Shown: in pieces, positions 1 through 64,000 of the stretch
Numbering within the stretch: position 1 is the first letter of the stretch
How the letters are laid out: each line of letters begins with the position of its first letter
Origin: Flavobacteriales bacterium
GTDB taxonomy: Bacteria; Bacteroidota; Bacteroidia; UBA10329
Direction of reading: 5' to 3'
DNA: 64,000 bases
NCBI GenBank assembly: GCA_021739695.1
Contig: JAIPBM010000026.1
Span: forward strand, 1-64,000
The notes under the pieces: model-generated
Seen by the model: only the letters and a program-made list of their open reading frames with translations
What the model was told of the DNA's origin: nothing
Databases searched by the model: none
Made by a program: the position numbers and the translations under genes

Positions 1-117
1 GGCGGTAGCACGCTAGTGTGGCGTGCATGTGTACGGGTAGGCGCTTAGCAGTTTGGCTGTGTATAGAAGGCTGACAACTGTCATTGAGCAACTAGGGACA
101 AACCACGGCACATCGGC

Positions 118-125
118 TAACTTTG
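118..125 (+). promoter_or_regulatory. Predicted -7 box of the carotenoid operon
   Basis: TAACTTTG matches the Bacteroidota consensus TAnnTTTG. It ends only 4 nt before the GTG start of crtI, so transcription probably begins at or next to the start codon. No convincing -33 TTG is visible at the usual distance. Confidence 0.5.
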
Positions 126-129
126 CCGC

Positions 130-1611
130 GTGACAAAGAAAATCAGCATCATAGGCAGTGGTTTTGCAGGATTGGCTTCAGCTGCCTGCTGCGCGCAAAA
201 TGGGCATGATGTGACCATTTACGAGAAGAACCACAGCATTGGCGGTCGCGCCAGACAATATTCGGCAGATGGTTTTGTGTTTGATATGGGACCGAGCTGG
301 TATTGGATGCCAGAAGTGTTTGAGAATTTCTATCAACGTTTCGGTCACACAGCTTCCGATTTCTACCAATTGGATAGACTAAGTCCCTCCTATCGTGTCT
401 ATTTCGGCAAGGACGATTTTGTGGATATCCCTTCTTCACTTGATGAGATCTACGAACTCGTAGAATCCATTGAAAAAGGAGCGGCAGATAAACTCAAGAA
501 ATTCCTGAAGGAAGCACAGTACAAGTACAAGGTTGGCATGGGCGAATTCGTGTTCAAACCAGGGCTTTTCGTGACTGAATTCATGGATCCCCGATTGATG
601 ATGAGTGCATTGCGATTGAACATGTTCCAATCCATCAGCAAGCACATTCGGCAGCATTTCAAGAACCCGAAACTGATTCAGATACTCGAATTCCCAGTGC
701 TATTCCTTGGTGCCAAACCAAGCGAAACGCCTGCCATGTATTCGCTGATGAACTATGCCGATTGGAGTTTAGGAACGTGGTATCCGCAAGGTGGCATGTA
801 CAAGATCATCGAAGCGATGGAAAGCATCTGCCTCGAACAAGGTGTGAAAATTGAAACAGATGCGAACGTGAAGCAGATTCTTACCAAACACGATCGCGTA
901 CGAGGTATCCGTATTCACGACAAAGAAGTTACTTCAGACATTTTGGTGGCCAGTGCCGATTACCACCATGTGGAACAGGATTTGCTCGAAAAGCAATATC
1001 GCAACTACGATGAGAAGTATTGGGACAGCCGTCAACTGTCTCCATCGTGCATGATCTTTTATGTAGGAGTGAAAAAAGAAGTGGCCCACCTACTCCACCA
1101 CACGCTCTTTTTCGATACCGATTTCGACAAGCATTTGGGCGAAATATACGACACGAAAGAATGGCCGAGCAATCCGCTGTTCTACGTTTGCGCACCTTCC
1201 AAAACAGATAAAACGGTTGCGCCAGAAGGCTGCGAAAACCTGTTCATTCTTATCCCGGTTGCGGTAGACCTGAATGATGATGAAAGCACACGCGAGCATT
1301 ATTTCAATCTGGTGATGGATCGGATGGAAGATATCACGGGCGAAAGCATCAAAAAACACGTGGTTTACAAGCGCAGTTATGCACACCGCGATTATATGAC
1401 TGACTACAACGGCTACAAGGGTAATGCCTTCGGATTGGCCAACACCCTACTACAAACGGCTATTTTCAAACCATCATTACGTAACAAACGCCTGAAAAAT
1501 CTTTTCTTTGCAGGACAATTGACCACTCCCGGACCAGGCGTGCCACCATCGCTCATCTCAGGTCAGGTGGTAGCTGCTCAAATTGAGAAAGAGTTTGGTA
1601 AAAAGCGATAA
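130..1611 (+). CDS. crtI: Phytoene desaturase CrtI
   Basis: FAD-dependent desaturase converting phytoene stepwise to lycopene, acting at the membrane. The N-terminus carries the dinucleotide-binding motif GSGFAG (residues 9-14) with the acidic E32-region end of the second strand (IYEKN). The C-terminus has the family signature FFAGQLTTPGPGVPPS. The length of 493 aa is normal for the bacterial CrtI family. The start is GTG at 130; no ATG lies upstream in frame and the FAD motif is at the expected distance. crtB follows after 6 nt, so the two are co-transcribed. The number of desaturation steps cannot be read from sequence; four steps to lycopene is inferred from the downstream cyclase. Confidence 0.95.
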   Translation: MTKKISIIGSGFAGLASAACCAQNGHDVTIYEKNHSIGGRARQYSADGFVFDMGPSWYWMPEVFENFYQRFGHTASDFYQLDRLSPSYRVYFGKDDFVDIPSSLDEIYELVESIEKGAADKLKKFLKEAQYKYKVGMGEFVFKPGLFVTEFMDPRLMMSALRLNMFQSISKHIRQHFKNPKLIQILEFPVLFLGAKPSETPAMYSLMNYADWSLGTWYPQGGMYKIIEAMESICLEQGVKIETDANVKQILTKHDRVRGIRIHDKEVTSDILVASADYHHVEQDLLEKQYRNYDEKYWDSRQLSPSCMIFYVGVKKEVAHLLHHTLFFDTDFDKHLGEIYDTKEWPSNPLFYVCAPSKTDKTVAPEGCENLFILIPVAVDLNDDESTREHYFNLVMDRMEDITGESIKKHVVYKRSYAHRDYMTDYNGYKGNAFGLANTLLQTAIFKPSLRNKRLKNLFFAGQLTTPGPGVPPSLISGQVVAAQIEKEFGKKR

Positions 1612-1617
1612 GGAAAA

Positions 1618-2472
1618 TTGAGCAAGAACGAACCCCAGAAAGTGCTTTTTGACCGTGTGTCTCACCGATGCAGTCGCACGGTTACGAACACCTACAGCAC
1701 TTCTTTTTCGCTTGCCATTCGTTTTCTTCACAAGGATTTTGAAAAACCAATCCATGGTATTTATGGTTTCGTTCGGTTTGCAGATGAGATCGTAGACAGT
1801 TTTCATGACTTTCCGAAAGCGCACCTCTTGGAGCGATTCAAGGAAGAAACCTATCGCGCTATTGACGAGAAAATATCGCTTAATCCAATTCTGAACAGCT
1901 TTCAATTTGTAGTGAATCAGTACGGAATTGACCGCGAATTGATCGACCGTTTCCTTGCAAGTATGGAAATGGACCTACGGAAAGAAGAATATACGCAAGA
2001 GAAATACGAAGAATACATTTTGGGTTCGGCCGAAGTGGTTGGTCTCATGTGTCTCAAAGTTTTCACCGAGGGAGAAGCAGAGATGTATGAAAACCTGAAA
2101 GCCCCGGCCATGAAGTTGGGTTCAGCGTTTCAGAAGATCAATTTCCTACGCGACCTGAAGGCTGATTACAATGAACTGGGCCGTTCTTACTTTCCTGGCA
2201 TCGATGTTTCCAAGTTGGATGACGCAACCAAACAGGCCATTGAAGCTGACATTCAGGCCGATTTTGATGCTGGGTACGAAGGCATTTTGAACTTACCTAA
2301 AAAGGCGCGATTTGGCGTTTACTTGGCATACATCTATTACACAGCCTTGTTCAACAAAATCTCCAAAACGCCTTCGACTCGGATATTGCACGAACGCATC
2401 AGCATATCTAAACCACGAAAGGCATCGTTGTTGTTCGGTTCCTACGTTCGACACAGTTTCAATTTAATTTAA
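1618..2472 (+). CDS. crtB: Phytoene synthase CrtB
   Basis: Squalene/phytoene synthase family enzyme that condenses two geranylgeranyl diphosphates to phytoene. Both aspartate-rich metal-binding motifs are present: DEIVD (D56, D60) and RDLKADY (D179, D183), with the typical ELGRSYFP continuation. The length of 284 aa fits the family. The only reasonable start is TTG at 1618, preceded by AAGGAAAA, which may serve as a ribosome binding site; the first in-frame ATG would delete the first Asp motif. It sits between crtI and a small secreted protein gene in a tight operon. Confidence 0.94.
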   Translation: MSKNEPQKVLFDRVSHRCSRTVTNTYSTSFSLAIRFLHKDFEKPIHGIYGFVRFADEIVDSFHDFPKAHLLERFKEETYRAIDEKISLNPILNSFQFVVNQYGIDRELIDRFLASMEMDLRKEEYTQEKYEEYILGSAEVVGLMCLKVFTEGEAEMYENLKAPAMKLGSAFQKINFLRDLKADYNELGRSYFPGIDVSKLDDATKQAIEADIQADFDAGYEGILNLPKKARFGVYLAYIYYTALFNKISKTPSTRILHERISISKPRKASLLFGSYVRHSFNLI

Positions 2473-2474
2473 TC

Positions 2475-2954
2475 ATGAGAACGCTCCTTATAGCGTTGCT
2501 TCTTCTTTCCATTTCTGCATTTGCGCAGGATGATCTGCTGATGGACATTCGCAAGAATATTGGCGATGTGTTCAAAACAGACACGGTTTGCACGCATTTC
2601 TATGGTTTGTTCGAAAAGGCCGATGTGAGCAAGAGCAACCTCTTACTGGGATACAAAGGCGCTGTAGAGCTTGGAATGGCTCGCCACGATCCGAATGTTT
2701 TTAAAAAAATGGGCTTTTTCGGGGACGGAAAAGACAACTTGGAGAAATCCATTGCCAACGACCCTCAAAACATTGAACTGCGCTTTCTCCGACTGACCAT
2801 TCAAACATACATGCCCGCCTTTTTAGGCTATGGTGGCGATAAGGAAAACGACAAAACCTTTGTGCTCGCTAACCTAGATAAAGCACCGAGCGAAGAATTT
2901 AAAAAACGCGTCCGCGGATTTATTAAACATGCGGAAGAAGAAGGGAAACTTTGA
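2475..2954 (+). CDS. Small secreted protein of the carotenoid operon, function unknown
   Basis: This 159-aa protein starts 2 nt after the crtB stop. It has a clear signal peptide (MRTLLIALLLLSISAFAQ, likely cleaved after AFA) and a helical mature part with no catalytic motif that I recognise. The pattern of repeated alpha-helical stretches (residues 50-110) would be compatible with a TPR-like fold, but this is only an impression. Position inside a crt operon suggests a role tied to pigment or membrane organisation. I do not assign a function. Confidence 0.8.
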   Translation: MRTLLIALLLLSISAFAQDDLLMDIRKNIGDVFKTDTVCTHFYGLFEKADVSKSNLLLGYKGAVELGMARHDPNVFKKMGFFGDGKDNLEKSIANDPQNIELRFLRLTIQTYMPAFLGYGGDKENDKTFVLANLDKAPSEEFKKRVRGFIKHAEEEGKL

Positions 2955-3072
2955 CTTTTTGAATTAGAGCAATATGCGAATTAGCGTAATGGCAGAAATT
3001 GGCTTGCGCGATAATTTGAATTCGTTCATTCGCATATTGCACTCACTAGCATATTAGCTCATCAAATAGAAG
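2955..3072. repeat. Intergenic spacer with dispersed-repeat-like inverted segments
   Basis: The 118-bp spacer contains AATATGCGAATTAGC and, inverted, ATTCGCATATTGC, followed by CTAGCATATTAGCTC. This style of GAATTAGC/CATATTAGC words is typical of non-coding dispersed repeats in this genome type. It could form a loose hairpin inside the crt operon. Confidence 0.4.
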
Positions 3073-3537
3073 ATGCAAATAATCATCAATATACTATGGG
3101 TCGTGGCTGCCTTTTGGGCAATGGAGTTTGTGGCGTGGTTTGCACATAAATACGTGATGCACACCTTTGCTTGGGAACTGCATGTAGACCATCATCAACC
3201 AACGGGCAAGTTCTTTCAGAAAAACGATTGGTTTGCACTCATCTTCGCCATTCCAAGTTGGCTGAATATGATGTTTGGTGTGATGAATGGCTTTGATTTT
3301 CGCTTTTATATCGGACTGGGAATTCTGTTCTACGGCATTGCGTATGTCACCGTTCACGAAGTGATCATTCACAACCGTTGGGGCAATCGCGACAAGATCA
3401 AACATTGGTACTTTCAAGGATTGGCACGCGCACATTTCGCTCATCATAAGCACAAGGAAAAAGAAGATGGCGAATGTTTCGGAATGCTGATCGTTCCTTT
3501 GAATTTTTTTAAGCGACCAGTGAATAGCGACCAGTGA
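3073..3537 (+). CDS. crtZ: Beta-carotene hydroxylase CrtZ
   Basis: Non-heme di-iron hydroxylase of the fatty acid hydroxylase superfamily, expected to add 3- and 3'-hydroxyls to beta-carotene giving zeaxanthin. All four histidine clusters are visible: HKYVMH (H25-H30), HVDHH (H37-H41), HEVIIH (H95-H100) and HFAHH (H121-H125). Hydrophobic segments around residues 1-24 and 55-94 fit an integral membrane enzyme. The length of 154 aa is usual. No ketolase (crtW) is present in the window, so zeaxanthin rather than astaxanthin is the inferred product. Confidence 0.95.
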   Translation: MQIIINILWVVAAFWAMEFVAWFAHKYVMHTFAWELHVDHHQPTGKFFQKNDWFALIFAIPSWLNMMFGVMNGFDFRFYIGLGILFYGIAYVTVHEVIIHNRWGNRDKIKHWYFQGLARAHFAHHKHKEKEDGECFGMLIVPLNFFKRPVNSDQ

Positions 3538-3610
3538 CCAGATCGATCAGCTTGTTTCGTGCTTCGGATTTAGAATTTCGAATTCTTCATTGTTCATTTC
3601 CAATTTATAA

Positions 3611-4297
3611 TTGAACGAAGTGAAGTACACGTATCTGCTCGTAAATCTTTGTTCAGTTGCCGTTCCACTGGCATTCTCGTTCGAAAGCAAATTGCAGTTT
3701 TACAAAAAGTGGAAAGCGCTCTTCCCTGCTCTACTTCTTCCTGCCATTTTCTTTTTGGTTTGGGATAGCATTTTTACCGCTCAAGGCGTTTGGGGATTTA
3801 ACCAACAATACCTCACAGGCATTAAACTTTACAATCTGCCTTTGGAAGAAGTGCTGTTCTTCTTTTGCATACCGTACTGCTGCGTGTTCACCTACGAGGT
3901 TCTGAACCATTTTATAAAGCGCGATGTGCTTGGGAAATATGCCAGACACGGAGCAACCATTCTTGCTTACATGTTGGTTGCTTTGGCATTCAAGTACAGC
4001 GATAAAGCCTACACTTTTTGGACATCGGTGTTCACCCTTGTTTTTCTGTTGGCCCATCTTGTACTGTTGAAGAAACCTTATTGGAGCAGACTGGTCTTTG
4101 CCTATCTCGTTATTCTCATTCCTTTTTTCATCGTCAATGGAATTCTCACAGGAACAGGATTGGAAAATCCGGTCGTGTGGTATAATGATGATGAAAATCT
4201 TGGCATCCGATTGCTGACAATTCCTGTTGAAGATTCCATGTATGGCTTTTTGCTGATTGCTTCGAATATTTCACTTTTTGAATATTTCAAAAGATGA
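3611..4297 (+). CDS. Lycopene cyclase, fused CrtYc/CrtYd membrane type
   Basis: Membrane lycopene cyclase built of two repeated domains, as in fused CrtYcd proteins. The repeated PxEE-like motifs are NLPLEEVLFFF (P77-E80) and IPVEDSMYGF (P205-D208), and six or seven hydrophobic segments are visible. It should convert lycopene to beta-carotene, supplying CrtZ. The start is taken at TTG 3611; a GTG nine bases later is an alternative. Its stop overlaps the ATG of the glycosyltransferase (ATGA), indicating translational coupling. Confidence 0.9.
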   Translation: MNEVKYTYLLVNLCSVAVPLAFSFESKLQFYKKWKALFPALLLPAIFFLVWDSIFTAQGVWGFNQQYLTGIKLYNLPLEEVLFFFCIPYCCVFTYEVLNHFIKRDVLGKYARHGATILAYMLVALAFKYSDKAYTFWTSVFTLVFLLAHLVLLKKPYWSRLVFAYLVILIPFFIVNGILTGTGLENPVVWYNDDENLGIRLLTIPVEDSMYGFLLIASNISLFEYFKR

Positions 4298-5541
4298 AAA
4301 TCGGTCTTCAAACGTGGGGCACCGATGGCGATTTCTTTCCATTCTTAGCATTGGCCGTTGCTTTGAAAGCTGCTGGTCATCAGGTCATCATCGCGTATAC
4401 AAGTATTGATGGAAAGGATTACTCTAATCATCCGCAAACTGAAGGAATTGAACTCATTAAAGCAGATGGCGGTTTACCAAGACCTCAGAATACAAACCCA
4501 TACGCCATAGCCGCAAAACCTGGTTCTTTCAGAGAATACACCAAACTGCTGAAGCTTTTTTTCGATCCATTCTCAGAAGCGATGTACACAGCATCTGAAA
4601 AGCTGTGCATGCAAAGTGATATGGTCATTGGTCATGCTGTTTGCCACACGCTTCTCACTGCCAGTCAAAAGCATAACGTTCCACGTATTTCATTGGTTCT
4701 TACACCGTTGATTGTGAAGTCAAAGTACGTCTCACCCGTTGGGATAAACTTAGGACCAACCATCAACTCCATATTGTGGGCAATTGGTGGATTTGTGGCC
4801 ACTCAAACTTGGTTTAAAACAGCCAATAAGATTCGTGAACGTGAAGGCTTGCCGCGAATCAAAAGCCTCCAAAAAGAGCTCTTCACTTCCGACCTGCTGA
4901 CGATTGTTGCAGCAAGTCAATTCATCACTTCTCGCCCAAAAGACTGGACGGAAAACATCCAAATGACCGGATTCCTGAACCTACCAAATTCGGGTTCTGA
5001 ATGGAGAATACCGGAAGACCTGAAAGACTTTCTAGAAGCAGGTGAACCACCCGTATTCATGACCTTCGGTTCTTGCATGGCATTTGATCTGGAAGCCTCC
5101 ACTAAGCTGCTGATAGAAGCAGCAAAACTTAGCGGCAAACGAACCATCATTCAATCCGATTGGGAACGATTCCCGAAACCAACGAACCCGGAAATTTACT
5201 GCATCGGCAGCGTTCCACATTCAGAGATTTTTCCGTTGTGCTCCGTGATTGTTGATCACGGAGGCGCAGGAACCACGCAGACTTCGCTCTTATCGGGCAA
5301 ACCTTCAGTGGTAGTGGCGCATGGGTTTGATCAATCTTACTGGGGTGATCAACTTGAAAAAGCAGAAGTTGCCGACAAGACACTTTTGAGGCGAAATACA
5401 ACACCGAAAAATCTATCGAAAGCAGTGCTCAAAATCCTGAGTTCAAACAGTTTCGAACTTCGTGCTGCGAATTTGGGAAACAAAATGAAGAACGAAAATG
5501 GTACTCAATCAATAGTAAAATGGATATCAGAACAATCTTAG
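4294..5541 (+). CDS. GT1-family glycosyltransferase, possible zeaxanthin glycosyltransferase (CrtX-like)
   Basis: UGT/MurG-like GT-B fold protein, 415 aa. The N-terminus (MKIGLQTWGTDGDFFPFLAL) has the GxxGDxxP pattern of sterol and carotenoid glycosyltransferases, and the donor-binding region carries HGGAGTT (from H322) followed by GKPSVVVAHGFDQSYWGDQL. Known relatives transfer glucose from UDP-glucose to sterols, macrolides or zeaxanthin. Because it overlaps the lycopene cyclase gene by 4 nt and sits in the crt operon, a hydroxycarotenoid acceptor is the natural inference. Another lipid acceptor cannot be excluded from sequence. Confidence 0.82.
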   Translation: MKIGLQTWGTDGDFFPFLALAVALKAAGHQVIIAYTSIDGKDYSNHPQTEGIELIKADGGLPRPQNTNPYAIAAKPGSFREYTKLLKLFFDPFSEAMYTASEKLCMQSDMVIGHAVCHTLLTASQKHNVPRISLVLTPLIVKSKYVSPVGINLGPTINSILWAIGGFVATQTWFKTANKIREREGLPRIKSLQKELFTSDLLTIVAASQFITSRPKDWTENIQMTGFLNLPNSGSEWRIPEDLKDFLEAGEPPVFMTFGSCMAFDLEASTKLLIEAAKLSGKRTIIQSDWERFPKPTNPEIYCIGSVPHSEIFPLCSVIVDHGGAGTTQTSLLSGKPSVVVAHGFDQSYWGDQLEKAEVADKTLLRRNTTPKNLSKAVLKILSSNSFELRAANLGNKMKNENGTQSIVKWISEQS

Positions 5542-5945
5542 CGGCTGCTTCCTTTCTTCTCCTTTCAACGCTGATAGGATGTGAACAAAAGGAGTGCAAA
5601 AGACAAAAACCACTTAACCCAAATGGGGATAGTGAGTTGGCACTTCTGATGCGCGATATGTTCGAAGAATCGGACAGTTTGAAACAACTGGTTATTGAAG
5701 GCCGTCAGCTATCAGGACTCAAGAAATATAAGGACATACACTCTGCCGTCCCAACAGACGCCACTGTCCGTGGTCCCGTATTCGATGCCTTTGCAAAAAA
5801 CTACATCGAATCCATCAAAGCCTTGGAAGCCGCTGATTCAGTTTCTGTATTCCGCTTTAATAAAATGGTTGATCAGTGCATGAACTGCCACACCGAATTC
5901 TGCCCCGGGCCTAAGAAGAGGATCAAGCAATTGTATATTCAGTAA
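5520..5945 (+). CDS. Lipoprotein with a single CxxCH haem-c motif
   Basis: The 141-aa protein begins with a lipoprotein signal (hydrophobic LLLSTLIG then C21). Its C-terminus has CMNCH (C120, C123, H124), the covalent haem c attachment motif, followed by further Cys and a basic tail. The middle resembles the helical part of small cytochromes. The ATG at 5520 lies 22 nt inside the glycosyltransferase gene, so it is the last gene of the crt operon. A periplasmic monohaem redox protein is inferred; the electron partner is unknown. Confidence 0.78.
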   Translation: MDIRTILAAASFLLLSTLIGCEQKECKRQKPLNPNGDSELALLMRDMFEESDSLKQLVIEGRQLSGLKKYKDIHSAVPTDATVRGPVFDAFAKNYIESIKALEAADSVSVFRFNKMVDQCMNCHTEFCPGPKKRIKQLYIQ

Positions 5946-6223
5946 TTGGCAATTAGGAATTAGGAATGAGGAGTTAGGAATTCGGGGCAGGGCACAAGAA
6001 ACGAAGTGCAGCGTAGCAAAATCTCATACCCAAGGAGATGCGTCCTTCGTCAGCATGACAGACCAGATGGACAAGTTGCAGGAAAGCGGACTGTCATTAA
6101 CCTCATTACTAATAACCCCGATAACCAGTAACAATGTCAGAAGCAGGTTCAATTGTTCGGTTATATGAATAGAATATAAATATTCCGTTACTTTTAACGC
6201 ATTCACCTCCATATCAACCGAAC
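5946..6223. other. Intergenic region with dispersed-repeat-like sequence
   Basis: This 278-bp gap holds a run of GGAATTAG/GGAGTTAG words at 5950-5985 and a segment (about 6020-6065) with GATGCGTCCTTCGTCAGCATGACAG, shown here in part as TCCTTCGTCAGCATGACA, similar in style to the dispersed CGTCATTG elements elsewhere in the window. No gene is seen. The promoter of the next gene should lie in its A/T-rich end. Confidence 0.45.
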
Positions 6224-8248
6224 ATGTTCAGAAGACCGAATGCCTTCATCATTATGTTACTTATTGTCGTGCTTCCAAGCATGATCGGTTGCGAGAAAGA
6301 CGAAGAACCACCTGTCGGTCCAACATCCGACTTCATTGTGTTTGCCAATCAAAGTGGCCAACCGAACGCTACGGCCAATGTGCTTCAGGCTCAGTACACC
6401 GATCCCAATACGGGCGATGTGGTCGATTTTTATGGCAACTACAATTCAAGTGGCATTCCGGATCAGGTGCACACGATACGTGTACAGAGAAGCGGTAGCG
6501 ATACAGTGGTAAATCTGATCATCAACCCTAGCGACAACAGTTTTGACAAGGCCATACTGGAAGTGAACGGAACTCGATTACCGACCATGTTGACCTTTGA
6601 TTATCCGGCTGGTGACACCAGCATGATCATGAGTTTTTACAACATGAACTGGAGTAATGGCAGTAGCGAACTCATCTATTCTGGGGAGTTCTCTATGACC
6701 AACGGTGGTCTGAGCGAGGACCCCATTTATCAGGCACGATTGGCCGAAATTGAGGATGGCGGTTTTGTGGGTCTGCTTGCCGGAGTAGCTACCGGTGTAG
6801 CTGTGGCCGAAGTAGCTGTAGCGGTTGGCGCCATTGGCGGCAGCAGCCTTGTAGGAACTGGTCTGGGAGTTGTGGCTGCTGGCGTGGCCGCTGCCGGTTC
6901 AACAGTGGTATTCGGAATGGCCATAGTTGGCGCAGCACTTTGGGCCATGAACAATGCTAACGCATCTGACCAACTACCGCAGGAAGTACCCTATCCTACA
7001 GGCACGCCTGTACCCAATCCCAATCCTGACCCTGAGCCGGAACTTACCCCCCTGGAAAACCCTTGTCTTACCAATGGTGTGACGCTGATCGTAGGCGTGG
7101 ATCCCGGCAACGAACTGGTTGGCATTGCCTCTGGCGGCACGGGAGGCCCCTATGTCTTTACATGGTCAACGGGAAGCAGCTATACAGAAGCCACCTTCTC
7201 CACCATCATTGTTTCCGAGCCTGGCACCTACAACGTGGGTGTAGTAGATGAGAACGGATGTGCAGCGGTCGGATCCGTGACCGTAGAAGCCGATTGTAGC
7301 GGTAGCGACCTTGCTGTTTCCATTTCGGAGTCGGGCACTACACTTACCGCCAACCCCACTGGCGGTAACGCACCTTACAGCTATCTGTGGAGTACGGGTG
7401 CAACCGGCACCTCCATTACTGCTGTTCCGAACCAAAGTTACAGCGTAACAGTGACCGATGCAGATGGCTGCGATGCATCTGTAAGCTCATCGTTAGGTTG
7501 TAATGGAAGCGACCTTGCTGTTACAGTTTCTGAATCGGGCACTACACTTACGGCCAACCCCACTGGCGGTAGCGCGCCATACAGTTATCTGTGGAGCACG
7601 GGTGCAACCGGCAACTCCATTACCGCTGTTCCCAATCAAAGCTACAGCGTAACCGTTACCGATGCCGATGGTTGCGATGCATCGGCCAGTGCTTCTATCG
7701 GGTGCAACAATTTCAATGTCAACATCCTCTCCAATTTGCATACTTTGTCTGCTTGGATGAATGGAGGCACTCAGCCTTATACCTACCTCTGGAATACAAG
7801 TGAGACATCTTCGTCTATATCGTTTTCAACGGGTGCCTCATACAGCGTTACCGTTACAGATGCCAATGGTTGCACCGCCTATGACAGCATCGTAGCAGGA
7901 ACTTATTTCCCTGCCGAATTGACCTTGTCAACCAACTATCAGACCGATATAACGGTAGTTCCGAGCGGTTCTGAGCAATACACCTATACGTGGTCGGTGC
8001 AGTGCACGGTCGGTGCGAACACTGATATCTTTTATGTCTATGGCCCAACGGTTCAGTTCTTTGACTGCTTCAATTATTTATTCTACACGGATTATTGGCT
8101 CTGCGCAACACATCCTAACGGTCAAAGTGCCATTTACGTCATAAGCTCCAATAGCTTTGTAGTTGGCGAATGGCCCACAGAAATGTATGCCGGTCTAATT
8201 GATGGACCTTACGAGAGTTGCTCGGAAGGATTTGCGGAATATCAATAG
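6224..8248 (+). CDS. Lipoprotein with SprB repeats
   Basis: Surface lipoprotein of 674 aa. The signal ends in a lipobox (LPSMIGC, C23). After an N-terminal domain comes an unusual Ala/Gly/Val-rich hydrophobic stretch (about residues 185-245), then a Pro-rich linker (NPNPDPEPE) and at least four SprB-type repeats with APYSYLWSTGATG and SYSVTVTDADGCDA motifs. Two adjacent repeats are nearly identical with a period of 204 bp. SprB repeats are known from the gliding adhesin SprB of Flavobacterium. An adhesin or cell-surface role is inferred; no T9SS sorting domain is visible, the C-terminus being a separate Cys-containing domain. Confidence 0.85.
   Translation: MFRRPNAFIIMLLIVVLPSMIGCEKDEEPPVGPTSDFIVFANQSGQPNATANVLQAQYTDPNTGDVVDFYGNYNSSGIPDQVHTIRVQRSGSDTVVNLIINPSDNSFDKAILEVNGTRLPTMLTFDYPAGDTSMIMSFYNMNWSNGSSELIYSGEFSMTNGGLSEDPIYQARLAEIEDGGFVGLLAGVATGVAVAEVAVAVGAIGGSSLVGTGLGVVAAGVAAAGSTVVFGMAIVGAALWAMNNANASDQLPQEVPYPTGTPVPNPNPDPEPELTPLENPCLTNGVTLIVGVDPGNELVGIASGGTGGPYVFTWSTGSSYTEATFSTIIVSEPGTYNVGVVDENGCAAVGSVTVEADCSGSDLAVSISESGTTLTANPTGGNAPYSYLWSTGATGTSITAVPNQSYSVTVTDADGCDASVSSSLGCNGSDLAVTVSESGTTLTANPTGGSAPYSYLWSTGATGNSITAVPNQSYSVTVTDADGCDASASASIGCNNFNVNILSNLHTLSAWMNGGTQPYTYLWNTSETSSSISFSTGASYSVTVTDANGCTAYDSIVAGTYFPAELTLSTNYQTDITVVPSGSEQYTYTWSVQCTVGANTDIFYVYGPTVQFFDCFNYLFYTDYWLCATHPNGQSAIYVISSNSFVVGEWPTEMYAGLIDGPYESCSEGFAEYQ
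7301..7708 (+). repeat. Two 204-bp in-frame SprB repeats
   Basis: Units begin at 7301 and 7505 (ggtagcgacc and ggaagcgacc) and encode 68-residue blocks that differ at only a few positions. A weaker third copy follows. The high identity suggests recent duplication. Confidence 0.85.
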
Positions 8249-8278
8249 GGATATCAATCCCTTCTCACTATGGGAATA

Positions 8279-8312
8279 AAAAAGCCCCGAACATTACTGT
8301 TCGAGGCTTTTG
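8279..8312. terminator. Bidirectional intrinsic terminator
   Basis: An inverted repeat with arms AAAGCCCCGAAC and GTTCGAGGCTTT (one bulge) is flanked by A-runs on the left and TTTT on the right. It lies between the convergent SprB lipoprotein and ankyrin genes, and the minus-strand transcript gets six U residues. Confidence 0.8.
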
Positions 8313-8330
8313 AAATTGTGCCATTTGGAT

Positions 8331-9779
8331 TTATAATCCCTTGGCTGAAAGTAACCCGTAAGCCTTTGAATTTCCAACGGTAGTGGCATAAATAGAAGGA
8401 CTTTGCTTCTTCTTGAAACTAGCGCATTGTACGATCAAGCTTCCTATTGCATCCTTTGGACCATACTGCTTAATGGTGAAATCTGGATTGAACTTCCACT
8501 CCATCTTCTCAGCAATCTTCTCAACCAAATCAAGGTCATCTTGTTCTACAGCCCAATAAATAGGTGTCTTATTGCTGATCTCGGTCAGACAATTAAGAAA
8601 AAACGCCACCGATTTAAGCACAGCAATTCCGCTTGAACCAATCTTCACACTCGCTCCAGCATCCAAAAGAAGCTTGGCTACATCCGTGTGTCCCGACATG
8701 ATTGCGATGATAAGTGGCGTATAACCATCGCCACCAAATGTTACGTTACCACCATAATTTGAGTCCATGGTCACACCCAAAGCAATCGTCTCTACAGAAA
8801 CATCAATGTTTGGTTTCTTATCCAAGATCATCTGCATCAACTCAACATCTGCAAACTCAGCTGCGGCACAAATCGGGTAAGACTTCACTTTGCGTTTGCC
8901 CATTTCTGCTACCGACTCAGAAACCACGTCTGCTCCTTTTCTTACCATTTCTTTGGACAGATCTAATTTATGGAGTCTCATTGCAACCATCAGTGCGCTC
9001 ACTCCATCCGTTCGTTTAGCATTCACATCTGCTCCAGCCCCCAACAATAGATCAAGCATTTTTGCAGGAGTACCGTTCAAGTCATCCGTCAGGTTACCGT
9101 AGAACGCTGGAACTTTCATTCCCATAGTTTCCATCACGGGAGCACCTTTCGTAAACCCATCTTTCCGCATGTCTTTATCCATACTAAAAACCGCCAGCGT
9201 ATGAATCAATCCACCATCCACTTCTGTGTTGTTGATGTCAGCACCAGCCTTTAACAGCATTTCTAAGCAAGGCACGCAATTGGTTTGCTGCAACGTTTGT
9301 TGCAAAGCCGTAACCCGTGATGGAGGAACCGTATTTGCCGCAGCTTCCCAAGCATCGATCATGGCTTTATTCGCCTTCTTACCTTTTTCCCGCTCTTTGG
9401 CAGCCAAGGTTCTCAGATGAAGACCTGGGTCGATTGTTCCAACCGCATTTGGGTCAGCTCCGCCTTCCAAAAGAATCTTCATTACTTCGGTTGAATAGCA
9501 ATTGGCTGCGCTGATAATGGCCGGATACGAACCTCCATTTGGGTCGCAACCTTTTGCTAACAGTAACTTCGTCACTTCTGGACAGAAGAACGCAGCGGCC
9601 AGTGCGTTTTGGTTGCTTGCAGGATTGATGGAGTTTACATCCACACCTGCGTCAAGTGCTCTCTGAACTCCTGCCACATCGCATTGCATAGAAGCGGTGA
9701 ACAGGTCTTCCAGATCTCCTGCAAAAACTGAGTGTGATGAAATGAAAATTGAGAAAAGATAAACGGACAATTTTTTCAT
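8331..9779 (-). CDS. Secreted ankyrin-repeat protein
   Basis: The protein (482 aa from the chosen ATG at 9779) starts with a signal peptide (MKKLSVYLFSIFISSHSVFA) that would be buried if an upstream in-frame start at 9818 were used. The mature part is a series of ankyrin repeats, seen as recurring blocks such as ALDAGVDVN, KLLLAKGCDPN, KILLEGGADPN, MLLKAGADIN, LLLGAGADVN and KLLLDAGASV. Ankyrin repeats mediate protein-protein contacts. Export to the periplasm is unusual enough to note. Partner and function are unknown. Confidence 0.88.
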   Translation of the reverse strand: MKKLSVYLFSIFISSHSVFAGDLEDLFTASMQCDVAGVQRALDAGVDVNSINPASNQNALAAAFFCPEVTKLLLAKGCDPNGGSYPAIISAANCYSTEVMKILLEGGADPNAVGTIDPGLHLRTLAAKEREKGKKANKAMIDAWEAAANTVPPSRVTALQQTLQQTNCVPCLEMLLKAGADINNTEVDGGLIHTLAVFSMDKDMRKDGFTKGAPVMETMGMKVPAFYGNLTDDLNGTPAKMLDLLLGAGADVNAKRTDGVSALMVAMRLHKLDLSKEMVRKGADVVSESVAEMGKRKVKSYPICAAAEFADVELMQMILDKKPNIDVSVETIALGVTMDSNYGGNVTFGGDGYTPLIIAIMSGHTDVAKLLLDAGASVKIGSSGIAVLKSVAFFLNCLTEISNKTPIYWAVEQDDLDLVEKIAEKMEWKFNPDFTIKQYGPKDAIGSLIVQCASFKKKQSPSIYATTVGNSKAYGLLSAKGL

Positions 9780-9918
9780 AACTATTTGTTTTGGTTGATT
9801 CAATAAAAGTAGAATCAATTGAAAAACAGCTACTACGCGAATTGTCGTAAATCAAGCTGACGTGAAACAACACACCACCATAAGTCTCAACTCGTTACCG
9901 TTCGCTAATCATTATTCA

Positions 9919-11274
9919 CTAAATAATTGGCTGATCCAAGAACAACATCGGGTGTCCGTTCACTTCTGAACGCTTCTTAAACTGTTGCAACTTCTTCTCA
10001 TCGTTACAGATAATGAAGTAAGCATACTGATCATCAAGTAGGCTTTTATTAATGTCGTAATATTCATCTCCTTCTGAAGTTGAAATCACGGTAACACCTA
10101 CTCCAGCCTCTTTCCAGTATTTGTAGCAAAGGCCCTTCAGAACCTTCTTATAATCCTCAGGTTTTCCAATTCCCATGGAAGGTTTGAAGAAATTCTTCAT
10201 GATGCCCGACTTCTGAGCAAGGATGAACACACCCTTTGGATTTACAATCTGGAAGGTGAGAAACTCGCCCCAATTCATGGCACTACTGGCCGCAATGATG
10301 TTTCCACTTGAATCCAAATGCGCATATACACCGCTGGTAGGTGAATACGCTTTCATGCTCAACATCAGCTTTTGAAAATCTTCGAATCTAAGATGATTGT
10401 AGAACAGAAAGTTCTTCATCTTCTGATGCATCTGAACATAATACTTGCGCATTAGTGGCTCATTCTTGGTTATATCCACCAACTTTTCGTACTCCTTCTT
10501 ATTACCGTAAAGTCGGTTGATCTTGGAATACATTGTAAAAGGCAAACGCTCGTAATACTCGCCATGCAATGCGCTATTTCGATGCAACGCTTCTTTGATG
10601 CTTTGGTTTTCCTTGCCCATGCATGCAAAACAGAAGTTCACACCATTCTGATAAACCAAGTGATGAAGAATGGAGAACATCAATGAGAAGATCTTCTTTC
10701 TACGATAGATTTTTACGCCATTTTCCGCGTGTTCTGTAACGCGTAGCATGTTGTAATAATAGCCGTGTTCAATCTTTGTCTCATCTTCGTAAGGAGCAAA
10801 ATCGAACTCATTGGCGTGGATATAGCCTACAATTCGGTAATCCTTATTCTCTTCTTGTTTTCCGTAAACGTGAATAGATAGCACGATGATCGCATCGTAA
10901 TTCACCGACTGTATGGACTCAGGAATATTGTAGAACAAGCTCTGAAAGCTCATCTTTCCTCCACCCTTCTCATCCTGATGGTTCTCTGCAACAGCAATTA
11001 CCTCGCGGCATTGCTCCAAGAAATTCTCTTTACTGGTATTCAGATTGAAATGATGCAGGATCGGAGCAATTTGATCCATGTAGGCAATCGGAAAGGAAAG
11101 CAGAAGAAGATCGTCTTCGAAGGTATCTTCCGATGCAACCAACGATTCCTTCACATCGAACTTGAATAGACCATCTTCCGAACGGCCATTCTTGATGTGG
11201 AAATAAGGTCTGCGCTTATCAAAAACTTCTCTAAGTTCTTCGAGCGTTGGAATATCGGTGGCCGTTGTAGTCAT
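9919..11274 (-). CDS. Conserved hypothetical protein, possibly acetyltransferase-like fold
   Basis: I do not recognise this 451-aa protein. The start at 11274 (MTTTATDIPTLEEL) is preferred over an upstream in-frame start because the extra N-terminal residues look non-coding. It has no signal peptide or membrane segment. A central segment (about residues 125-215), with YRIVGYIHANEF, then RRKKIFSLMFSILHHLVYQNG and MGKENQSIKEALHRN, resembles the beta-strand / acyl-CoA-loop / helix order of GNAT folds, but the match is weak. It is divergent from the acyl-CoA dehydrogenase gene. Confidence 0.7.
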   Translation of the reverse strand: MTTTATDIPTLEELREVFDKRRPYFHIKNGRSEDGLFKFDVKESLVASEDTFEDDLLLLSFPIAYMDQIAPILHHFNLNTSKENFLEQCREVIAVAENHQDEKGGGKMSFQSLFYNIPESIQSVNYDAIIVLSIHVYGKQEENKDYRIVGYIHANEFDFAPYEDETKIEHGYYYNMLRVTEHAENGVKIYRRKKIFSLMFSILHHLVYQNGVNFCFACMGKENQSIKEALHRNSALHGEYYERLPFTMYSKINRLYGNKKEYEKLVDITKNEPLMRKYYVQMHQKMKNFLFYNHLRFEDFQKLMLSMKAYSPTSGVYAHLDSSGNIIAASSAMNWGEFLTFQIVNPKGVFILAQKSGIMKNFFKPSMGIGKPEDYKKVLKGLCYKYWKEAGVGVTVISTSEGDEYYDINKSLLDDQYAYFIICNDEKKLQQFKKRSEVNGHPMLFLDQPII

Positions 11275-11368
11275 GCCACGAAGAAAACAATTCGAATCGA
11301 ATCCGAACTTGATCGTGATCAACTGAAAGTGAGATTTGTCATTTGCAATGCACGCATTGCTTTATTTC

Positions 11369-11376
11369 TAAATTTG
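11369..11376 (+). promoter_or_regulatory. Predicted -7 box of the acyl-CoA dehydrogenase gene
   Basis: TAAATTTG matches TAnnTTTG. A TTTG lies at 11342-11345, slightly farther upstream than usual. The box lies upstream of the ATG at 11394 and inside the longer reading frame, which supports the shorter start. Confidence 0.5.
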
Positions 11377-11393
11377 CAGCAAACATTCAATCC

Positions 11394-13181
11394 ATGGCAC
11401 TCGAAGGCGGTACTTTTCTTATTGAAAAAGGCAATCCAAACGATATTTTCATCCGAGAGGAATTCACCGAAGAACAGGTGATGATCGGAGAAATGGTAAA
11501 GGACTTCTGTATTCAGGAGATTCAAAATAAGATCAAAGAACGAGGTCGCGAATTTGAAGCAGATAAAGACCGTGCAGAAATTGTTGGTCAATTGGAGAAA
11601 GCGGCTGAGTTGGGTCTTTGCGGTGTGGCCATTTCTGAAGAACATGGCGGCATGGCCTTGGATTTCAACACAGGTTTGATCTTTTCGGAGGCCATTGCCA
11701 TGGGACTTTCGTTTGCAACCACAATTGGTGCACAGACTTCCATCGGTTCACTTCCTATCGTTTATTACGGAACAAAAGCACAGCAGGACAAATACCTGCC
11801 AGGCGTTGCTTCGGCCAAATTGAAAGCAAGCTATTGCCTTACCGAACCAACAGCTGGTTCAGATGCCAATTCGGGCAAGACCAAAGCAATTTTGAATGCT
11901 GAGGGCACACACTATATCATGAACGGCCAAAAAATGTGGATCACCAACGGTGGTTTTGCCGACATTTTCATTGTGTTCGCCAAAATTGACGCTGATCAGA
12001 AGCTTTCTGCATTTATAGTTGAGAAGGATTTCGGAGGAATTACAATCGGTGCCGAAGAGAAGAAATTGGGTATCAAAGGTTCGTCTACGGTTCAGGTTTT
12101 CTTCGAGAATACACCAATTCCAGTTGAGAATCTGTTGGGAGAGCGCGAAGGCGGATTTGCTATGGCTTTGAACATCTTGAACACAGGAAGGATCAAACTA
12201 GCTGCTGGAACAAATGGCGGAAGCAAATTCGCATTAGATCAAGCGTTGAGCTATGCGATTGAACGTAAACAGTTCGAAACTGCAATTGTGGAATTCGGTG
12301 CCATGCAACACAAACTGGGCGAAATGGCTTCACGCATTTTCTGTGTGGATGCTGGTGTTTTCCGCATCGGTCGCAACATCGACCTGAAAAGAAAAGAACT
12401 TCAGGCTGCAGGAATGCCTGTTCAAGAATCGAAACTCGAATCTATTCGAGAATACGCTATCGAGTGTGCCATTCTAAAGGTGAAAGGTTCTGAGAATGCC
12501 GATTTCGTGATTGATGAAGCACTTCAGATCTATGGCGGAATGGGTTATTCTGCCGAAGCTGGAATTGAAATGGGCTATCGCGATGCGCGAATCACGCGTA
12601 TCTATGAAGGAACCAACGAGATCAACCGTATGCTTTCGGTAGCAGAGTTGACCAAACGTGCGTTGAAAACCAAAGAGATTGACCTGATCGGAGCTGGAAA
12701 ACAAGTTCAAAGTAGAGTTATCTCTTCTGTTTTCTCTGGCACAAAATCGGGTGCAGACGAAGAAGCCCGTATAGTACAGGCAATAAAGGATGTGTTCCTT
12801 TTCATCTCTTCTACCGCTGGCAAAAAGCTAGGTAAGAAGATGGTTGATGAACAAGAAATTGTGATGAATCTGGCTGATATCTTGGCCGATGCGTTCATTT
12901 GCGATTCAGCCGTATTGAAGCTTCGTAAACTAGAATCGATGGGTGGCGATAAGGAAAAACTAGCTGCTCAACGTGCTGCCGTTCAGGTTTACTTGTACGA
13001 ATCGTTAGAACGCGTTCGTAAGGCTGCCAAAGATGCCATCACCAGTTTTGCAACAGGTTCGGAGAAAACGAAAAACAACTTCATTGTCCGTAAACTGCTT
13101 AAGAGCTACGATGTGAATCCGAAGGACCTTCGCAGAACGATTGTGAAGTATATGATTGCGGAGAAGAAGTACTCGATTTAG
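11394..13181 (+). CDS. Acyl-CoA dehydrogenase, about 600-residue type
   Basis: Flavoprotein that introduces the alpha-beta double bond in acyl-CoA during fatty acid beta-oxidation. Visible family motifs are YCLTEPTAGSDA (FAD/substrate loop), KMWITNGGFADI, and IYEGTNEINRML, where the Glu of YEG is the catalytic base position in this family. It is 595 aa from the ATG at 11394 (MALEGGTFLIEKG), with the long C-terminal extension of the very-long-chain-type enzymes common in Bacteroidota. It ends 3 nt from the stop of the convergent helicase gene. Confidence 0.93.
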   Translation: MALEGGTFLIEKGNPNDIFIREEFTEEQVMIGEMVKDFCIQEIQNKIKERGREFEADKDRAEIVGQLEKAAELGLCGVAISEEHGGMALDFNTGLIFSEAIAMGLSFATTIGAQTSIGSLPIVYYGTKAQQDKYLPGVASAKLKASYCLTEPTAGSDANSGKTKAILNAEGTHYIMNGQKMWITNGGFADIFIVFAKIDADQKLSAFIVEKDFGGITIGAEEKKLGIKGSSTVQVFFENTPIPVENLLGEREGGFAMALNILNTGRIKLAAGTNGGSKFALDQALSYAIERKQFETAIVEFGAMQHKLGEMASRIFCVDAGVFRIGRNIDLKRKELQAAGMPVQESKLESIREYAIECAILKVKGSENADFVIDEALQIYGGMGYSAEAGIEMGYRDARITRIYEGTNEINRMLSVAELTKRALKTKEIDLIGAGKQVQSRVISSVFSGTKSGADEEARIVQAIKDVFLFISSTAGKKLGKKMVDEQEIVMNLADILADAFICDSAVLKLRKLESMGGDKEKLAAQRAAVQVYLYESLERVRKAAKDAITSFATGSEKTKNNFIVRKLLKSYDVNPKDLRRTIVKYMIAEKKYSI

Positions 13182-13184
13182 CGA

Positions 13185-14456
13185 TTACCTTCTTCCTCCT
13201 CGCCACTTATTGTTCTTAGGCTTGGCACTTCCAGCACCATTTGGCTTTGGTTTGCTGCTTGGCTGGTTCTGATTTCGTGGGGGGCGCTGCCCTTTCTGAA
13301 TCTTCTCTGGAGCCGTTTCTGGGTCTAAAGGTTCGTAACCGGGAATGATGTTCCTTGACAGCTTTTCGCCCAAGAGTTTCTCTATGGCTGTCACATAATC
13401 AACTTCATCGCCACCAACCAGCGAAATCGCTTCGCCACTGGCTCCTGCCCTGCCCGTTCTTCCAATACGGTGAACATAATCTTCTGGAATGTTAGGTAAT
13501 TCGTAGTTGATCACGTGCGGAAGCAATGGAATATCCAAACCTCGCGCAGCAATATCGGTAGCTACCAACACACGGATTTTCCCTGTTTTAAAACCTGCCA
13601 AAGCAGCAGTACGGGCATTCTGAGTCTTATTGCCATGGATGGCAGCCGAGCTGATGTTGGCCTTATCCAGCTTCTCACTCAATCGGTTGGCTCCGTGTTT
13701 GGTTCGGGTAAAAATGAGGACCTGTTGCCAATTGCCTTCTGAAATGAGCTTGATGGTAAGTGACGTCTTCCGTTCCTTATCAACACGAATGGTACGTTGC
13801 GTGATCTTCTCTACCGTAGTATTGGCAGGCGTTGCCGAAACCGTTACTGGATGATGAAGGAAACTTTCGGCCAGTTTGCGGATGTCTTTGCTAAAGGTAG
13901 CTGAGAATAAAAGGTTCTGCCGTCTTTCTGGCAGCAGTGCCAATATCCGTTTGATGTCGCGAAGAAAACCCATATCGAGCATTCGATCGGCCTCATCCAA
14001 CACCAAAATCTCCACATTTTTTAGCGAAAGCAATCGCTGATCGACAAGATCTAACAGACGGCCTGGCGTGGCTACCAGCACATCAACTCCAGCGCGCAAG
14101 GCTTTCACTTGTGGCACTTGGCTTACGCCACCGAAAATGACTGCAGCGCGCATATCTACGGCCTTGCCAAAATCGTTCACATCTTCCAATACCTGTGCCG
14201 CCAATTCGCGGGTCGGGGTCAATATCAGCGCCCGAACAGGGCGATTGTGTTTCTGATTTTCTTCAGAAAGTAACTGAAGGATCGGTAAGGCAAATCCTGC
14301 GGTTTTTCCTGTTCCTGTTTGGGCAGATGCCAAAACGTCTTTCCCTTCCAATACTACTGGAATGCACTTTTCTTGAATAGGTGATGGTGTTGTGTATCCC
14401 TTTTTCTCAATTGCGTTGAGAAGGGCTTGGGATAGCCCGAGGTCTTTAAATGACAT
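13185..14456 (-). CDS. DEAD-box RNA helicase, RhlE-like
   Basis: ATP-dependent RNA helicase of 423 aa from the ATG at 14456 ([10 protein letters not shown]). It has the ordered motifs SPIQ (Q motif), AQTGTGKT (I), PTRELAAQ (Ia), TPGR (Ib), DEAD (II), SAT (III), ARGLDIP (V) and HRIGRTGR (VI). The C-terminal tail is basic and rich in Pro, Asn and Lys, ending [10 protein letters not shown], typical of RhlE-type RNA-binding tails. A promoter box lies between this start and a longer in-frame start at 14570, which argues against the longer form. Confidence 0.95.
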
Positions 14457-14518
14457 ATGTATAATTGATAGTTGCGAAACAGCCATCAATTGTTCAATGC
14501 CATTTCTGTTTGTTGCCG

Positions 14519-14526
14519 CAAAGGTA
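14519..14526 (-). promoter_or_regulatory. Predicted -7 box of the helicase gene
   Basis: On the minus strand this reads TACCTTTG, followed by CGG, a perfect TAnnTTTG match. A transcription start near 14512 gives a leader of about 55 nt before the ATG at 14456. Confidence 0.6.
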
Positions 14527-14551
14527 CTCCTATAAATGAGAGTTGGTGCAG

Positions 14552-14583
14552 ACGAAAAAAGGCCGCCCATAAGGTGGCCTTTC
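14552..14583 (-). terminator. Intrinsic terminator of the T9SS cargo gene
   Basis: On the minus strand, AAAGGCC and GGCCTTT arms flank a loop and are followed by further T residues. It lies downstream of the stop at 14641 and upstream of the helicase promoter. A second possible hairpin uses AAACCC and GGGTTT at about 14601-14634. Confidence 0.7.
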
Positions 14584-14640
14584 TCAATAAACCCATCAAA
14601 CCCAAGAGGACATCACTCCTTTCGGGTTTTATGGTATACC

Positions 14641-17475
14641 TCAGTCTTTTACAAATCGAGTTTGGGAAACGCCTGCTTCTGTTCTCGTAACAAGCAGATA
14701 CATTCCGGTGGCCAGCTGAGAAACATCGATTGCCTTCGTATTCTGCGCGTAGCGGCTTATTAGTTTTCCATCCATGGCATACACTGCAAGGTTCTCAATC
14801 GTCTCGTTAGTAAGGATGTTCAATACATCGGTAGCTGGAATTGGGAAGATGCGGAGATTGGCTGTGTTCGCTTCATTGATACCTGTTACCATCATATTCA
14901 CACAGATTGAGGTCTCGGTACAGCCATTGACGGTTACTTCCACCGCGTAGTTTCCACTTGCAGATGGCGTAAAATCCTGATCAGTTTCGTTCGCAATGGG
15001 GGCGTTGCTGTTATCGCAATCAATCCACTGATACGTTGCACCAGTTTGGTCTGCTGAAAGCGTTGCTCCATTTTGAGTAGTTGCCACATCAATATCAGAG
15101 ATCACAATATCCTGCATTTGCGTGACGGTGTTTCCATTACCATCATCGTAGGTCCAAGTAATGGTTGTGCTTGCGGTAATAGGCAGGTTCAAGGTGGCCG
15201 TGCCAGTGAGGGCACCAGCACAGTTGTCGTTGGCTGTTGGGTCTACCACACTTGCTACTTCGCAATATTCAGTGATTGTAGGCAATGAAACCACGGTCGG
15301 AACTGGATCTGTGTTGTCGTTGATCACCGCTTCCTGTGTTTGAGTCGCGGTGTTTCCGTTGCCATCATCATAGGTCCAAGTAATGGTTGCACTAGCGCTT
15401 AATGGCAGACTTGCGTTGTGCGTTCCGGTGACTGCTCCAGCACAGTTATCTGTAGCTGTTGGAGCAATCAATGAAGTCACCTCGCACTGAGCCGTTACAT
15501 CAGCCAAAGAACCTGCGTCTGCCACTGGGGCAGTATTGTCGTTCACAACCACGTCTTGTGTTTGCGTAATGCTATTGCCGTTGCCATCGTCATACGTCCA
15601 AGTGATGGTCGTGTTTGAACTGATAGGCAAACTGGCGTTGTGCGTTCCTGTAATGGTACCAGCACAGTTGTCCGTAGCTGTTGGAGCAGTCAATGAAGTG
15701 ACCTCGCACTGAGCGGTGAGTGTGCTCAATGATTGGGAATCAGGAACCGGATCAATGGCATCGCCAACCGTTACAGTAACGGTCTGCGTCATTTCAAAGG
15801 CACATGCCGGATCAGATGGGTTGTTGCAGGCGAAAGACCCAGCAACCCAATCGGTTGTGGCATCCATGTTGACCAAAGTGCCATGGTTTCCTCCAACGAT
15901 GTCGTTTGCAACCAGACCTGAACCATCATTGAATGGATAGACCGCAACGAGACCTGAACCTGTTCCATTCGAGCATTCGTTCATTAAGCCTTGAATCTCA
16001 CCAATGCTGCGTGCATCATCCCACAAACGAATCTCATCAAATGCACCTAAATGTGTGGCAAATCCCCAATTGTTATTGATGTTGCTTCGCATGAAACCGA
16101 AATCGAACTGTGAGCCAGTGGTCTTGTGTAACGGAGAACCCGCAGTTGTTGCCAAAGCGGTCTTCTCTACACCATCGTAATAAACTTTTGTAGTGCTTCC
16201 ATCATAGCTTACTGCCAAATGAAACCATGTGTTGAGTGGTGGCACAGGATATTCTTTTGCAGCCAAGGTATAGCCGGGGCTATTTCGGTTATAGACCACA
16301 ATCAATCTGTTTCCTCCAGCTTGTACGTAAACCTCAATGTCGCTCGTGCTGGCGGTTCCTGCTGAAAAAATGGCTCTTGAGCCTCCTGAGTTGGCTTTCA
16401 GCGTGGCTTCAAATGTGAATCCTTGCTCGTAATTAAGAAATGAGGTTACTGGCACGTTGATGTAATCGTTGCTTCCATCCAGATCAACTGCCGATGAAGT
16501 AGTTGAACCAATGGTTTCTGCAACCACATTGAATGTTGTGGTTGATGATAGGGTACCTGTATTGAAGTTGAGTGCGTTGCCTGTTCCTGTAATCGGTCCG
16601 GCAACCACAGAATTGTCTGCATCGTTCCTTAACGAGTAATTGATATTGAGCATGGAGCCGCCAGTAGAAACCGTTGCAGCACCATTTGAACACAGGTTGC
16701 TCTGTGATACAGAAACCGTTTCGTCTGTAATTGCACCAAGCACGGTAACCTCTACTATGGTGTTAGATGTATTTCCAGAAACGTCAGTAGCTGTTAGCGT
16801 TACCTGATTTACACCAATGTCTGAACAGGAGAACGTACTTTGACTTAAGCTGAATGTGGGTGTACCACAATCGGAAGTAGAACCATTGTCCACATCGGCT
16901 GGATCAACGGTAGCTTCTCCAGTTGTACTAAGCTGAACGTTGATGTTCTGCCCAATAGCAGTAACAGCGTTACTCTCGCATCCACTTACGTAGGTAAGAT
17001 CCTCAAAATAAACCTCCCAGGCCGAGTTGGTTGCTATTCGCATAGCGATGTATTGATATGAACCTGTATATCCCGATAGATCGAAGGTGAAAGGCGTTAA
17101 TGTCTGCGAATTGGCAGAATAACTGGCAAGCGTTATAAACGAACTGGGATTTGCAGGATCATCTACAACCCCTACTTCAATGGTTGCAGCAGGCCCCCAA
17201 GGGTAGATGTAGCGCGAAGTAAAACTGAGTACCCCTCGCGCATTGACCGTCTTTGGTAAAATGGCCATTGCCTCGGGCTGGTTCACGGTGCGCAAGCGTA
17301 ATTGATTACCCACCACGTTGCAATTGTTCTGTCGGTTCCAGCAGGCCGGAAGGTCGCTGCCAGTGTAACCATCAAAGTTTTCGGATATGCTCTGAACCGC
17401 TACGGTACATTGTGCTTTGGCTTCGAATTGAGCTACCAAAAAGGTAAGAACGAGAATAGATAGGATTTTTTCCAT
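14641..17475 (-). CDS. Large secreted protein with LamG-like and HYR-like repeats and a T9SS sorting domain
   Basis: The protein has 944 aa from the ATG at 17475 (MEKILSILVL), with a signal peptide ending near AKAQ. An N-terminal domain is followed by a concanavalin/LamG-like module (about residues 325-540; SLTAKEYPVPPLNTWFHLAV-type strands), then three tandem 74-residue repeats with QCEVTSL..PTATDNCAG and ITWTYDDGNGN motifs of HYR/Ig-like type. The C-terminal 75 residues (RIFPIPATDVLNI ... ATGMYLLV ... RFVKD) form a type A T9SS sorting domain. Export across the outer membrane by T9SS and a surface or adhesive function are inferred. No catalytic site is seen. Confidence 0.9.
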   Translation of the reverse strand: MEKILSILVLTFLVAQFEAKAQCTVAVQSISENFDGYTGSDLPACWNRQNNCNVVGNQLRLRTVNQPEAMAILPKTVNARGVLSFTSRYIYPWGPAATIEVGVVDDPANPSSFITLASYSANSQTLTPFTFDLSGYTGSYQYIAMRIATNSAWEVYFEDLTYVSGCESNAVTAIGQNINVQLSTTGEATVDPADVDNGSTSDCGTPTFSLSQSTFSCSDIGVNQVTLTATDVSGNTSNTIVEVTVLGAITDETVSVSQSNLCSNGAATVSTGGSMLNINYSLRNDADNSVVAGPITGTGNALNFNTGTLSSTTTFNVVAETIGSTTSSAVDLDGSNDYINVPVTSFLNYEQGFTFEATLKANSGGSRAIFSAGTASTSDIEVYVQAGGNRLIVVYNRNSPGYTLAAKEYPVPPLNTWFHLAVSYDGSTTKVYYDGVEKTALATTAGSPLHKTTGSQFDFGFMRSNINNNWGFATHLGAFDEIRLWDDARSIGEIQGLMNECSNGTGSGLVAVYPFNDGSGLVANDIVGGNHGTLVNMDATTDWVAGSFACNNPSDPACAFEMTQTVTVTVGDAIDPVPDSQSLSTLTAQCEVTSLTAPTATDNCAGTITGTHNASLPISSNTTITWTYDDGNGNSITQTQDVVVNDNTAPVADAGSLADVTAQCEVTSLIAPTATDNCAGAVTGTHNASLPLSASATITWTYDDGNGNTATQTQEAVINDNTDPVPTVVSLPTITEYCEVASVVDPTANDNCAGALTGTATLNLPITASTTITWTYDDGNGNTVTQMQDIVISDIDVATTQNGATLSADQTGATYQWIDCDNSNAPIANETDQDFTPSASGNYAVEVTVNGCTETSICVNMMVTGINEANTANLRIFPIPATDVLNILTNETIENLAVYAMDGKLISRYAQNTKAIDVSQLATGMYLLVTRTEAGVSQTRFVKD
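15080..15750 (-). repeat. Three tandem 222-bp HYR-like coding repeats
   Basis: The coding strand shows three successive copies of a 74-codon unit containing ITWTYDDGNGN. The first two encoded copies are closest to each other, and the third (encoded nearest 15080) has diverged. Confidence 0.75.
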
Positions 17476-17621
17476 GTATAGGTAGAATTTGTGATGAGCC
17501 ACAAACGTATCCTACACAAAAGCTTGGTGGAATTATCGTTTAGGAATGGACAATCGGGTTCATTAACAGAGGATAGACGATAAATGTGAGACACCAGATT
17601 TCAGACTACCCTTGCAGTGAT

Positions 17622-18365
17622 CTATTTAACGGCACTTTCAAACTCCTCCTTCCGATACTTGGAAAGTTTGGCTACGAGACCGCCTTTAAGAAGGATGTCG
17701 CCTGAGCTACGCTGATACTTCTCCATCATGTCCAAGTTCACCATCCACGATTTGTGGCTTCGGAAGAAGTTGGGATTGTCGGCCAAGAGGGTTTCGAAGT
17801 GCTTCAGATTCTTGCTTACCAGATGCTGACTACCGTCAACCGTATGAATATGACTGTACGATTCGTTAGCTTCAATCGCCACAATATCCTTCACTTCCAA
17901 AATGGTCTGATAGCCTTTGATGGAAACGGAGATGCGACTGACCGTTTTGCTTTGAAGTGCTTCGGTAAGCAGTTCCTGGTCAAAACTGCTGCCCTGCCCT
18001 ATCCGTTTTTCAACCCGTTGCACCGCTTCCTTCAAGCGGTCAATGTCGATGGGTTTGAGCAGGTAGTCAACCGCAGATACTTCGAAGGCGCGGATAGCGT
18101 ACTTGTCGGAAGCCGTAATGAAGACCATCTCAAAATCGACCTTCTCGAAGAAGTTCACGATCTCGAAGCCTGAGTAATTGGGCATCTCAATATCGAGGAA
18201 TACAAGCTGCGGCTTGAGCGCATTCATGCTGTGCACCGCTGATTCTACATTCGAATAGCTGCCCAACACGTTGATGCTCGGGCAGAATCGCGAAAGCAGA
18301 TTGGCCAGGATGCTGCGTGCGCTTTCTTCGTCATCGACTATAATGGCTGTGATCTGCTGGCTCAT
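17622..18365 (-). CDS. LytTR-family response regulator
   Basis: The 247-aa regulator starts at ATG 18365 (MSQQITAIIVDDEES). The receiver domain (1-120) has D11, D12, the phosphoacceptor D58 in FLDIEMP, and the Lys of LLKPID. The C-terminal LytTR DNA-binding domain (about 145-245) shows ILEVKDIVAIEANESYSHIHT and FFRSHKSWMVNLD. It probably works with the LytS-type kinase encoded at 20234-23086, from which it is separated by an oppositely oriented gene. A near-consensus box TACATTCG lies at 18371-18378, only 5 nt from the start codon. Confidence 0.92.
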   Translation of the reverse strand: MSQQITAIIVDDEESARSILANLLSRFCPSINVLGSYSNVESAVHSMNALKPQLVFLDIEMPNYSGFEIVNFFEKVDFEMVFITASDKYAIRAFEVSAVDYLLKPIDIDRLKEAVQRVEKRIGQGSSFDQELLTEALQSKTVSRISVSIKGYQTILEVKDIVAIEANESYSHIHTVDGSQHLVSKNLKHFETLLADNPNFFRSHKSWMVNLDMMEKYQRSSGDILLKGGLVAKLSKYRKEEFESAVK

Positions 18366-18560
18366 TGAGGCGAATGTAAACAGATATGCTGCTGCTTGCC
18401 TCTCCATTTCATCAACGAACCGATTTGTTTAGCAATGGCCATGTGGTCTTTCTCCATGCATCATGAAGCAGTTCTGAACACAGGACGTTGACTGACAAGA
18501 TCAATCCACGTTTCTGCTACTATTGAAAGCATGTTCTATATTCGAACCTAAATATAGACC

Positions 18561-20117
18561 TTGATTCATACTTCAAGTAACAAGCTTTACTCACTCTTGG
18601 AGAGGTCATTCTTGGTTGAATGGTTGTTTTCCTTCGCACTCGTGCTTTTGGCACGATTACCCTATTTGCTCAGCAATCATGTATACTTTGATGGTGATGA
18701 GGCAGTTTTGGGCATCATGGCCCGTGATCTTATCAACGGAAATGGCATCCCAATATATTTCTATGGGCAACAATATGGTTTTTCACTTTTTGAGGTGTTC
18801 TCAGCAGCCATATTCATTCCTTTCCTAGGAAGTGGCCTTGCAAGCCTTAAGCTTGGTGGAATGCTGTTGTTCTCTCTGGGTATCCAGCGCTTGCTTCGTG
18901 TTCTGCGTAAGAAGCAGCTTCCGCTTATTTCCTTCCTTCTTTTGTCTTTGATCCTCGTAACGTTTCCAACGTGGCAAGTATGGGGAACAAAACTTAGGGG
19001 AGGTTATATAACAGCATTTGTTGGATTGACCTTGGTTGTAGAGCAACTTATATTATCCGACCAATGGAACCGTAAGAATTGGATGGCGGTTTCTATTATT
19101 TCTGCGGTGATTTTTGTGTCACAGCCCATTTTTCTACTTGTGCTCATTCCTTTGCTCATCCAACGAGCATTTAAAATGAACCGCAAGGATTTCATTCTAA
19201 CACTGGCTACCGGACTTATCGTGTTGGTCTTACTTCGATTGCCCGCATACCAAAACACTATCAGTTGGAAACCTCCAGGTCTCGGAAGCCTTAACCTTGA
19301 TACGATTTCCAGTTATTTCTTTAAGGGATTCTGGTCTCACTTCACTGGATATTTCTCCTATTCTGACATTTACGAGATACCTGTTTTGGTAAAAACCGGG
19401 GCCATGATATTTTTCGGCTTCATGTGTATGATTCTTGGTTATTCCATCTTCAAAGGCCCAACTTCATATCGTAAATCGCTGTTGCTTCTCCTTATAGGCG
19501 CATCATTATCTGCCATTTCAGCTGTCATCTTTGGTATTGCTGGCGGAAGGTATTTTATCCCATTCTATACAGGATGGATGATCATTCTTGTGGTGATTGC
19601 AGTTCAACATGGCTCTTTGATGAGAATCCGTACGCAGGTAGTAATCCTAGCGCTACTTCTCATTTCTCTTGTTCCGACAACTACAGGTTATGATAGATAT
19701 GTGAGTTTTTGGCTGGCACCTGAAGTTAACGATATGGCGGCCATCACAGAATTGAAAACTACCTTAGAAGACCGTGGAATTAAGAATGCCTTTGTTTCAG
19801 AATGGCAGGTTTTCTGGCAATTGAACTATTTGGGAAACGAGGACATGAACTTCCGTCACTTCCTAATGGAAGATCGGGTTCAGCGCTTTGTAGATGGTGT
19901 GAATTCCTGTTATTTAGATGAGGACTGCCCTATTGCCTTGACTGGAAGTCTTTGGCCCTTGTACGACATGCAAAATGTGGCTGGATGGGATACTAGGATA
20001 GAGCGAGTAAATGACCGTTTTTATCTAATGGAGAATCCGGAGGACATCTTCCTTGAAGTTGGCAAATTTGAACTCCCTGAAAGTGTTCCTGATCAGTTGA
20101 GCGGGCTGAATAAGTAA
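18561..20117 (+). CDS. Multi-spanning membrane protein, probable ArnT/PMT-type glycosyltransferase
   Basis: The 518-aa protein has about 10-12 hydrophobic segments and a soluble C-terminal part (about residues 385-518). The first loop after the N-terminal membrane helix has YFDGDEAVLGIMARDL, close to the acidic first-loop motif of polyprenol-phosphate-sugar dependent GT-C enzymes such as ArnT and dolichyl-P-mannose transferases. A polyprenyl-linked sugar donor is inferred; the acceptor is unknown. The start used is TTG 18561. It sits alone between two genes of a regulatory pair on the other strand. Confidence 0.7.
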   Translation: MIHTSSNKLYSLLERSFLVEWLFSFALVLLARLPYLLSNHVYFDGDEAVLGIMARDLINGNGIPIYFYGQQYGFSLFEVFSAAIFIPFLGSGLASLKLGGMLLFSLGIQRLLRVLRKKQLPLISFLLLSLILVTFPTWQVWGTKLRGGYITAFVGLTLVVEQLILSDQWNRKNWMAVSIISAVIFVSQPIFLLVLIPLLIQRAFKMNRKDFILTLATGLIVLVLLRLPAYQNTISWKPPGLGSLNLDTISSYFFKGFWSHFTGYFSYSDIYEIPVLVKTGAMIFFGFMCMILGYSIFKGPTSYRKSLLLLLIGASLSAISAVIFGIAGGRYFIPFYTGWMIILVVIAVQHGSLMRIRTQVVILALLLISLVPTTTGYDRYVSFWLAPEVNDMAAITELKTTLEDRGIKNAFVSEWQVFWQLNYLGNEDMNFRHFLMEDRVQRFVDGVNSCYLDEDCPIALTGSLWPLYDMQNVAGWDTRIERVNDRFYLMENPEDIFLEVGKFELPESVPDQLSGLNK

Positions 20118-20233
20118 CGCATGTCATTTATCGCTTCGCTTGTGTTTTACACTATTCCTAAGACGAGACACGAATCGGTAGACCAGTTTCTCTGAACGTT
20201 CCTTTCAGAATGCCTCTGTTGTTCTGTAGGCAA

Positions 20234-23086
20234 TCAAAACTTCCGCTTAATAGGTATTCGAAGTACGACTCGCGTTCCCATCGCTTCACCGTTTTCCATC
20301 AGGTCTTGGTAGGTAAAACCTAGCGCACCCTTGTGGTAGCGACCGAGAATCTCAAATCGGGTGCGGATGGCATTGACAGAGAACGATTCGTGCTCTGAGC
20401 GCTGACGTTCTTTGATGGCCTTTGCCTTGGCACGACCCACACCATTGTCGGTGATGGTACAAACGAGCACATCGCTCAGTTCAAAGTCTAAGTTTATACG
20501 CTTAGCACCATTTCGATGTAGAAGACCATGGAGCAGCGCGTTCTCAATAAAGGGCTGAATGAGCATTGGCGGCATCATCACATCTTCAATGCCATTAGTA
20601 TTGATGGTGAATTGAAAATCCTCTTTGAAACGCAGTTGTTCTAAGGTCAGATAGAGCTCAATGAGTTTGATCTCTTCACTGAAATCAATGAATTCCTTGT
20701 CGGAGTAATTGAGTGTGCGCCTAACGAGATTCGCGAACTTGGTGATGTAGGTGTAGGAGTTATCTACATCGCCTTTCAGCACCAGACTTTGAATGGAATT
20801 AAGCGAATTGAAGATGAAATGCGGGTTCATTTGCGATTGAATGGCAGTGAGCTTGCTCGCGTTCAGTTCGTTCTGTTGTTCGGCCAATAGCTGCCGCCTG
20901 CGCAACCTTCGTCTAAACCAAAGAACCAGTAACAGGACTACAGTAATCAGCACCAAGGCGTAGAACCACCACGCCTTGTAAAACGGTGTGGCAATGGTAA
21001 AAGTGTAGGCCACTTCTTCGCTCACATTATCTCTGCAAATGGCCTTGACACGGAACGTATACGTTCCCGAAGACAGCGAACGGTACTCGATGATATTGTC
21101 GGAATAACTGGCTGTTCGCCACTTGGTTTCCGCTCCCTCCAATCGGTATTCATAGCTGATCTCGTTGCGGTAGCGCAAACTATTGGTGCTTAGCTCAAAG
21201 GTGAATTGTTGTTGTTCAGGACTGAAATCGTGCTGCGCGAGCGAAACGTTCAGACTGTCATTAACGATGACGCTTTTCAGTGATACTGTTGGTTGATAGC
21301 TGAACGCTTGAAACGCATCCAGCATCACCATTTGCACTCCGCTGGAATGCACCACCCACAGTTCATCGCCATTCACGTGCATGTCGAGTATCTTGATGGC
21401 GTTCAGCCCATCTGCCTGATTGATGGTACGTATCACTTTCCCATCAACATCTAGCAACTGAATACCGTTAGCGGTGGCTACAACCAACCATTGCTTATAG
21501 ATGGCCAATTGTGTCAGCCTATCGGATACCAGACCAGTACTTTTGCCCCACTCTCCCTCCAGCGAATCGTTCTTGAAGACCAGCAAGCCATTCTCAGCGG
21601 TTGCCGCAAACACCTTTCCATCTCTAGAAAGGAAATCGCGTACGATCACATCCTTTCCGCGAAGCTTTTTCGTGTCTACGGCCCCATTTGGGTGCCGTAT
21701 CATAAGGCCTTTGGAAGTGCCTGAATAGATACTCTCGGTGCTTGGGTCGTAGCCAATGCAGTAATGGCGAAGCTGTAGATCAGTTATCTTCTCCACCTCT
21801 CTTGACGCAATCCGTACCCAGTAAGCACCTGCATTAGACGCAATCAGGACTCTATCTGTATCGGCCAATGCAATGTCTTTCAGCGAGCCAACGCTCAGGG
21901 TGCTCTCCGACACCTTAGTACGGTCTAAAAGCACCGCGTTGGTCTCTCCAATTAAAACGTATCGACCTGCAATAGAGAACAGCGCTTCCATGCTTTTTAC
22001 CTGTGCATCACGGATCACGTTTAATGAGCCTGCGGGATTCCGTTCAAGGAGCTTGCCCGAACGCGTACCGAAATATAAGGTTCCGTCTTCTGACCCAGCT
22101 ACAGAAATAATGTCTTCCTGCAACTGAGACATGGTCAGGTCGAGGGTATTCATGTTAGGAATAACCATTATGCCTTTGCCGAATGTGCCTAGCAAAATGT
22201 TTCCTTCCCTGTCTTCCAGCACGGTGGATATCATAGTACGGGGAAAAAGGAACTTTCCGCCATTACCCACTTCCAATTGTTGATCAGCATGTAACACACC
22301 CTGCGAGCCGGATGCAAACCACAGGCCATCTGAACTGCTATAAAGCTTAAATAGATTCGGTTTACCTAAGACCAACGAAGGGTCCAGAAGCAAGTGCCCA
22401 TCTACGGTGTATAGCAGGCATTCATTGGTCTGATAGACATAGATTCTATCTCCTTGACAGATAATGCCTGGTATTTCAGACCCCGTAGGGATAGACAGTG
22501 GATGTTCATATTCTTCCAATTGTCCGTTCTTCAAATTCAGAAAAGCTCGATGCACAGATGAATAGGTCATCAGGCTACCATTGGGCATGGTTGCCAAAGG
22601 GCCGAAGAAGTTGGCTTCAGAAAGTCGGTCGATACCCGATACCGAAGCCGCCATCAGATACTTGGAGGCAATGATGAGACGATTGCGGTCGTCCATCTCC
22701 ATGCTCATATCGGCAGACACCATGCTATCTGGCAAGGATAGCAACAGCCCACATGAATCGCGAGCCACGTAGAACACTTGTCCGCTGAGGTTATTACAGT
22801 AAACGGTCCCGTCAGTATCCTCCACGAGGTTGAATACCGAACTGAGCAGCATGTCGGGACAGTCTAACCGTTCAAATCTATACCCATCAAATTGCATGAG
22901 GCCGCTGCTGGTGGCCAGCATGTAACTGCCATCCGCAGCATGAAGCATATCATAAACATCCACGCCCTCCAATTCTTCCTCGCCCAACACATAATGCGAG
23001 GGTTGCTGTGCACATAGCCATAGCGGAAGCGAAAAAAGAAATGACAGCAGGAATTTCACAGGGGCAAAGAAAGGATTCAATCTCAC
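20234..23086 (-). CDS. LytS-type sensor histidine kinase with Reg_prop propeller and Y_Y_Y domain
   Basis: The 950-aa sensor starts with a signal peptide (LLSFLFSLPLWLCAQQ). The periplasmic part (about 30-610) consists of beta-propeller repeats of the two-component regulator propeller type, followed by a Y_Y_Y domain (about 620-685; YRNEISYEYRLEG, LSSGTYTFRVKA). One transmembrane helix (about 692-712) leads to a His_kinase domain with NPHFIFNSLNSIQ (phosphoacceptor H756) and an HATPase domain with IENALLHG and TDNGVGRAKA. This kinase class pairs with LytTR regulators, here the one at 17622-18365. The ligand is unknown. Confidence 0.93.
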   Translation of the reverse strand: MRLNPFFAPVKFLLSFLFSLPLWLCAQQPSHYVLGEEELEGVDVYDMLHAADGSYMLATSSGLMQFDGYRFERLDCPDMLLSSVFNLVEDTDGTVYCNNLSGQVFYVARDSCGLLLSLPDSMVSADMSMEMDDRNRLIIASKYLMAASVSGIDRLSEANFFGPLATMPNGSLMTYSSVHRAFLNLKNGQLEEYEHPLSIPTGSEIPGIICQGDRIYVYQTNECLLYTVDGHLLLDPSLVLGKPNLFKLYSSSDGLWFASGSQGVLHADQQLEVGNGGKFLFPRTMISTVLEDREGNILLGTFGKGIMVIPNMNTLDLTMSQLQEDIISVAGSEDGTLYFGTRSGKLLERNPAGSLNVIRDAQVKSMEALFSIAGRYVLIGETNAVLLDRTKVSESTLSVGSLKDIALADTDRVLIASNAGAYWVRIASREVEKITDLQLRHYCIGYDPSTESIYSGTSKGLMIRHPNGAVDTKKLRGKDVIVRDFLSRDGKVFAATAENGLLVFKNDSLEGEWGKSTGLVSDRLTQLAIYKQWLVVATANGIQLLDVDGKVIRTINQADGLNAIKILDMHVNGDELWVVHSSGVQMVMLDAFQAFSYQPTVSLKSVIVNDSLNVSLAQHDFSPEQQQFTFELSTNSLRYRNEISYEYRLEGAETKWRTASYSDNIIEYRSLSSGTYTFRVKAICRDNVSEEVAYTFTIATPFYKAWWFYALVLITVVLLLVLWFRRRLRRRQLLAEQQNELNASKLTAIQSQMNPHFIFNSLNSIQSLVLKGDVDNSYTYITKFANLVRRTLNYSDKEFIDFSEEIKLIELYLTLEQLRFKEDFQFTINTNGIEDVMMPPMLIQPFIENALLHGLLHRNGAKRINLDFELSDVLVCTITDNGVGRAKAKAIKERQRSEHESFSVNAIRTRFEILGRYHKGALGFTYQDLMENGEAMGTRVVLRIPIKRKF

Positions 23087-23176
23087 ACACTTTTCACCAT
23101 CGAATGAATCGAATAATTTAACACCACCTTCCTCCTATCTTTAAGAAACTCATTGCATCTTTGAAAAAACTGCATC

Positions 23177-23578
23177 ATGGAAAAAAGAACAAAAGACAAT
23201 CCGTGGAATTTGAAAACCCCACCCGGAACATCGGAATATCAAATGTGGATAGACGAAAAAGATGGTGTGGAGATCATCGTCTGCAAAGTGGGTTCCACCA
23301 TACTGCATTATGATGCCCGCGCCATCAACGACCTGCATCAAATGCTAAAGGAACATGGCGATTGGATGGAGATGGGCAGCAAAGACGAGAAACCAGCAAC
23401 CAATCCAGGAACGGTGGAGCATTGGGCTCGTTCGGCCGATAATCCTATTGGCGGGTGGTATGGATTGAAGAAGAACTTCCGTGGACGTTTTGGCATGTAC
23501 ATGCCGCCATTGATGGAGGAATTAGGACTATGCGAGATCGAACACAATCCGAAGAACAATCGGATGCGAGCGATCTAA
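23177..23578 (+). CDS. Conserved hypothetical protein
   Basis: This small soluble protein (133 aa) has no signal peptide or membrane segment. It contains several Trp residues, the phrase GTSEYQMWIDEKDGVEIIVCKVG, shown in part as EYQMWIDEKDG, and a Gly/Phe-rich C-terminal half (GWYGLKKNFRGRFGMYMPP). I do not recognise the family. A CATCTTTG sequence at 23156-23163 may be its -7 box. Its stop codon overlaps the stop of the convergent NlpC/P60 gene. Confidence 0.75.
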   Translation: MEKRTKDNPWNLKTPPGTSEYQMWIDEKDGVEIIVCKVGSTILHYDARAINDLHQMLKEHGDWMEMGSKDEKPATNPGTVEHWARSADNPIGGWYGLKKNFRGRFGMYMPPLMEELGLCEIEHNPKNNRMRAI

Positions 23579-24360
23579 TCCAGCACCCTTCGTATCAAGC
23601 GCAGTTTGTGCGTGTATTTACCTGTATCCACATTGAAGATGCCTTGATGGTCGAGTTTATCTACTCGAACCTTACCAGCAGCATGGATAATGGCATTCTG
23701 TCCGACCATCATACCTACATGGATGATCTTTCCTTCGTCATTATCGAAGAAAGCAAGGTCGCCTAGTTCCGCTTCTTCTACAAAGCTGAGCGTATAGCCT
23801 TCTTCGGCCTGTTGGTAGGCATCTCGTTGTAGCGGAATTCCCACCATTTTATACAAGACCTGCATCAGTCCGGAACAATCAATACCGAAAGGCGAACGAC
23901 CGCCCCAGAGATAAGGTGCATTGCGATAGACCATCGCAAATTCTACCAATTGCTTACGTGCTTCATCTGGGTCTGGATGATTGATCTCTCCATCAAACTC
24001 ATACGATTCATTGCCAAACGCAATATGACCTTGAAGATAATTTGGAAGTGAACTTCCGGCCACAATCGGAACCATCGAACCTGATTGTTCGTGTTTCACC
24101 AATTGAACGATATCTGAAGCACAGACCGGAATGTTCCTGTTCAGGGCATCGAATGCATTCTTGTCTATCTCTACAAACTGCTTCTCGTCTATCCAGCTTT
24201 CGTATCCGTCAAGCCCATTACGCACCTTGCGCCATTGATTGCGTTTACCGATAACCTCAAAACTCTCCCCAAAAAGCAACTGAGTCACCATCTGACTTTT
24301 GTCTGATGGCTCCTCCCTGCAAGGGATGACGCTTAGATTACAGATGCCGTATGTGGCCAC
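23575..24360 (-). CDS. NlpC/P60 (C40) cell-wall peptidase with N-terminal SH3-like domain
   Basis: The 261-aa protein has an SH3-type N-terminal region (about 1-65; GESFEVIGKRNQWRKVRN), a middle region, and an NlpC/P60 domain with the catalytic triad C162 (FGIDCSGLM), H214 (IIHVGMM) and H226 (AIIHAAGK). Known relatives cleave the gamma-D-Glu-diaminopimelate bond in muropeptides (YkfC type). No signal peptide is visible, so a cytoplasmic muropeptide-recycling role is likely. The gene converges on the preceding one, sharing CTAA for both stops. Confidence 0.9.
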   Translation of the reverse strand: MATYGICNLSVIPCREEPSDKSQMVTQLLFGESFEVIGKRNQWRKVRNGLDGYESWIDEKQFVEIDKNAFDALNRNIPVCASDIVQLVKHEQSGSMVPIVAGSSLPNYLQGHIAFGNESYEFDGEINHPDPDEARKQLVEFAMVYRNAPYLWGGRSPFGIDCSGLMQVLYKMVGIPLQRDAYQQAEEGYTLSFVEEAELGDLAFFDNDEGKIIHVGMMVGQNAIIHAAGKVRVDKLDHQGIFNVDTGKYTHKLRLIRRVLD

Positions 24361-24386
24361 TTATGAAATGATTTGCGAATAACGAT

Positions 24387-25565
24387 CTAGATGATTTCTA
24401 CGGTTAGAGCACTAGCACCGCCACCACCATTGCAGATGCCAGCAGCGCCTTTCTTCAATCCTTTGTTCTTCAATGCATGAACAAGTGTAACGATGATTCG
24501 TGCTCCTGAACATCCAAGTGGATGACCCAAGGAAACAGCACCACCATTCACGTTCACTTTACTTGCATCAAGTTTCATGATCTCATTATTGGCCAAAGCC
24601 ACAACTGAGAATGCTTCGTTGATCTCGAACAGATCTACATCTGAAGTTGACCAACCTGCTTTGTCCAATGCTTTTGGAATAGCTTTGGAAGGTGTGGTCG
24701 TGAACCATTCAGGTGCTTGAGCAGCATCGGCAAATGAAGTGATCTTGGCCAATGGTTTAATGCCCAATGCATCTGCTTTCTCTTTACTCATCAAAACCAC
24801 CGCAGCAGCACCATCATTCATGGTAGAAGCATTGGCAGCTGTTACTGTTCCTTCTTTGGTGAATGCCGGGCGAAGGCCTGCGATCTTATCCATGAAAACA
24901 TTCGTGAATTCTTCATCCGTATCGATCACCAACGCATCGCCTCTTCTTTGTGGAACTTCCACTCCAACAATTTCATTCTTAAAAGCACCAGCTTGCCAAG
25001 CAGCAGCTGAGCGCTTGTAGCTTTGGATGGCGTACGCATCTTGGTCTTCGCGGCTGATGTTGCATTCTTTGGCGCAAAGCTCAGCGGCCATTCCCATGGC
25101 GTAATCGTTATACACGTCCCAAAGACCATCGTGTGCCAAACCATCGATCATGGTGATGTTTCCGTATTTCGTTCCTGTTCTGGATCCTGGAAGATAATGC
25201 GGCACAGCACTCATGTTCTCCATTCCTCCAGCCACAACCACATCGTTTTCTCCAAGCATGATGCTCTGCGCACCCAACATGATGGCTTTCATACCTGAAG
25301 CACACACTTTATTCACTGTAGTACACGGCACCGAATCAGGAATACCTGCAAACATGGAGGCCTGACGAGCTGGAGCTTGTCCTAAACCTGCCGAAAGCAC
25401 GTTTCCCATAAATACTTCTTGAACTTCTTTTGGGTCAACACCAGCAGCAGCAACTGCTCCTTTAATAGCCACAGCACCCAATCTTGGAGCTGGCACAGAA
25501 GAAAGCTTTCCATTGAAACTTCCCATTGGCGTTCGTACTGCCGATACGATATATACTTCTTTCAT
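24387..25565 (-). CDS. Acetyl-CoA acetyltransferase (thiolase)
   Basis: Type II thiolase of 392 aa from ATG 25565 (MKEVYIVSAVRTPMGSF). The acyl-accepting Cys is C88 in NKVCASGMKA; the C-terminal motifs NGGAVSLGHPLGCSGARI and CNGGGGASA supply the catalytic His and second Cys. It condenses two acetyl-CoA or acts in beta-oxidation; the acyl-CoA dehydrogenase elsewhere in the window is a functional match though not in the same operon. A longer in-frame start exists, but a TACTTTCG promoter-like box lies between the two starts. Confidence 0.95.
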   Translation of the reverse strand: MKEVYIVSAVRTPMGSFNGKLSSVPAPRLGAVAIKGAVAAAGVDPKEVQEVFMGNVLSAGLGQAPARQASMFAGIPDSVPCTTVNKVCASGMKAIMLGAQSIMLGENDVVVAGGMENMSAVPHYLPGSRTGTKYGNITMIDGLAHDGLWDVYNDYAMGMAAELCAKECNISREDQDAYAIQSYKRSAAAWQAGAFKNEIVGVEVPQRRGDALVIDTDEEFTNVFMDKIAGLRPAFTKEGTVTAANASTMNDGAAAVVLMSKEKADALGIKPLAKITSFADAAQAPEWFTTTPSKAIPKALDKAGWSTSDVDLFEINEAFSVVALANNEIMKLDASKVNVNGGAVSLGHPLGCSGARIIVTLVHALKNKGLKKGAAGICNGGGGASALTVEII

Positions 25566-25588
25566 CCTTATAAACTTCTGATTTCGTG

Positions 25589-25596
25589 CGAAAGTA
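25589..25596 (-). promoter_or_regulatory. Probable -7 box of the thiolase gene
   Basis: On the minus strand TACTTTCG matches TAnnTTTG with one mismatch. It is 23 nt upstream of the ATG at 25565. Confidence 0.4.
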
Positions 25597-25675
25597 GTGA
25601 TTTCTGCTCCACACGGAATGACATCTACCCGACCTACCACAACCGCAATAATTCGCTTAGATTAGTGGCTCTCAA

Positions 25676-27745
25676 ATGAACAGTTTCTTTTCAGACATAC
25701 GCAACAATCACGAGCGCCTGCAGCGTGTGCTTTTGTTCGTTGTAGCAGGACTGTTCATCGTTTTTCTGCTTCCTAAAGAAGGTAAGTTCAAATACGAGTA
25801 TCAGAAAGGAAGGCCATGGAGCCACGAAGATCTGGTAGCACCCTTCGACTTTGCCATTGAGAAACCTAAAGATGAACTGGATGCAGAGATCAAACAGCTC
25901 AAAGACCATTCAAAAATATACCTGAGCCTTGACGAGCAGGCGGAAGAACGGGCAATGCAGGAATTCGAAAAGCGGTTCGCGGCTGAGTTCAACCCTGATT
26001 CATCCAAAGCACGGCAACTGAGCAAATTGGACAAGAACCTGCAGGCAGGTAAACTGGTTCTGAACAGTATTTACACCAAAGGAATCCTTAGAAAGACCGA
26101 TGCTTTTGATGGCGTGGCCAATGGACGTGTGGTCTATCTACTTAAAGGAAACACGGCATCGGTGGTTCAACTCGATCAGTTTCACACCGTTCAAACAGCC
26201 TATTCCAAAATTAGGACCGACCTAGACAAGCGAAATGGCTTAGAAACCGACCTTCTGGCAAAAGTGCTTTCCGAAATTCTGGTTCAGAATGTGATCTACG
26301 ATGAATTGACCACAGAACGTGTGCTGGATGAGGAACTTAAATCTATTTCTGACACGCGTGGAATGATTCCGAAAGGGCTGATGGTGATCAGCAGAGGCGA
26401 CATGGTTGATGGAGAGAATTTCCTTGTCTTGGAATCGTTGCGCAATGAATACCAATCAAGATTAGGGTCATCGGAGAGTTTCTATCTCATTCTTCTTGGT
26501 CAGCTCATCATGGTTTCCATCGTGCTGGTCATGTTCTTCATCTTTTTGGTGAAATACCGAACCGATCTGGCGCAGAACAATTCGCAAGTGAGCTTTCTGT
26601 TGATGTTGATCGTTGGAATGGTGATCACTTCCAGTTTGGTTCAGCGCATCCCGAATGTGAACCTGTACTTGGTTCCATTCTGTCTGGTACCGGTCATCGT
26701 TCGGAGTTTCTTCGATAGTCGGATTGCTCTTTTTGCGCACATCGTAACGCTGATCATCATCGGGTTTCAAGCACCAAATGGATTCGAGTTCATGTTCTTA
26801 GAACTGATTGCGGGCATCATTGCCATTTTCTCGCTCATCAGTCTACAGAACCGTTCGCAGCTGTTTGTTTCCATGCTCATCGTTTTCGTCACCTTCAGCG
26901 CAAGCTATTTCAGTATTGCTGTGATGCAGGAAGGCGATGTGAAGAACATCGACCTTACCATGTTCATTTGGTTTGGAGGAAGCGTTGGACTGACGCTTCT
27001 CGCCTACCCGCTCATCTATCTTTTTGAAAAATTGTTCGGGTTCATTTCAGATGTAACGCTGCTCGAACTGAACAACACCAACCATGCACTTTTGCGCCAA
27101 ATGGCTTCAGAAGCGCCTGGCACATTTCAGCATTCATTACAAGTGGCCAGTTTGGCCGAAACTGCCATTTACGAGATCGGTGGTAACGCCCTTCTAGTTA
27201 GAACTGGCGCTTTGTATCACGACATTGGAAAGCTTTATGCGCCCATGTACTTTATCGAGAATCAGGTGACGGGCGTCAATCCGCACGATGATCTTTCCTT
27301 CGAGGAAAGCGCCAAGATCATCATCAACCACGTGATCAAAGGCATTGAATTGGCCAAAAACAATAATCTTCCAGAGCAATTGATCGATTTCATCCGAACA
27401 CATCACGGCACTTCAACCGTCCAGTATTTCTACCGTTCGTACCTCCATAATTTCCCCGAAGGCGAATTGGACAAGGAGCATTTCAGTTATCCCGGACCAA
27501 AACCCTTCACCAAGGAAATGGCTGTTCTGATGATGGCAGATAGTATTGAAGCCGCATCGCGCAGCCTTTCAGAATACACGACCGAATCGGTGGCCAAACT
27601 GGTAGATGGCATTATTGATCGCCAATTCAGCGAAGGACAATTTGATCGGGCCAACATCACGCTCCGCGATATCTCGGAGGTGCGCAGCATCTTCAAGAAA
27701 AAGCTCTTGAACATTTATCACGTTCGTGTGGAATACCCAAGTTAA
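25676..27745 (+). CDS. 7TM-HD phosphodiesterase, PgpH-like (probable c-di-AMP hydrolase)
   Basis: The 689-aa membrane protein has an N-terminal helix (about 18-33), a large extracytoplasmic domain (about 40-265), a block of hydrophobic helices (about 270-455) and a C-terminal HD domain. Metal-site motifs FQHSLQVASLAE, ALYHDIGKL and IRTHHGT are intact. The order matches 7TMR-HD proteins, whose characterised member PgpH degrades cyclic di-AMP. Activity on c-di-AMP here is inferred from family membership. It is followed by a non-coding inverted repeat rather than an operon partner. Confidence 0.9.
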   Translation: MNSFFSDIRNNHERLQRVLLFVVAGLFIVFLLPKEGKFKYEYQKGRPWSHEDLVAPFDFAIEKPKDELDAEIKQLKDHSKIYLSLDEQAEERAMQEFEKRFAAEFNPDSSKARQLSKLDKNLQAGKLVLNSIYTKGILRKTDAFDGVANGRVVYLLKGNTASVVQLDQFHTVQTAYSKIRTDLDKRNGLETDLLAKVLSEILVQNVIYDELTTERVLDEELKSISDTRGMIPKGLMVISRGDMVDGENFLVLESLRNEYQSRLGSSESFYLILLGQLIMVSIVLVMFFIFLVKYRTDLAQNNSQVSFLLMLIVGMVITSSLVQRIPNVNLYLVPFCLVPVIVRSFFDSRIALFAHIVTLIIIGFQAPNGFEFMFLELIAGIIAIFSLISLQNRSQLFVSMLIVFVTFSASYFSIAVMQEGDVKNIDLTMFIWFGGSVGLTLLAYPLIYLFEKLFGFISDVTLLELNNTNHALLRQMASEAPGTFQHSLQVASLAETAIYEIGGNALLVRTGALYHDIGKLYAPMYFIENQVTGVNPHDDLSFEESAKIIINHVIKGIELAKNNNLPEQLIDFIRTHHGTSTVQYFYRSYLHNFPEGELDKEHFSYPGPKPFTKEMAVLMMADSIEAASRSLSEYTTESVAKLVDGIIDRQFSEGQFDRANITLRDISEVRSIFKKKLLNIYHVRVEYPS

Positions 27746-27747
27746 GG

Positions 27748-27842
27748 GATAGCCCCTCTAACTCCCCAAACGGGAGGATTTCGCCACCAAAAACTTTTTA
27801 CACATGTTTCCCCCTTTGGGAGTTCAAGGGGGCTTTTCTATT
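27748..27842. repeat. Dispersed inverted repeat (CTAACTCCCC type)
   Basis: The arms AGCCCCTCTAACTCCCC (about 27751-27767) and GGGAGTTCAAGGGGGCT (about 27819-27835) are near-complementary and separated by about 50 bp. The right arm is followed by TTTT. Related wording (CCTCCCCCAAGGGGAGGGA) recurs twice at 60638-60947. It may also terminate transcription after the HD gene. Confidence 0.7.
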
Positions 27843-27856
27843 ACCTTCGCGCTTTA

Positions 27857-29887
27857 ATGAGTTTCGCCTATCCCGAATTCCTTTTTGCACTCGCTGCGAT
27901 TTCGGTTCCGATCATTATCCATTTATTCAATTTCAGGCGATTCAAGAAAATCTATTTCTCTGACATCCGCTTTCTGAAAGATGTGGAGATTGAGACCAAA
28001 AGCAGGAACAAACTCAAGAATCTGCTCATTCTTCTTTCGCGCATTTTGGCCATAGCTTTTTTGGTTATGGCATTTGCTCGGCCCTTTATTCCAACCGGAA
28101 CGGGCAATGAGAAGAATGCCAATTCAGTGGTCGTTTACATCGATAATTCGTTCAGTATGAATTCCGAAGGCGAGGCTGGAAACCTGCTGGAAGAGGCGAA
28201 AGCTAAGGCGATAGAGATCGGTTCTGCTTACGCGAATGGTGCGGAACTTCGGGTGTTAACGAATGACTTTGACCCTGGTCATTTCCGAAATCTTTCCTTC
28301 GAGGAATTCAAGAACGAAGTTGCCTCCATTCAATCATCTCCTCAACCAAGATCTTTTGATGATGTTGTTTCGCGGACAAGTAGTGTTTTTGATGCCGAAG
28401 AACCATCAAGTCTGTACTTCATTTCCGACCTGCAACGAAATACGGCCTCGCCAAAAAAATCTATATCCGATTCATTATTAAACGTTTACATCGTTCCAAC
28501 AAACCCACAGATTGAAACGAATCTTTACATCGATAGCTGTTGGTTCGACTCTCCATCACGACTTCCGCTACAGCCAGATAATTTGAATGTGCGAGTGAGA
28601 AATGCAGGCGATGCAGAAGTTGAAAACCTATCTGTTAAATTGAACTTGAATGGTGTGCAGCGTGCGGTTGGAACTGCGAATATTTCTGCCCAAAGTTTTG
28701 AGATCGTTCAGCTGTCTTTCACCAATGCAAACACTGGTGTTCAGTTTGCAGAAGTTTCCATTCAAGATTATCCGATCACCTACGATGATCACTATTACCT
28801 GTCGTTCAATTTGACCAATCAGATCAACGTGCTGAGCATAAACGGCAAATCGGCCTCTAACTCAATCAGCAAATTGTTCGATTCAGAACCTAACTTCCGT
28901 ACCACTCAGGTTTCTGATGGCGGATTGGATTATGCCCTACTGAAAACAACCGATCTGCTCATTTGCAACGAGCTTTCCTCCTTCTCGTCTGGAATGATCC
29001 AAGAACTGATGAAATTTGTTGCCGATGGCGGAAGTCTACTGTTCATTCCATCCGAAAAACCTGAGATGAACTCAACCAACGAGCTTCTTTTGGCCATTGG
29101 TGCCGATCAGCTTTCTGGTTTAGACAGTTCTAAACTGAAGGTAGAAGGTGTAAATCTTAAGAGTCAGGTTTTTAAAAATGTTTTCACCGAATGGGAAGAA
29201 CGGATTGATCTTCCGGCCACTAGCAAACATTTCCGAAGTTTATCAAGCATCACTTCTTCTGCCGAAAGGCTGATGACCTTGCAAGATGGCCAAGCGCTGC
29301 TAACTGCCTATAGCAAAGGTAAAGGATACAGCTATGTGCTTACAACGCCATTGAAGGATTCATGGACCAATCTCCAGCGCCACGCACTGTTTGTTCCAAC
29401 CTTTTACAATATCGCCCTGAATAGCGTTTTGAATAGCGTAAGCGCAGAAGTGATCGGAGCAAACGATCTGATAAGTACGAATTCAAGACTGGAGAGTTCA
29501 GAAATCATGGAAATTACGAGTACGGATGGAAAAGTGGCCTTTATTCCAGAAAGGGTTGCGCGTGCCGAAGGAAATGGGCTTTATGTCCATGATCAGATCA
29601 AGCAAGATGGTCAATATCTGCTGCGCTCAGAAAAAGCTGACACCATTCAAGCCATCAGTTTCAATTTCGATAGAACGGAAAGTGACATGGATTTTCTTTC
29701 TATTGATGAGCTGGAAGCATTGGCCAGCGATCTTGGAATAACGCATTTGAAAATTGTGGAAGGCAGCGCAGAAACGCTGGCCAACCAGGTTCAAGAACTT
29801 CACGATGGCAAACAGCTTTGGCGATTGTTCTTGATATTGGCGCTGCTTTGCCTTCTGTTTGAAACGGTATTGATAAGAATTCTATAG
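27857..29887 (+). CDS. BatA/vWA-like membrane protein
   Basis: The protein of 676 aa starts with the aerotolerance-regulator N-terminal domain (FAYPEFLFALAAISVPIIIH, then HLFNFRRFKKIYFSDIRFL), two hydrophobic helices (about 5-25 and 57-76), a vWA-like region with VVYIDNSFSMNSEG (a DxSxS-type metal site), and a final C-terminal helix. Such proteins are part of Bat-type or gldG/gldF-adjacent membrane systems in Bacteroidota. Role is not established. A TACCTTCG box ends 7 nt before the ATG. The dihydroorotase-like gene follows after 3 nt, suggesting an operon. Confidence 0.85.
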   Translation: MSFAYPEFLFALAAISVPIIIHLFNFRRFKKIYFSDIRFLKDVEIETKSRNKLKNLLILLSRILAIAFLVMAFARPFIPTGTGNEKNANSVVVYIDNSFSMNSEGEAGNLLEEAKAKAIEIGSAYANGAELRVLTNDFDPGHFRNLSFEEFKNEVASIQSSPQPRSFDDVVSRTSSVFDAEEPSSLYFISDLQRNTASPKKSISDSLLNVYIVPTNPQIETNLYIDSCWFDSPSRLPLQPDNLNVRVRNAGDAEVENLSVKLNLNGVQRAVGTANISAQSFEIVQLSFTNANTGVQFAEVSIQDYPITYDDHYYLSFNLTNQINVLSINGKSASNSISKLFDSEPNFRTTQVSDGGLDYALLKTTDLLICNELSSFSSGMIQELMKFVADGGSLLFIPSEKPEMNSTNELLLAIGADQLSGLDSSKLKVEGVNLKSQVFKNVFTEWEERIDLPATSKHFRSLSSITSSAERLMTLQDGQALLTAYSKGKGYSYVLTTPLKDSWTNLQRHALFVPTFYNIALNSVLNSVSAEVIGANDLISTNSRLESSEIMEITSTDGKVAFIPERVARAEGNGLYVHDQIKQDGQYLLRSEKADTIQAISFNFDRTESDMDFLSIDELEALASDLGITHLKIVEGSAETLANQVQELHDGKQLWRLFLILALLCLLFETVLIRIL

Positions 29888-29890
29888 ATC

Positions 29891-31162
29891 ATGCAAATAC
29901 TCTTACGCGCCACCAAAATTGTGGACCCGAACTCTGAACACAACGGAAAAGTATTAGACATTCTGATAACCGATGGAGTAATTACAACCATTGGCAAAGA
30001 CCTTGATCCTGAAGGAATTGAAGAGATCATCGAAGGAGATGACCTTCATGTTTCAACGGGATGGATTGACCTCTACGCCACGTTTGGCGATCCAGGCAGA
30101 GAATACAAGGAAGACATTGATTCTGGATTGAATGCTGCCGCACAAGGTGGATTTACAGGAGTCGCCATTTCTCCTGAGGCATTGCCTGCGGTTGATGACA
30201 AATCGGCCATTCGTTACCTTTTGAATAAGGCTGCCGGACACGCGGTGAACGCATTACCAATTGGAGCCGTGACCAAAGGGCTGAAAGGTGAAGAACTGGC
30301 AGAAATGTTTGATATGCAAACTTCTGGAGCAGTTGCCGTGAGCAACGGAAAACACTCCATCGGCAATTCAAAACTTCAGAATCTTGCTTTTCTCTACGGA
30401 CGAAATTTGGATCTGACCATGTACAGTTTTTGTCAGGATGCGAAATTGGCTGCAGGCGGGCAAATGCACGAAGGCATTGCTAACACAAGCATCGGAATGA
30501 TGGGAATTCCTGCATTAGCAGAAGAGTTGATGGTAACGCGAGACATCTATTTGGCTGAATATGCGAACGTGCCTGTTCACTTTTCGCACATCACAACCAA
30601 AGGTTCGGTCAGTCTTATTCGGCAAGCAAAAGCGAAAGGATTGAAGGTAACGGCTAGCGTTCCTGCGCACCATTTAGCCATACGCGATGATTCCACGGCA
30701 GATTTTAACTCGAACTACAAAGTTGTCCCTCCGTTCCGCGATCAAGAGCACATTGATGCGCTGAAAGCAGGTTTGAAAGATGGAACGCTGGATGCCATCA
30801 TTTCCGACCATGAACCGCACGAGATCGAAGCGAAATTCTCTGAATTCAGCAAAGCAGAACCAGGAATCATTGCCCTTGAAACTGCATTTTCTGTTGTGCT
30901 CGAAGCGCTTTCGGGAACAATGGATCTAGAAGCCATCATCGAACGCTTCACTTCTGGCCCAAGGAAAGTGCTGAATTTGAAATCACCAACTATCAATGAA
31001 GGTAGCGTGGCCGAACTGACCGTTTTCACCCCTTCTCTAAAATGGGTTTACGAGAAGAAAGACATTAAAAGTCTCTCCAAGAATTCGCCACTTATCGGCA
31101 AAGAACTGACCGGACTTCCTGTTGCCATTATCAATAACGGGCAATTGTACCTGAACAGTTAA
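29891..31162 (+). CDS. Dihydroorotase homologue lacking the HxH metal motif
   Basis: Amidohydrolase-superfamily protein of 423 aa, alignable by eye to class I dihydroorotases: N-terminal composite domain, GWIDLYATFGDPG where active enzymes have DxHxHxRDPG, HFSHITTKGS, and SDHEPHE near the C-terminal end of the barrel. Tyr62 and Thr64 replace the two zinc-binding histidines, so dihydroorotase activity is doubtful. Inactive homologues of this kind are known as partners of aspartate transcarbamoylase in some bacteria. A structural or regulatory role in pyrimidine synthesis is inferred. It lies 3 nt after the BatA-like gene. Confidence 0.88.
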   Translation: MQILLRATKIVDPNSEHNGKVLDILITDGVITTIGKDLDPEGIEEIIEGDDLHVSTGWIDLYATFGDPGREYKEDIDSGLNAAAQGGFTGVAISPEALPAVDDKSAIRYLLNKAAGHAVNALPIGAVTKGLKGEELAEMFDMQTSGAVAVSNGKHSIGNSKLQNLAFLYGRNLDLTMYSFCQDAKLAAGGQMHEGIANTSIGMMGIPALAEELMVTRDIYLAEYANVPVHFSHITTKGSVSLIRQAKAKGLKVTASVPAHHLAIRDDSTADFNSNYKVVPPFRDQEHIDALKAGLKDGTLDAIISDHEPHEIEAKFSEFSKAEPGIIALETAFSVVLEALSGTMDLEAIIERFTSGPRKVLNLKSPTINEGSVAELTVFTPSLKWVYEKKDIKSLSKNSPLIGKELTGLPVAIINNGQLYLNS

Positions 31163-31185
31163 CAAGATAAGGTGTTTCGATTGAG

Positions 31186-31193
31186 TACCTTTG
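31186..31193 (+). promoter_or_regulatory. Predicted -7 box of ribBA
   Basis: TACCTTTG followed by CGCCC is a perfect TAnnTTTG match, 16 nt before the ATG at 31210. The short leader leaves no room for an FMN riboswitch. Confidence 0.6.
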
Positions 31194-31209
31194 CGCCCAA
31201 TTTCAGAAA

Positions 31210-32433
31210 ATGACTGACTTAGACATACAACTTGATAGCATTGAATCTGCTATTCAAGACATTAAAGACGGAAAGATCGTTATTGTTGTTGACGATGCAG
31301 ACCGCGAAAACGAAGGAGATTTTGTAGCTGCCGCACGTTCGGTCACCCCCGAAATGATCAATTTCATGGCAACCCATGGGCGCGGATTGATCTGTGCCCC
31401 GTTGGTGGAAGATCGCTGCGTAGAACTTGGACTAGAACTGATGGTTCAGAACAACAATGCAGCTTACGAAACGCCATTCACAGTTTCAGTTGACCTTATC
31501 GGTCATGGTTGTACCACAGGTATTTCTGCCAGCGACCGTGCTCAGACTGTAAAAGCACTCATCAACCCAGAAACTCGCCCGGAAGAATTAGGAAAACCTG
31601 GGCATATCTTTCCATTGAAAGCCAAAAAAGGTGGCGTACTGCGTAGAGCTGGACACACGGAAGCGTCCATCGACCTTGCGCGTTTGGCAGGTTTTGAGGC
31701 TGCTGGCGTTATTGTGGAGATCATGAACGAAGACGGCACCATGGCGCGTCTTCCTCAATTGGTTGAGATTGCAAAGAAATTCAATCTCAAACTCGTTTCT
31801 ATTAAAGATCTGATTGAATATCGTGTGAAGCATGAATCACTGATCGAACGTCAGATCGGAGTAGAAATGCCGACCGAATGGGGTGATTTCAAACTTGTAG
31901 CGTACAGACAGACCACCAACGATCAGATGCACCTTGCATTGGTAAAAGGAACGTGGGAAGATGACGAGGCAATTCTTGTTCGTGTTCATTCCTCTTGTGT
32001 TACAGGCGATATTTTCGGTTCATGCCGATGTGATTGCGGTCCGCAACTGCATGCTGCCATGAAAATGGTGGAAGAAGCTGGAAAAGGTGTTGTGGTTTAC
32101 ATGAATCAAGAAGGACGCGGAATCGGACTTCTGAACAAACTCAAAGCCTACGAATTGCAAGAAAAAGGAATGGACACCGTGGAAGCCAACCTTGCTCTCG
32201 GATTTGAAATGGATCAGCGTGATTACGGAATTGGAGCGCAGATACTTCGCGATCTTGGTGTGACCAAGATGAAATTGATGAGCAACAATCCGAAAAAGCG
32301 CACCGGATTGCTCGGTTACGGTCTGGAAATTGTCGATTCTGTTGCGATTGAGATAGAAGCAAATGACCATAATCGCTTTTATCTACAGACCAAACGCGAT
32401 AAAATGGGGCATTCAATAAAGGTTGAAAAGTAG
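31210..32433 (+). CDS. ribBA: RibBA: 3,4-dihydroxy-2-butanone-4-phosphate synthase / GTP cyclohydrolase II
   Basis: Bifunctional riboflavin enzyme of 407 aa. The N-terminal RibB half has [23 protein letters not shown] and [17 protein letters not shown]. The C-terminal RibA half has the zinc cysteines in [17 protein letters not shown], then [11 protein letters not shown] and the [12 protein letters not shown] substrate region. It supplies both precursors for riboflavin. It has its own promoter and is followed by tRNA-Lys. Confidence 0.97.
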
Positions 32434-32490
32434 CTGAAAGCCCTATAAACAAAGGGATACAGAACAATTTTAACGAATCGTTAAATTGGG

Positions 32491-32521
32491 TTGTATTTCC
32501 AAACCCAAGGGTATATATTTG
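32491..32521 (+). promoter_or_regulatory. Promoter of the tRNA-Lys gene
   Basis: TTG at 32491-32493 and TATATTTG at 32514-32521 are separated by 20 nt, as in the Bacteroidota TTTG-N19-21-TAnnTTTG consensus. The tRNA starts 24 nt downstream of the box. Confidence 0.65.
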
Positions 32522-32545
32522 CCACCGCTTTAAAAAAGGCAATTA

Positions 32546-32618
32546 GACTCGATAGCTCAGCTGGTAGAGCATAACACTTTTAATGTTAGGGTCCTGGGTT
32601 CGAGCCCCAGTCGGGTCA
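32546..32618 (+). tRNA. trnK: tRNA-Lys (anticodon UUU)
   Basis: A complete 73-nt cloverleaf: acceptor GACTCGA paired with TCGGGTC (one G-U), D arm with AGCTGGTAGA loop, anticodon stem TAACA/TGTTA with loop CTTTTAA (anticodon TTT), and T arm CTGGG-TTCGAGC-CCCAG. The CCA end is not encoded. Confidence 0.97.
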
Positions 32619-32624
32619 CTTTCT

Positions 32625-32660
32625 AAACTCCTTTGCTTATTGGCATAGGAGTTTTTTTTT
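32625..32660 (+). terminator. Intrinsic terminator of tRNA-Lys
   Basis: The arms AAACTCCT and AGGAGTTT flank a 14-nt loop and run into a tract of nine T residues, a few bases past the tRNA 3' end. Confidence 0.85.
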
Positions 32661-32755
32661 GACCAACTTTTGTGGTCCACCAAAAAAAAGCGTCATAGAA
32701 ATGTCATTCAATAAAGTTAGGATGCAATGAAATTTCTTTTTCTAACATCGAACTT

Positions 32756-32763
32756 TATATTTG
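32756..32763 (+). promoter_or_regulatory. Predicted -7 box of the M42 peptidase gene
   Basis: TATATTTG matches TAnnTTTG, 29 nt before the ATG at 32793. Confidence 0.5.
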
Positions 32764-32792
32764 TGGGAATTCCGTAGAACAAACTAATAGAT

Positions 32793-33866
32793 ATGCGTAG
32801 CCAAAGCCTTGATTTTCTGAGAACATATTTGAACAATGCTTCACCAACCGGATTCGAATCTTCGGGTCAACAGATCTGGCTAGACTATCTCCGACCCTAC
32901 ATCGATGAGTTTTACACCGATGTATATGGCTCAGTGGTCGGCATCATCAATCCAAAGGCTGAATACAAAGTAGTTATTGAGGCGCACGCTGATGAAATTT
33001 CGTGGTTTGTGAACTACATCTCTAAGGAAGGTTTGATCTACGTTCGCAGAAATGGTGGTTCTGATCATCAGATAGCACCTTCTATGCGTGTGAACATCCA
33101 CACCAAGAAAGGAATCGTAAAAGGCGTTTTTGGATGGCCAGCCATTCACGTTAGAAACCCGCAGAAAGAAGAATCGCCAAGCCTTTCCAACATATTCATT
33201 GACACAGGTTGCAACTCAAAAGAAGAAGTTGAGGAGAAAGGAATTCATGTTGGTTCGGTCGTCACGTTTGTGGATGAAATGACGATGCTAAATGACCGAT
33301 ACATCGTTGGTCGTGCGTTAGATAACCGTGTAGGCGGCTTCATCATTGCTGAAGTAGCAAGATTACTGAAAGAGAAAAAGAAGAAACTACCGTTTGGTCT
33401 CTACATCGTTAATGCCGTTCAAGAAGAGATCGGATTACGCGGTGCTGAAATGATCTCTCGCAGAATAAAGCCTGATGTGGCCATCATTACGGATGTGTGC
33501 CACGACACGCAAACTCCAATGTATGAGAAGAAATCCCAAGGCGACCTTACCGCAGGAAAAGGCCCCGTTTTGACTTACGGACCAGCTGTTCAGAACAACT
33601 TGCTGAACATGATCATCGATACCGCAGAGAATAAGAAAATCCCGTTCCAGCGTGCTGCTGCTACGCGTGCCACTGGTACAGATACTGATGCGTTTGCATA
33701 CTCTGGCGAAGGAGTTGCTTCTGCTCTGATTTCTCTTCCTTTGAAATACATGCACACAACAGTTGAATCGGTACATAAGGATGACGTGGACAACGTGATC
33801 AAATTGATTTACGAAACGCTACTACAATTAGAGAGCGGACACGATTTCAGATATACCATGAAGTAG
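32793..33866 (+). CDS. M42-family aminopeptidase
   Basis: Dinuclear metallo-aminopeptidase of the PepA/FrvX (M42) type, 357 aa. Metal-ligand and catalytic motifs are EAHADEISWFV (His-x-Asp), RALDNRVGG (bridging Asp), VQEEIGLRGAE (catalytic Glu pair), TDVCHD (Asp ligand) and a late His in YMHTTVESVH. It should be cytoplasmic and involved in peptide turnover. A single-gene unit with its own promoter. Confidence 0.93.
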   Translation: MRSQSLDFLRTYLNNASPTGFESSGQQIWLDYLRPYIDEFYTDVYGSVVGIINPKAEYKVVIEAHADEISWFVNYISKEGLIYVRRNGGSDHQIAPSMRVNIHTKKGIVKGVFGWPAIHVRNPQKEESPSLSNIFIDTGCNSKEEVEEKGIHVGSVVTFVDEMTMLNDRYIVGRALDNRVGGFIIAEVARLLKEKKKKLPFGLYIVNAVQEEIGLRGAEMISRRIKPDVAIITDVCHDTQTPMYEKKSQGDLTAGKGPVLTYGPAVQNNLLNMIIDTAENKKIPFQRAAATRATGTDTDAFAYSGEGVASALISLPLKYMHTTVESVHKDDVDNVIKLIYETLLQLESGHDFRYTMK

Positions 33867-33892
33867 CCTAAACAGGCTAACTTGCGCCCTGC

Positions 33893-35002
33893 ATGTCCAA
33901 CGTGGAGAGAACAGGGAAATCATTTTCGGTGGAAGCTCAACTTCTTGAGCTTGAACGACTTCAATCGACAGGCAATTCCATCTATTCGGATGGGATATTT
34001 CCATCTCAGCGTTATCATCCTTTCCTTCCGTACAAGCGGGAAGACGATAATCTGTTTTTCACTGCTTCCATTGTTCATTTACTGCAAGGTGCTGAAAGCG
34101 CGCTTTCTGAATCGGAAAGAAACATTACCGACAGGATAATAACAGCCGCGAAAGCTAATTTTCAGCTTTTCAAGAACAAAGATGGGCTGGATACTTACAA
34201 TTTCTGGCAGACCAAACCAAGCAGGCATTTTCCGAACGGTGTGTTGATGCATCGTTATCGGCATTTTCAGATCCCGGATGATGTAGATGACACAGCTTTG
34301 GTTTTCTTAACCGAAAATGCCGACAAAAGTCGCGTTTCGCAGCTACGGGAGAAACTGAAACAGCATGCGAATCTGGCGTACAAAAAGGCTTACAATCCGT
34401 TACCAAAATATCGGAACTTAAAATGTTACTCTACTTTTTTTGGGAAGGAGATGTACATCGAGTTTGATATCTGTGTGCTCAGTAACTTGATGCGAGTGAT
34501 CCTAAAGCACTTCAGTGAACCTGAACTGAACGAATATGATCGAGATACGCTTCAATTCATTTTAGAAGTAATATCGAATGACGAGCACAGTTCGCTTCCC
34601 TTCTACTCTGCTCCGAATTATCCGACTACGGAATTGATTCTCTATCATGTTTCTCGATTGATACCAATGCTTCCAGAACAATACAGGTTGAGATTGGAAG
34701 CGAAGGTTAAAGCAGATATTCTGCAGAGAATTGCTACCGCGACTGGAATGAATCGCATTCTGCTAGAAAACGCAGCCATGAAACTTGGGATGGAAATTCC
34801 AGCAGCAAAGACAAGCATCGAAGATGCGTTGAATGATCATGGTTTCTTTTTCTTCCATGCCGGAATGATCACCGCTTTTGAAAACGCAATAGCGCAAAAA
34901 CTGGCTGACAATCCGATGTTCCACCTCCGTTATACAAGTAAGGCCCTAAATAGGGCCTTACTAATAGAAAATTCTGTACTTAATCGAAGTCTTACGGCTT
35001 GA
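33893..35002 (+). CDS. Unrecognised protein with a DxDDTA motif, possibly terpene-cyclase-like toroid
   Basis: The 369-aa soluble protein looks fully alpha-helical. Residues 128-136 read PDDVDDTAL, containing DxDDTA (D130, D132, D133, T134, A135), the general-acid motif of class II terpene cyclases. A Phe/Asn/Trp-rich stretch (DTYNFWQTKPSRHFPNG) precedes it. At about half the length of known class II cyclases it would be a single alpha-barrel domain. No signal peptide or membrane helix. The motif is seen directly; cyclase activity is only a hypothesis, and a non-catalytic alpha/alpha barrel is an alternative. It overlaps the convergent FKBP gene by 11 nt. Confidence 0.75.
   Translation: MSNVERTGKSFSVEAQLLELERLQSTGNSIYSDGIFPSQRYHPFLPYKREDDNLFFTASIVHLLQGAESALSESERNITDRIITAAKANFQLFKNKDGLDTYNFWQTKPSRHFPNGVLMHRYRHFQIPDDVDDTALVFLTENADKSRVSQLREKLKQHANLAYKKAYNPLPKYRNLKCYSTFFGKEMYIEFDICVLSNLMRVILKHFSEPELNEYDRDTLQFILEVISNDEHSSLPFYSAPNYPTTELILYHVSRLIPMLPEQYRLRLEAKVKADILQRIATATGMNRILLENAAMKLGMEIPAAKTSIEDALNDHGFFFFHAGMITAFENAIAQKLADNPMFHLRYTSKALNRALLIENSVLNRSLTA
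34937..34962. other. Near-perfect palindromic hairpin inside a coding 3' end
   Basis: The arms AGTAAGGCCCTA and TAGGGCCTTACT (12 bp, fully complementary) are separated by AA. The element lies within the last 22 codons of the DxDDTA gene and downstream of the convergent FKBP gene. Neither side has a good T-tract, but the stem is strong enough to act as a transcription end or RNA-stabilising structure for either gene. Confidence 0.8.
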
Positions 35003-35693
35003 TCACTTCGATCAATTTCACATCGAAGATCAACACTGAATTCGGTTCAATTCCACCGCGTGGATTTCCTTGTTCGCCATAGGCCAAGTTTGAAGGAATG
35101 AAAAGTTTGTATTCAGCACCTGGCTTCATCAATTGCATAGCTTCAGTCCAACCAGGAATAACGCTTCTTACATAAAAGGTAACTGGCTCATTTCTCTCGT
35201 ACGAGCTGTCGAAAACCTCTCCGTTCAGCAATTTTCCAGTGTAATGAACCATTACCTGATCTGCCAAGGTTGGAGCTGTTCCTTCTCCTTCTTTCAATAC
35301 AATGTATTGAAGTCCACTTTCAGTTGTCACAACTCCTGCTTTTCCTTGATTTTCGCCTAAGAAAGCTTGGCCAGCAGCCAAATTCTTACCTGCCATTTCA
35401 TCTTGCTTCTTTTGCAAAAAGGCAGAAATGATCTTTTGCGAATCTTCTTTACTGAATCGGGCACTATCATTCATGTAGGCATTTCTAAATCCAGCAATGA
35501 TTAACTCTGCATTAAGCATGCTGTCCATTTCCTGTGCTTTGACGCCATTTTTAATGTCCAACCCGACATCGGTACCAATAGCGAAGCTGATTGAGTCTTC
35601 GAAGGTTGTAAGCTTTACATCCTTATCTGAGTTTTGAGTGTTGCAAGCGCTCATGAAAGCAGCAACAGCAAGTAATCCAATCCAATTTTTCAT
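34992..35693 (-). CDS. FKBP-type peptidyl-prolyl isomerase, lipoprotein (Mip-like)
   Basis: The 233-aa protein has a lipoprotein signal (LLAVAAFMSAC, C17), an N-terminal helical domain (about 35-110; FAIGTDVGLDIK), and a C-terminal FKBP domain (about 125-231) with VMVHYTGKLLNGEVFDSSYERN and YGEQGNPRGGIEPNSVLIFDVKL, cited here in parts. It should assist folding of periplasmic or outer-membrane proteins. It is the second gene of a two-gene FKBP operon, 1 nt after its paralogue. Confidence 0.93.
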   Translation of the reverse strand: MKNWIGLLAVAAFMSACNTQNSDKDVKLTTFEDSISFAIGTDVGLDIKNGVKAQEMDSMLNAELIIAGFRNAYMNDSARFSKEDSQKIISAFLQKKQDEMAGKNLAAGQAFLGENQGKAGVVTTESGLQYIVLKEGEGTAPTLADQVMVHYTGKLLNGEVFDSSYERNEPVTFYVRSVIPGWTEAMQLMKPGAEYKLFIPSNLAYGEQGNPRGGIEPNSVLIFDVKLIEVIKP

Positions 35694-35694
35694 A

Positions 35695-36291
35695 TCAATT
35701 AACGGTTATAAGTTCAACTTCAAAAATCAATGTGGCAAACGGAGGAATGCTTCCTCCAGCGCCATTTTCGCCATAGGCCAAATTATAAGGAATGAAAAGT
35801 TCCCATTTATCGCCCTCTTTCATCATTGGCAAAGCTTCTTGCCATCCTGCAATTACGCCATTGACAGGAAACGTAGCTGGGGAATTTCTGTTCACAGAAC
35901 TATCGAAAACGGTTCCGTCAATCAATTTTCCGTGGTAATGCGTGGTTACCTGATCGGTTGGTTTTGGAGATTTTCCAGAACCAGATTGCATGACACGATA
36001 TTGCAACCCGCTGGCAGTAACATTCACTTCATCACGCTTGGCGTTCTCTTCCAAAAACTTCAAACCTTCTTCCAATACTGGACCATGTTTTTCGGCCTGT
36101 ATTTTGGCCATTGCATTCTTCAACGTATCATTTACTTCTGGCACAGAAAGCTTCAATTCACTTCTTGTGTAATGATCTTCCAAGGCATCGCGAAAAGCTC
36201 CATAATCGAAGTCTTCGAATCCTGTTTCCTGAAGGTTTTTAGCTATGTTCAGCCCTAGCGCGTAACCCAACCGCTCTTTTTCTGATATCAT
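35695..36291 (-). CDS. FKBP-type peptidyl-prolyl isomerase, cytoplasmic (FklB-like)
   Basis: The 198-aa protein without a signal peptide has the same architecture as its neighbour: helical N-terminal domain (LGYALGLNIAKNLQE) and FKBP domain (THYHGKLIDGTVFDSS, YGENGAGGSIPPFATLIFEV). The pair is a tandem duplication in which one copy gained export. Likely cytoplasmic folding helper. Confidence 0.93.
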   Translation of the reverse strand: MISEKERLGYALGLNIAKNLQETGFEDFDYGAFRDALEDHYTRSELKLSVPEVNDTLKNAMAKIQAEKHGPVLEEGLKFLEENAKRDEVNVTASGLQYRVMQSGSGKSPKPTDQVTTHYHGKLIDGTVFDSSVNRNSPATFPVNGVIAGWQEALPMMKEGDKWELFIPYNLAYGENGAGGSIPPFATLIFEVELITVN

Positions 36292-36485
36292 TCTTTGATT
36301 TTTAACCCAAAGTTGAAGGTAAATTCAACTTTTCCTAAGAGGCTGCAATATTACTTTCTTTTAAGTGAATCACCGAAGGTTATGTGATTTCCGTTTAGCA
36401 AATTCCCTGATTTAGCCGCGCACATGCGTTCAACGCAAATTCTGCCGATCGGTAGGTCGGAATTGAACCGAAATCGATTTTGAAC

Positions 36486-37460
36486 TCAGCCCAACTGACG
36501 AAGAGAATAGACCAAGCCAACAATCATTAATATCTGAAGTCCGAACAATGCAGTTCCTAAGGCAATTCCCTTTGCACTGACGTTGAGCAACGGCTTTACC
36601 CTAATTCCGATTCCGATTGCAGCCATAGCTAAAGCAAGTGCAAAATCTCCTGCTGCAGCTAATCCTTTCATAAATGAATCTGGAAAAAAGCCCGTTTGTG
36701 CTACGTAAACGGCAGCAGCAAATGCCAGTATGAACCAAGGGAATCTGCCAACGACTTCCGATTTTTTGCGCCCAATGAAATACATGACGACCAACAATGG
36801 AATCAGCAAAAACACGCGACCCATTTTTACTACCATGGCCCATGATCCTATCGTGTCTCCCATGGAAAACGAGGAAGCAGCCACATGACCAATAGCCTGT
36901 AAGGTTCCACCGATCAAAACTCCGGTCTCAAAATCCGAGAAGCAAAGCAAATAAGAAAGACCTGGAAGAAGAGCTAATCCGATAACCCCAAGTAGATTGA
37001 TAACTCCAAGCGATAATCCGATATCCTTTTCATCAGACTTCAAGAAGGGTGCTATTGCTGCAATGGCAGCCGAACCGCAAATGGCATTGCCAACTCCAAG
37101 AAGTATGCTCAGTTTCTTATCGACCTTAAAAAGTCTACCCAAGAGAATAGAAAGAAAAAGCACCATCGTAACTACCACAACCAATGAAATCATCAATTCA
37201 ACTCGTAGTTCGGAAAGGTGTTTCCCATCAAATCCAAAACCGATAAGCACGATTGCCAGTTCCAGAATCGTTTTCTCTACGAACTTCAAGCCTGAATTCA
37301 GTACACGCGTATTAAGTCCTAAGTTGCCAATTACCGCTCCGAGAATGAGCGCCATCAATATTGCACCGACCGAAGAAACAACGGTTGAAGCAATCACGGC
37401 CATCACCGCAATCGCTAAAGACGCAAGCAATCCAGGAATCTTTGTTTTGAAATTCTGCAT
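36486..37460 (-). CDS. YeiH-family putative sulfate exporter (UPF0324)
   Basis: Integral membrane protein of 324 aa with about 9-10 hydrophobic segments. Family-like sequences are ALILGAVIGNLGLNT, LELAIVLIGFGFD, LLGVGNAICGSAAIAA and a late ALAMAAIGIGI. The family is annotated as sulfate or organosulfonate exporters, but substrate evidence is thin. It is divergent from the polysaccharide deacetylase gene, with 76 bp between them. Confidence 0.88.
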   Translation of the reverse strand: MQNFKTKIPGLLASLAIAVMAVIASTVVSSVGAILMALILGAVIGNLGLNTRVLNSGLKFVEKTILELAIVLIGFGFDGKHLSELRVELMISLVVVVTMVLFLSILLGRLFKVDKKLSILLGVGNAICGSAAIAAIAPFLKSDEKDIGLSLGVINLLGVIGLALLPGLSYLLCFSDFETGVLIGGTLQAIGHVAASSFSMGDTIGSWAMVVKMGRVFLLIPLLVVMYFIGRKKSEVVGRFPWFILAFAAAVYVAQTGFFPDSFMKGLAAAGDFALALAMAAIGIGIRVKPLLNVSAKGIALGTALFGLQILMIVGLVYSLRQLG

Positions 37461-37536
37461 CTAAGAAGCGTCAAATCTAGTAGAACTGAATTGTCAATCG
37501 AGGTTGATTACGTGAGTAATTCTATAACTTTCCCAC

Positions 37537-38388
37537 ATGAATGCATTCAGCGTAGATCTGGAAGATTGGTATCAGGGAATTGAACTTCCATTCAGTTCGT
37601 GGAACCAACACACGGAGCGAATTAGAAAAGGTTTGGACCCTTTATTAGCGCTTTTGGACAAGCACAACACCAAAGGCACGTTTTTCACTTTGGGTTGGAT
37701 AGGTGAAAAATATCCAGAACTCATTAAACAGATAACAGATGCTGGCCACGAAATGGCCTCGCACGGCTACTCGCACGAGAAGGTTTATGACCTGAGTCCA
37801 GAAGCTTTCCGCGAAGAAATAAGAAGGACCAAAAAGGTTCTAGAGGATATTTCAGGAACTGAAGTGGTCGCCTATCGCGCACCGTTCTTTTCGGTCACCA
37901 ACAAATCCTTGTGGGCTTTGGATATTCTTAAAGAAGAAGGCTACACCATAGATTGTTCGATTTCGCCCGTAAAAACATGGCGTTATGGCATTTCTACAAC
38001 TCCAGATGAAATTTTTGTGATCAAGGAGAATGGAATGACAGAGTTTCCTGTTTCCACCTTCAAAATGCTCACGAAAAACCTCGGCATCGGTGGTGCGTAT
38101 TTCCGTCTTTTCCCTTACATGCTTACTAGCAACGGACTGAAGCAGCGAGCAAAGGACGGGAAGGCTAACATGTTCTACATTCATCCGTGGGAATACGACC
38201 CACATCATCCTGTGGTGGAAATGGAACGAAAAGCGAAAATCACGCATTACACACGTTTAAGTAAAACCATTCCGTTTACCGATAAACTGCTCGGCCAGTT
38301 TGAATTTGACACGGTAAGCAACGTTGTGAAAGCGTACAAATCGAAAAGAGAGATCAATGAGTATAGCATTGAGATTCTCAAGGATTGA
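37537..38388 (+). CDS. Polysaccharide deacetylase (NodB domain, XrtA/DUF3473-type)
   Basis: Cytoplasmic-looking NodB homology protein of 283 aa. The N-terminus MNAFSVDLEDWYQG gives the metal and catalytic Asp of the SVDxEDW subgroup; HEMASHGYSHEKVY supplies the His metal ligands; YRAPFFS follows, and FYIHPWEYD closes the site near residue 212. Members of this subgroup are found in exopolysaccharide loci. The next gene overlaps its end by 32 nt. A TAACTTTC box (37525-37532) ends 4 nt before the ATG. Confidence 0.92.
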   Translation: MNAFSVDLEDWYQGIELPFSSWNQHTERIRKGLDPLLALLDKHNTKGTFFTLGWIGEKYPELIKQITDAGHEMASHGYSHEKVYDLSPEAFREEIRRTKKVLEDISGTEVVAYRAPFFSVTNKSLWALDILKEEGYTIDCSISPVKTWRYGISTTPDEIFVIKENGMTEFPVSTFKMLTKNLGIGGAYFRLFPYMLTSNGLKQRAKDGKANMFYIHPWEYDPHHPVVEMERKAKITHYTRLSKTIPFTDKLLGQFEFDTVSNVVKAYKSKREINEYSIEILKD

Positions 38389-39445
38389 ACCCGAACAGCA
38401 AGCGCTGCTGCTTCAGGAAATTCGACATATTCTGACGGAAGTCGGAGCGCACAACGTTGAAATTTACAACCAGACATATTGGGATTGGCAATACAAACAG
38501 CTTCCAACTGGTAAGAGCTACGTTTATGCCGCTTGGGATGACAATCGCATCATTGGCTATTACCATGTTCCTGTTTATAGTTGCCGTGTTAACGGAGAAT
38601 TGAAATTGATCGGCAACATTCAGGATGTGGCCGTAAACCCGAATTACCGTGGCGTTGGACTTTTTCGAAAACTCGCTGAATTTGCCAATGAAGACCTCGA
38701 CAAGTCTGATGTTGATCTGATCTACACGTTTCCGAACGATAAAAGCATCCACACCTTTCTGAAGTACAATGATTTTGAAGTGGTAAGTTCTGTTCCTACT
38801 TACTTGCGACCGGTGCGTTCTTCGGGAATTATCCGAAGTAAGATCAATCTTTTGGGGCTCGAAAAGGTGATTGGATTTTTTGCAGATGCAACCATCAACC
38901 TATTCTCTAAAAACATCCGGATCAAGAATGCATTTGTGGAGAAAATCACGGAAGTGACTGACGAAGTTGAGGCGCTTTTCGAACAATACGCAGCTTCATT
39001 TCCTGCACATTTGATCAGAGACAAAGCCTGGCTAGATTGGCGATATCTTCGGTCTGCCCGTGGAAAACATCACATGCTGGCACTTCGCGAAGACGGAAAA
39101 CTGTCAGCCGTTGTAGTAGTGAAAGAAGATGAAATGCTTGGAAATCCGTCCTTACTCATTATGGATTTTGCACATATCAACGGGAAAGAACAATCACTCA
39201 CATATCTTATTGATCAAGTCAGGAAAGACCAATCATTAACGGGCGCGGCATACAATCTCATATTCGTTTCGGCCATTGCTCCGGCCCTTTCTTCGCTTAA
39301 AAAGATCGGCTTTGTTGCCATTCCAGAAAAAGTGAATCCGCGTGTATTGAACCTGTTAAGCAGAAGTTGCAGCAACTTAGATGCAAAACCAATTCAAACG
39401 AAAGACAACTGGTTGCTCACACTGGGCGATTGGGACGTTTTTTAG
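38357..39445 (+). CDS. GNAT-family N-acetyltransferase
   Basis: The 362-aa protein has an N-terminal GNAT domain (about 30-150) with IGNIQDVAVNPNYRGVGLFRKL, in which RGVGLF corresponds to the acyl-CoA pyrophosphate loop. The C-terminal half has a second, more diverged segment. It overlaps the deacetylase gene by 32 nt in another frame, so both are co-translated and may act on the same sugar polymer. Substrate unknown. Confidence 0.82.
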   Translation: MSIALRFSRIEPEQQALLLQEIRHILTEVGAHNVEIYNQTYWDWQYKQLPTGKSYVYAAWDDNRIIGYYHVPVYSCRVNGELKLIGNIQDVAVNPNYRGVGLFRKLAEFANEDLDKSDVDLIYTFPNDKSIHTFLKYNDFEVVSSVPTYLRPVRSSGIIRSKINLLGLEKVIGFFADATINLFSKNIRIKNAFVEKITEVTDEVEALFEQYAASFPAHLIRDKAWLDWRYLRSARGKHHMLALREDGKLSAVVVVKEDEMLGNPSLLIMDFAHINGKEQSLTYLIDQVRKDQSLTGAAYNLIFVSAIAPALSSLKKIGFVAIPEKVNPRVLNLLSRSCSNLDAKPIQTKDNWLLTLGDWDVF

Positions 39446-39448
39446 ACT

Positions 39449-40240
39449 TTACTTCTTCCGAAGGACGTAGCCAATATTCACAGAAGAACTGCTCCAGCCA
39501 AAAAGCAGCTTATCGATTGAAATGAGCATGTCAGTTGCGCCTCCTAACCAAGAATCTTTTCTAGAAGGTCGGACTGCGAGTTTCTTCTTCTTTCCTCCAA
39601 CAGCATTACCTGAATTTGGCTTCAGCAAGGATTGGATGATACTTGGATAATAGAATTCGAACGCGCTAGAAAAGTAGCTTGAAAGAGGTGCTTTTTGCAT
39701 AATTTCAAATCCTGCAGCTTCAATCCATTGTTCAAATTCGGTCGGATCGATCAACTTCCAATGCCCATAACCATAAGCACCAATAGGAACATAGGTTCCG
39801 AAGCGTTGCAAAATCCGATTTATCGGGTCGTAAGTGAATGGAAAATGATTGGAAGGAAATGAAACAATGGCAGTGCCGTTTGGCGCTAGCACACGCGCCC
39901 ATTCTTTCACCAATTGAACTGAATCGGGAACGTGCTCAATCACTTCCAAACAGACCAATAGTTCAAAACGATTGTCCTGATAGCTCAAGTTCATGGCGTC
40001 TTGAATTTCGTAGTTCACATTCGGAACATCAGCATTGAATTGCTTGGCAAAATCGAGGTCATCTTGGTTGATATCGCAAGAGATCAATCGTTTTACGTGC
40101 TGCGAAACCATGTGATCGTAGTCGCCCTCGCCTGTTCCAACATTCAGCGCTTCACCTTCACTCCGACCGAAAAGACCGAGTTGTTCATTCACAAACTTGA
40201 AACGCCTGCGAAACGTTGGAAAGAGCAGTTTATAGTTCAA
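39449..40240 (-). CDS. Class I SAM-dependent methyltransferase
   Basis: A 263-aa methyltransferase with motif I ALNVGTGEGDYD, motif II acidic ISCDINQDDLD, and motif IV-like CLEVIEHVPDSVQL, followed by LAPNGTAIVSFPSN. This resembles UbiE/bioC-type small-molecule or glycan methyltransferases. The start lies 3 nt after the purT stop, so it is the second gene of a purT operon. Substrate not evident. Confidence 0.85.
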   Translation of the reverse strand: MNYKLLFPTFRRRFKFVNEQLGLFGRSEGEALNVGTGEGDYDHMVSQHVKRLISCDINQDDLDFAKQFNADVPNVNYEIQDAMNLSYQDNRFELLVCLEVIEHVPDSVQLVKEWARVLAPNGTAIVSFPSNHFPFTYDPINRILQRFGTYVPIGAYGYGHWKLIDPTEFEQWIEAAGFEIMQKAPLSSYFSSAFEFYYPSIIQSLLKPNSGNAVGGKKKKLAVRPSRKDSWLGGATDMLISIDKLLFGWSSSSVNIGYVLRKK

Positions 40241-40243
40241 TGG

Positions 40244-41413
40244 TCAGTTTATTTTGATGCAATCTGCCACTTGCTTAGCCACTTTTCGCACCGCATCCGT
40301 TGACCCATCCAAACCATCGTAAGCCAATCCAACGGCCATTCTTCTGTATGGTCGCGTGTTGGGTTTGCCAAAAACACGGAAATCTGTTTGAGGAAATTTA
40401 GCTGCTTCATCCAAACCCGACACAAGCGGTTGATCTGGATTCGTATCACTCGCCAAAACAACTGCACTGGCAGCTACACGTTCCAAGGTGATTTCTGGAA
40501 TAGTAAGTCCAAGCACAGCCCGTGCATGCAACTCGAATTCCGAAAAATTCTGCGAACCAGCCAACGTCACCATACCAGTATCATGTGGTCGTGGTGAAAG
40601 TTCAGAGAACCAGACCGTATCGCCCGAAATGAAGAACTCAACTCCCCAAATACCTGCACCAGTTAACGCTTCGGTAACCTTATCGGCCATATCCTGCGCT
40701 GTTTTCAATGCAGCATCACTTAGGGTAGCTGGTTGCCAACTTTCCTGATAATCTCCTCGTTCTTGTCGGTGCCCAATGGCGGGGCAGAACAAGGTTGGCC
40801 CATTCTTCTGCGTAACCGTTAATAGGGTGATTTCTGATTCAAATGGAATGAACTCTTCGACAATCACTTCCACCAGATCGCCCCGAGAGCCGGAAAGCGC
40901 ATAATCCCACGCTTTTTGAATCTCCTCTTCCGTTCTAATGGATGATTGACCTTTTCCCGATGAAGACATCAACGGTTTTACTACACATGGAATGCCCACT
41001 TCAGCTACAGCCGCTTTCAATTCATCCGCAGAAGTTGCATAGCGATAATTGGCCGTTTTCAGATTGAGTTGTTTAGCCGCAAGATCGCGAATGGCTTTTC
41101 TGTTCATGGTGAAATTGGCTGCCTTTGCACTTGGAACCACCTGAATGCCTGTCTTTTCGTAATCGTAAAGTCGCTCTGTGCGAATGGCTTCAATTTCTGG
41201 AATAACAAGATCGGGCTGATGCTTAGCAACAATAGCATCCAACGCATTTCCATCCAACATATCAATCACCTCAAACTCGTGCGCAACCTGCATGGCCGGA
41301 GCGCCTTCGTAGCTATCAACCGCAATCACGTATTGCCCGTAACGCTGAAGTGCAATCACGAATTCCTTTCCTAATTCACCGCTTCCGAGTAAGAGTATCT
41401 TTTTACGCATCAT
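40244..41413 (-). CDS. purT: Formate-dependent phosphoribosylglycinamide formyltransferase PurT
   Basis: ATP-grasp enzyme of 389 aa that makes formyl-GAR from GAR, formate and ATP in purine synthesis. Motifs include [45 protein letters not shown] (P-loop-like), [39 protein letters not shown] (quoted in parts) and [13 protein letters not shown]. All are as in E. coli PurT. Two adjacent Met codons make the exact start ambiguous by one codon. Confidence 0.95.
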
Positions 41414-41530
41414 TCAAATTTGACGCGAATATATGTACAGACGTCACGTAGGCGTCTAACTAATGCTGCTCACCACACTCAAGCTGTGAACAGAAATCTT
41501 CGAATCCATAACGTGGAATTAACATTCGCT

Positions 41531-41538
41531 TAACTTTG
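41531..41538 (+). promoter_or_regulatory. Predicted -7 box of the secreted phosphatase gene
   Basis: TAACTTTG matches TAnnTTTG and ends 15 nt before the ATG at 41554. It overlaps a longer TTG start, which it therefore argues against. Confidence 0.5.
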
Positions 41539-41553
41539 GGCAAAATCAATTGC

Positions 41554-43923
41554 ATGAGGCTTTCGCTACTAATCTCCTTTTCGCTATTTCCAATTTTCCT
41601 ATTTGCGCAAAACATGGTTGTAAAACCATACCTGCAAAATGCTGAACCGAACTCAATCCATATCATGTGGGAATCCAGCACAAGTGGTACCAGTACAGTA
41701 GAATATGGGGTCTCAAATGCTTTAGGTAGCACCGCGACTGGCTCATCCATCACAGGATTTGGTCTATCAAAGATTCATGATGTGGAACTGACCGGTTTAC
41801 AACCTGCGACCAAATACTATTACAAAACGGTTACTGGAAGTCTACAGAGCAGTGTTTATTTCTTTAAAACACCACCGCTAAAATCATCCGAAGCTTCATT
41901 CAATATTGTTGCAATGAGCGACATGCAACAGGATATTTCACATCCCTCAGTATTTGGTGATATTGTGAACGACAACCTGATTCCATACATCAACACTAAG
42001 TTCGGCAACGACCTTGCGGAGGACATTGGCTATTTCATGATTCCTGGCGACTTGGTTGATTTTGGGCCGTTGTATCAGACTTGGGCATCCACATTTTTTC
42101 AGCCAGCTGAAAACTTATTGAGCTATGTCCCGCTCTACCCTGTTCCTGGCAATCACGAATCGAATACACCCACTTTCTTCAAGTATTTCAACCTGCCGAT
42201 GAACGGCACCATGTCCAATGATTATCCTGAACATTGGTGGTACAAGGATTATTCAAATGTTCGGTTGATCGGCTTAGAATCGAACTCGGGATACCGAGTA
42301 CAAGAGCAACTCGATTGGCTAGAGACCGTGCTGGACGATGCAGCTACCGACAGCGATATTGACTTTGTGTTTGCACAGATCCATCACCCGTTCAAATCGG
42401 AACTTTGGATAGATGGAGAACTGGATTATACAGGAGATGTGATTACCCTTTTACAGGATTTCAGTAGTAACACCGGGAAACCCACCACTCATTTTTTCGG
42501 TCACACGCATGGTTATTCACGTGGACAGAGCAAAGATCACAACCATTTAATGGTAAACGTTGCCACTGCTGGTGGCGCCATCGATAATTGGGGTGAATTT
42601 GCACAATTCGATTATCCTGAATTTTCGCGCAGCGATGATGATTTCGGCTATATACTTGTAGAAGTGGAAGCTGGCGCAGACCCACAATTCCTTCTTACCC
42701 GACTGAGCCATGGCAGCTACGAAGATGGCTTGGTGACCAACGTGCTTAAAGACAGCGTTCGAATCAAATTCAACAATCCTTCGCCCGATAAACCAACGGG
42801 CATTTTTCCTGGTGATCAAGATGTGTTGGCGCCCGATTGCATTATTTTTCTCGGAAGCGAATTCGTTGACCCAGATGGCGACCTACACGGGGCAACGCAA
42901 TGGCGTATTGCTACCGATGCGGCCTTTTCAAATATCATTTACGATGAATGGTATCAGCACGAAAACTGGTACTATGATGTGGACCTGATGGCGGGCAACA
43001 ACATGGTTGACCAAGAGGTGAATGTGCTGGAAGAGAATAGCACCTATTATTGGCAAGTGCGCTACCGTGATAGAAGTCTAGCATGGAGCGAATGGTCGGA
43101 CGCCAACATGTTTCAGACCACCAATTCGAGCCTCACTCCTAACCTATTGGTGAATGGCGATGCGGAGGATGGCCTGACAAGTTGGGTGGAAGATCAAGGA
43201 GCGTTTGAATCAATTAACAGCAGCGAATGCGGGGGCGTTGATGCTTACGCAGGATTGAAATTGTTTGCGGTCGGTGGCGTTTGCGATGCCAATGCTTATG
43301 GCGAGGGGCATCAATATGTGGATATTTCGGCTTATGCCACCGACATCGATGGCGGCAATGTGCTGGTAAATTTCGGAGGCTACCTGAGAGACTACAATGG
43401 TACCGATAGACCAGAGTTCAAATTGGAATGCTATGGTGCATCTGCCAACTTGCTTGCCACCTCTGCAACCACAGGGCATCAGAACGCCACTTGGACCCTT
43501 AAAATCGAATCGATCACGGTACCAGTAGGAACACGCTTTGTGAAATTCATCCTAATGGGAACCCGTAATGGATTGGGTACGGACAACGACAGCTACTTTG
43601 ATGAACTCTTTGTAAAACTAAACCTGAATCCGGGTGCCTGTGCCGAGTACGTTCCTGTGGGCATTTCAGAGCACGTTTACAACTGGGGCGTTTCGGTCTA
43701 TCCGAATCCGTTCTCAGAAGAAGCTACTATCGAAGTGCTTAAGCCGAGTAGAAATGCCAATTATCAGTTGGAAGTTTATGACCGTGCAGGACGTATGGTT
43801 TACAGCACCAATTCAAATACTGGCAAATTCAAAGTCTCTGCAAGTAGATTAGCAAGTGGATTCTATCTCTATCGTGTTACAGATGGTACGTGGCAATCAT
43901 CCGGTATATTGGTGGTGAATTAA
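41554..43923 (+). CDS. Secreted purple-acid-phosphatase-like metallophosphoesterase with T9SS sorting domain
   Basis: Protein of 789 aa from ATG 41554 with a signal peptide (LLISFSLFPIFLFAQ). An N-terminal Fn3-like purple acid phosphatase domain (VVKPYLQNAEPNSIHIMWES, in parts) precedes a metallophosphatase domain with the metal motifs MSDMQQD, MIPGDLVDFG, PVPGNHES, AQIHHP and FGHTHGYSRG. A further domain follows (about 420-690), and the C-terminus (VYPNPFSEEATIEV ... ASGFYLYRVTDG) is a type A T9SS sorting signal. It should hydrolyse phosphate esters outside the cell. TAACCC/GGGTTA at its stop forms a small hairpin with the convergent gene. Confidence 0.92.
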   Translation: MRLSLLISFSLFPIFLFAQNMVVKPYLQNAEPNSIHIMWESSTSGTSTVEYGVSNALGSTATGSSITGFGLSKIHDVELTGLQPATKYYYKTVTGSLQSSVYFFKTPPLKSSEASFNIVAMSDMQQDISHPSVFGDIVNDNLIPYINTKFGNDLAEDIGYFMIPGDLVDFGPLYQTWASTFFQPAENLLSYVPLYPVPGNHESNTPTFFKYFNLPMNGTMSNDYPEHWWYKDYSNVRLIGLESNSGYRVQEQLDWLETVLDDAATDSDIDFVFAQIHHPFKSELWIDGELDYTGDVITLLQDFSSNTGKPTTHFFGHTHGYSRGQSKDHNHLMVNVATAGGAIDNWGEFAQFDYPEFSRSDDDFGYILVEVEAGADPQFLLTRLSHGSYEDGLVTNVLKDSVRIKFNNPSPDKPTGIFPGDQDVLAPDCIIFLGSEFVDPDGDLHGATQWRIATDAAFSNIIYDEWYQHENWYYDVDLMAGNNMVDQEVNVLEENSTYYWQVRYRDRSLAWSEWSDANMFQTTNSSLTPNLLVNGDAEDGLTSWVEDQGAFESINSSECGGVDAYAGLKLFAVGGVCDANAYGEGHQYVDISAYATDIDGGNVLVNFGGYLRDYNGTDRPEFKLECYGASANLLATSATTGHQNATWTLKIESITVPVGTRFVKFILMGTRNGLGTDNDSYFDELFVKLNLNPGACAEYVPVGISEHVYNWGVSVYPNPFSEEATIEVLKPSRNANYQLEVYDRAGRMVYSTNSNTGKFKVSASRLASGFYLYRVTDGTWQSSGILVVN

Positions 43924-43935
43924 CCCGAAATTGGG

Positions 43936-44508
43936 TTATTCCTCCGTCATTTTCGGATTGTACTTCGCTGGATACTTAGCCGTGACCTTTGAATAGAAAT
44001 CTTCGATGTATTTAAAATCAGCAGCTTCATCATCTGTTGGATAGAACAGCTCCCCCATGCCAACTTCGTGCTTGGCGAAATCCATGTAAGCAAGAATGAT
44101 GGGAACACCTGCTGTTTTTGCAATATAATAGAATCCTGTTTTCCATCTCGGTTTCCAAGCGCGCGTGCCTTCTGGTGCAATCACTAGAAACAATTCATCT
44201 CGGTCTTTAAAAAAATCTGCGGCCTGATCTACCATATTCTTACTCTTCGATCGGTCGATGGGAATTCCACCCATTGATTTGAAAATGAAGCCCATCGGAC
44301 CATCGAACAATTCTTTTTTAGCAATGAAACTTGCCGATTTGTTCTCAGCATACCAAGCACCAGTTCCTACAGGAAAGTCTTCGTTTGCCGTGTGAGGAGC
44401 AGCCGCAATGACTGCTTTCTTCAATCCTACTGGAATTCTCGACACGACTTTCCAACCACCTATTCTGTACCAAAGCAGGTTTGCCAACCAATAAAAGAAT
44501 CGTCCCAT
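43936..44508 (-). CDS. 1-acyl-glycerol-3-phosphate acyltransferase-like (PlsC family)
   Basis: The protein has 190 aa from ATG 44508 (MGRFFYWLANLLW). It has an N-terminal hydrophobic segment, the catalytic HxxxxD motif HTANED (H39, D44) and EGTR in APEGTRAWKPRWKTG. Lysophosphatidate acyltransferases and related lipid acyltransferases share these. A much longer in-frame extension to 44769 crosses the divergent gene and its promoter, so it is rejected. Confidence 0.9.
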   Translation of the reverse strand: MGRFFYWLANLLWYRIGGWKVVSRIPVGLKKAVIAAAPHTANEDFPVGTGAWYAENKSASFIAKKELFDGPMGFIFKSMGGIPIDRSKSKNMVDQAADFFKDRDELFLVIAPEGTRAWKPRWKTGFYYIAKTAGVPIILAYMDFAKHEVGMGELFYPTDDEAADFKYIEDFYSKVTAKYPAKYNPKMTEE

Positions 44509-44528
44509 GGCGAAATGTTGATTTTGGC

Positions 44529-44536
44529 CAAAGGTA
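44529..44536 (-). promoter_or_regulatory. Predicted -7 box of the PlsC-like gene
   Basis: On the minus strand TACCTTTG (perfect TAnnTTTG) lies 20 nt upstream of ATG 44508. Confidence 0.6.
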
Positions 44537-44589
44537 AGCAGCATCTGGTTCATCATGATATTCGCTTGATTCCAGCACAAACGATATGT

Positions 44590-44597
44590 TAATTTTG
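44590..44597 (+). promoter_or_regulatory. Predicted -7 box of the GHMP kinase gene
   Basis: TAATTTTG matches TAnnTTTG and ends 4 nt before the ATG at 44602, so a leaderless transcript is likely. Confidence 0.5.
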
Positions 44598-44601
44598 CCA
44601 T

Positions 44602-45609
44602 ATGGCACAAGGCGTTATTGGCATAGCTTATCCACGGGCAGCACTCATCGGAAATCCTTCTGATGGTTTTGGAGGAATGACAATCGCATTCGTTTTCAGC
44701 GACTTTCGCGCGCAGGTGCAGATGGATGAGCACGACCATATTGAGGTCGCCCCTGGGTTGGTGGATCACCTGAAATGGAAAAACCTCGACTCATTCCGTT
44801 CTACGGTCAGTACCATGGGTTACTACGGTGGTCTTCGCTTGCTTAAAGCCACCTTACTGGTATTTATGAAGCACTGCGAAAAGGAGAATATTCACCTGCA
44901 CGATAGAGGCTTCAAACTCAGTTATACTACTAACATTCCCGTATTGCTGGGACTTTCAGGTTCAAGTGCCATCATTTCTGCTTGCCTCAGAGCTTTAGGA
45001 AGTTGGTACGGAGTGAAAATGCAGCCATGGCTTTTGGCCAATTTGGCTTGGCAGGTTGAAACGGAAGAACTAGGAATTCCTGCAGGATTGCAAGACCGTG
45101 TGGCGCAGGCATACAATTATCCGGTCTTCATGGATTTTGATGCCGGACATTTCAATGCCAATCCTTACGGGAAATACGAGAAACTGAAACGGCCATTGAC
45201 AAAGGTTTACATCGCTTATTCCAACACCTTGGCCGAAGGTTCTGAAAAAACGCACAGCAACCTCCGCGAGCGATTCAACAATGGCGATACGCAGATGTTG
45301 GAAGCAGTAGAAGCTTGGAAAAACCTGACCTTAGAGTTTAAGCAGGCTTTGGAAGCAGATGATCTTGCAACGATGAACCGATGCATCAACGCCAACTTCG
45401 ACATAAGGAATAACCTAACGCATTTGCAGGCAAAACAAGTTGATCTGGTCATGCTTGCAAGACAAAGCGGAGCTAGTGCGAAATTCTGCGGTTCGGGTGG
45501 TGCCATCATCGGAATGTATACCGATCAGGCCATGCTTGAACGATTAAAAGCAGACTTCAGTGAGAATGGCGTGAACATACTTCTCCCCGAAATCGTTTAC
45601 GAAGAATGA
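44602..45609 (+). CDS. GHMP-family sugar kinase, probable glucuronokinase
   Basis: The 335-aa kinase has the N-terminal motif AYPRAALIGNPSDGFGG, typical of the glucuronokinase branch of the GHMP family, then the ATP-binding PVLLGLSGSSAI (GLSGSSA 117-123) and the C-terminal GASAKFCGSGGAIIG. It would form a sugar 1-phosphate, most likely glucuronate 1-phosphate. The last 4 nt overlap the uridylyltransferase gene, which would turn that into a UDP-sugar. The substrate is inferred from N-terminal similarity to plant glucuronokinase as I remember it. Confidence 0.8.
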   Translation: MAQGVIGIAYPRAALIGNPSDGFGGMTIAFVFSDFRAQVQMDEHDHIEVAPGLVDHLKWKNLDSFRSTVSTMGYYGGLRLLKATLLVFMKHCEKENIHLHDRGFKLSYTTNIPVLLGLSGSSAIISACLRALGSWYGVKMQPWLLANLAWQVETEELGIPAGLQDRVAQAYNYPVFMDFDAGHFNANPYGKYEKLKRPLTKVYIAYSNTLAEGSEKTHSNLRERFNNGDTQMLEAVEAWKNLTLEFKQALEADDLATMNRCINANFDIRNNLTHLQAKQVDLVMLARQSGASAKFCGSGGAIIGMYTDQAMLERLKADFSENGVNILLPEIVYEE

Positions 45610-46433
45610 AAGTGAGAAAGGCGGTGATTCCTGCTGCAGGATTCGGTACACGAATGCTTCCCATTACTTCAATCGTTCCAAAAGAATTGTTGCCAGTTTG
45701 CGGCAGACCGGTGATTGAGCATGTGGTACATGAAGCAGCAAAAGCAGGAATTGAAGAAGTGATACTCGTAATAAGCGAAGGCAAAGAAGCTGTGGTCGAT
45801 TACTTCCGTCCGAATAAAAAGTTGGAAGCTCAACTCTTGAAGCAAGGCAAACACAAGGAATTGCATGAGCTGGAGCGCATTTGGAACATGGTGAAGATCA
45901 CCACGGTTTATCAAAACGAGCAGTTGGGATTAGGACATGCTGTTCTGTGTGCAAAAGATGCAGTTGGAAACGAACCTTTTGCCGTGCTACTAGGTGATAG
46001 CATCATTCATACAGATGACTGCACTTCGTTTACATCAAAGCTTTTGGATGCATTCAACACTTACGAACGTTCTGTTGTCGGTGTTCAGCAAGTGGAAGAA
46101 TGCCTCATTCATCGTTATGGCATCTTTGAAGGTGGCGAATTTGAGGATGGCATTTTCCATGGCAGAAAACTGATGGAAAAACCCGACCAAAGTCAAACAG
46201 ATTCGAACTTGGCCTTCTGTGCGCGATACATATTCACGCCACGCATCTTCCAATATTTGGAACAAACTCAAGCGGGAATCAATAATGAAATTCAATTGAC
46301 CGATGCCATGCAGCAACTGTTAGTTTCAGATGGCTTGAATGGTGTAGAATTGAAAGGTGATCGATTTGATGTTGGTGATCCGAAAGGATTGTTGCTTGCC
46401 AATCTTTCTTTGACCGAATTCGATTGTGACTAA
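45606..46433 (+). CDS. galU: UTP-sugar-1-phosphate uridylyltransferase (GalU-like)
   Basis: Nucleotidyltransferase of 275 aa with the signature VIPAAGFGTRMLPITSIVPKE (quoted from the N-terminus in part) and LLPVCGRPVIEHVV, followed by VLLGDSIIH with the metal-binding Asp and EKPDQSQ. GalU makes UDP-glucose from glucose 1-phosphate and UTP. Because of the 4-nt overlap with a glucuronokinase-like gene, a broader or UDP-glucuronate-forming activity is possible; the usual TKAxPKEMLP of GalU is here TSIVPKELLP. Confidence 0.85.
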   Translation: MKVRKAVIPAAGFGTRMLPITSIVPKELLPVCGRPVIEHVVHEAAKAGIEEVILVISEGKEAVVDYFRPNKKLEAQLLKQGKHKELHELERIWNMVKITTVYQNEQLGLGHAVLCAKDAVGNEPFAVLLGDSIIHTDDCTSFTSKLLDAFNTYERSVVGVQQVEECLIHRYGIFEGGEFEDGIFHGRKLMEKPDQSQTDSNLAFCARYIFTPRIFQYLEQTQAGINNEIQLTDAMQQLLVSDGLNGVELKGDRFDVGDPKGLLLANLSLTEFDCD

Positions 46434-46442
46434 CTTAGCATC

Positions 46443-46847
46443 GTGATTTTGCGACCAACATACGGTTTTGTAAGAGGCTTTGCTGCTACTTTACTCTTGT
46501 TCGGATACTTCTTGAATGTCGTTTCGTTTGAGAGTTTCCATCAAGCAGTTCATCATCACGACCATTCGGAATTACATACAGCAGCTGCTGAAGCAGACGC
46601 TTGCCACAGAGCCATCTATCATGGCGAAGTAGCAGCCGATTGCCATCATAAAAGCCACATAACTCAGGATGAAACGGAATGTGATCTCTGTAAGGTCACT
46701 GTTTCCAGATTTCACTTCAATCCACCGCTTGTAAAGGCTTTAGAGAAGCCTACTCAAATTGCATTCAATAAGCCCGCCAGCATAAAGGTTTTTGGTTACA
46801 ATCATTCGCTGGCCTATGCACCTCGCGGCCCGCCCGCACGTTCATGA
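46443..46847 (+). CDS. Small His/Cys-rich membrane-anchored protein
   Basis: The 134-aa protein starts at GTG 46443 with one hydrophobic segment (about 11-27) and then a His-rich stretch with FHQAVHHHDHSELH, CHRAIYHGE and CHHKSH, a CDLCK motif and a C-terminal YAPRGPPARS. Small proteins of this look often precede metal-linked TonB receptors in Bacteroidota; I infer metal binding or sensing in the periplasm. A TAACTTAG box overlaps the galU stop and ends 4 nt before the GTG. Confidence 0.72.
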   Translation: MILRPTYGFVRGFAATLLLFGYFLNVVSFESFHQAVHHHDHSELHTAAAEADACHRAIYHGEVAADCHHKSHITQDETECDLCKVTVSRFHFNPPLVKALEKPTQIAFNKPASIKVFGYNHSLAYAPRGPPARS

Positions 46848-46930
46848 TCATTTCAAGTTTCTGTAGCTAATTCAGGCTACATTTTGCCGATTGCCAAAAG
46901 GTTTTCGGATTCAACTTTTTATTCAAAATC

Positions 46931-47503
46931 ATGAAGAACACAAAAAACATATTGTGGGCCTTGCCCCTATTTTCCATTCTATTATTCACCGCTTGTGAGA
47001 AGGAAGATCCAGTAATTCCAAACGAAGAGGAACTGATCACCACACTTATTTACACGCTTACTCCCGAAGGAGGTGGTACTGCTGTTGAATTCAGGTTTAC
47101 CGACCTAGACGGTGATGGTGGTGATGCACCCGTTATCGTAAACGGAACGCTGAACGCAAACACTACCTACTATGGCGTTGTCACGCTACTGAATGAGGCA
47201 GAGACACCTGCCGAAAATATCACAGAAGAAGTGGAAGAGGAAGCGGAGGACCACCAGTTCTTCTATCAGTTCTCCTCTTTCTTTCTAACGGGTGGATTTG
47301 ATTATGCTGACTCCGATGCCAATGGGAATCCGATCGGTTTGATCACAACGTTTCAAACACCTGACAGCCAGTCTGGGCTCAACCTCACAATTACCCTTAG
47401 GCACCAACCAGATAAGGATGCCGCTGGAGTTGATCTCGGACTTATTGAAAATGCTGGTGGCGAAACGGATATTGAAGTCACATTCAATGTAGTGGTTCAG
47501 TAA
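46931..47503 (+). CDS. Small lipoprotein upstream of a TonB receptor
   Basis: The 190-aa lipoprotein (LFSILLFTAC, lipobox C22) has an acidic, beta-rich mature domain: ELITTLIYTLTPEGGG, FRFTDLDGDGGDAP (an EF-hand-like DxDGDGGD loop) and an acidic TEEVEEEAEDH stretch. Similar lipoproteins accompany TonB receptors for metals or haem in flavobacteria. Function inferred only from context. Confidence 0.8.
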   Translation: MKNTKNILWALPLFSILLFTACEKEDPVIPNEEELITTLIYTLTPEGGGTAVEFRFTDLDGDGGDAPVIVNGTLNANTTYYGVVTLLNEAETPAENITEEVEEEAEDHQFFYQFSSFFLTGGFDYADSDANGNPIGLITTFQTPDSQSGLNLTITLRHQPDKDAAGVDLGLIENAGGETDIEVTFNVVVQ

Positions 47504-47509
47504 ATTCCT

Positions 47510-47541
47510 GACCTCCGTTCGGTTTAAACCGAACGGAGGTC
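47510..47541. terminator. Perfect 32-nt palindrome between lipoprotein and TonB receptor genes
   Basis: The arms GACCTCCGTTCGGTTT and AAACCGAACGGAGGTC are fully complementary. It begins 6 nt after the lipoprotein stop and ends 10 nt before the receptor ATG. It could be an attenuator/terminator (no long T-tract follows, only ATTTCTT), a RNA stability hairpin, or a DNA operator for a dimeric regulator. Confidence 0.8.
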
Positions 47542-47551
47542 ATTTCTTCCA

Positions 47552-49861
47552 ATGAAACACTTTACGTTTTTCCTTTTCTTGTTTTTCCTTCTTCCCTTTT
47601 GGGTAAATGCTCAGAAATGCTCGCTTTCCATCTCTGGGAAACTGGTGGATGAAAGCACAGGCATTCCGATGGCTTATGGAACCATTTACGTGGAAGAAAT
47701 ACAGTCTGGAGTGGCATCAGACAGCACAGGAACGTTTAAGTTGAGTAATCTGTGCAAAGGCGATTATCACCTACGTTTCAACCATATCGGTTGCGAAACG
47801 CATACAGTTTACGTCTCTCTTTCTAAAGACACGGTCGTTCAAATAAGCATGCACCACCATAGCGAATTGGTGGATGAAGTAATGGTGCATGACCACCGAT
47901 CGCAGAACGAAACGGCCGCCAGTTCAACCATCGACCAGAACACCATTAAGGAAGAAGCCAACAAGGATTTTTCTCAAATGCTGGAGCAAATGACGGGAGT
48001 GAGTAGCATCAAAACAGGTTCGGGCGTATCAAAACCTGTGGTCCACGGACTCTCGGGAAATCGCGTAGCCATTTTGAACAATGGAATTGCGCAAAGTGGT
48101 CAACAATGGGGAAATGATCATGCACCTGAAATTGATCCCTACGTGGCCGAACACATTTCTGTGGTAAAAGGCGCCTCTGCCCTTGCCTATCCTGGCGGTT
48201 CGTTGGGTGGTGTGATATTGGTGGAACCAGACGCCATTGGCAACGACCCACATTTGCATGGCGATGTGAATTACATTTTTCAGAGCAATGGTTTGGGACA
48301 TACGCTCAACGCCCGTTTGCAGAAGCACAGCAAATGGGCTGCTTGGCGCGTTTCAGCTACAACCAAGGTCATTGGTGACAGAAAAGCACCGGACTATTAC
48401 TTGACCAATACAGGAAAAAGGGAATACAACGTGGCTGCGCAACTTGAAAAGCGCTTTAGTCCGAAGTGGGAAATGAAGCTGTACTATAGCCTTTTCAACA
48501 CTGAAATTGCTATTCTGCGAGGTTCCAATATTGGCAACCTAAGCGACCTTGAAGAAGCCATTGGAAAGGACGTTCCTTTCTTTACAAAAGATCATTTCTC
48601 GTACGCCATCAGCGAACCTCGGCAAACCGTTCAGCATCACTTACTGAAGCTGGAAAGTCAGCATATTTTCAACGAACATCAAAGTCTCAGCCTTACCTAT
48701 GGCGGACAGGTGAATAATCGGAAAGAGTTTGACGTGCGAAGAGCAGACCGCAGCACACTTCCTGCGCTCAGCCTGTTGCAATGGGATCAATACCTCGAAG
48801 GTGTTTACAAGCACTTCTTCGATCACGGAAGACAATTGAAAACAGGCGTTCAACTTAGGATGACTGATAATACCAACAGCTCTGAAACTGGAATACTTCC
48901 ACTAATTCCAGATTATCGAGCGTATAAAACTGGCGTCTTTGCCATATTTCAAGAAGAAAAAAGACGGATGCTGTATGAAGTTGGTGCCCGCTACGACCTG
49001 AACCATCTGCAAGTAGTGGCCATCTCCACTTCCCTTCCAAGAGAGATTGAGCGGCACTATCACACATTCAACAATTACAGTTTGGCGGCAGGAGTCCGAT
49101 ACAGGATTCTTCCGCAGGTAAAATTGAATCTAAACCTTGGGCACGTGCTCCGATCGCCAGAAGTGAATGAGCTTTATAGCGCAGGCTTGCATCAAGGCGT
49201 TAGCGGAATTGAGGAAGGAAACAGAAATCTCAAGAACGAACGTTCTACGAAAGCCGTGCTTTCTGCCGATTGGAATTTGAAGAAAAAACTGTTCGTGCAA
49301 GTGCTCGGATACTTTCAGTACATCAGCAATTTCATCTACCTACAGCCAGAAGATGAATTCAGATTGACCATCCGCGGAGCGTTTCCATTGTTCACCTATC
49401 AGCAAACAGATGCAACGATTGCTGGACTGGATGCCTTGGTTTCTTATGAGCCCATCGAAAGCATCCGACTTGTGGCGAAATATTCGTTTTTACAGGGCGA
49501 TGATGTGCGAAATAAAAAGCCTTTGGTCTATATGCCGTCAAATAACCTATTCGGCTCCCTGTCCTACTCGTTCAAAGACGGGGAAACGATGAAAAATCCT
49601 TCCATCAGCATCAATGGCCGATACATTTTTAAGCAAACGCACCTGAATACCGATCAGGATTTCATGGCTGTTCCGAACGGATATTTTCTGCTGGGCGCCA
49701 ACATTGGCACCACTTTTAAATTGAAGAAAGCGAAACTGCGTTGTTCTATTTCGGGCGAAAACCTGTTGAATACCGCCTATCGCGATTACATGAACAGACA
49801 GCGCTATTTTGCAGATGAAACGGGGTGGAATGTGAATCTACAGCTGAACTGCTCGTTCTGA
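47552..49861 (+). CDS. TonB-dependent outer-membrane receptor, probably metal uptake
   Basis: The 769-aa protein has a signal peptide (FFLFLFFLLPFWVNAQ), an N-terminal carboxypeptidase-regulatory-like domain (about 25-105; GKLVDESTGIPMAYGTIYVEE), a His-rich linker (MHHHSELVDEVMVHDH), a plug domain (DFSQMLEQMTGVS, VHGLSGNRVAILNNGI, GNDHAPEIDPY) and a beta-barrel ending in aromatic VNLQLNCSF. The His-rich linker and GNDHAPEID resemble zinc/copper-type receptors. Context with the His/Cys-rich protein supports metal import, though the metal is unknown. Confidence 0.92.
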   Translation: MKHFTFFLFLFFLLPFWVNAQKCSLSISGKLVDESTGIPMAYGTIYVEEIQSGVASDSTGTFKLSNLCKGDYHLRFNHIGCETHTVYVSLSKDTVVQISMHHHSELVDEVMVHDHRSQNETAASSTIDQNTIKEEANKDFSQMLEQMTGVSSIKTGSGVSKPVVHGLSGNRVAILNNGIAQSGQQWGNDHAPEIDPYVAEHISVVKGASALAYPGGSLGGVILVEPDAIGNDPHLHGDVNYIFQSNGLGHTLNARLQKHSKWAAWRVSATTKVIGDRKAPDYYLTNTGKREYNVAAQLEKRFSPKWEMKLYYSLFNTEIAILRGSNIGNLSDLEEAIGKDVPFFTKDHFSYAISEPRQTVQHHLLKLESQHIFNEHQSLSLTYGGQVNNRKEFDVRRADRSTLPALSLLQWDQYLEGVYKHFFDHGRQLKTGVQLRMTDNTNSSETGILPLIPDYRAYKTGVFAIFQEEKRRMLYEVGARYDLNHLQVVAISTSLPREIERHYHTFNNYSLAAGVRYRILPQVKLNLNLGHVLRSPEVNELYSAGLHQGVSGIEEGNRNLKNERSTKAVLSADWNLKKKLFVQVLGYFQYISNFIYLQPEDEFRLTIRGAFPLFTYQQTDATIAGLDALVSYEPIESIRLVAKYSFLQGDDVRNKKPLVYMPSNNLFGSLSYSFKDGETMKNPSISINGRYIFKQTHLNTDQDFMAVPNGYFLLGANIGTTFKLKKAKLRCSISGENLLNTAYRDYMNRQRYFADETGWNVNLQLNCSF

Positions 49862-49867
49862 TCTGAA

Positions 49868-51676
49868 CTATACCACGAAATACATCTCCATTTCTCCCTT
49901 GCCTTTTGCTTTTATTTTCCCACGGCTTTCAAAGGTGAATTGAGCATCATCTTTCAGTAACTGGTAAGTGGTTTCCGAAACGTTCACCTTCCCCACTTCA
50001 CCACTGCTTTCCATTCTGGCTGCCACATTCACCGCATCGCCCCAAATATCGTACTGGAACTTTTTCTGGCCTACAATACCAGCCACAACCGTTCCCGTGT
50101 GAATGCCCACGCGCATCTGGAAAAATTGCTCGCCTTTGGCTTTTTTCTCCGCTTCGCGATCAAGCATGAATTTCTGAATCTTGATGGCAGCACTAACTGC
50201 ATCCTGTGCATGCGTTTCTTTCGGACTAGGAACGCCACTTGCCGCCATGTACGCATCGCCAATGGTCTTGATCTTTTCTATTCCGAATTCGCCCATCACT
50301 CGATCGAAATAACTGAAGCACTGGTGTATTTCGTTCACAAGTTCTTCAGGACTCATTAATTCTGAAAGTGAGGTGAAACCGCTGAAATCGGTGAAAAGCA
50401 CCGTCACATTATCAAGCCTTTTTGCCTTAGCCGTTCCGTATGTTTTTAACTCTTCCGCAATCTTCGCTGGAAGGATATTCAGTAACAGGTGATCGGACTT
50501 TCTCTTTCCGCGGTAAATGACAACTGCCAACGCTCCCATCATCAACAGCACAAATCCGATGGAAGCCAAACCGATACGTTGGTTCTGGATATGTTTTTCT
50601 TGAATGATCTGCGTTTTTACAAACTTGAGACTATCGGCCAATTGTTGTCGTTCAAACACAAAATTCATCTCCAATCGGGTCAATTCCTTCGTCCTTGCAT
50701 GACCGTAAATAGAATCGCGTGCTTTGATGGACATTCGGTAATAATCCAGCGCCTTGTCTGGTTTATTCAAGCCATCAAATATTTCGGAAAGACAGAGACA
50801 GCTTTCTTGAATACCGTAATTATTCCCTTCTTCTAAGGAAAGCGAATAGGCCCGATCGCACCACTCCAACGCCTTTTCAGGCTCATTCATTTTCAGGTAG
50901 AGATTGCCAATGGGCATGGAAGCTTTTATCACGTTCATCCGTGTGCCTTTTTGAACGCTGAGGCGATAACCTTCCTTATAAGATGCAAGTGCTTCTTCAA
51001 TCTTGCCTTGGCCCTCGCTGCAATCGCCAATGTGCCGTAACGAAACGGCTATCCACGAGGTGTCTTTCACTGCTTTCCAAATACTCATACTCATTGTATG
51101 ATATTGTAAGCCAAGGTCAAAATCGCCTTGATCGGCATAGAGCGTTCCTAAATTGTTGTAGAGTACGCCTAATGCAACGGAATCGCCCAAATGCTCGCGG
51201 ATTGAAAGGCTCTTGTTGTAATATTTGATGGCAATCGAGTAATCTGTTTGAGCATGATGCACAGAGGCAATGTAATTGTAGCTATCTGCCATGCCAGCAG
51301 AATCGGACATTGCTTCCTGAATAAGCATGCCTTCATGAAAAAATTCAAGCGCATCCGAATATCTCCCCTGGTACATTCGAGTGACTCCTAATTCGCTTAA
51401 TGAATTTGCAATTAGCGGTCGGTTACCAGAAAGCTTACTCAAATGAAGTGCATTCGAAAGCGATTCGAAGGAGACATCATATCCTCCAGCTTTTCGCTGA
51501 CTTTTCCCATCTGCAAGTAGCGTTTTGATCTCGGAAATATTGACGGACAGCTCTTCATCCACATGTTGCTGAGCAGAAACCAAACCTGGCTGCGCGAACA
51601 ATAACCAGCAGCAACTGACCAAGAAGACCAGATGATGCGAACTCAAAGTAAGTTTATTCAACAGTGCTTTGATCAT
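49868..51676 (-). CDS. TPR-domain class III adenylate cyclase
   Basis: The 602-aa protein has a signal/anchor (about 15-35), TPR repeats (about 45-335), one transmembrane helix (about 372-392) and a class III cyclase domain (about 400-602). Metal Asp residues are D430 (TDFSGFT) and D474 (IGDAYMAASG). The adenine-selecting pair K470 and D543 (KIKTIGD, QYDIWGD), N550 and the transition-state R554 are all present, which indicates ATP rather than GTP. The TPR domain should be periplasmic and the cyclase cytoplasmic. cAMP output is inferred. Confidence 0.92.
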   Translation of the reverse strand: MIKALLNKLTLSSHHLVFLVSCCWLLFAQPGLVSAQQHVDEELSVNISEIKTLLADGKSQRKAGGYDVSFESLSNALHLSKLSGNRPLIANSLSELGVTRMYQGRYSDALEFFHEGMLIQEAMSDSAGMADSYNYIASVHHAQTDYSIAIKYYNKSLSIREHLGDSVALGVLYNNLGTLYADQGDFDLGLQYHTMSMSIWKAVKDTSWIAVSLRHIGDCSEGQGKIEEALASYKEGYRLSVQKGTRMNVIKASMPIGNLYLKMNEPEKALEWCDRAYSLSLEEGNNYGIQESCLCLSEIFDGLNKPDKALDYYRMSIKARDSIYGHARTKELTRLEMNFVFERQQLADSLKFVKTQIIQEKHIQNQRIGLASIGFVLLMMGALAVVIYRGKRKSDHLLLNILPAKIAEELKTYGTAKAKRLDNVTVLFTDFSGFTSLSELMSPEELVNEIHQCFSYFDRVMGEFGIEKIKTIGDAYMAASGVPSPKETHAQDAVSAAIKIQKFMLDREAEKKAKGEQFFQMRVGIHTGTVVAGIVGQKKFQYDIWGDAVNVAARMESSGEVGKVNVSETTYQLLKDDAQFTFESRGKIKAKGKGEMEMYFVV

Positions 51677-51867
51677 GAGCTTAGCGGACAGTAAATGTAG
51701 CCCGAAATGAGAAAGATTCTCATGAACGATCTGGCTTACCTCCTATCTTAAATCGCTAAATAATCACCGAATTTGCCGATAGCAAGTGTTAATTTAACAA
51801 TCAAATAGGGGCATTGAACGAATTTATTTTATAAACAATGACTACATTTCAAAACCAATAAAAACCA

Positions 51868-52545
51868 ATGAAAAAGACTCTCCTTTCCTTTCTAATGGTG
51901 GCGACTGCCATAAGCTTAAACCTTAGCGTTACTGCACAGACCATATTCCCTGTAAAGGACAGCCCTAGGAATATGACGCCCGAATATGCTTTGGAGCAAA
52001 CCAAGACCTACTTACCTACCTGCGGATTCAGTAGCGCCTATATCCAAACCAGTGACCTGCAGGAGCTGATGAAGGTGAAAAACTGCGTGGGAATTCGGTT
52101 TTACGTTTCAATGGAAAATCCGAAACAACGATTTGCAGCGGTGATAGCAGTTGCCATCAAATCGAACGGACAGGAAATCGGTGACTTCTTGGAAAGAAAA
52201 TACCACTTGGCAAGACCCTTGGATGACCATTATCCTGATGAATTTGTGAAGATGAATCTGAGTTCAGCCAAAAAATGCGTCTACTACTTGAGAGATGGCG
52301 TAGCAGGCCTTACACCGTATGCTGCATATCTTGGAGTAGAAAGCATCAATGCACTTTTAAACACTCCGGGAGCTACGGGTATTCGAATCTATTCGTCCGG
52401 ATACGACACGCTTAGAACCATGGCCTTTGGAGCCGTTAAATATGAAAACAAAGAGGTTAAGGACGTGGGAGGTAATTACCTGCAAAGTTCGTTGCCATGC
52501 CCTGTTGATTGCGGAGGAGATCCTTACATCCTTTGGAATCGTTAA
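51868..52545 (+). CDS. Secreted protein, founder of a tandem paralogue pair, function unknown
   Basis: The 225-aa protein has a signal peptide ending near VTAQ. The mature part has two internal repeats of about 70 residues, each with a DLQELM/SINALL helix, a GIRFY/GIRIY strand and an AIKSNGQEI/AVKYENKEV strand pair, plus a C-terminal LPCPVDCG. Its neighbour is a paralogue with the same layout. I recognise no known family. TACATTTC at 51843-51850 may be its -7 box. Confidence 0.78.
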   Translation: MKKTLLSFLMVATAISLNLSVTAQTIFPVKDSPRNMTPEYALEQTKTYLPTCGFSSAYIQTSDLQELMKVKNCVGIRFYVSMENPKQRFAAVIAVAIKSNGQEIGDFLERKYHLARPLDDHYPDEFVKMNLSSAKKCVYYLRDGVAGLTPYAAYLGVESINALLNTPGATGIRIYSSGYDTLRTMAFGAVKYENKEVKDVGGNYLQSSLPCPVDCGGDPYILWNR

Positions 52546-52582
52546 ACCACTTTTTCGAATACTAACCCAATCAATCCAAGTA

Positions 52583-53269
52583 ATGAAAACACTACGCAAC
52601 TTCGGCATACTCATGTTGGCAAGTGTGTCTATTTCCATCGGAATTGCACAAGCACAAACTCCGATGTACTCTTCGCCAGAACCAACGGAGCAAAGCCCAA
52701 TACAGGTAAAAAAATCGGATGCCATCAGCGAGGCCACATCAGTAAGCAAAACCTGCGGATACAACCAAGCCTATATTTCAATCAAAGACCTGGAAGCACT
52801 GCTTTCTCCCAGTAGCTGCGTAGGTATTCGAATCTACAATGCAAAAGAAAGTTCAGACCAGCAGAATTCTGACATCATCGCTGTGGCCGTAGACCAGAAT
52901 GGGAAAGAGATAGGTTCAACATCTAAATATTTGAACGCAAAATCGTACGATGAGAATCAAAGCTGTCCATCAAGGCGAATCGGAAAAAGCAAAGCAGTGG
53001 GTTGCGTCAAGAACATTACCAACTCAAGCCTCAATTACCAAAAAGTATTCTTCAGCAAAGCCGTTCTCAAAGAGCGAATATCTGTTAGCGGAATGACCGG
53101 TATCATGGTTATCCCCGGAGAGCTTTCTGGAGGCAGCACAATGATGATCTGTGCCGCTGCGCTTGATGGTGGTAAACTAACTGCGTTGGAAGCCAATTTT
53201 CTAAAAAGCCAACTGCCATGTCCTACGGATTGTGGTGATTCTGGAAATTACTTGGTTGAACCAAAGTAG
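52583..53269 (+). CDS. Secreted protein, paralogue of the preceding gene
   Basis: The ATG at 52583 (MKTLRNFGILML) gives a proper signal peptide (about 1-26); a longer in-frame start inside the previous gene is rejected. It shares TCGYNQAYISIKDLEALL, SSCVGIRIYNA, IIAVAVDQNGKEIG and LPCPTDCG with the preceding protein (quoted in parts), with additional cysteines (C-P-S, VGCVKN) in the middle. Conserved Cys in both suggest disulfides. The spacing of 37 nt suggests co-transcription. Function unknown. Confidence 0.78.
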   Translation: MKTLRNFGILMLASVSISIGIAQAQTPMYSSPEPTEQSPIQVKKSDAISEATSVSKTCGYNQAYISIKDLEALLSPSSCVGIRIYNAKESSDQQNSDIIAVAVDQNGKEIGSTSKYLNAKSYDENQSCPSRRIGKSKAVGCVKNITNSSLNYQKVFFSKAVLKERISVSGMTGIMVIPGELSGGSTMMICAAALDGGKLTALEANFLKSQLPCPTDCGDSGNYLVEPK

Positions 53270-53346
53270 CGCTTCAAGTAATTCTCTAAACATTTCATAC
53301 ACTTGTTCGGTTAAGCAGTGCTGATTGCACTAGCAAAGATTCATCT

Positions 53347-54333
53347 ATGTACGTAAAACGGAATTACAGCTTCTCAATGACCTTCAGGTGGTCAAAGTGG
53401 CCATTCATTGTAGGTTTCTTTTATGCTTTGGCGCTATGTACTGCCCATGCCATATTCGACATTCATTTTGCATTGCCATGGCAGCCGATAAGTGTTATCG
53501 GTATTGCGGTGGCGTTCTATCTTGGCTTTAAAAACAATAGCTCCTACGACCGAACCTGGGAGGCACGCAAAATTTGGGGTGGAATTGTAAACGATAGCCG
53601 ATCTTTTGGTGCACAGGTGGTTTCCTTTGTGCAAGGAGAGAATGCTGACGCGATCAAGAAGGAATTGATCTATCGTCACGTTGCTTGGCTCACTGCCCTT
53701 CGTTATCAATTACGATTGAGCCGAGAATGGGAACATACCGAAGATCGGATACAAGGAAAATTTGCACCCAACATTTGCGAAGAATACATAGAAAATCTTG
53801 ATGGAGAATTACTCAAGTTTCTTCCGCCATCTGAGGTTGAGCAGTACAAAGGCAAGGCAAACACTGCCACGCAGATATTGGTCACGCAATCGAAGCGTTT
53901 GCAAGACTTGAAGGACCAATGTCTGTATGAAGATTTCCGACACATGGAACTGGTACATCTGATCTCAAACTTCTACGATGGACAAGGCAAGTCGGAACGG
54001 ATCAAGAACTTTCCGTTCCCCCGTCAGTATGCTTCTACTGCCCTTTGGCTCACCTTCGTATTCTGTGGATTGCTCCCTTTCGGAATTATGGATGTTTTCC
54101 ACGATATGAGTGGTGCGGCATTCTGGGTGTGCCCGTTCATTGTAGGATTGGTCACTTGGATTTTCTTCCTGATGGAAAAGATCGGAGATTATTCTGAAAA
54201 CCCGTTCGAAGGAACCTACAACGATGTGCCGATCACGACCATTTCGCGTGGTATTGAGATTGATATGCGCGAAATGATCAACGATACGGACATTCCCGGA
54301 CCGATCCCTTCAGAGAATGGATTTTCGCTTTAA
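53347..54333 (+). CDS. Bestrophin-family (UPF0187) channel
   Basis: Membrane protein of 328 aa. The N-terminal region (YSFSMTFRWSKWPFIVGFF), the conserved PWQPISVIGIAVAFYLGFKNN with SYDRTWEARKIWGGIVNDSR, quoted in short parts, and helices at about 20-40, 45-65, 220-240 and 250-275 match bacterial bestrophin homologues, which form cation- or anion-selective pentameric channels. Ion selectivity cannot be told by eye. Confidence 0.9.
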   Translation: MYVKRNYSFSMTFRWSKWPFIVGFFYALALCTAHAIFDIHFALPWQPISVIGIAVAFYLGFKNNSSYDRTWEARKIWGGIVNDSRSFGAQVVSFVQGENADAIKKELIYRHVAWLTALRYQLRLSREWEHTEDRIQGKFAPNICEEYIENLDGELLKFLPPSEVEQYKGKANTATQILVTQSKRLQDLKDQCLYEDFRHMELVHLISNFYDGQGKSERIKNFPFPRQYASTALWLTFVFCGLLPFGIMDVFHDMSGAAFWVCPFIVGLVTWIFFLMEKIGDYSENPFEGTYNDVPITTISRGIEIDMREMINDTDIPGPIPSENGFSL

Positions 54334-54359
54334 GAAGCTCGTTAATCGAGAATCTGCAC

Positions 54360-54480
54360 ACTTGTCATTCGGAGGCTCCCTCATTTGTCATTCCGCGGAA
54401 CGAGGAATCTTATTGCTCGATTAAAAGAAATGCTTCAGTTCCTTCGGTAAAACTTAGGACAAGCAGCATGACAGACGAGA
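54360..54480. repeat. Dispersed GTCATTC-type repeat
   Basis: The spacer contains TTGTCATTCGGAGGCTCC, TTGTCATTCCGCGGAACG and, further on, AGCATGACAGACGAGATTG, the sense and inverted ends of the kind of element seen at 58910-59112. No gene in this 224-bp gap. Confidence 0.55.
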
Positions 54481-54557
54481 TTGCTTGTACGTTTCAAGAA
54501 TCGTAAATCTTTCAATCTAATCTTCAAGTACCTTCGTCAGAACACAATCTGAAGCCT

Positions 54558-55301
54558 TTGGAGGTTATTGAATACCTACCCCTTTTCATCTTCCTAGCCT
54601 TACTAGCCGAAATTCTTGGCACAGTTGGCGGTTTCGGTTCGTCCTTGTTTTTCGTGCCTATTGCCAGCTACTTTCTCGATTTCCATTCCGTACTCGGTAT
54701 TACGGCCATATTCCATGTGTCCAGCAACATCACCAAAATTGCCTTCTTTAGAAAAGGATTTGACAAGAAAGTGATACTCTCACTTGGCATTCCGGCAGTA
54801 CTGTTCGTGATTATCGGTGCTTATATCAGCAAGTTTTTGGCATCCGAAATCCTTGAAATAGCACTGGCAGTATTTCTTATAGGAACCAGCCTTACATTTC
54901 TCATATTCAAAAAGTTAGAGGTAAAACCAACGGTAGCCAACTCCATTGGTGGCGGTGTGCTTTCGGGGCTTGTTGCTGGCGTGCTCGGCACTGGTGGCGC
55001 CATCCGTGGAATAACCCTTGCAGCCTTTAATATGAAGACAGAGGTTTTCATTGCCACATCTGCCATCATCGACCTTGGCATTGATGCCAGCCGAAGTGTG
55101 GTTTACACGCTCAACGGCTACGTGCATTTTCACGACCTCTACCTCATCCCCATCCTGCTGGTGGTGAGTATTCTTGGAACGTACATCGGCAAGAAGATTC
55201 TGGAACGTATTTCTCAGGAGCAATTCAAATCAACCGTTCTTATTCTGATTCTCATCACCGGGGTCATCACTCTTGGGAAGGTTATTTATGACTTTGTGTA
55301 A
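54558..55301 (+). CDS. TauE/SafE-family (TSUP) membrane permease
   Basis: The 247-aa protein has about 7-8 hydrophobic segments and the family pattern GTVGGFGSSLFFVPIASY near the N-terminus, repeated in the second half as GLVAGVLGTGGAIRG. TSUP proteins export sulfite, sulfoacetate or related anions. The start is TTG 54558; a TACCTTCG promoter-like box at 54529-54536 is suitably placed upstream. Substrate unknown. Confidence 0.88.
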   Translation: MEVIEYLPLFIFLALLAEILGTVGGFGSSLFFVPIASYFLDFHSVLGITAIFHVSSNITKIAFFRKGFDKKVILSLGIPAVLFVIIGAYISKFLASEILEIALAVFLIGTSLTFLIFKKLEVKPTVANSIGGGVLSGLVAGVLGTGGAIRGITLAAFNMKTEVFIATSAIIDLGIDASRSVVYTLNGYVHFHDLYLIPILLVVSILGTYIGKKILERISQEQFKSTVLILILITGVITLGKVIYDFV

Positions 55302-55590
55302 GCATTAAGACCCTTCCAGTGTAATTCTGTCATGAGCGCTATAGCCCCTTGGATTGGCGAAGAACGATTATCGATTAACGAATTGCGATTGTCACCGTTA
55401 AAGATCATCACTCCATTGGTAATCAGTATGCTTGAACTTGCTGAATGCATAAATCGTCAATCACAGTTCGTTATTCGCTAATCAGATCTAGCATCACCCT
55501 GAACTTGTTTACTCCCATAGGTCGTGAGTTCGCAAGCTCGGTTCAGGTTCTAAACAGATGCTGAATCAAGTTCAGCATGACCTAGACTGT
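55302..55590. other. 289-bp intergenic region with dispersed-repeat fragments
   Basis: Between the TSUP and DUF5723-like genes there are words of the type CTGAACTTG and CAAGTTCAGCATGACC (55498-55582) in inverted orientation, and A/T-rich GATTAACGAATTGCG words. No coding region is apparent. Both flanking genes converge here, so termination could happen in the hairpin formed by the inverted words. Confidence 0.45.
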
Positions 55591-57042
55591 TCACATAAAC
55601 GCAGGGCAATCAACCGCACTTCCCTTTCGCTTGTAGGTACCGTTTTTCGTTTTTCCCGAATTCCTTTTTCCCTTTCCGCAGGCAGGATTCTTGAATAGCG
55701 TGATCTTCACACTGGCGTAGATGTTTCCAGAATTCACGTTCATCGGAACGAAGAATGGCAGGATATTATCCGAACCGATGGTGACGCTGTAGAATCGGAA
55801 TGCTAGTCCGAGCTGTGGCGAACGGTAATCGTAGAGCGAAATCGGCAACGAAGCTTCGAACCATTTTGACTCGAATCGTGGGGTAATGCCAATCACGCTT
55901 CGTCTGATTCCAGTGGTTGTGGTATTCAGTTTGAAGCCTTGGACCCACGTGGCATTGATATAGAATTTCTTCCCAAGATTGTAATCGAACTGAACGGAAA
56001 CCGCACTTGGCAAGGCTGCACCATAACGCGTTCCCGTTCGCATGCTTCCAGCATCTGAAGCAAACTGCGATGCAATCAAAGCATCAATATCACCGATGCC
56101 ATTCACCTCTGCGTTCGGGTAATCGGTCCATGTTGTGCTCGCATTCTGTAAGGTGCGGATGAGCGAATTCTTATTGAAACTGATGCCGCCCAGATCGAGA
56201 ACAGACACTCCTATCTTGTACCTGTAATCGATGGTTCCACAGTTTGATTGTGCCGTGTGTGGCGCGTAATCGCCTACTTCTTCCAACATGCGTTTGTAGG
56301 TCACCCCTAGGTCGACCGAAAACCCATGTCCGTTTGCAAAGCCAGGTTCGGTAATGGCATACTGACCATTGAGGTTGCTGATGTTCCAATCCTGATCGTT
56401 GACCACTGTATGGTCCAATTCATCCAAATACATGCTCATGTGGCCAATTCCCATCAGGTAGTTGGCCGTTCCGCCCACATTTATCATGTCCTTGCCTTGC
56501 TGATAGATGATGCGGCCATAACTCGCACCGATCTCCGCCCAAGCCGTGGCAAAGGCACCCATCTTTTGCTGCGAATACGTAATGCCCTGCTGCGGATTGT
56601 AATCCAAGCCTTCGTACACGTACACTGCCGATGGCTCTAAGAAATCCTCGAACGAAACGAAGGTGCGTGCGGCAGTATGGAATCCGAAAGCATTCTTGCC
56701 TTGACTCAAGGTGAAACCAGGTCCATCCACACGCGCGTTGACCACGCCATGCTTCTCCTTTCCGTTCATCCTATAAAGTGGCGTTGGGTAATTATTCTGC
56801 GGAACATTCTTCCAGAAATAGAAATTGTCTTTACTCAGATAGACGAAGTTGTTCCAAGCAAAGACATCTACCCCTACGAGATTGATATCTAACCACGCCT
56901 TGCTATCCACCATACTCGATGGATTGAGCGGCATTCCCGTGGTTCCTGCATAATTACTGTTGGCCAGCCCTAAGCGCTCTTGGGCCGAAGCAGTTGTTGC
57001 ACCTAAGACGCAAGCAACTTGAAGGAGGTTCTTGGCATTCAT
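55591..57042 (-). CDS. Outer-membrane protein of the DUF5723 type
   Basis: A 483-aa protein with a signal peptide (MNAKNLLQVACVLGATTASAQ, first 18 residues) and the N-terminal pattern LGLANSNYAGTTGMPLNPSSMVDS seen in this family (cited in part as NYAGTTGMPLNPSS). Alternating aromatic residues and the FYINATWVQGF / LAFRFYSVT strands fit a beta-barrel. The C-terminal 30 residues are Lys-rich (GKGKRNSGKTKNG). Function unknown. Confidence 0.8.
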   Translation of the reverse strand: MNAKNLLQVACVLGATTASAQERLGLANSNYAGTTGMPLNPSSMVDSKAWLDINLVGVDVFAWNNFVYLSKDNFYFWKNVPQNNYPTPLYRMNGKEKHGVVNARVDGPGFTLSQGKNAFGFHTAARTFVSFEDFLEPSAVYVYEGLDYNPQQGITYSQQKMGAFATAWAEIGASYGRIIYQQGKDMINVGGTANYLMGIGHMSMYLDELDHTVVNDQDWNISNLNGQYAITEPGFANGHGFSVDLGVTYKRMLEEVGDYAPHTAQSNCGTIDYRYKIGVSVLDLGGISFNKNSLIRTLQNASTTWTDYPNAEVNGIGDIDALIASQFASDAGSMRTGTRYGAALPSAVSVQFDYNLGKKFYINATWVQGFKLNTTTTGIRRSVIGITPRFESKWFEASLPISLYDYRSPQLGLAFRFYSVTIGSDNILPFFVPMNVNSGNIYASVKITLFKNPACGKGKRNSGKTKNGTYKRKGSAVDCPAFM

Positions 57043-57164
57043 GGTTCGGTGTTTTTGGTTGATACAAGAACCTCAGATGCGCATTAAAAAGTATTACAGA
57101 ATTGCGATTTGATTTAATGATGTAGCATGTTTGCAACATATCTTCAACTTTTGAAGAACACACG

Positions 57165-57791
57165 ATGATTTTCAGGCGGACGCATTACTTCGTGTATTTC
57201 CTGCTTTCCATGGCTTTATGGACGGCTTGGAGCGTGGTGATGCTTTATCAACCTGAGATTTCCACTACGGAGAGTTATTCCAGAGGAATTGCCCGAATAG
57301 CGGCACTGCTCATTCCCTCTGCCCTGTTCCTTTGGTTCAATCCTGAGTTCCGAAAGGAAGGGAATCTGATTCGCTCCATCCTTGTTGGCGGATTGCTTGC
57401 CTTGGCGCTCTATCTCGTTCATCGCTTCACTCACATGATTCCAGTTGAAGCAAGGCTACCAACGGCTGCTGCCATTTGGCTCAATTGGGTCATCGGTTCT
57501 CCCTTTGCCGAAGAAGTGTTCTTTCGTGGAATTGTGCTGAGGCAGGAACTCAAAACGAGATCAGCATGGTTGTCCATTCCGATCTCGGCCACTTGCTTCA
57601 TGCTGTTTCATTTACCTTCGTGGATCATCGTTCAGCAGCAGCCAATGCTGGAACTGGCAATTAATAGTCTCAGCATATTTGTCTACGGCCTTGTGTTCGG
57701 AGTAATCTATTGGCTTGCCCGTTCCATTTGGACCACCTTCATTCCGCATAGCGCCAATAACCTGATTGCACTACTGATCAATCCGCTTTGA
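57165..57791 (+). CDS. CPBP-family intramembrane metalloprotease
   Basis: Membrane protein of 208 aa with 5-6 helices and the CAAX-protease/bacteriocin-processing motifs EEVFFR (E116, E117, R121), FMLFH (H149) and HSANN (H195, N198/N199). The family cleaves proteins within the membrane; substrates are rarely known. It stands alone between the DUF5723-like gene (divergent) and the next lipoprotein. Confidence 0.92.
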   Translation: MIFRRTHYFVYFLLSMALWTAWSVVMLYQPEISTTESYSRGIARIAALLIPSALFLWFNPEFRKEGNLIRSILVGGLLALALYLVHRFTHMIPVEARLPTAAAIWLNWVIGSPFAEEVFFRGIVLRQELKTRSAWLSIPISATCFMLFHLPSWIIVQQQPMLELAINSLSIFVYGLVFGVIYWLARSIWTTFIPHSANNLIALLINPL

Positions 57792-57944
57792 TGGATGCTG
57801 CGCGACTGTGGGATAAGCACACTTTACACACATTTACACTCGCTTTTCACTGTTTTACATAGAAGATGCTGTGGTCGGGTTTTGGATGCTGAGTTTTGTT
57901 CCAGCTGATGGACGAGCTGTATCGTCAGAGCACCAAACAATCGC

Positions 57945-58880
57945 ATGATGAAAAAAGAAAAGACCCTATTGCCCATGCTGGTGGCATGCTTCGTTGCCTT
58001 CACTTCCTGTGGTCAGAATGAAGCTACAAGTACACAAGTGGTTGAAGTATCAACAGAAGAAGCCGCAACAAACAATGATGCTTATGCTGAACCACACCAA
58101 TATGGTGGATGGTACTGTCCAGACAATCTGAGGAACTTCCCTCCTATGGACATACAGGATCTTGATAAGATCAAGGTAGTGGCAGACCGTTTACCAACTT
58201 TCGAAGAAACACGTAATGGCACATCGCTCATGTACTTCGATACGGCCAAAATACCCAATGCCCGACCATTGCTGATCTCGCTTCCGAGAGTGGCCAGGAT
58301 CTACTCCGAGCACAGTGGCTTCAACGAACTGATCATCGTGATACAGGCAGTGATAGCTGGCACCGATACCGTAGTAGGTTTTCGCTATCCGAATGGCGGA
58401 AACGGTTCTGCGTGGTACGGACAGCTCAGTTTTCTTTCGGAAGAAGAAGTATCCAATTTGGGACCAGCACCCATGATCCATTTGGAGTCGAAAATAAATG
58501 CTTCGAAGGAAAAAGTATGGGAAGCATTTATCCGCACATCCTACGCCAAAGAACTGGCCGAACGTTTTGATGAACATGCCTTTTTCGAATCTGCTTGGAC
58601 ACCCGATTCGCAGCTTCATCTGAGCTTAGAGTCGGACAGCCTGCGCGCCAAAGGCATCATTACCAGTTTGTGGGGAATGCTTTACCTACAGATTGATTAC
58701 GATCGTATGGGTTTTCACTACAGCGAAAAAATGACGCTGATGGAGAACGAGGACCGTCAATCATCGTTGCATTTTGTAGCTGGTCCTTATCCAAAAAAAA
58801 CGGAACTCCAGAAAGTAGCCTGGGAGATCTGGATTGATGATGTGAAGAAAGTAAGCGAAGGATTAGGAGTTAGGTTTTAG
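57945..58880 (+). CDS. Hypothetical lipoprotein
   Basis: The 311-aa protein has a lipoprotein signal (ACFVAFTSCG). After a low-complexity Thr/Glu stretch come a domain with GGWYCPDNLRNFPPMD and GFRYPNGGNGSAWYGQL, and a C-terminal half resembling a START/SRPBCC-type fold (MIHLESKINASKEKVWEAF, quoted in part, and KMTLMENEDRQSSLHF), which is suggestive only. Function unknown. Confidence 0.78.
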   Translation: MMKKEKTLLPMLVACFVAFTSCGQNEATSTQVVEVSTEEAATNNDAYAEPHQYGGWYCPDNLRNFPPMDIQDLDKIKVVADRLPTFEETRNGTSLMYFDTAKIPNARPLLISLPRVARIYSEHSGFNELIIVIQAVIAGTDTVVGFRYPNGGNGSAWYGQLSFLSEEEVSNLGPAPMIHLESKINASKEKVWEAFIRTSYAKELAERFDEHAFFESAWTPDSQLHLSLESDSLRAKGIITSLWGMLYLQIDYDRMGFHYSEKMTLMENEDRQSSLHFVAGPYPKKTELQKVAWEIWIDDVKKVSEGLGVRF

Positions 58881-59283
58881 GGCTTAGGTATTAGCGATGG
58901 CCATACGCACGTCATTGCGAGGAAGTATGACGAAGCAATCCCCTTCTGACACCACCAGACTCTCTACGCGCGTCATTGCGAGGAAGAATGACGAAGCAAT
59001 CTGATTCTTAGACCACCGGATTCTCTATGAGATTGCTTCGTGCCTCGCAATGACGGATGCTTATGATGGATGATCTACGGGCGTCATTGCGAGGAAGAAT
59101 GACGAAGCAATCTCCTTATGACACCACCAGACTATCCATTTGTCACCCTGACGGAGGAAGGCTCTCGTTTCATTCTCATAACGAAAAAAAACACCCTATC
59201 CCTAGATGGCGGGATAGGGTGCAAAGCTAGCGACAGCCCCTTCTATACCACTACTGATTTAGAAGTGCCGCAGCTCATTATCA
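58881..59283. repeat. REP-like cluster of CGTCATTGCGAGG elements
   Basis: The 403-bp gap holds four copies of a 31-bp element starting CGTCATTGCGAGGAAG and ending ATGACGAAGCAATC: 58910-58940, 58971-59001, 59031-59054 (inverted, slightly short) and 59082-59112. Two copies are followed by the same CACCACCAGACT word. The elements are self-complementary at their ends (CGTCAT / ATGACG). The region also carries the terminator described separately. No gene is seen. Confidence 0.85.
59182..59222 (-). terminator. Intrinsic terminator of the fibronectin-III gene
   Basis: The 11-bp stem CACCCTATCCC / GGGATAGGGTG has an 8-nt loop and, on the minus strand, is followed by eight T residues. It lies downstream of the stop at 59284. 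Confidence 0.9.
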
Positions 59284-60003
59284 TCAGGTCACGGTCATGA
59301 TCACCACATCAGAGTAGCCACCATAACCTTTGGTGCCTTTTGCGCGCACGCGCACTTCGTATTGCGAAAGTGGTTTCAGATTCTTGATCTCGATGTTGGC
59401 AGGCTTGGTAGCTATGGTGACCCAAGGCCGTTCTTCCACGATGTCAGAACCCGTTCCCGTACCAGTGTCTTCGCCACCAGGAATGGGAGGAACGGGAGGC
59501 ACAGGTATAGGCACAGGTATAGGCACAGGCGAGGTTTTAAGTTGTTCTATCAAACGCACATCCACTTCATAAAAACCAACATTTTTTACGCGTTTCCATC
59601 TCAACTTAAGCGCAGCCGAAATTTCCGTATTCAATCTCCTTACAGCTTCTATCTTAGGCATATCGCCAGCACTGGCCCGTGCTTTCGTATGCCTGAATCC
59701 TGAACTAAGAATGATGTCCGTGTCGCCATCGGCCACATCGGTCACATAATTCCGAAACTTTCGCACCATGTCATCCACTATGCGCTCTTTGGTGCGCATC
59801 AAGGCAATCTGCGACCTACCTCCATTTTGGGCATTATCTACAGCTATTTGCTGCTCATTGATGGCCAAGAGAAAATCGGCATACGGAATGGGTGGATCGC
59901 CAAATAGGGCTAGATTAGACATCTTTGAATGGATGTCGCGCTCCTCTGGAGCTTTATCCTCAATCGTACGATTGAAGTTGAACACTGCTTTGTAATAGCT
60001 CAT
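59284..60003 (-). CDS. Fibronectin type III-domain protein with Pro-rich linker
   Basis: Protein of 239 aa from ATG 60003 (MSYYKAVFNFNRTIEDK). The N-terminal part (about 1-150) is helical; a Pro/Val-rich linker PVPIPVPIPVPPVPP and Gly/Thr-rich GGEDTGTGTG follow; the C-terminus is Fn3-like (ANIEIKNLKPLSQYEVRVRAKG, in parts). No signal peptide is visible. Similar proteins occur in Bacteroidota, of unknown function. A perfect promoter box at 60042-60049 supports this start over a longer one. Confidence 0.8.
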   Translation of the reverse strand: MSYYKAVFNFNRTIEDKAPEERDIHSKMSNLALFGDPPIPYADFLLAINEQQIAVDNAQNGGRSQIALMRTKERIVDDMVRKFRNYVTDVADGDTDIILSSGFRHTKARASAGDMPKIEAVRRLNTEISAALKLRWKRVKNVGFYEVDVRLIEQLKTSPVPIPVPIPVPPVPPIPGGEDTGTGTGSDIVEERPWVTIATKPANIEIKNLKPLSQYEVRVRAKGTKGYGGYSDVVIMTVT

Positions 60004-60041
60004 CGCATTTACGGGTTGTGCAGTGGTAGAAAGGGGCACCC

Positions 60042-60049
60042 CAAAGATA
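60042..60049 (-). promoter_or_regulatory. Predicted -7 box of the fibronectin-III gene
   Basis: On the minus strand TATCTTTG matches TAnnTTTG, 38 nt before ATG 60003. Confidence 0.55.
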
Positions 60050-60095
60050 ACATGTATTTTTTCTTACATGATACCTTGCTGAGTGATTTTTTTTT

Positions 60096-60530
60096 CTAAA
60101 AATGTAAAATAATTTCATTTTTAAGTTCAAAATAGCCCCAATATTTTTTCAATGAATTTTCAATTTTTCGGCAAAAATCCCGTCTAAACCTTGTTTTTAG
60201 CGGCCGCGCCAAGGGCTGAAAACGCCCAAAAACGGCAATTTTTTGCGCTGCTAAAGAGCCATTTTTCGCGCTAACACCACTATTTTCAAGCCTTCTTTTT
60301 CGGTAGATTAACATGTCCAGCCATTTTTCATGCTTGCTTTTTCGGTAGATTAACATGTCCAGCCATTTTTCATGCATTCTTTTTCGGTGGATTAACATGT
60401 CCAGCCATTTTTTAAGCTTGCTTTTTCGGTAGATTAACATGTCCAGCCATTTTTTAAGCTTGCTTTTTCGGTAGATTAACATGCCCAGCCATTTTTTAAG
60501 CTTGCTTTTTGGCTGCGTAGCCTTAGGCAA
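60096..60530 (-). CDS. Doubtful 144-codon reading frame over a 42-bp tandem repeat
   Basis: The frame begins with a TTG codon and encodes five near-identical 14-residue blocks (KSKLKKWLDMLIYR and variants), followed by a basic tail. No start signal, homologous family or membrane segment is clear. Because the repeat period is a multiple of three, an open frame is expected by chance. It may be simply repeat DNA. Listed so that the stretch is not ignored. Confidence 0.2.
   Translation of the reverse strand: MPKATQPKSKLKKWLGMLIYRKSKLKKWLDMLIYRKSKLKKWLDMLIHRKRMHEKWLDMLIYRKSKHEKWLDMLIYRKRRLENSGVSAKNGSLAAQKIAVFGRFQPLARPLKTRFRRDFCRKIENSLKKYWGYFELKNEIILHF
60301..60510. repeat. Five tandem copies of a 42-bp unit
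   Basis: Units start at 60301, 60343, 60385, 60427 and 60469 with CGGTAGATTAACATGTCCAG. The unit ends vary between CATGCTTG, CATGCATT and TAAGCTTG. The copies are almost identical and have no spacers, so this is a minisatellite rather than a CRISPR array. Confidence 0.95.
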
Positions 60531-60540
60531 GGCCTTGCTC

Positions 60541-61090
60541 CCTAGGCTTCGACTGCGCTCAGCCTACCCCCGTACCCTGAGCGAAGTCGAAGGAGCGTAC
60601 CCTGAGCGAAGTCGAAGGGAACGGAAGAACAGAGACCCCTCCTGACCTCCCCCAAGGGGAGGGAATTAGGGAACAGAAGAACAGATGAACAGAAAAACAG
60701 AGGAACAGAAGAACAGAAGAACAGAAGAACAGAAGAACGGAAGAACGGAAGAACAGAGTAATTGAAAAAGTGCTAATACCTAACTCCTAATACCTAACTC
60801 CTAGCACCTAACTCCTAATACCTCTAACCTCTAACCTCTAACCTCTAACCTCTAAGCTCTAAGCTCAATCAGCCCTTTGCGCCAACTTCGCGTCTTTGCG
60901 GTTAAGGAAAAGAGACCCCTCCTGACCTCCCCCAAGGGGAGGGAATTCGGGAAAGGAAGAACAGAAAACGCCTTTGCGCCCTTCGCGCTAACTCTGCGTC
61001 TTTGCGGTTAAGGGAACGGAAGAACAGAGGAATTGAAAAAGTGCTAATCGCTAACTCCTAATACCTAATACCTAAAACCTAGCAAGAAAC
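60541..61090. repeat. Repeat island between the minisatellite and the CRISPR locus
   Basis: The segment has no plausible gene. It contains an inverted pair CTTCGACTGCGCTCAG (60547-60562) and CTGAGCGAAGTCGAAG (60577-60592), the latter repeated at 60602-60617; a 37-bp block present twice (60632-60668 and 60911-60947); 9-nt microsatellite of GAACAGAAG type (60671-60757); a CTAACTCC/CCTCTAAC microsatellite (60772-60866); and two copies of a GCGTCTTTGCGGTTAAGG block near 60889 and 60996. The order looks like a sink for small dispersed repeats. Confidence 0.85.
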
Positions 61091-61143
61091 TCTTGCATAA
61101 ATGGATGAAGGGTGTTAAGTTAGCATTGTGAAAGCAATGGCCA

Positions 61144-61226
61144 AAAAGCAAAAACGACCCGTGAGGGCCGCTTCGAATGTTTTCACAACGGAATAATCCT
61201 TTAGTAAGATGAATGGAAACGTATTG
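61144..61226 (-). ncRNA. tracrRNA-like module 2 (distal)
   Basis: On the minus strand the core AAAGGATTATTCCGTTGTGA is followed by AAACATTCGAAGC and the hairpin GGCCCTCACGGGTC (TCAC loop, 61156-61169), then GTTTTTGCTTTTT. The GGATTATTCC part can form a small nexus-like stem. Upstream, the candidate anti-repeat reads CATTCATCTTACT, unlike module 1. A weak box TACGTTTC lies at about 61217-61224, so this module may have its own start or be read through from module 1. Confidence 0.65.
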
Positions 61227-61227
61227 G

Positions 61228-61297
61228 AAAAAGAAACCCCGAGTTGCCCCAGGGTAAAAGTATTCACTACGGAATAATCCTTATTGTGATTTGCTAA
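61228..61297 (-). ncRNA. tracrRNA-like module 1 (cas9-proximal)
   Basis: On the minus strand the module reads from about 61297: a candidate anti-repeat GCAAATCACAAT, the core AAGGATTATTCCGTAGTGAA, and the terminator hairpin CCCTGGGGCAACTCGGGG (61237-61254; 7-bp stem with two G-U pairs and a GCAA loop) running into TTTCTTTTT. The core plus hairpin plus U-tract arrangement, divergent from cas9, is what a type II tracrRNA looks like. The matching CRISPR repeat should begin with something like ATTGTGATTTGC; the array is outside the window. Confidence 0.72.
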
Positions 61298-61300
61298 TGC

Positions 61301-61308
61301 CAAATGTA
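61301..61308 (-). promoter_or_regulatory. Predicted promoter of the tracrRNA
   Basis: On the minus strand TACATTTG (perfect TAnnTTTG) lies just upstream of module 1. A TTG occurs 16 nt before it (61325-61327), slightly closer than the usual spacing. The start of transcription would be near 61295, and the promoter overlaps the cas9 5' leader. Confidence 0.55.
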
Positions 61309-61330
61309 ACAGATTTAAAACAAACAAGAC

Positions 61331-64000
61331 ATGAAAAATATTCTTGGATTTGATATTGGCACCAACTCAATCGGTTGGGCTCTGATAAATTATGATTTCG
61401 ATGTCCAGCAAGGTGAGATAGTTGATGTGGGGAGTAGAATTATTCCGACAGATACCACATTATTGGGTGCTTTCGAGACCGGCCAATCAGCATCAAAGAA
61501 TGAAAACAGAAGGATGGCGCGGGGTGCAAGACGGTTGCGCCAACGCTACAAACTAAGGAGGTCAAGGCTTGTGGATGTGATGAAACTACTAGGCTGGCTG
61601 CCCCATAGCTATGTGGTTGGCAATGGTATTCCTGTTTCAAATGAGCGACTGGAACAATTGAGAATCTATTTTGGGGTTAGCGGAGAAGAAGGGACTGACA
61701 TACCGCATGATTGGCTGGTCTATTTTCTGAAAGAGAGAGGGTTAATGGAAATGCTTGCCCCTGCTGAGCTTGCACGAGTGCTATATCATTTCAATCAACG
61801 AAGAGGATTCAAAAGCAACAGAAAGACTGATGCTGTGAACCCAATGGAAGATGAAGCGGATATTCCTAACCGTACAAGGGAAAAAACTGTTGAGCGAGTT
61901 TCCATTAAAGATGTGGTCGAAGGTGATAGACAAAAAGGCAAGACCATTTACAACGTGCTCTTAAGTGATGGACGTGAGGGTACTATCCTGAGAGCCACAC
62001 GCCCTGATTGGATAGGACAGGAATTGGAACTTGAGATCACCCGTATAGTCAATAAGGCAAAAGAGACCCGCTATGAATTCAGGCAACTTGCGAATAATGA
62101 CAAGGATAAGTGGGCCAAGCAAAAACTTGCACGAGAATTGGCCATAGCCAATTTTAAAAGGGATGTAATGCCCAAAGGACATGTCAGCTCATATTACCTC
62201 TATGAGCTGAAAAAGGACCCGACATTCATCATTAAAGATGTGCCTATTGATAGAGCCCACTATGAAAATGAGATACGGGCAATTCTGCATAAGCAGGTGG
62301 AACTGTATGAGAAGGCAGGCAATCCGCTGATGACCACAGATACGCTGAGCAAGATCGCAACCGAACTTTATCCTGGAGAAAATCCGACAAGGAGGGATGA
62401 GCTCCAAAAGAAAGACCTTGTGTATATTCTACTGGATGACATCATCTATTATCAACGTCCGTTGAGGTCGCAGAAAGGCAGCATTGCTGTCTGTCGCTAT
62501 GCCAAGAAGAATTTCCGTTACAGGGATGATAAGGGATTGACACATCAGGCCTACTTTAAGTCAGCACCGATAAGTAGCCCCATATTTCAAGAATTCAGAA
62601 TATGGCAAACGATCAACAATCTACGGATTGTGGAGCGGGAGTATCGCGACCCTAAAGGAAGACTGAAAACTGACCGAGACATCAGCCATGATGCATTCAC
62701 CACCGAAGCGAAAGAGAAACTATTCGACCTATTCAACGGAAAGGAGAAGGTAAATCAGAAACAGATACTCGATACTGTGAGCAAGGCAACCGGAAAAAAA
62801 TATCCGGTCGATCAATATCTGGTCAGTAATTTCAGAAGCAGAGAAGACAGTGAAATGCCAGGCAACGAAACGAAAGTTGTCATCACCCGCGCATTGAAGC
62901 GCGTTGAATTAGATGATAAAACCATAGATGCCATCCTAGCGGATAAGGACAAGTATGATCGTCTGTGGCACATTCTCTATTCCCTTGAAGACCCGAAACA
63001 TGTTTCCAAAGCCTTGGTCACGCAAGTGGGCATAGATACGGACAAAGCAGAGAAACTGTCCCGTACAAAGGCATTCAAGAGTGGTTATGGCTCTCTAAGC
63101 AGCAAGGCCATGAAACAACTACTTCCGCTGATGAAATGCGGTAAGTATTGGAAATGGGAAGCTATAGATAAGGCAAGCAGAAGTCGATTGGAGAAGATTT
63201 TCACTGGTGAGTTCGATGAAGGAATAAGCGACCATGTTCGAGAACTATTCTCTGCATCAAACATTTCAGACAAGAATGCATGTCAGGGTTTTGCTGTCTC
63301 CATGGCCGCCTATTCCGTATTCGGTATTCACAGCGAAAAAGAACGCGGGGTTTACGACCGTCCAGAAGACATCCAAAGAATGAAACCATTCGAACTTCGC
63401 AACCCTATCGTTGAACAAGTTGTCAATGAGACCCTGATGATCGTCAGGGATGTTTGGAAAAAGCATGGCGTACGCCCGTTTCAGATACATCTTGAGCTGT
63501 CTCGCGACCTGAAGAAGAATGCGAAAGAGCGTGAAGCCATATCGAAGCGTATCAGTGAAGATGAAAAGACCAACAGACGCATTGCAGCCATTCTCAATGA
63601 ACTGCGTCTCGGAAATCCTCAGAGCATCAGCGATATTGAACGCATGAAACTGACGGAGCGGCAATCAGTCGAACAGGCTGAACAAAAGTCAAAGGACAAA
63701 TATTTTGAGGCCATCAAATTCAAAAAGCCAGCCGAACCTACCAAAGCTGAGATAGAAAAATATAAGCTGTGGGCATCCCAGAATTTCCGTTCACCGTACA
63801 GTGGTAAAACGATCTCATTGAGCGGGCTTTTCAATAAACGAGAGTATGACATAGACCACATTATTCCAAAGTCGCGTTGGTTCGATGACTCACTGGACAA
63901 TAAGGTCGTGGTTGAAACCTCTCTCAATAAGGAGAAAGGACAGATGACCGCCATGGAATACATGCTTTCCAATAAGAACCTGACGGGGAAAAGGATGAGG
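61331..64000 (+). CDS. cas9: Cas9 nuclease, N-terminal 890 codons, cut by the window edge
   Basis: The frame is open from ATG 61331 to the window end with no stop codon. RuvC-I is LGFDIGTNSIGWAL with the catalytic D8. The Arg-rich bridge helix follows (RRMARGARRLRQRYKLRRSR, about residues 62-81), then NQRRGFKSNRK (about 155-165), a motif I associate with large Bacteroidota Cas9 proteins. RuvC-II is QIHLELSRD with catalytic E722. The HNH domain has YDIDHIIPKSRWFDD (D842, H843), DNKV (N857) and SLNKEKG. RuvC-III lies beyond the edge. The HNH position implies a protein of about 1,300-1,500 aa, most likely subtype II-C by taxon, though the subtype cannot be fixed without cas1, cas2 and flanking genes. 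The leader overlaps the tracrRNA promoter on the other strand. Confidence 0.96.
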   Translation, partial: MKNILGFDIGTNSIGWALINYDFDVQQGEIVDVGSRIIPTDTTLLGAFETGQSASKNENRRMARGARRLRQRYKLRRSRLVDVMKLLGWLPHSYVVGNGIPVSNERLEQLRIYFGVSGEEGTDIPHDWLVYFLKERGLMEMLAPAELARVLYHFNQRRGFKSNRKTDAVNPMEDEADIPNRTREKTVERVSIKDVVEGDRQKGKTIYNVLLSDGREGTILRATRPDWIGQELELEITRIVNKAKETRYEFRQLANNDKDKWAKQKLARELAIANFKRDVMPKGHVSSYYLYELKKDPTFIIKDVPIDRAHYENEIRAILHKQVELYEKAGNPLMTTDTLSKIATELYPGENPTRRDELQKKDLVYILLDDIIYYQRPLRSQKGSIAVCRYAKKNFRYRDDKGLTHQAYFKSAPISSPIFQEFRIWQTINNLRIVEREYRDPKGRLKTDRDISHDAFTTEAKEKLFDLFNGKEKVNQKQILDTVSKATGKKYPVDQYLVSNFRSREDSEMPGNETKVVITRALKRVELDDKTIDAILADKDKYDRLWHILYSLEDPKHVSKALVTQVGIDTDKAEKLSRTKAFKSGYGSLSSKAMKQLLPLMKCGKYWKWEAIDKASRSRLEKIFTGEFDEGISDHVRELFSASNISDKNACQGFAVSMAAYSVFGIHSEKERGVYDRPEDIQRMKPFELRNPIVEQVVNETLMIVRDVWKKHGVRPFQIHLELSRDLKKNAKEREAISKRISEDEKTNRRIAAILNELRLGNPQSISDIERMKLTERQSVEQAEQKSKDKYFEAIKFKKPAEPTKAEIEKYKLWASQNFRSPYSGKTISLSGLFNKREYDIDHIIPKSRWFDDSLDNKVVVETSLNKEKGQMTAMEYMLSNKNLTGKRMR

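What the first reader, a model, noticed from the sequence alone, without database searches (positions are those of the whole stretch)
61140..61310. Two tandem tracrRNA modules with different anti-repeats beside cas9
Directly upstream of and divergent from cas9, the minus strand carries the core AAGGATTATTCCGT twice, 88-89 nt apart. Each copy is followed by a different hairpin and its own U-tract (CCCTGGGGCAACTCGGGG with a GCAA loop, and GGCCCTCACGGGTC with a TCAC loop). The sequences 5' of each core, where the anti-repeat should be, are unrelated: GCAAATCACAAT versus CATTCATCTTACT. Type II loci usually encode one tracrRNA. Two modules could serve two repeat types, provide a backup, or let one copy act in regulation, as the long tracrRNA form does for S. 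pyogenes cas9. The core pattern is seen in sequence; dual function is inference.
Basis: partly seen in the sequence, partly recalled or inferred. Interest (0 to 1): 0.85.

Follow-up and report, generated by a model that had tools for sequence, protein, structure and literature searches.

The report
Leftover tracrRNA from a swapped cas9
Next to this bacterium's cas9 lie two tracrRNA copies: one fits the present Cas9 and CRISPR array, and the other, missing its crRNA-pairing end, is most likely a leftover from an older cas9 that was swapped out in place, so it marks how CRISPR effectors are exchanged.

Summary
Two tracrRNA bodies lie on the minus strand beside cas9 (cores 61188-61201 and 61269-61282). 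They are 81 nt apart, not 88-89. A covariance model of canonical Bacteroidota tracrRNAs finds only these two in the genome (68.7 and 42.8 bits).

Only the cas9-proximal module M1 works on paper: it has a Bacteroidota-type promoter box and an anti-repeat forming 13 bp with the repeat of the 62-repeat array. The distal module M2 has an intact nexus and tail but no anti-repeat; no second repeat or Cas9 was found. 'Two repeat types' is not supported.

Comparison of about 95 loci explains M2. A same-genus genome (G004) has Cas1 84%, Cas2 91%, near-identical repeats and the same M2 tail, but a Cas9 only 30% identical, with its own Cas9-type proximal tracrRNA plus M2 with an intact anti-repeat. Cas9 and Cas1 trees conflict. 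Best reading: cas9 with its tracrRNA was replaced in situ while array, cas1-cas2 and the old distal tracrRNA stayed; M2 is the scar. Anti-repeat-less canonical bodies recur in four other loci, all of one Cas9 clade. Residual function of M2 is not excluded; there are no RNA data.

The parts
61226..61312 (-). M1: cas9-proximal tracrRNA module (promoter box TACATTTG, anti-repeat AGCAAATCACAAT, nexus core 61269-61282, GTAGTGAATAC linker, hairpin CCCTGGGGCAACTCGGGG and U-tract)
   Evidence: 13-bp duplex with the array repeat; full TAnnTTTG box; covariance hit 61235-61282, 42.8 bits; non-canonical type like its Cas9 clade
61150..61201 (-). M2: distal tracrRNA body without anti-repeat (nexus core 61188-61201, GTTGTGAAAACATTCGAAGCGG, hairpin CCC-TCAC-GGG and U-tract)
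   Evidence: covariance hit 68.7 bits; no pairing with repeat; tail shared only with the distal module of G004
61202..61227 (-). Junction between M1's terminator and M2's nexus (CCAATACGTTTCCATTCATCTTACTA), where an anti-repeat would be expected
   Evidence: no repeat in the genome matches it; duplex test negative
61331..64000 (+). cas9 (continues to C26:65983; 1550 aa, RuvC and HNH motifs present)
   Evidence: TIGR01865, E 3.8e-132; motifs; only Cas9 in the genome. cas1 follows on C26 and cas2 plus the 62-repeat array lie at the start of contig C33, outside the window

Best explanation
M1 (cas9-proximal) is the working tracrRNA of the present Cas9: its transcript starts near the TAnnTTTG box, its anti-repeat pairs with the repeat of the 62-repeat array, and it ends at its own terminator (parts shown on sequence; expression inferred). 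M2 (distal) is what remains of the tracrRNA of a former cas9. In the ancestor the locus read old tracrRNA - old cas9 - cas1 - cas2 - array. A foreign cas9 arriving with its own tracrRNA replaced the old cas9 in place, and the breakpoint cut the old tracrRNA at its anti-repeat/nexus border. cas1, cas2, the array and the outer part of the old tracrRNA stayed. The swap could work at once because the first ~13 nt of the repeat and the matching anti-repeat are shared by most of these Bacteroidota systems (inference). M2 cannot bind crRNA and probably has no role now.
For: Window versus same-genus G004: Cas1 84%, Cas2 91%, repeats nearly identical, M2 nexus and tail identical, but Cas9 30%. The matching parts flank the non-matching cas9+M1 on both sides. 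Window versus L056: Cas9 49%, Cas1 48%. Trees: window+G004 are Cas1 sisters (100) but rejected for Cas9 (p-AU 1e-5); window+L056 rejected for Cas1 (p 0.0007). M1 has the type of its Cas9 clade, M2 the canonical type; G004's proximal module likewise has the nexus type of its own Cas9 clade. G013 repeats the pattern. Canonical bodies lacking the anti-repeat are in 5 of 18 non-canonical loci and 0 of 71 canonical ones. M1 has a full promoter box, M2 and the other orphan bodies do not.
Against: No genome of the genus with the supposed old cas9 was found. Window and G004 are not syntenic outside the locus. M2's body is perfect, as if still under constraint. L091 has a truncated second body of the same type, so truncated copies can also arise by duplication. 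The array is assigned across a contig gap in cas1.
Confidence: 0.75

Rival explanations
1. M2 is a functional anti-repeat-less RNA, for example a regulatory Cas9 cofactor (a tracr-L-like natural single guide on an M1-M2 read-through transcript) or a Cas9 decoy.
For: M2's nexus and tail are intact (68.7 bits) while the 5' side is gone; the same holds in L064. Such bodies recur in one Cas9 clade. A weak 6-bp cis pairing UAGUGA/UUACUA appears in the predicted fold.
Against: No promoter box for M2; no second sequence match that could act as a guide; nexus broken in L061 and L062 and lost in G013, so no shared functional core.
Confidence: 0.1
2. Plain tandem duplication of one tracrRNA within this lineage, after which the distal copy lost its anti-repeat.
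For: 26 nt at 88% identity between the modules; both have TAC-TTT-like boxes; L091 shows that same-type truncated duplicates exist.
Against: M1 and M2 are of different types; M2 is closest to G004's distal module (identical nexus and tail) and M1 to tracrRNAs of its Cas9 clade. Does not explain the Cas9/Cas1 conflict.
Confidence: 0.1
3. One reading: two tracrRNAs with different anti-repeats serve two repeat types or back each other up.
For: In G004 both modules pair with its repeat (-21.0 and -24.1 kcal/mol), so redundancy is possible there.
Against: In this genome M2 pairs with no known repeat; no other type II cas1 or Cas9.
Confidence: 0.03

Closest known systems
Type II-C tracrRNA of Bacteroidota (anti-repeat, nexus, terminator; long-repeat systems, compare clade X in PMC7606464)
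   Same: M1 has all parts; M2 has nexus, tail and terminator of the canonical form
   Different: M2 lacks the anti-repeat; two modules of different types in tandem
In-situ exchange of effector modules with fixed adaptation module and array (PMC6452270)
   Same: cas1, cas2 and repeat follow one history, cas9 another
   Different: Here the exchange includes the tracrRNA and leaves a piece of the former tracrRNA as a visible scar; within type II-C
tracr-L, the long tracrRNA form acting as natural single guide in type II-A (see PMC11417352)
   Same: A tracrRNA-derived RNA beside cas9 that is not dedicated to crRNA
   Different: No guide match, no promoter box, no conserved cis stem; type II-C

Membership tests
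Type II tracrRNA (M1) | Anti-repeat complementary to the array repeat | tested here: met
   13 contiguous bp, -18.1 kcal/mol, 10 of 500 shuffles as good
Type II tracrRNA (M1) | Nexus, terminator and position beside cas9 | tested here: met
   42.8 bits; fold
Type II tracrRNA (M1) | Transcribed and co-processed with pre-crRNA | not testable with these tools
   Promoter box only; no RNA data
Type II tracrRNA (M2) | Anti-repeat complementary to the array repeat | tested here: not met
   -5.1 kcal/mol; 463 of 500 shuffles as good or better
Type II tracrRNA (M2) | Nexus and terminator | tested here: met
   68.7 bits
In-situ effector exchange | Adaptation genes and effector with conflicting histories | tested here: met
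   Identities, Cas1 and Cas9 trees with AU tests
In-situ effector exchange | A relative that still has the pre-exchange effector at this locus | tested here: not met
   None in the genus: of 9 genomes only this one, G004 and G008 have a type II Cas1, and G008's locus is unrelated
tracr-L / natural single guide | Cis repeat-like:anti-repeat-like stem before the nexus | tested here: inconclusive
   Only a weak 6-bp pairing in the window; not shared by other orphans
tracr-L / natural single guide | Short guide matching the cas9 promoter | tested here: not met
   The only repeated stretch of 10 nt or more in 61100-61420 is the nexus itself

The most novel reading that the evidence does not exclude
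In one Cas9 clade of Bacteroidota an old tracrRNA body without anti-repeat is kept in use after cas9 replacement, as a Cas9-binding RNA that takes no crRNA and tunes Cas9 activity or cas9 expression.
Probability: 0.1. Interest if true: 0.75.

Novelty: new variant of a known kind. Interest (0 to 1): 0.5.

Why it matters
Module exchange between CRISPR effectors and adaptation genes is usually inferred from conflicting trees. Here a physical scar, the outer part of the old tracrRNA, sits where the swap happened and tells which kind of cas9 was there before. It suggests that cas9 and its tracrRNA travel as one unit that plugs into a resident array because the first bases of the repeat are shared across the phylum. 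It also warns that automatic tracrRNA prediction or guide design for new Cas9s can pick the wrong, anti-repeat-less copy, which in this locus scores higher than the right one.

Tried and rejected
Exact double-core pattern (gap 46-106 nt) in 84,980 species: no hit, because relatives vary in one nexus or have lost it; this negative was misleading until the cas9 upstream regions were read directly. Rfam: no match. Second repeat type for M2: no hit. Phages: no match to the region; plasmids: only tracrRNA fragments of about 40 nt. Point-mutational decay of M2's anti-repeat: an alignment to G004 is possible with an 11-nt gap, but the sharp border seen in all orphan bodies fits a cut better. tracr-L reading: no support. 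Searches for tandem, second or duplicated natural tracrRNAs in papers found nothing relevant; key papers on tracrRNA evolution were not held, so an earlier description there cannot be excluded.

Full report
Observation. The core AAGGATTATTCCGT occurs twice on the minus strand, at 61188-61201 and 61269-61282, 81 nt apart; identity extends over 26 nt at 88%. cas9 starts at 61331 on the plus strand and encodes 1550 aa (TIGR01865). Rfam finds nothing, but a covariance model of 30 canonical Bacteroidota tracrRNA bodies finds exactly these two places in the genome: M2 (distal, 61150-61201) at 68.7 bits and M1 (proximal, 61235-61282) at 42.8 bits.

Locus. The contig ends inside cas1 at 66480. The rest of cas1, cas2 and the array lie at the start of contig C33; the join is inferred from the split cas1. 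The array has 62 repeats of 46 nt; in the orientation that pairs with the anti-repeat the repeat reads GTTGTGATTTGCTTTCAATCATTGATCTTTGACTTCTTGAACCACT. There is one Cas9 in the genome and one cas1 gene, split over the two contigs.

Which module can work. The repeat forms 13 contiguous bp with the sequence before M1's nexus (-18.1 kcal/mol; 10 of 500 shuffles as good). With M2's upstream sequence it gives -5.1, and 463 of 500 shuffles do as well or better. No second repeat matching M2's upstream sequence was found. A full TAnnTTTG box, a promoter element of this phylum (my knowledge), precedes M1 and 51 of 81 tracrRNAs in related loci, against 3 of 405 background windows; M2 has 5 of 6 positions, which about a quarter of background windows reach.

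Relatives. Cas9 relatives came from 148 related genomes, from GTDB species (80 loci) and from IMG/VR (3 loci). After removal of duplicates, 71 loci have a primary tracrRNA of canonical type (...CCGTTGTGAAAACAT...) and 18 a non-canonical one (GTAGTGA and similar). M1 is non-canonical; M2 is canonical. Canonical bodies without anti-repeat also occur in G013 (L039/L140), L061, L062 and L064. So 5 of 18 non-canonical loci have one and 0 of 71 canonical loci (Fisher p 2e-4; loci are not independent, and the scan was tuned to canonical tails). The border is sharp but differs: before the nexus in the window and L064, inside the nexus in L061 and L062, after it in G013. In Niastella (L091) a truncated second body is of the same type as the primary one, an inverted duplicate 2.9 kb away, so not every truncated copy marks a change of type.

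The same-genus genome G004 decides between duplication and replacement. It has two modules in the same order, both with anti-repeats. Its Cas1 is 84%, Cas2 91% and repeat almost identical to the window's, and its distal module shares M2's nexus and tail without a difference up to the terminator hairpin, including CATTCGAAGCGG, seen in no other locus held. Yet its Cas9 (1767 aa) is only 30% identical. Its proximal module has nexus AAGATTTTATCG, the type of its own Cas9 clade (G015, Cas9 44%: AAGGTTTTACCG, single tracrRNA). The window's Cas9 is closest to L056 (49%), whose Cas1 is only 48%. Trees agree: window and G004 are sisters in Cas1 (support 100); window with L056 is rejected for Cas1 (p-AU 0.0007); window with G004 is rejected for Cas9 (p-AU 1e-5); the non-canonical loci of the subset form one branch in Cas9 (support 93, not starred) and are rejected as a group in Cas1 (p-AU 2e-38). 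Because matching parts lie on both sides of the non-matching cas9+M1, it was the middle piece that was exchanged. G013 repeats the pattern: Cas9 59% to L064, Cas1 71% and Cas2 84% to L089, orphan tail motif shared only with L081 and L092, L081 being one of its nearest Cas1 relatives.

Interpretation. cas9 with its tracrRNA was replaced in situ; the adaptation genes, the array and the outer part of the former tracrRNA stayed. Shown: the conflict of histories, the types of the modules, the pairing, the missing anti-repeat. Inferred: the order of events, a single cut, lack of present function. In-situ effector exchange with a fixed adaptation module and array is known (PMC6452270), and Cas9 works only with dual-RNAs of close relatives (PMC3936727), which explains why cas9 and tracrRNA would move together. 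tracrRNA clusters generally follow Cas9 clades (PMC7606464). A tracrRNA scar of this kind was not found described in the papers searched, but important papers were not held.

Limits. M2's body is perfect while its 5' side is gone. A recent swap with a sharp cut explains this, but continued use is not excluded. No relative with the supposed old cas9 was found, and window and G004 flanks beyond the locus are not syntenic. No expression data exist.

Noticed in passing
61101-61125 and G000:C25:64315-64339 (L004 4316-4340): A 25-bp stretch just 3' of M2 recurs exactly once elsewhere in the genome, directly upstream of a gene that reads like a type I restriction-modification methylase. Both sites border the same kinds of low-complexity repeats.
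   Followed up: partly
60096-60530 (-): ORF made of 42-bp tandem repeats (MLIYRKSKLKKWLD-like units); contig C25 has a similar 21-bp repeat array beside the methylase gene.
   Followed up: no
60560-61060: Low-complexity 'gaacagaagaacag' and 'ctctaacctctaac' repeats next to the CRISPR locus, also found beside the C25 methylase gene.
   Followed up: no
61126-61136 (-): TGCTTTCACAA, an 11-nt anti-repeat-like stretch 3' of M2's terminator, complementary to M2's own tail (10 of 11); may be chance.
   Followed up: no
L091 696-754 (-) and 3647-3705 (+): Niastella yeongjuensis has an inverted, truncated duplicate of its own tracrRNA body 2.9 kb away, 61 nt at 95%.
   Followed up: partly
L061, L062, L063 upstream of cas9: The primary tracrRNA is turned round and points toward cas9, unlike most relatives.
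   Followed up: no
L152 (G008, same genus): A third, unrelated type II locus in the genus (Cas9 1445 aa, repeat GTTGTGGTTTGATTGATAAGCGATCTTTGAAATACT).
   Followed up: no
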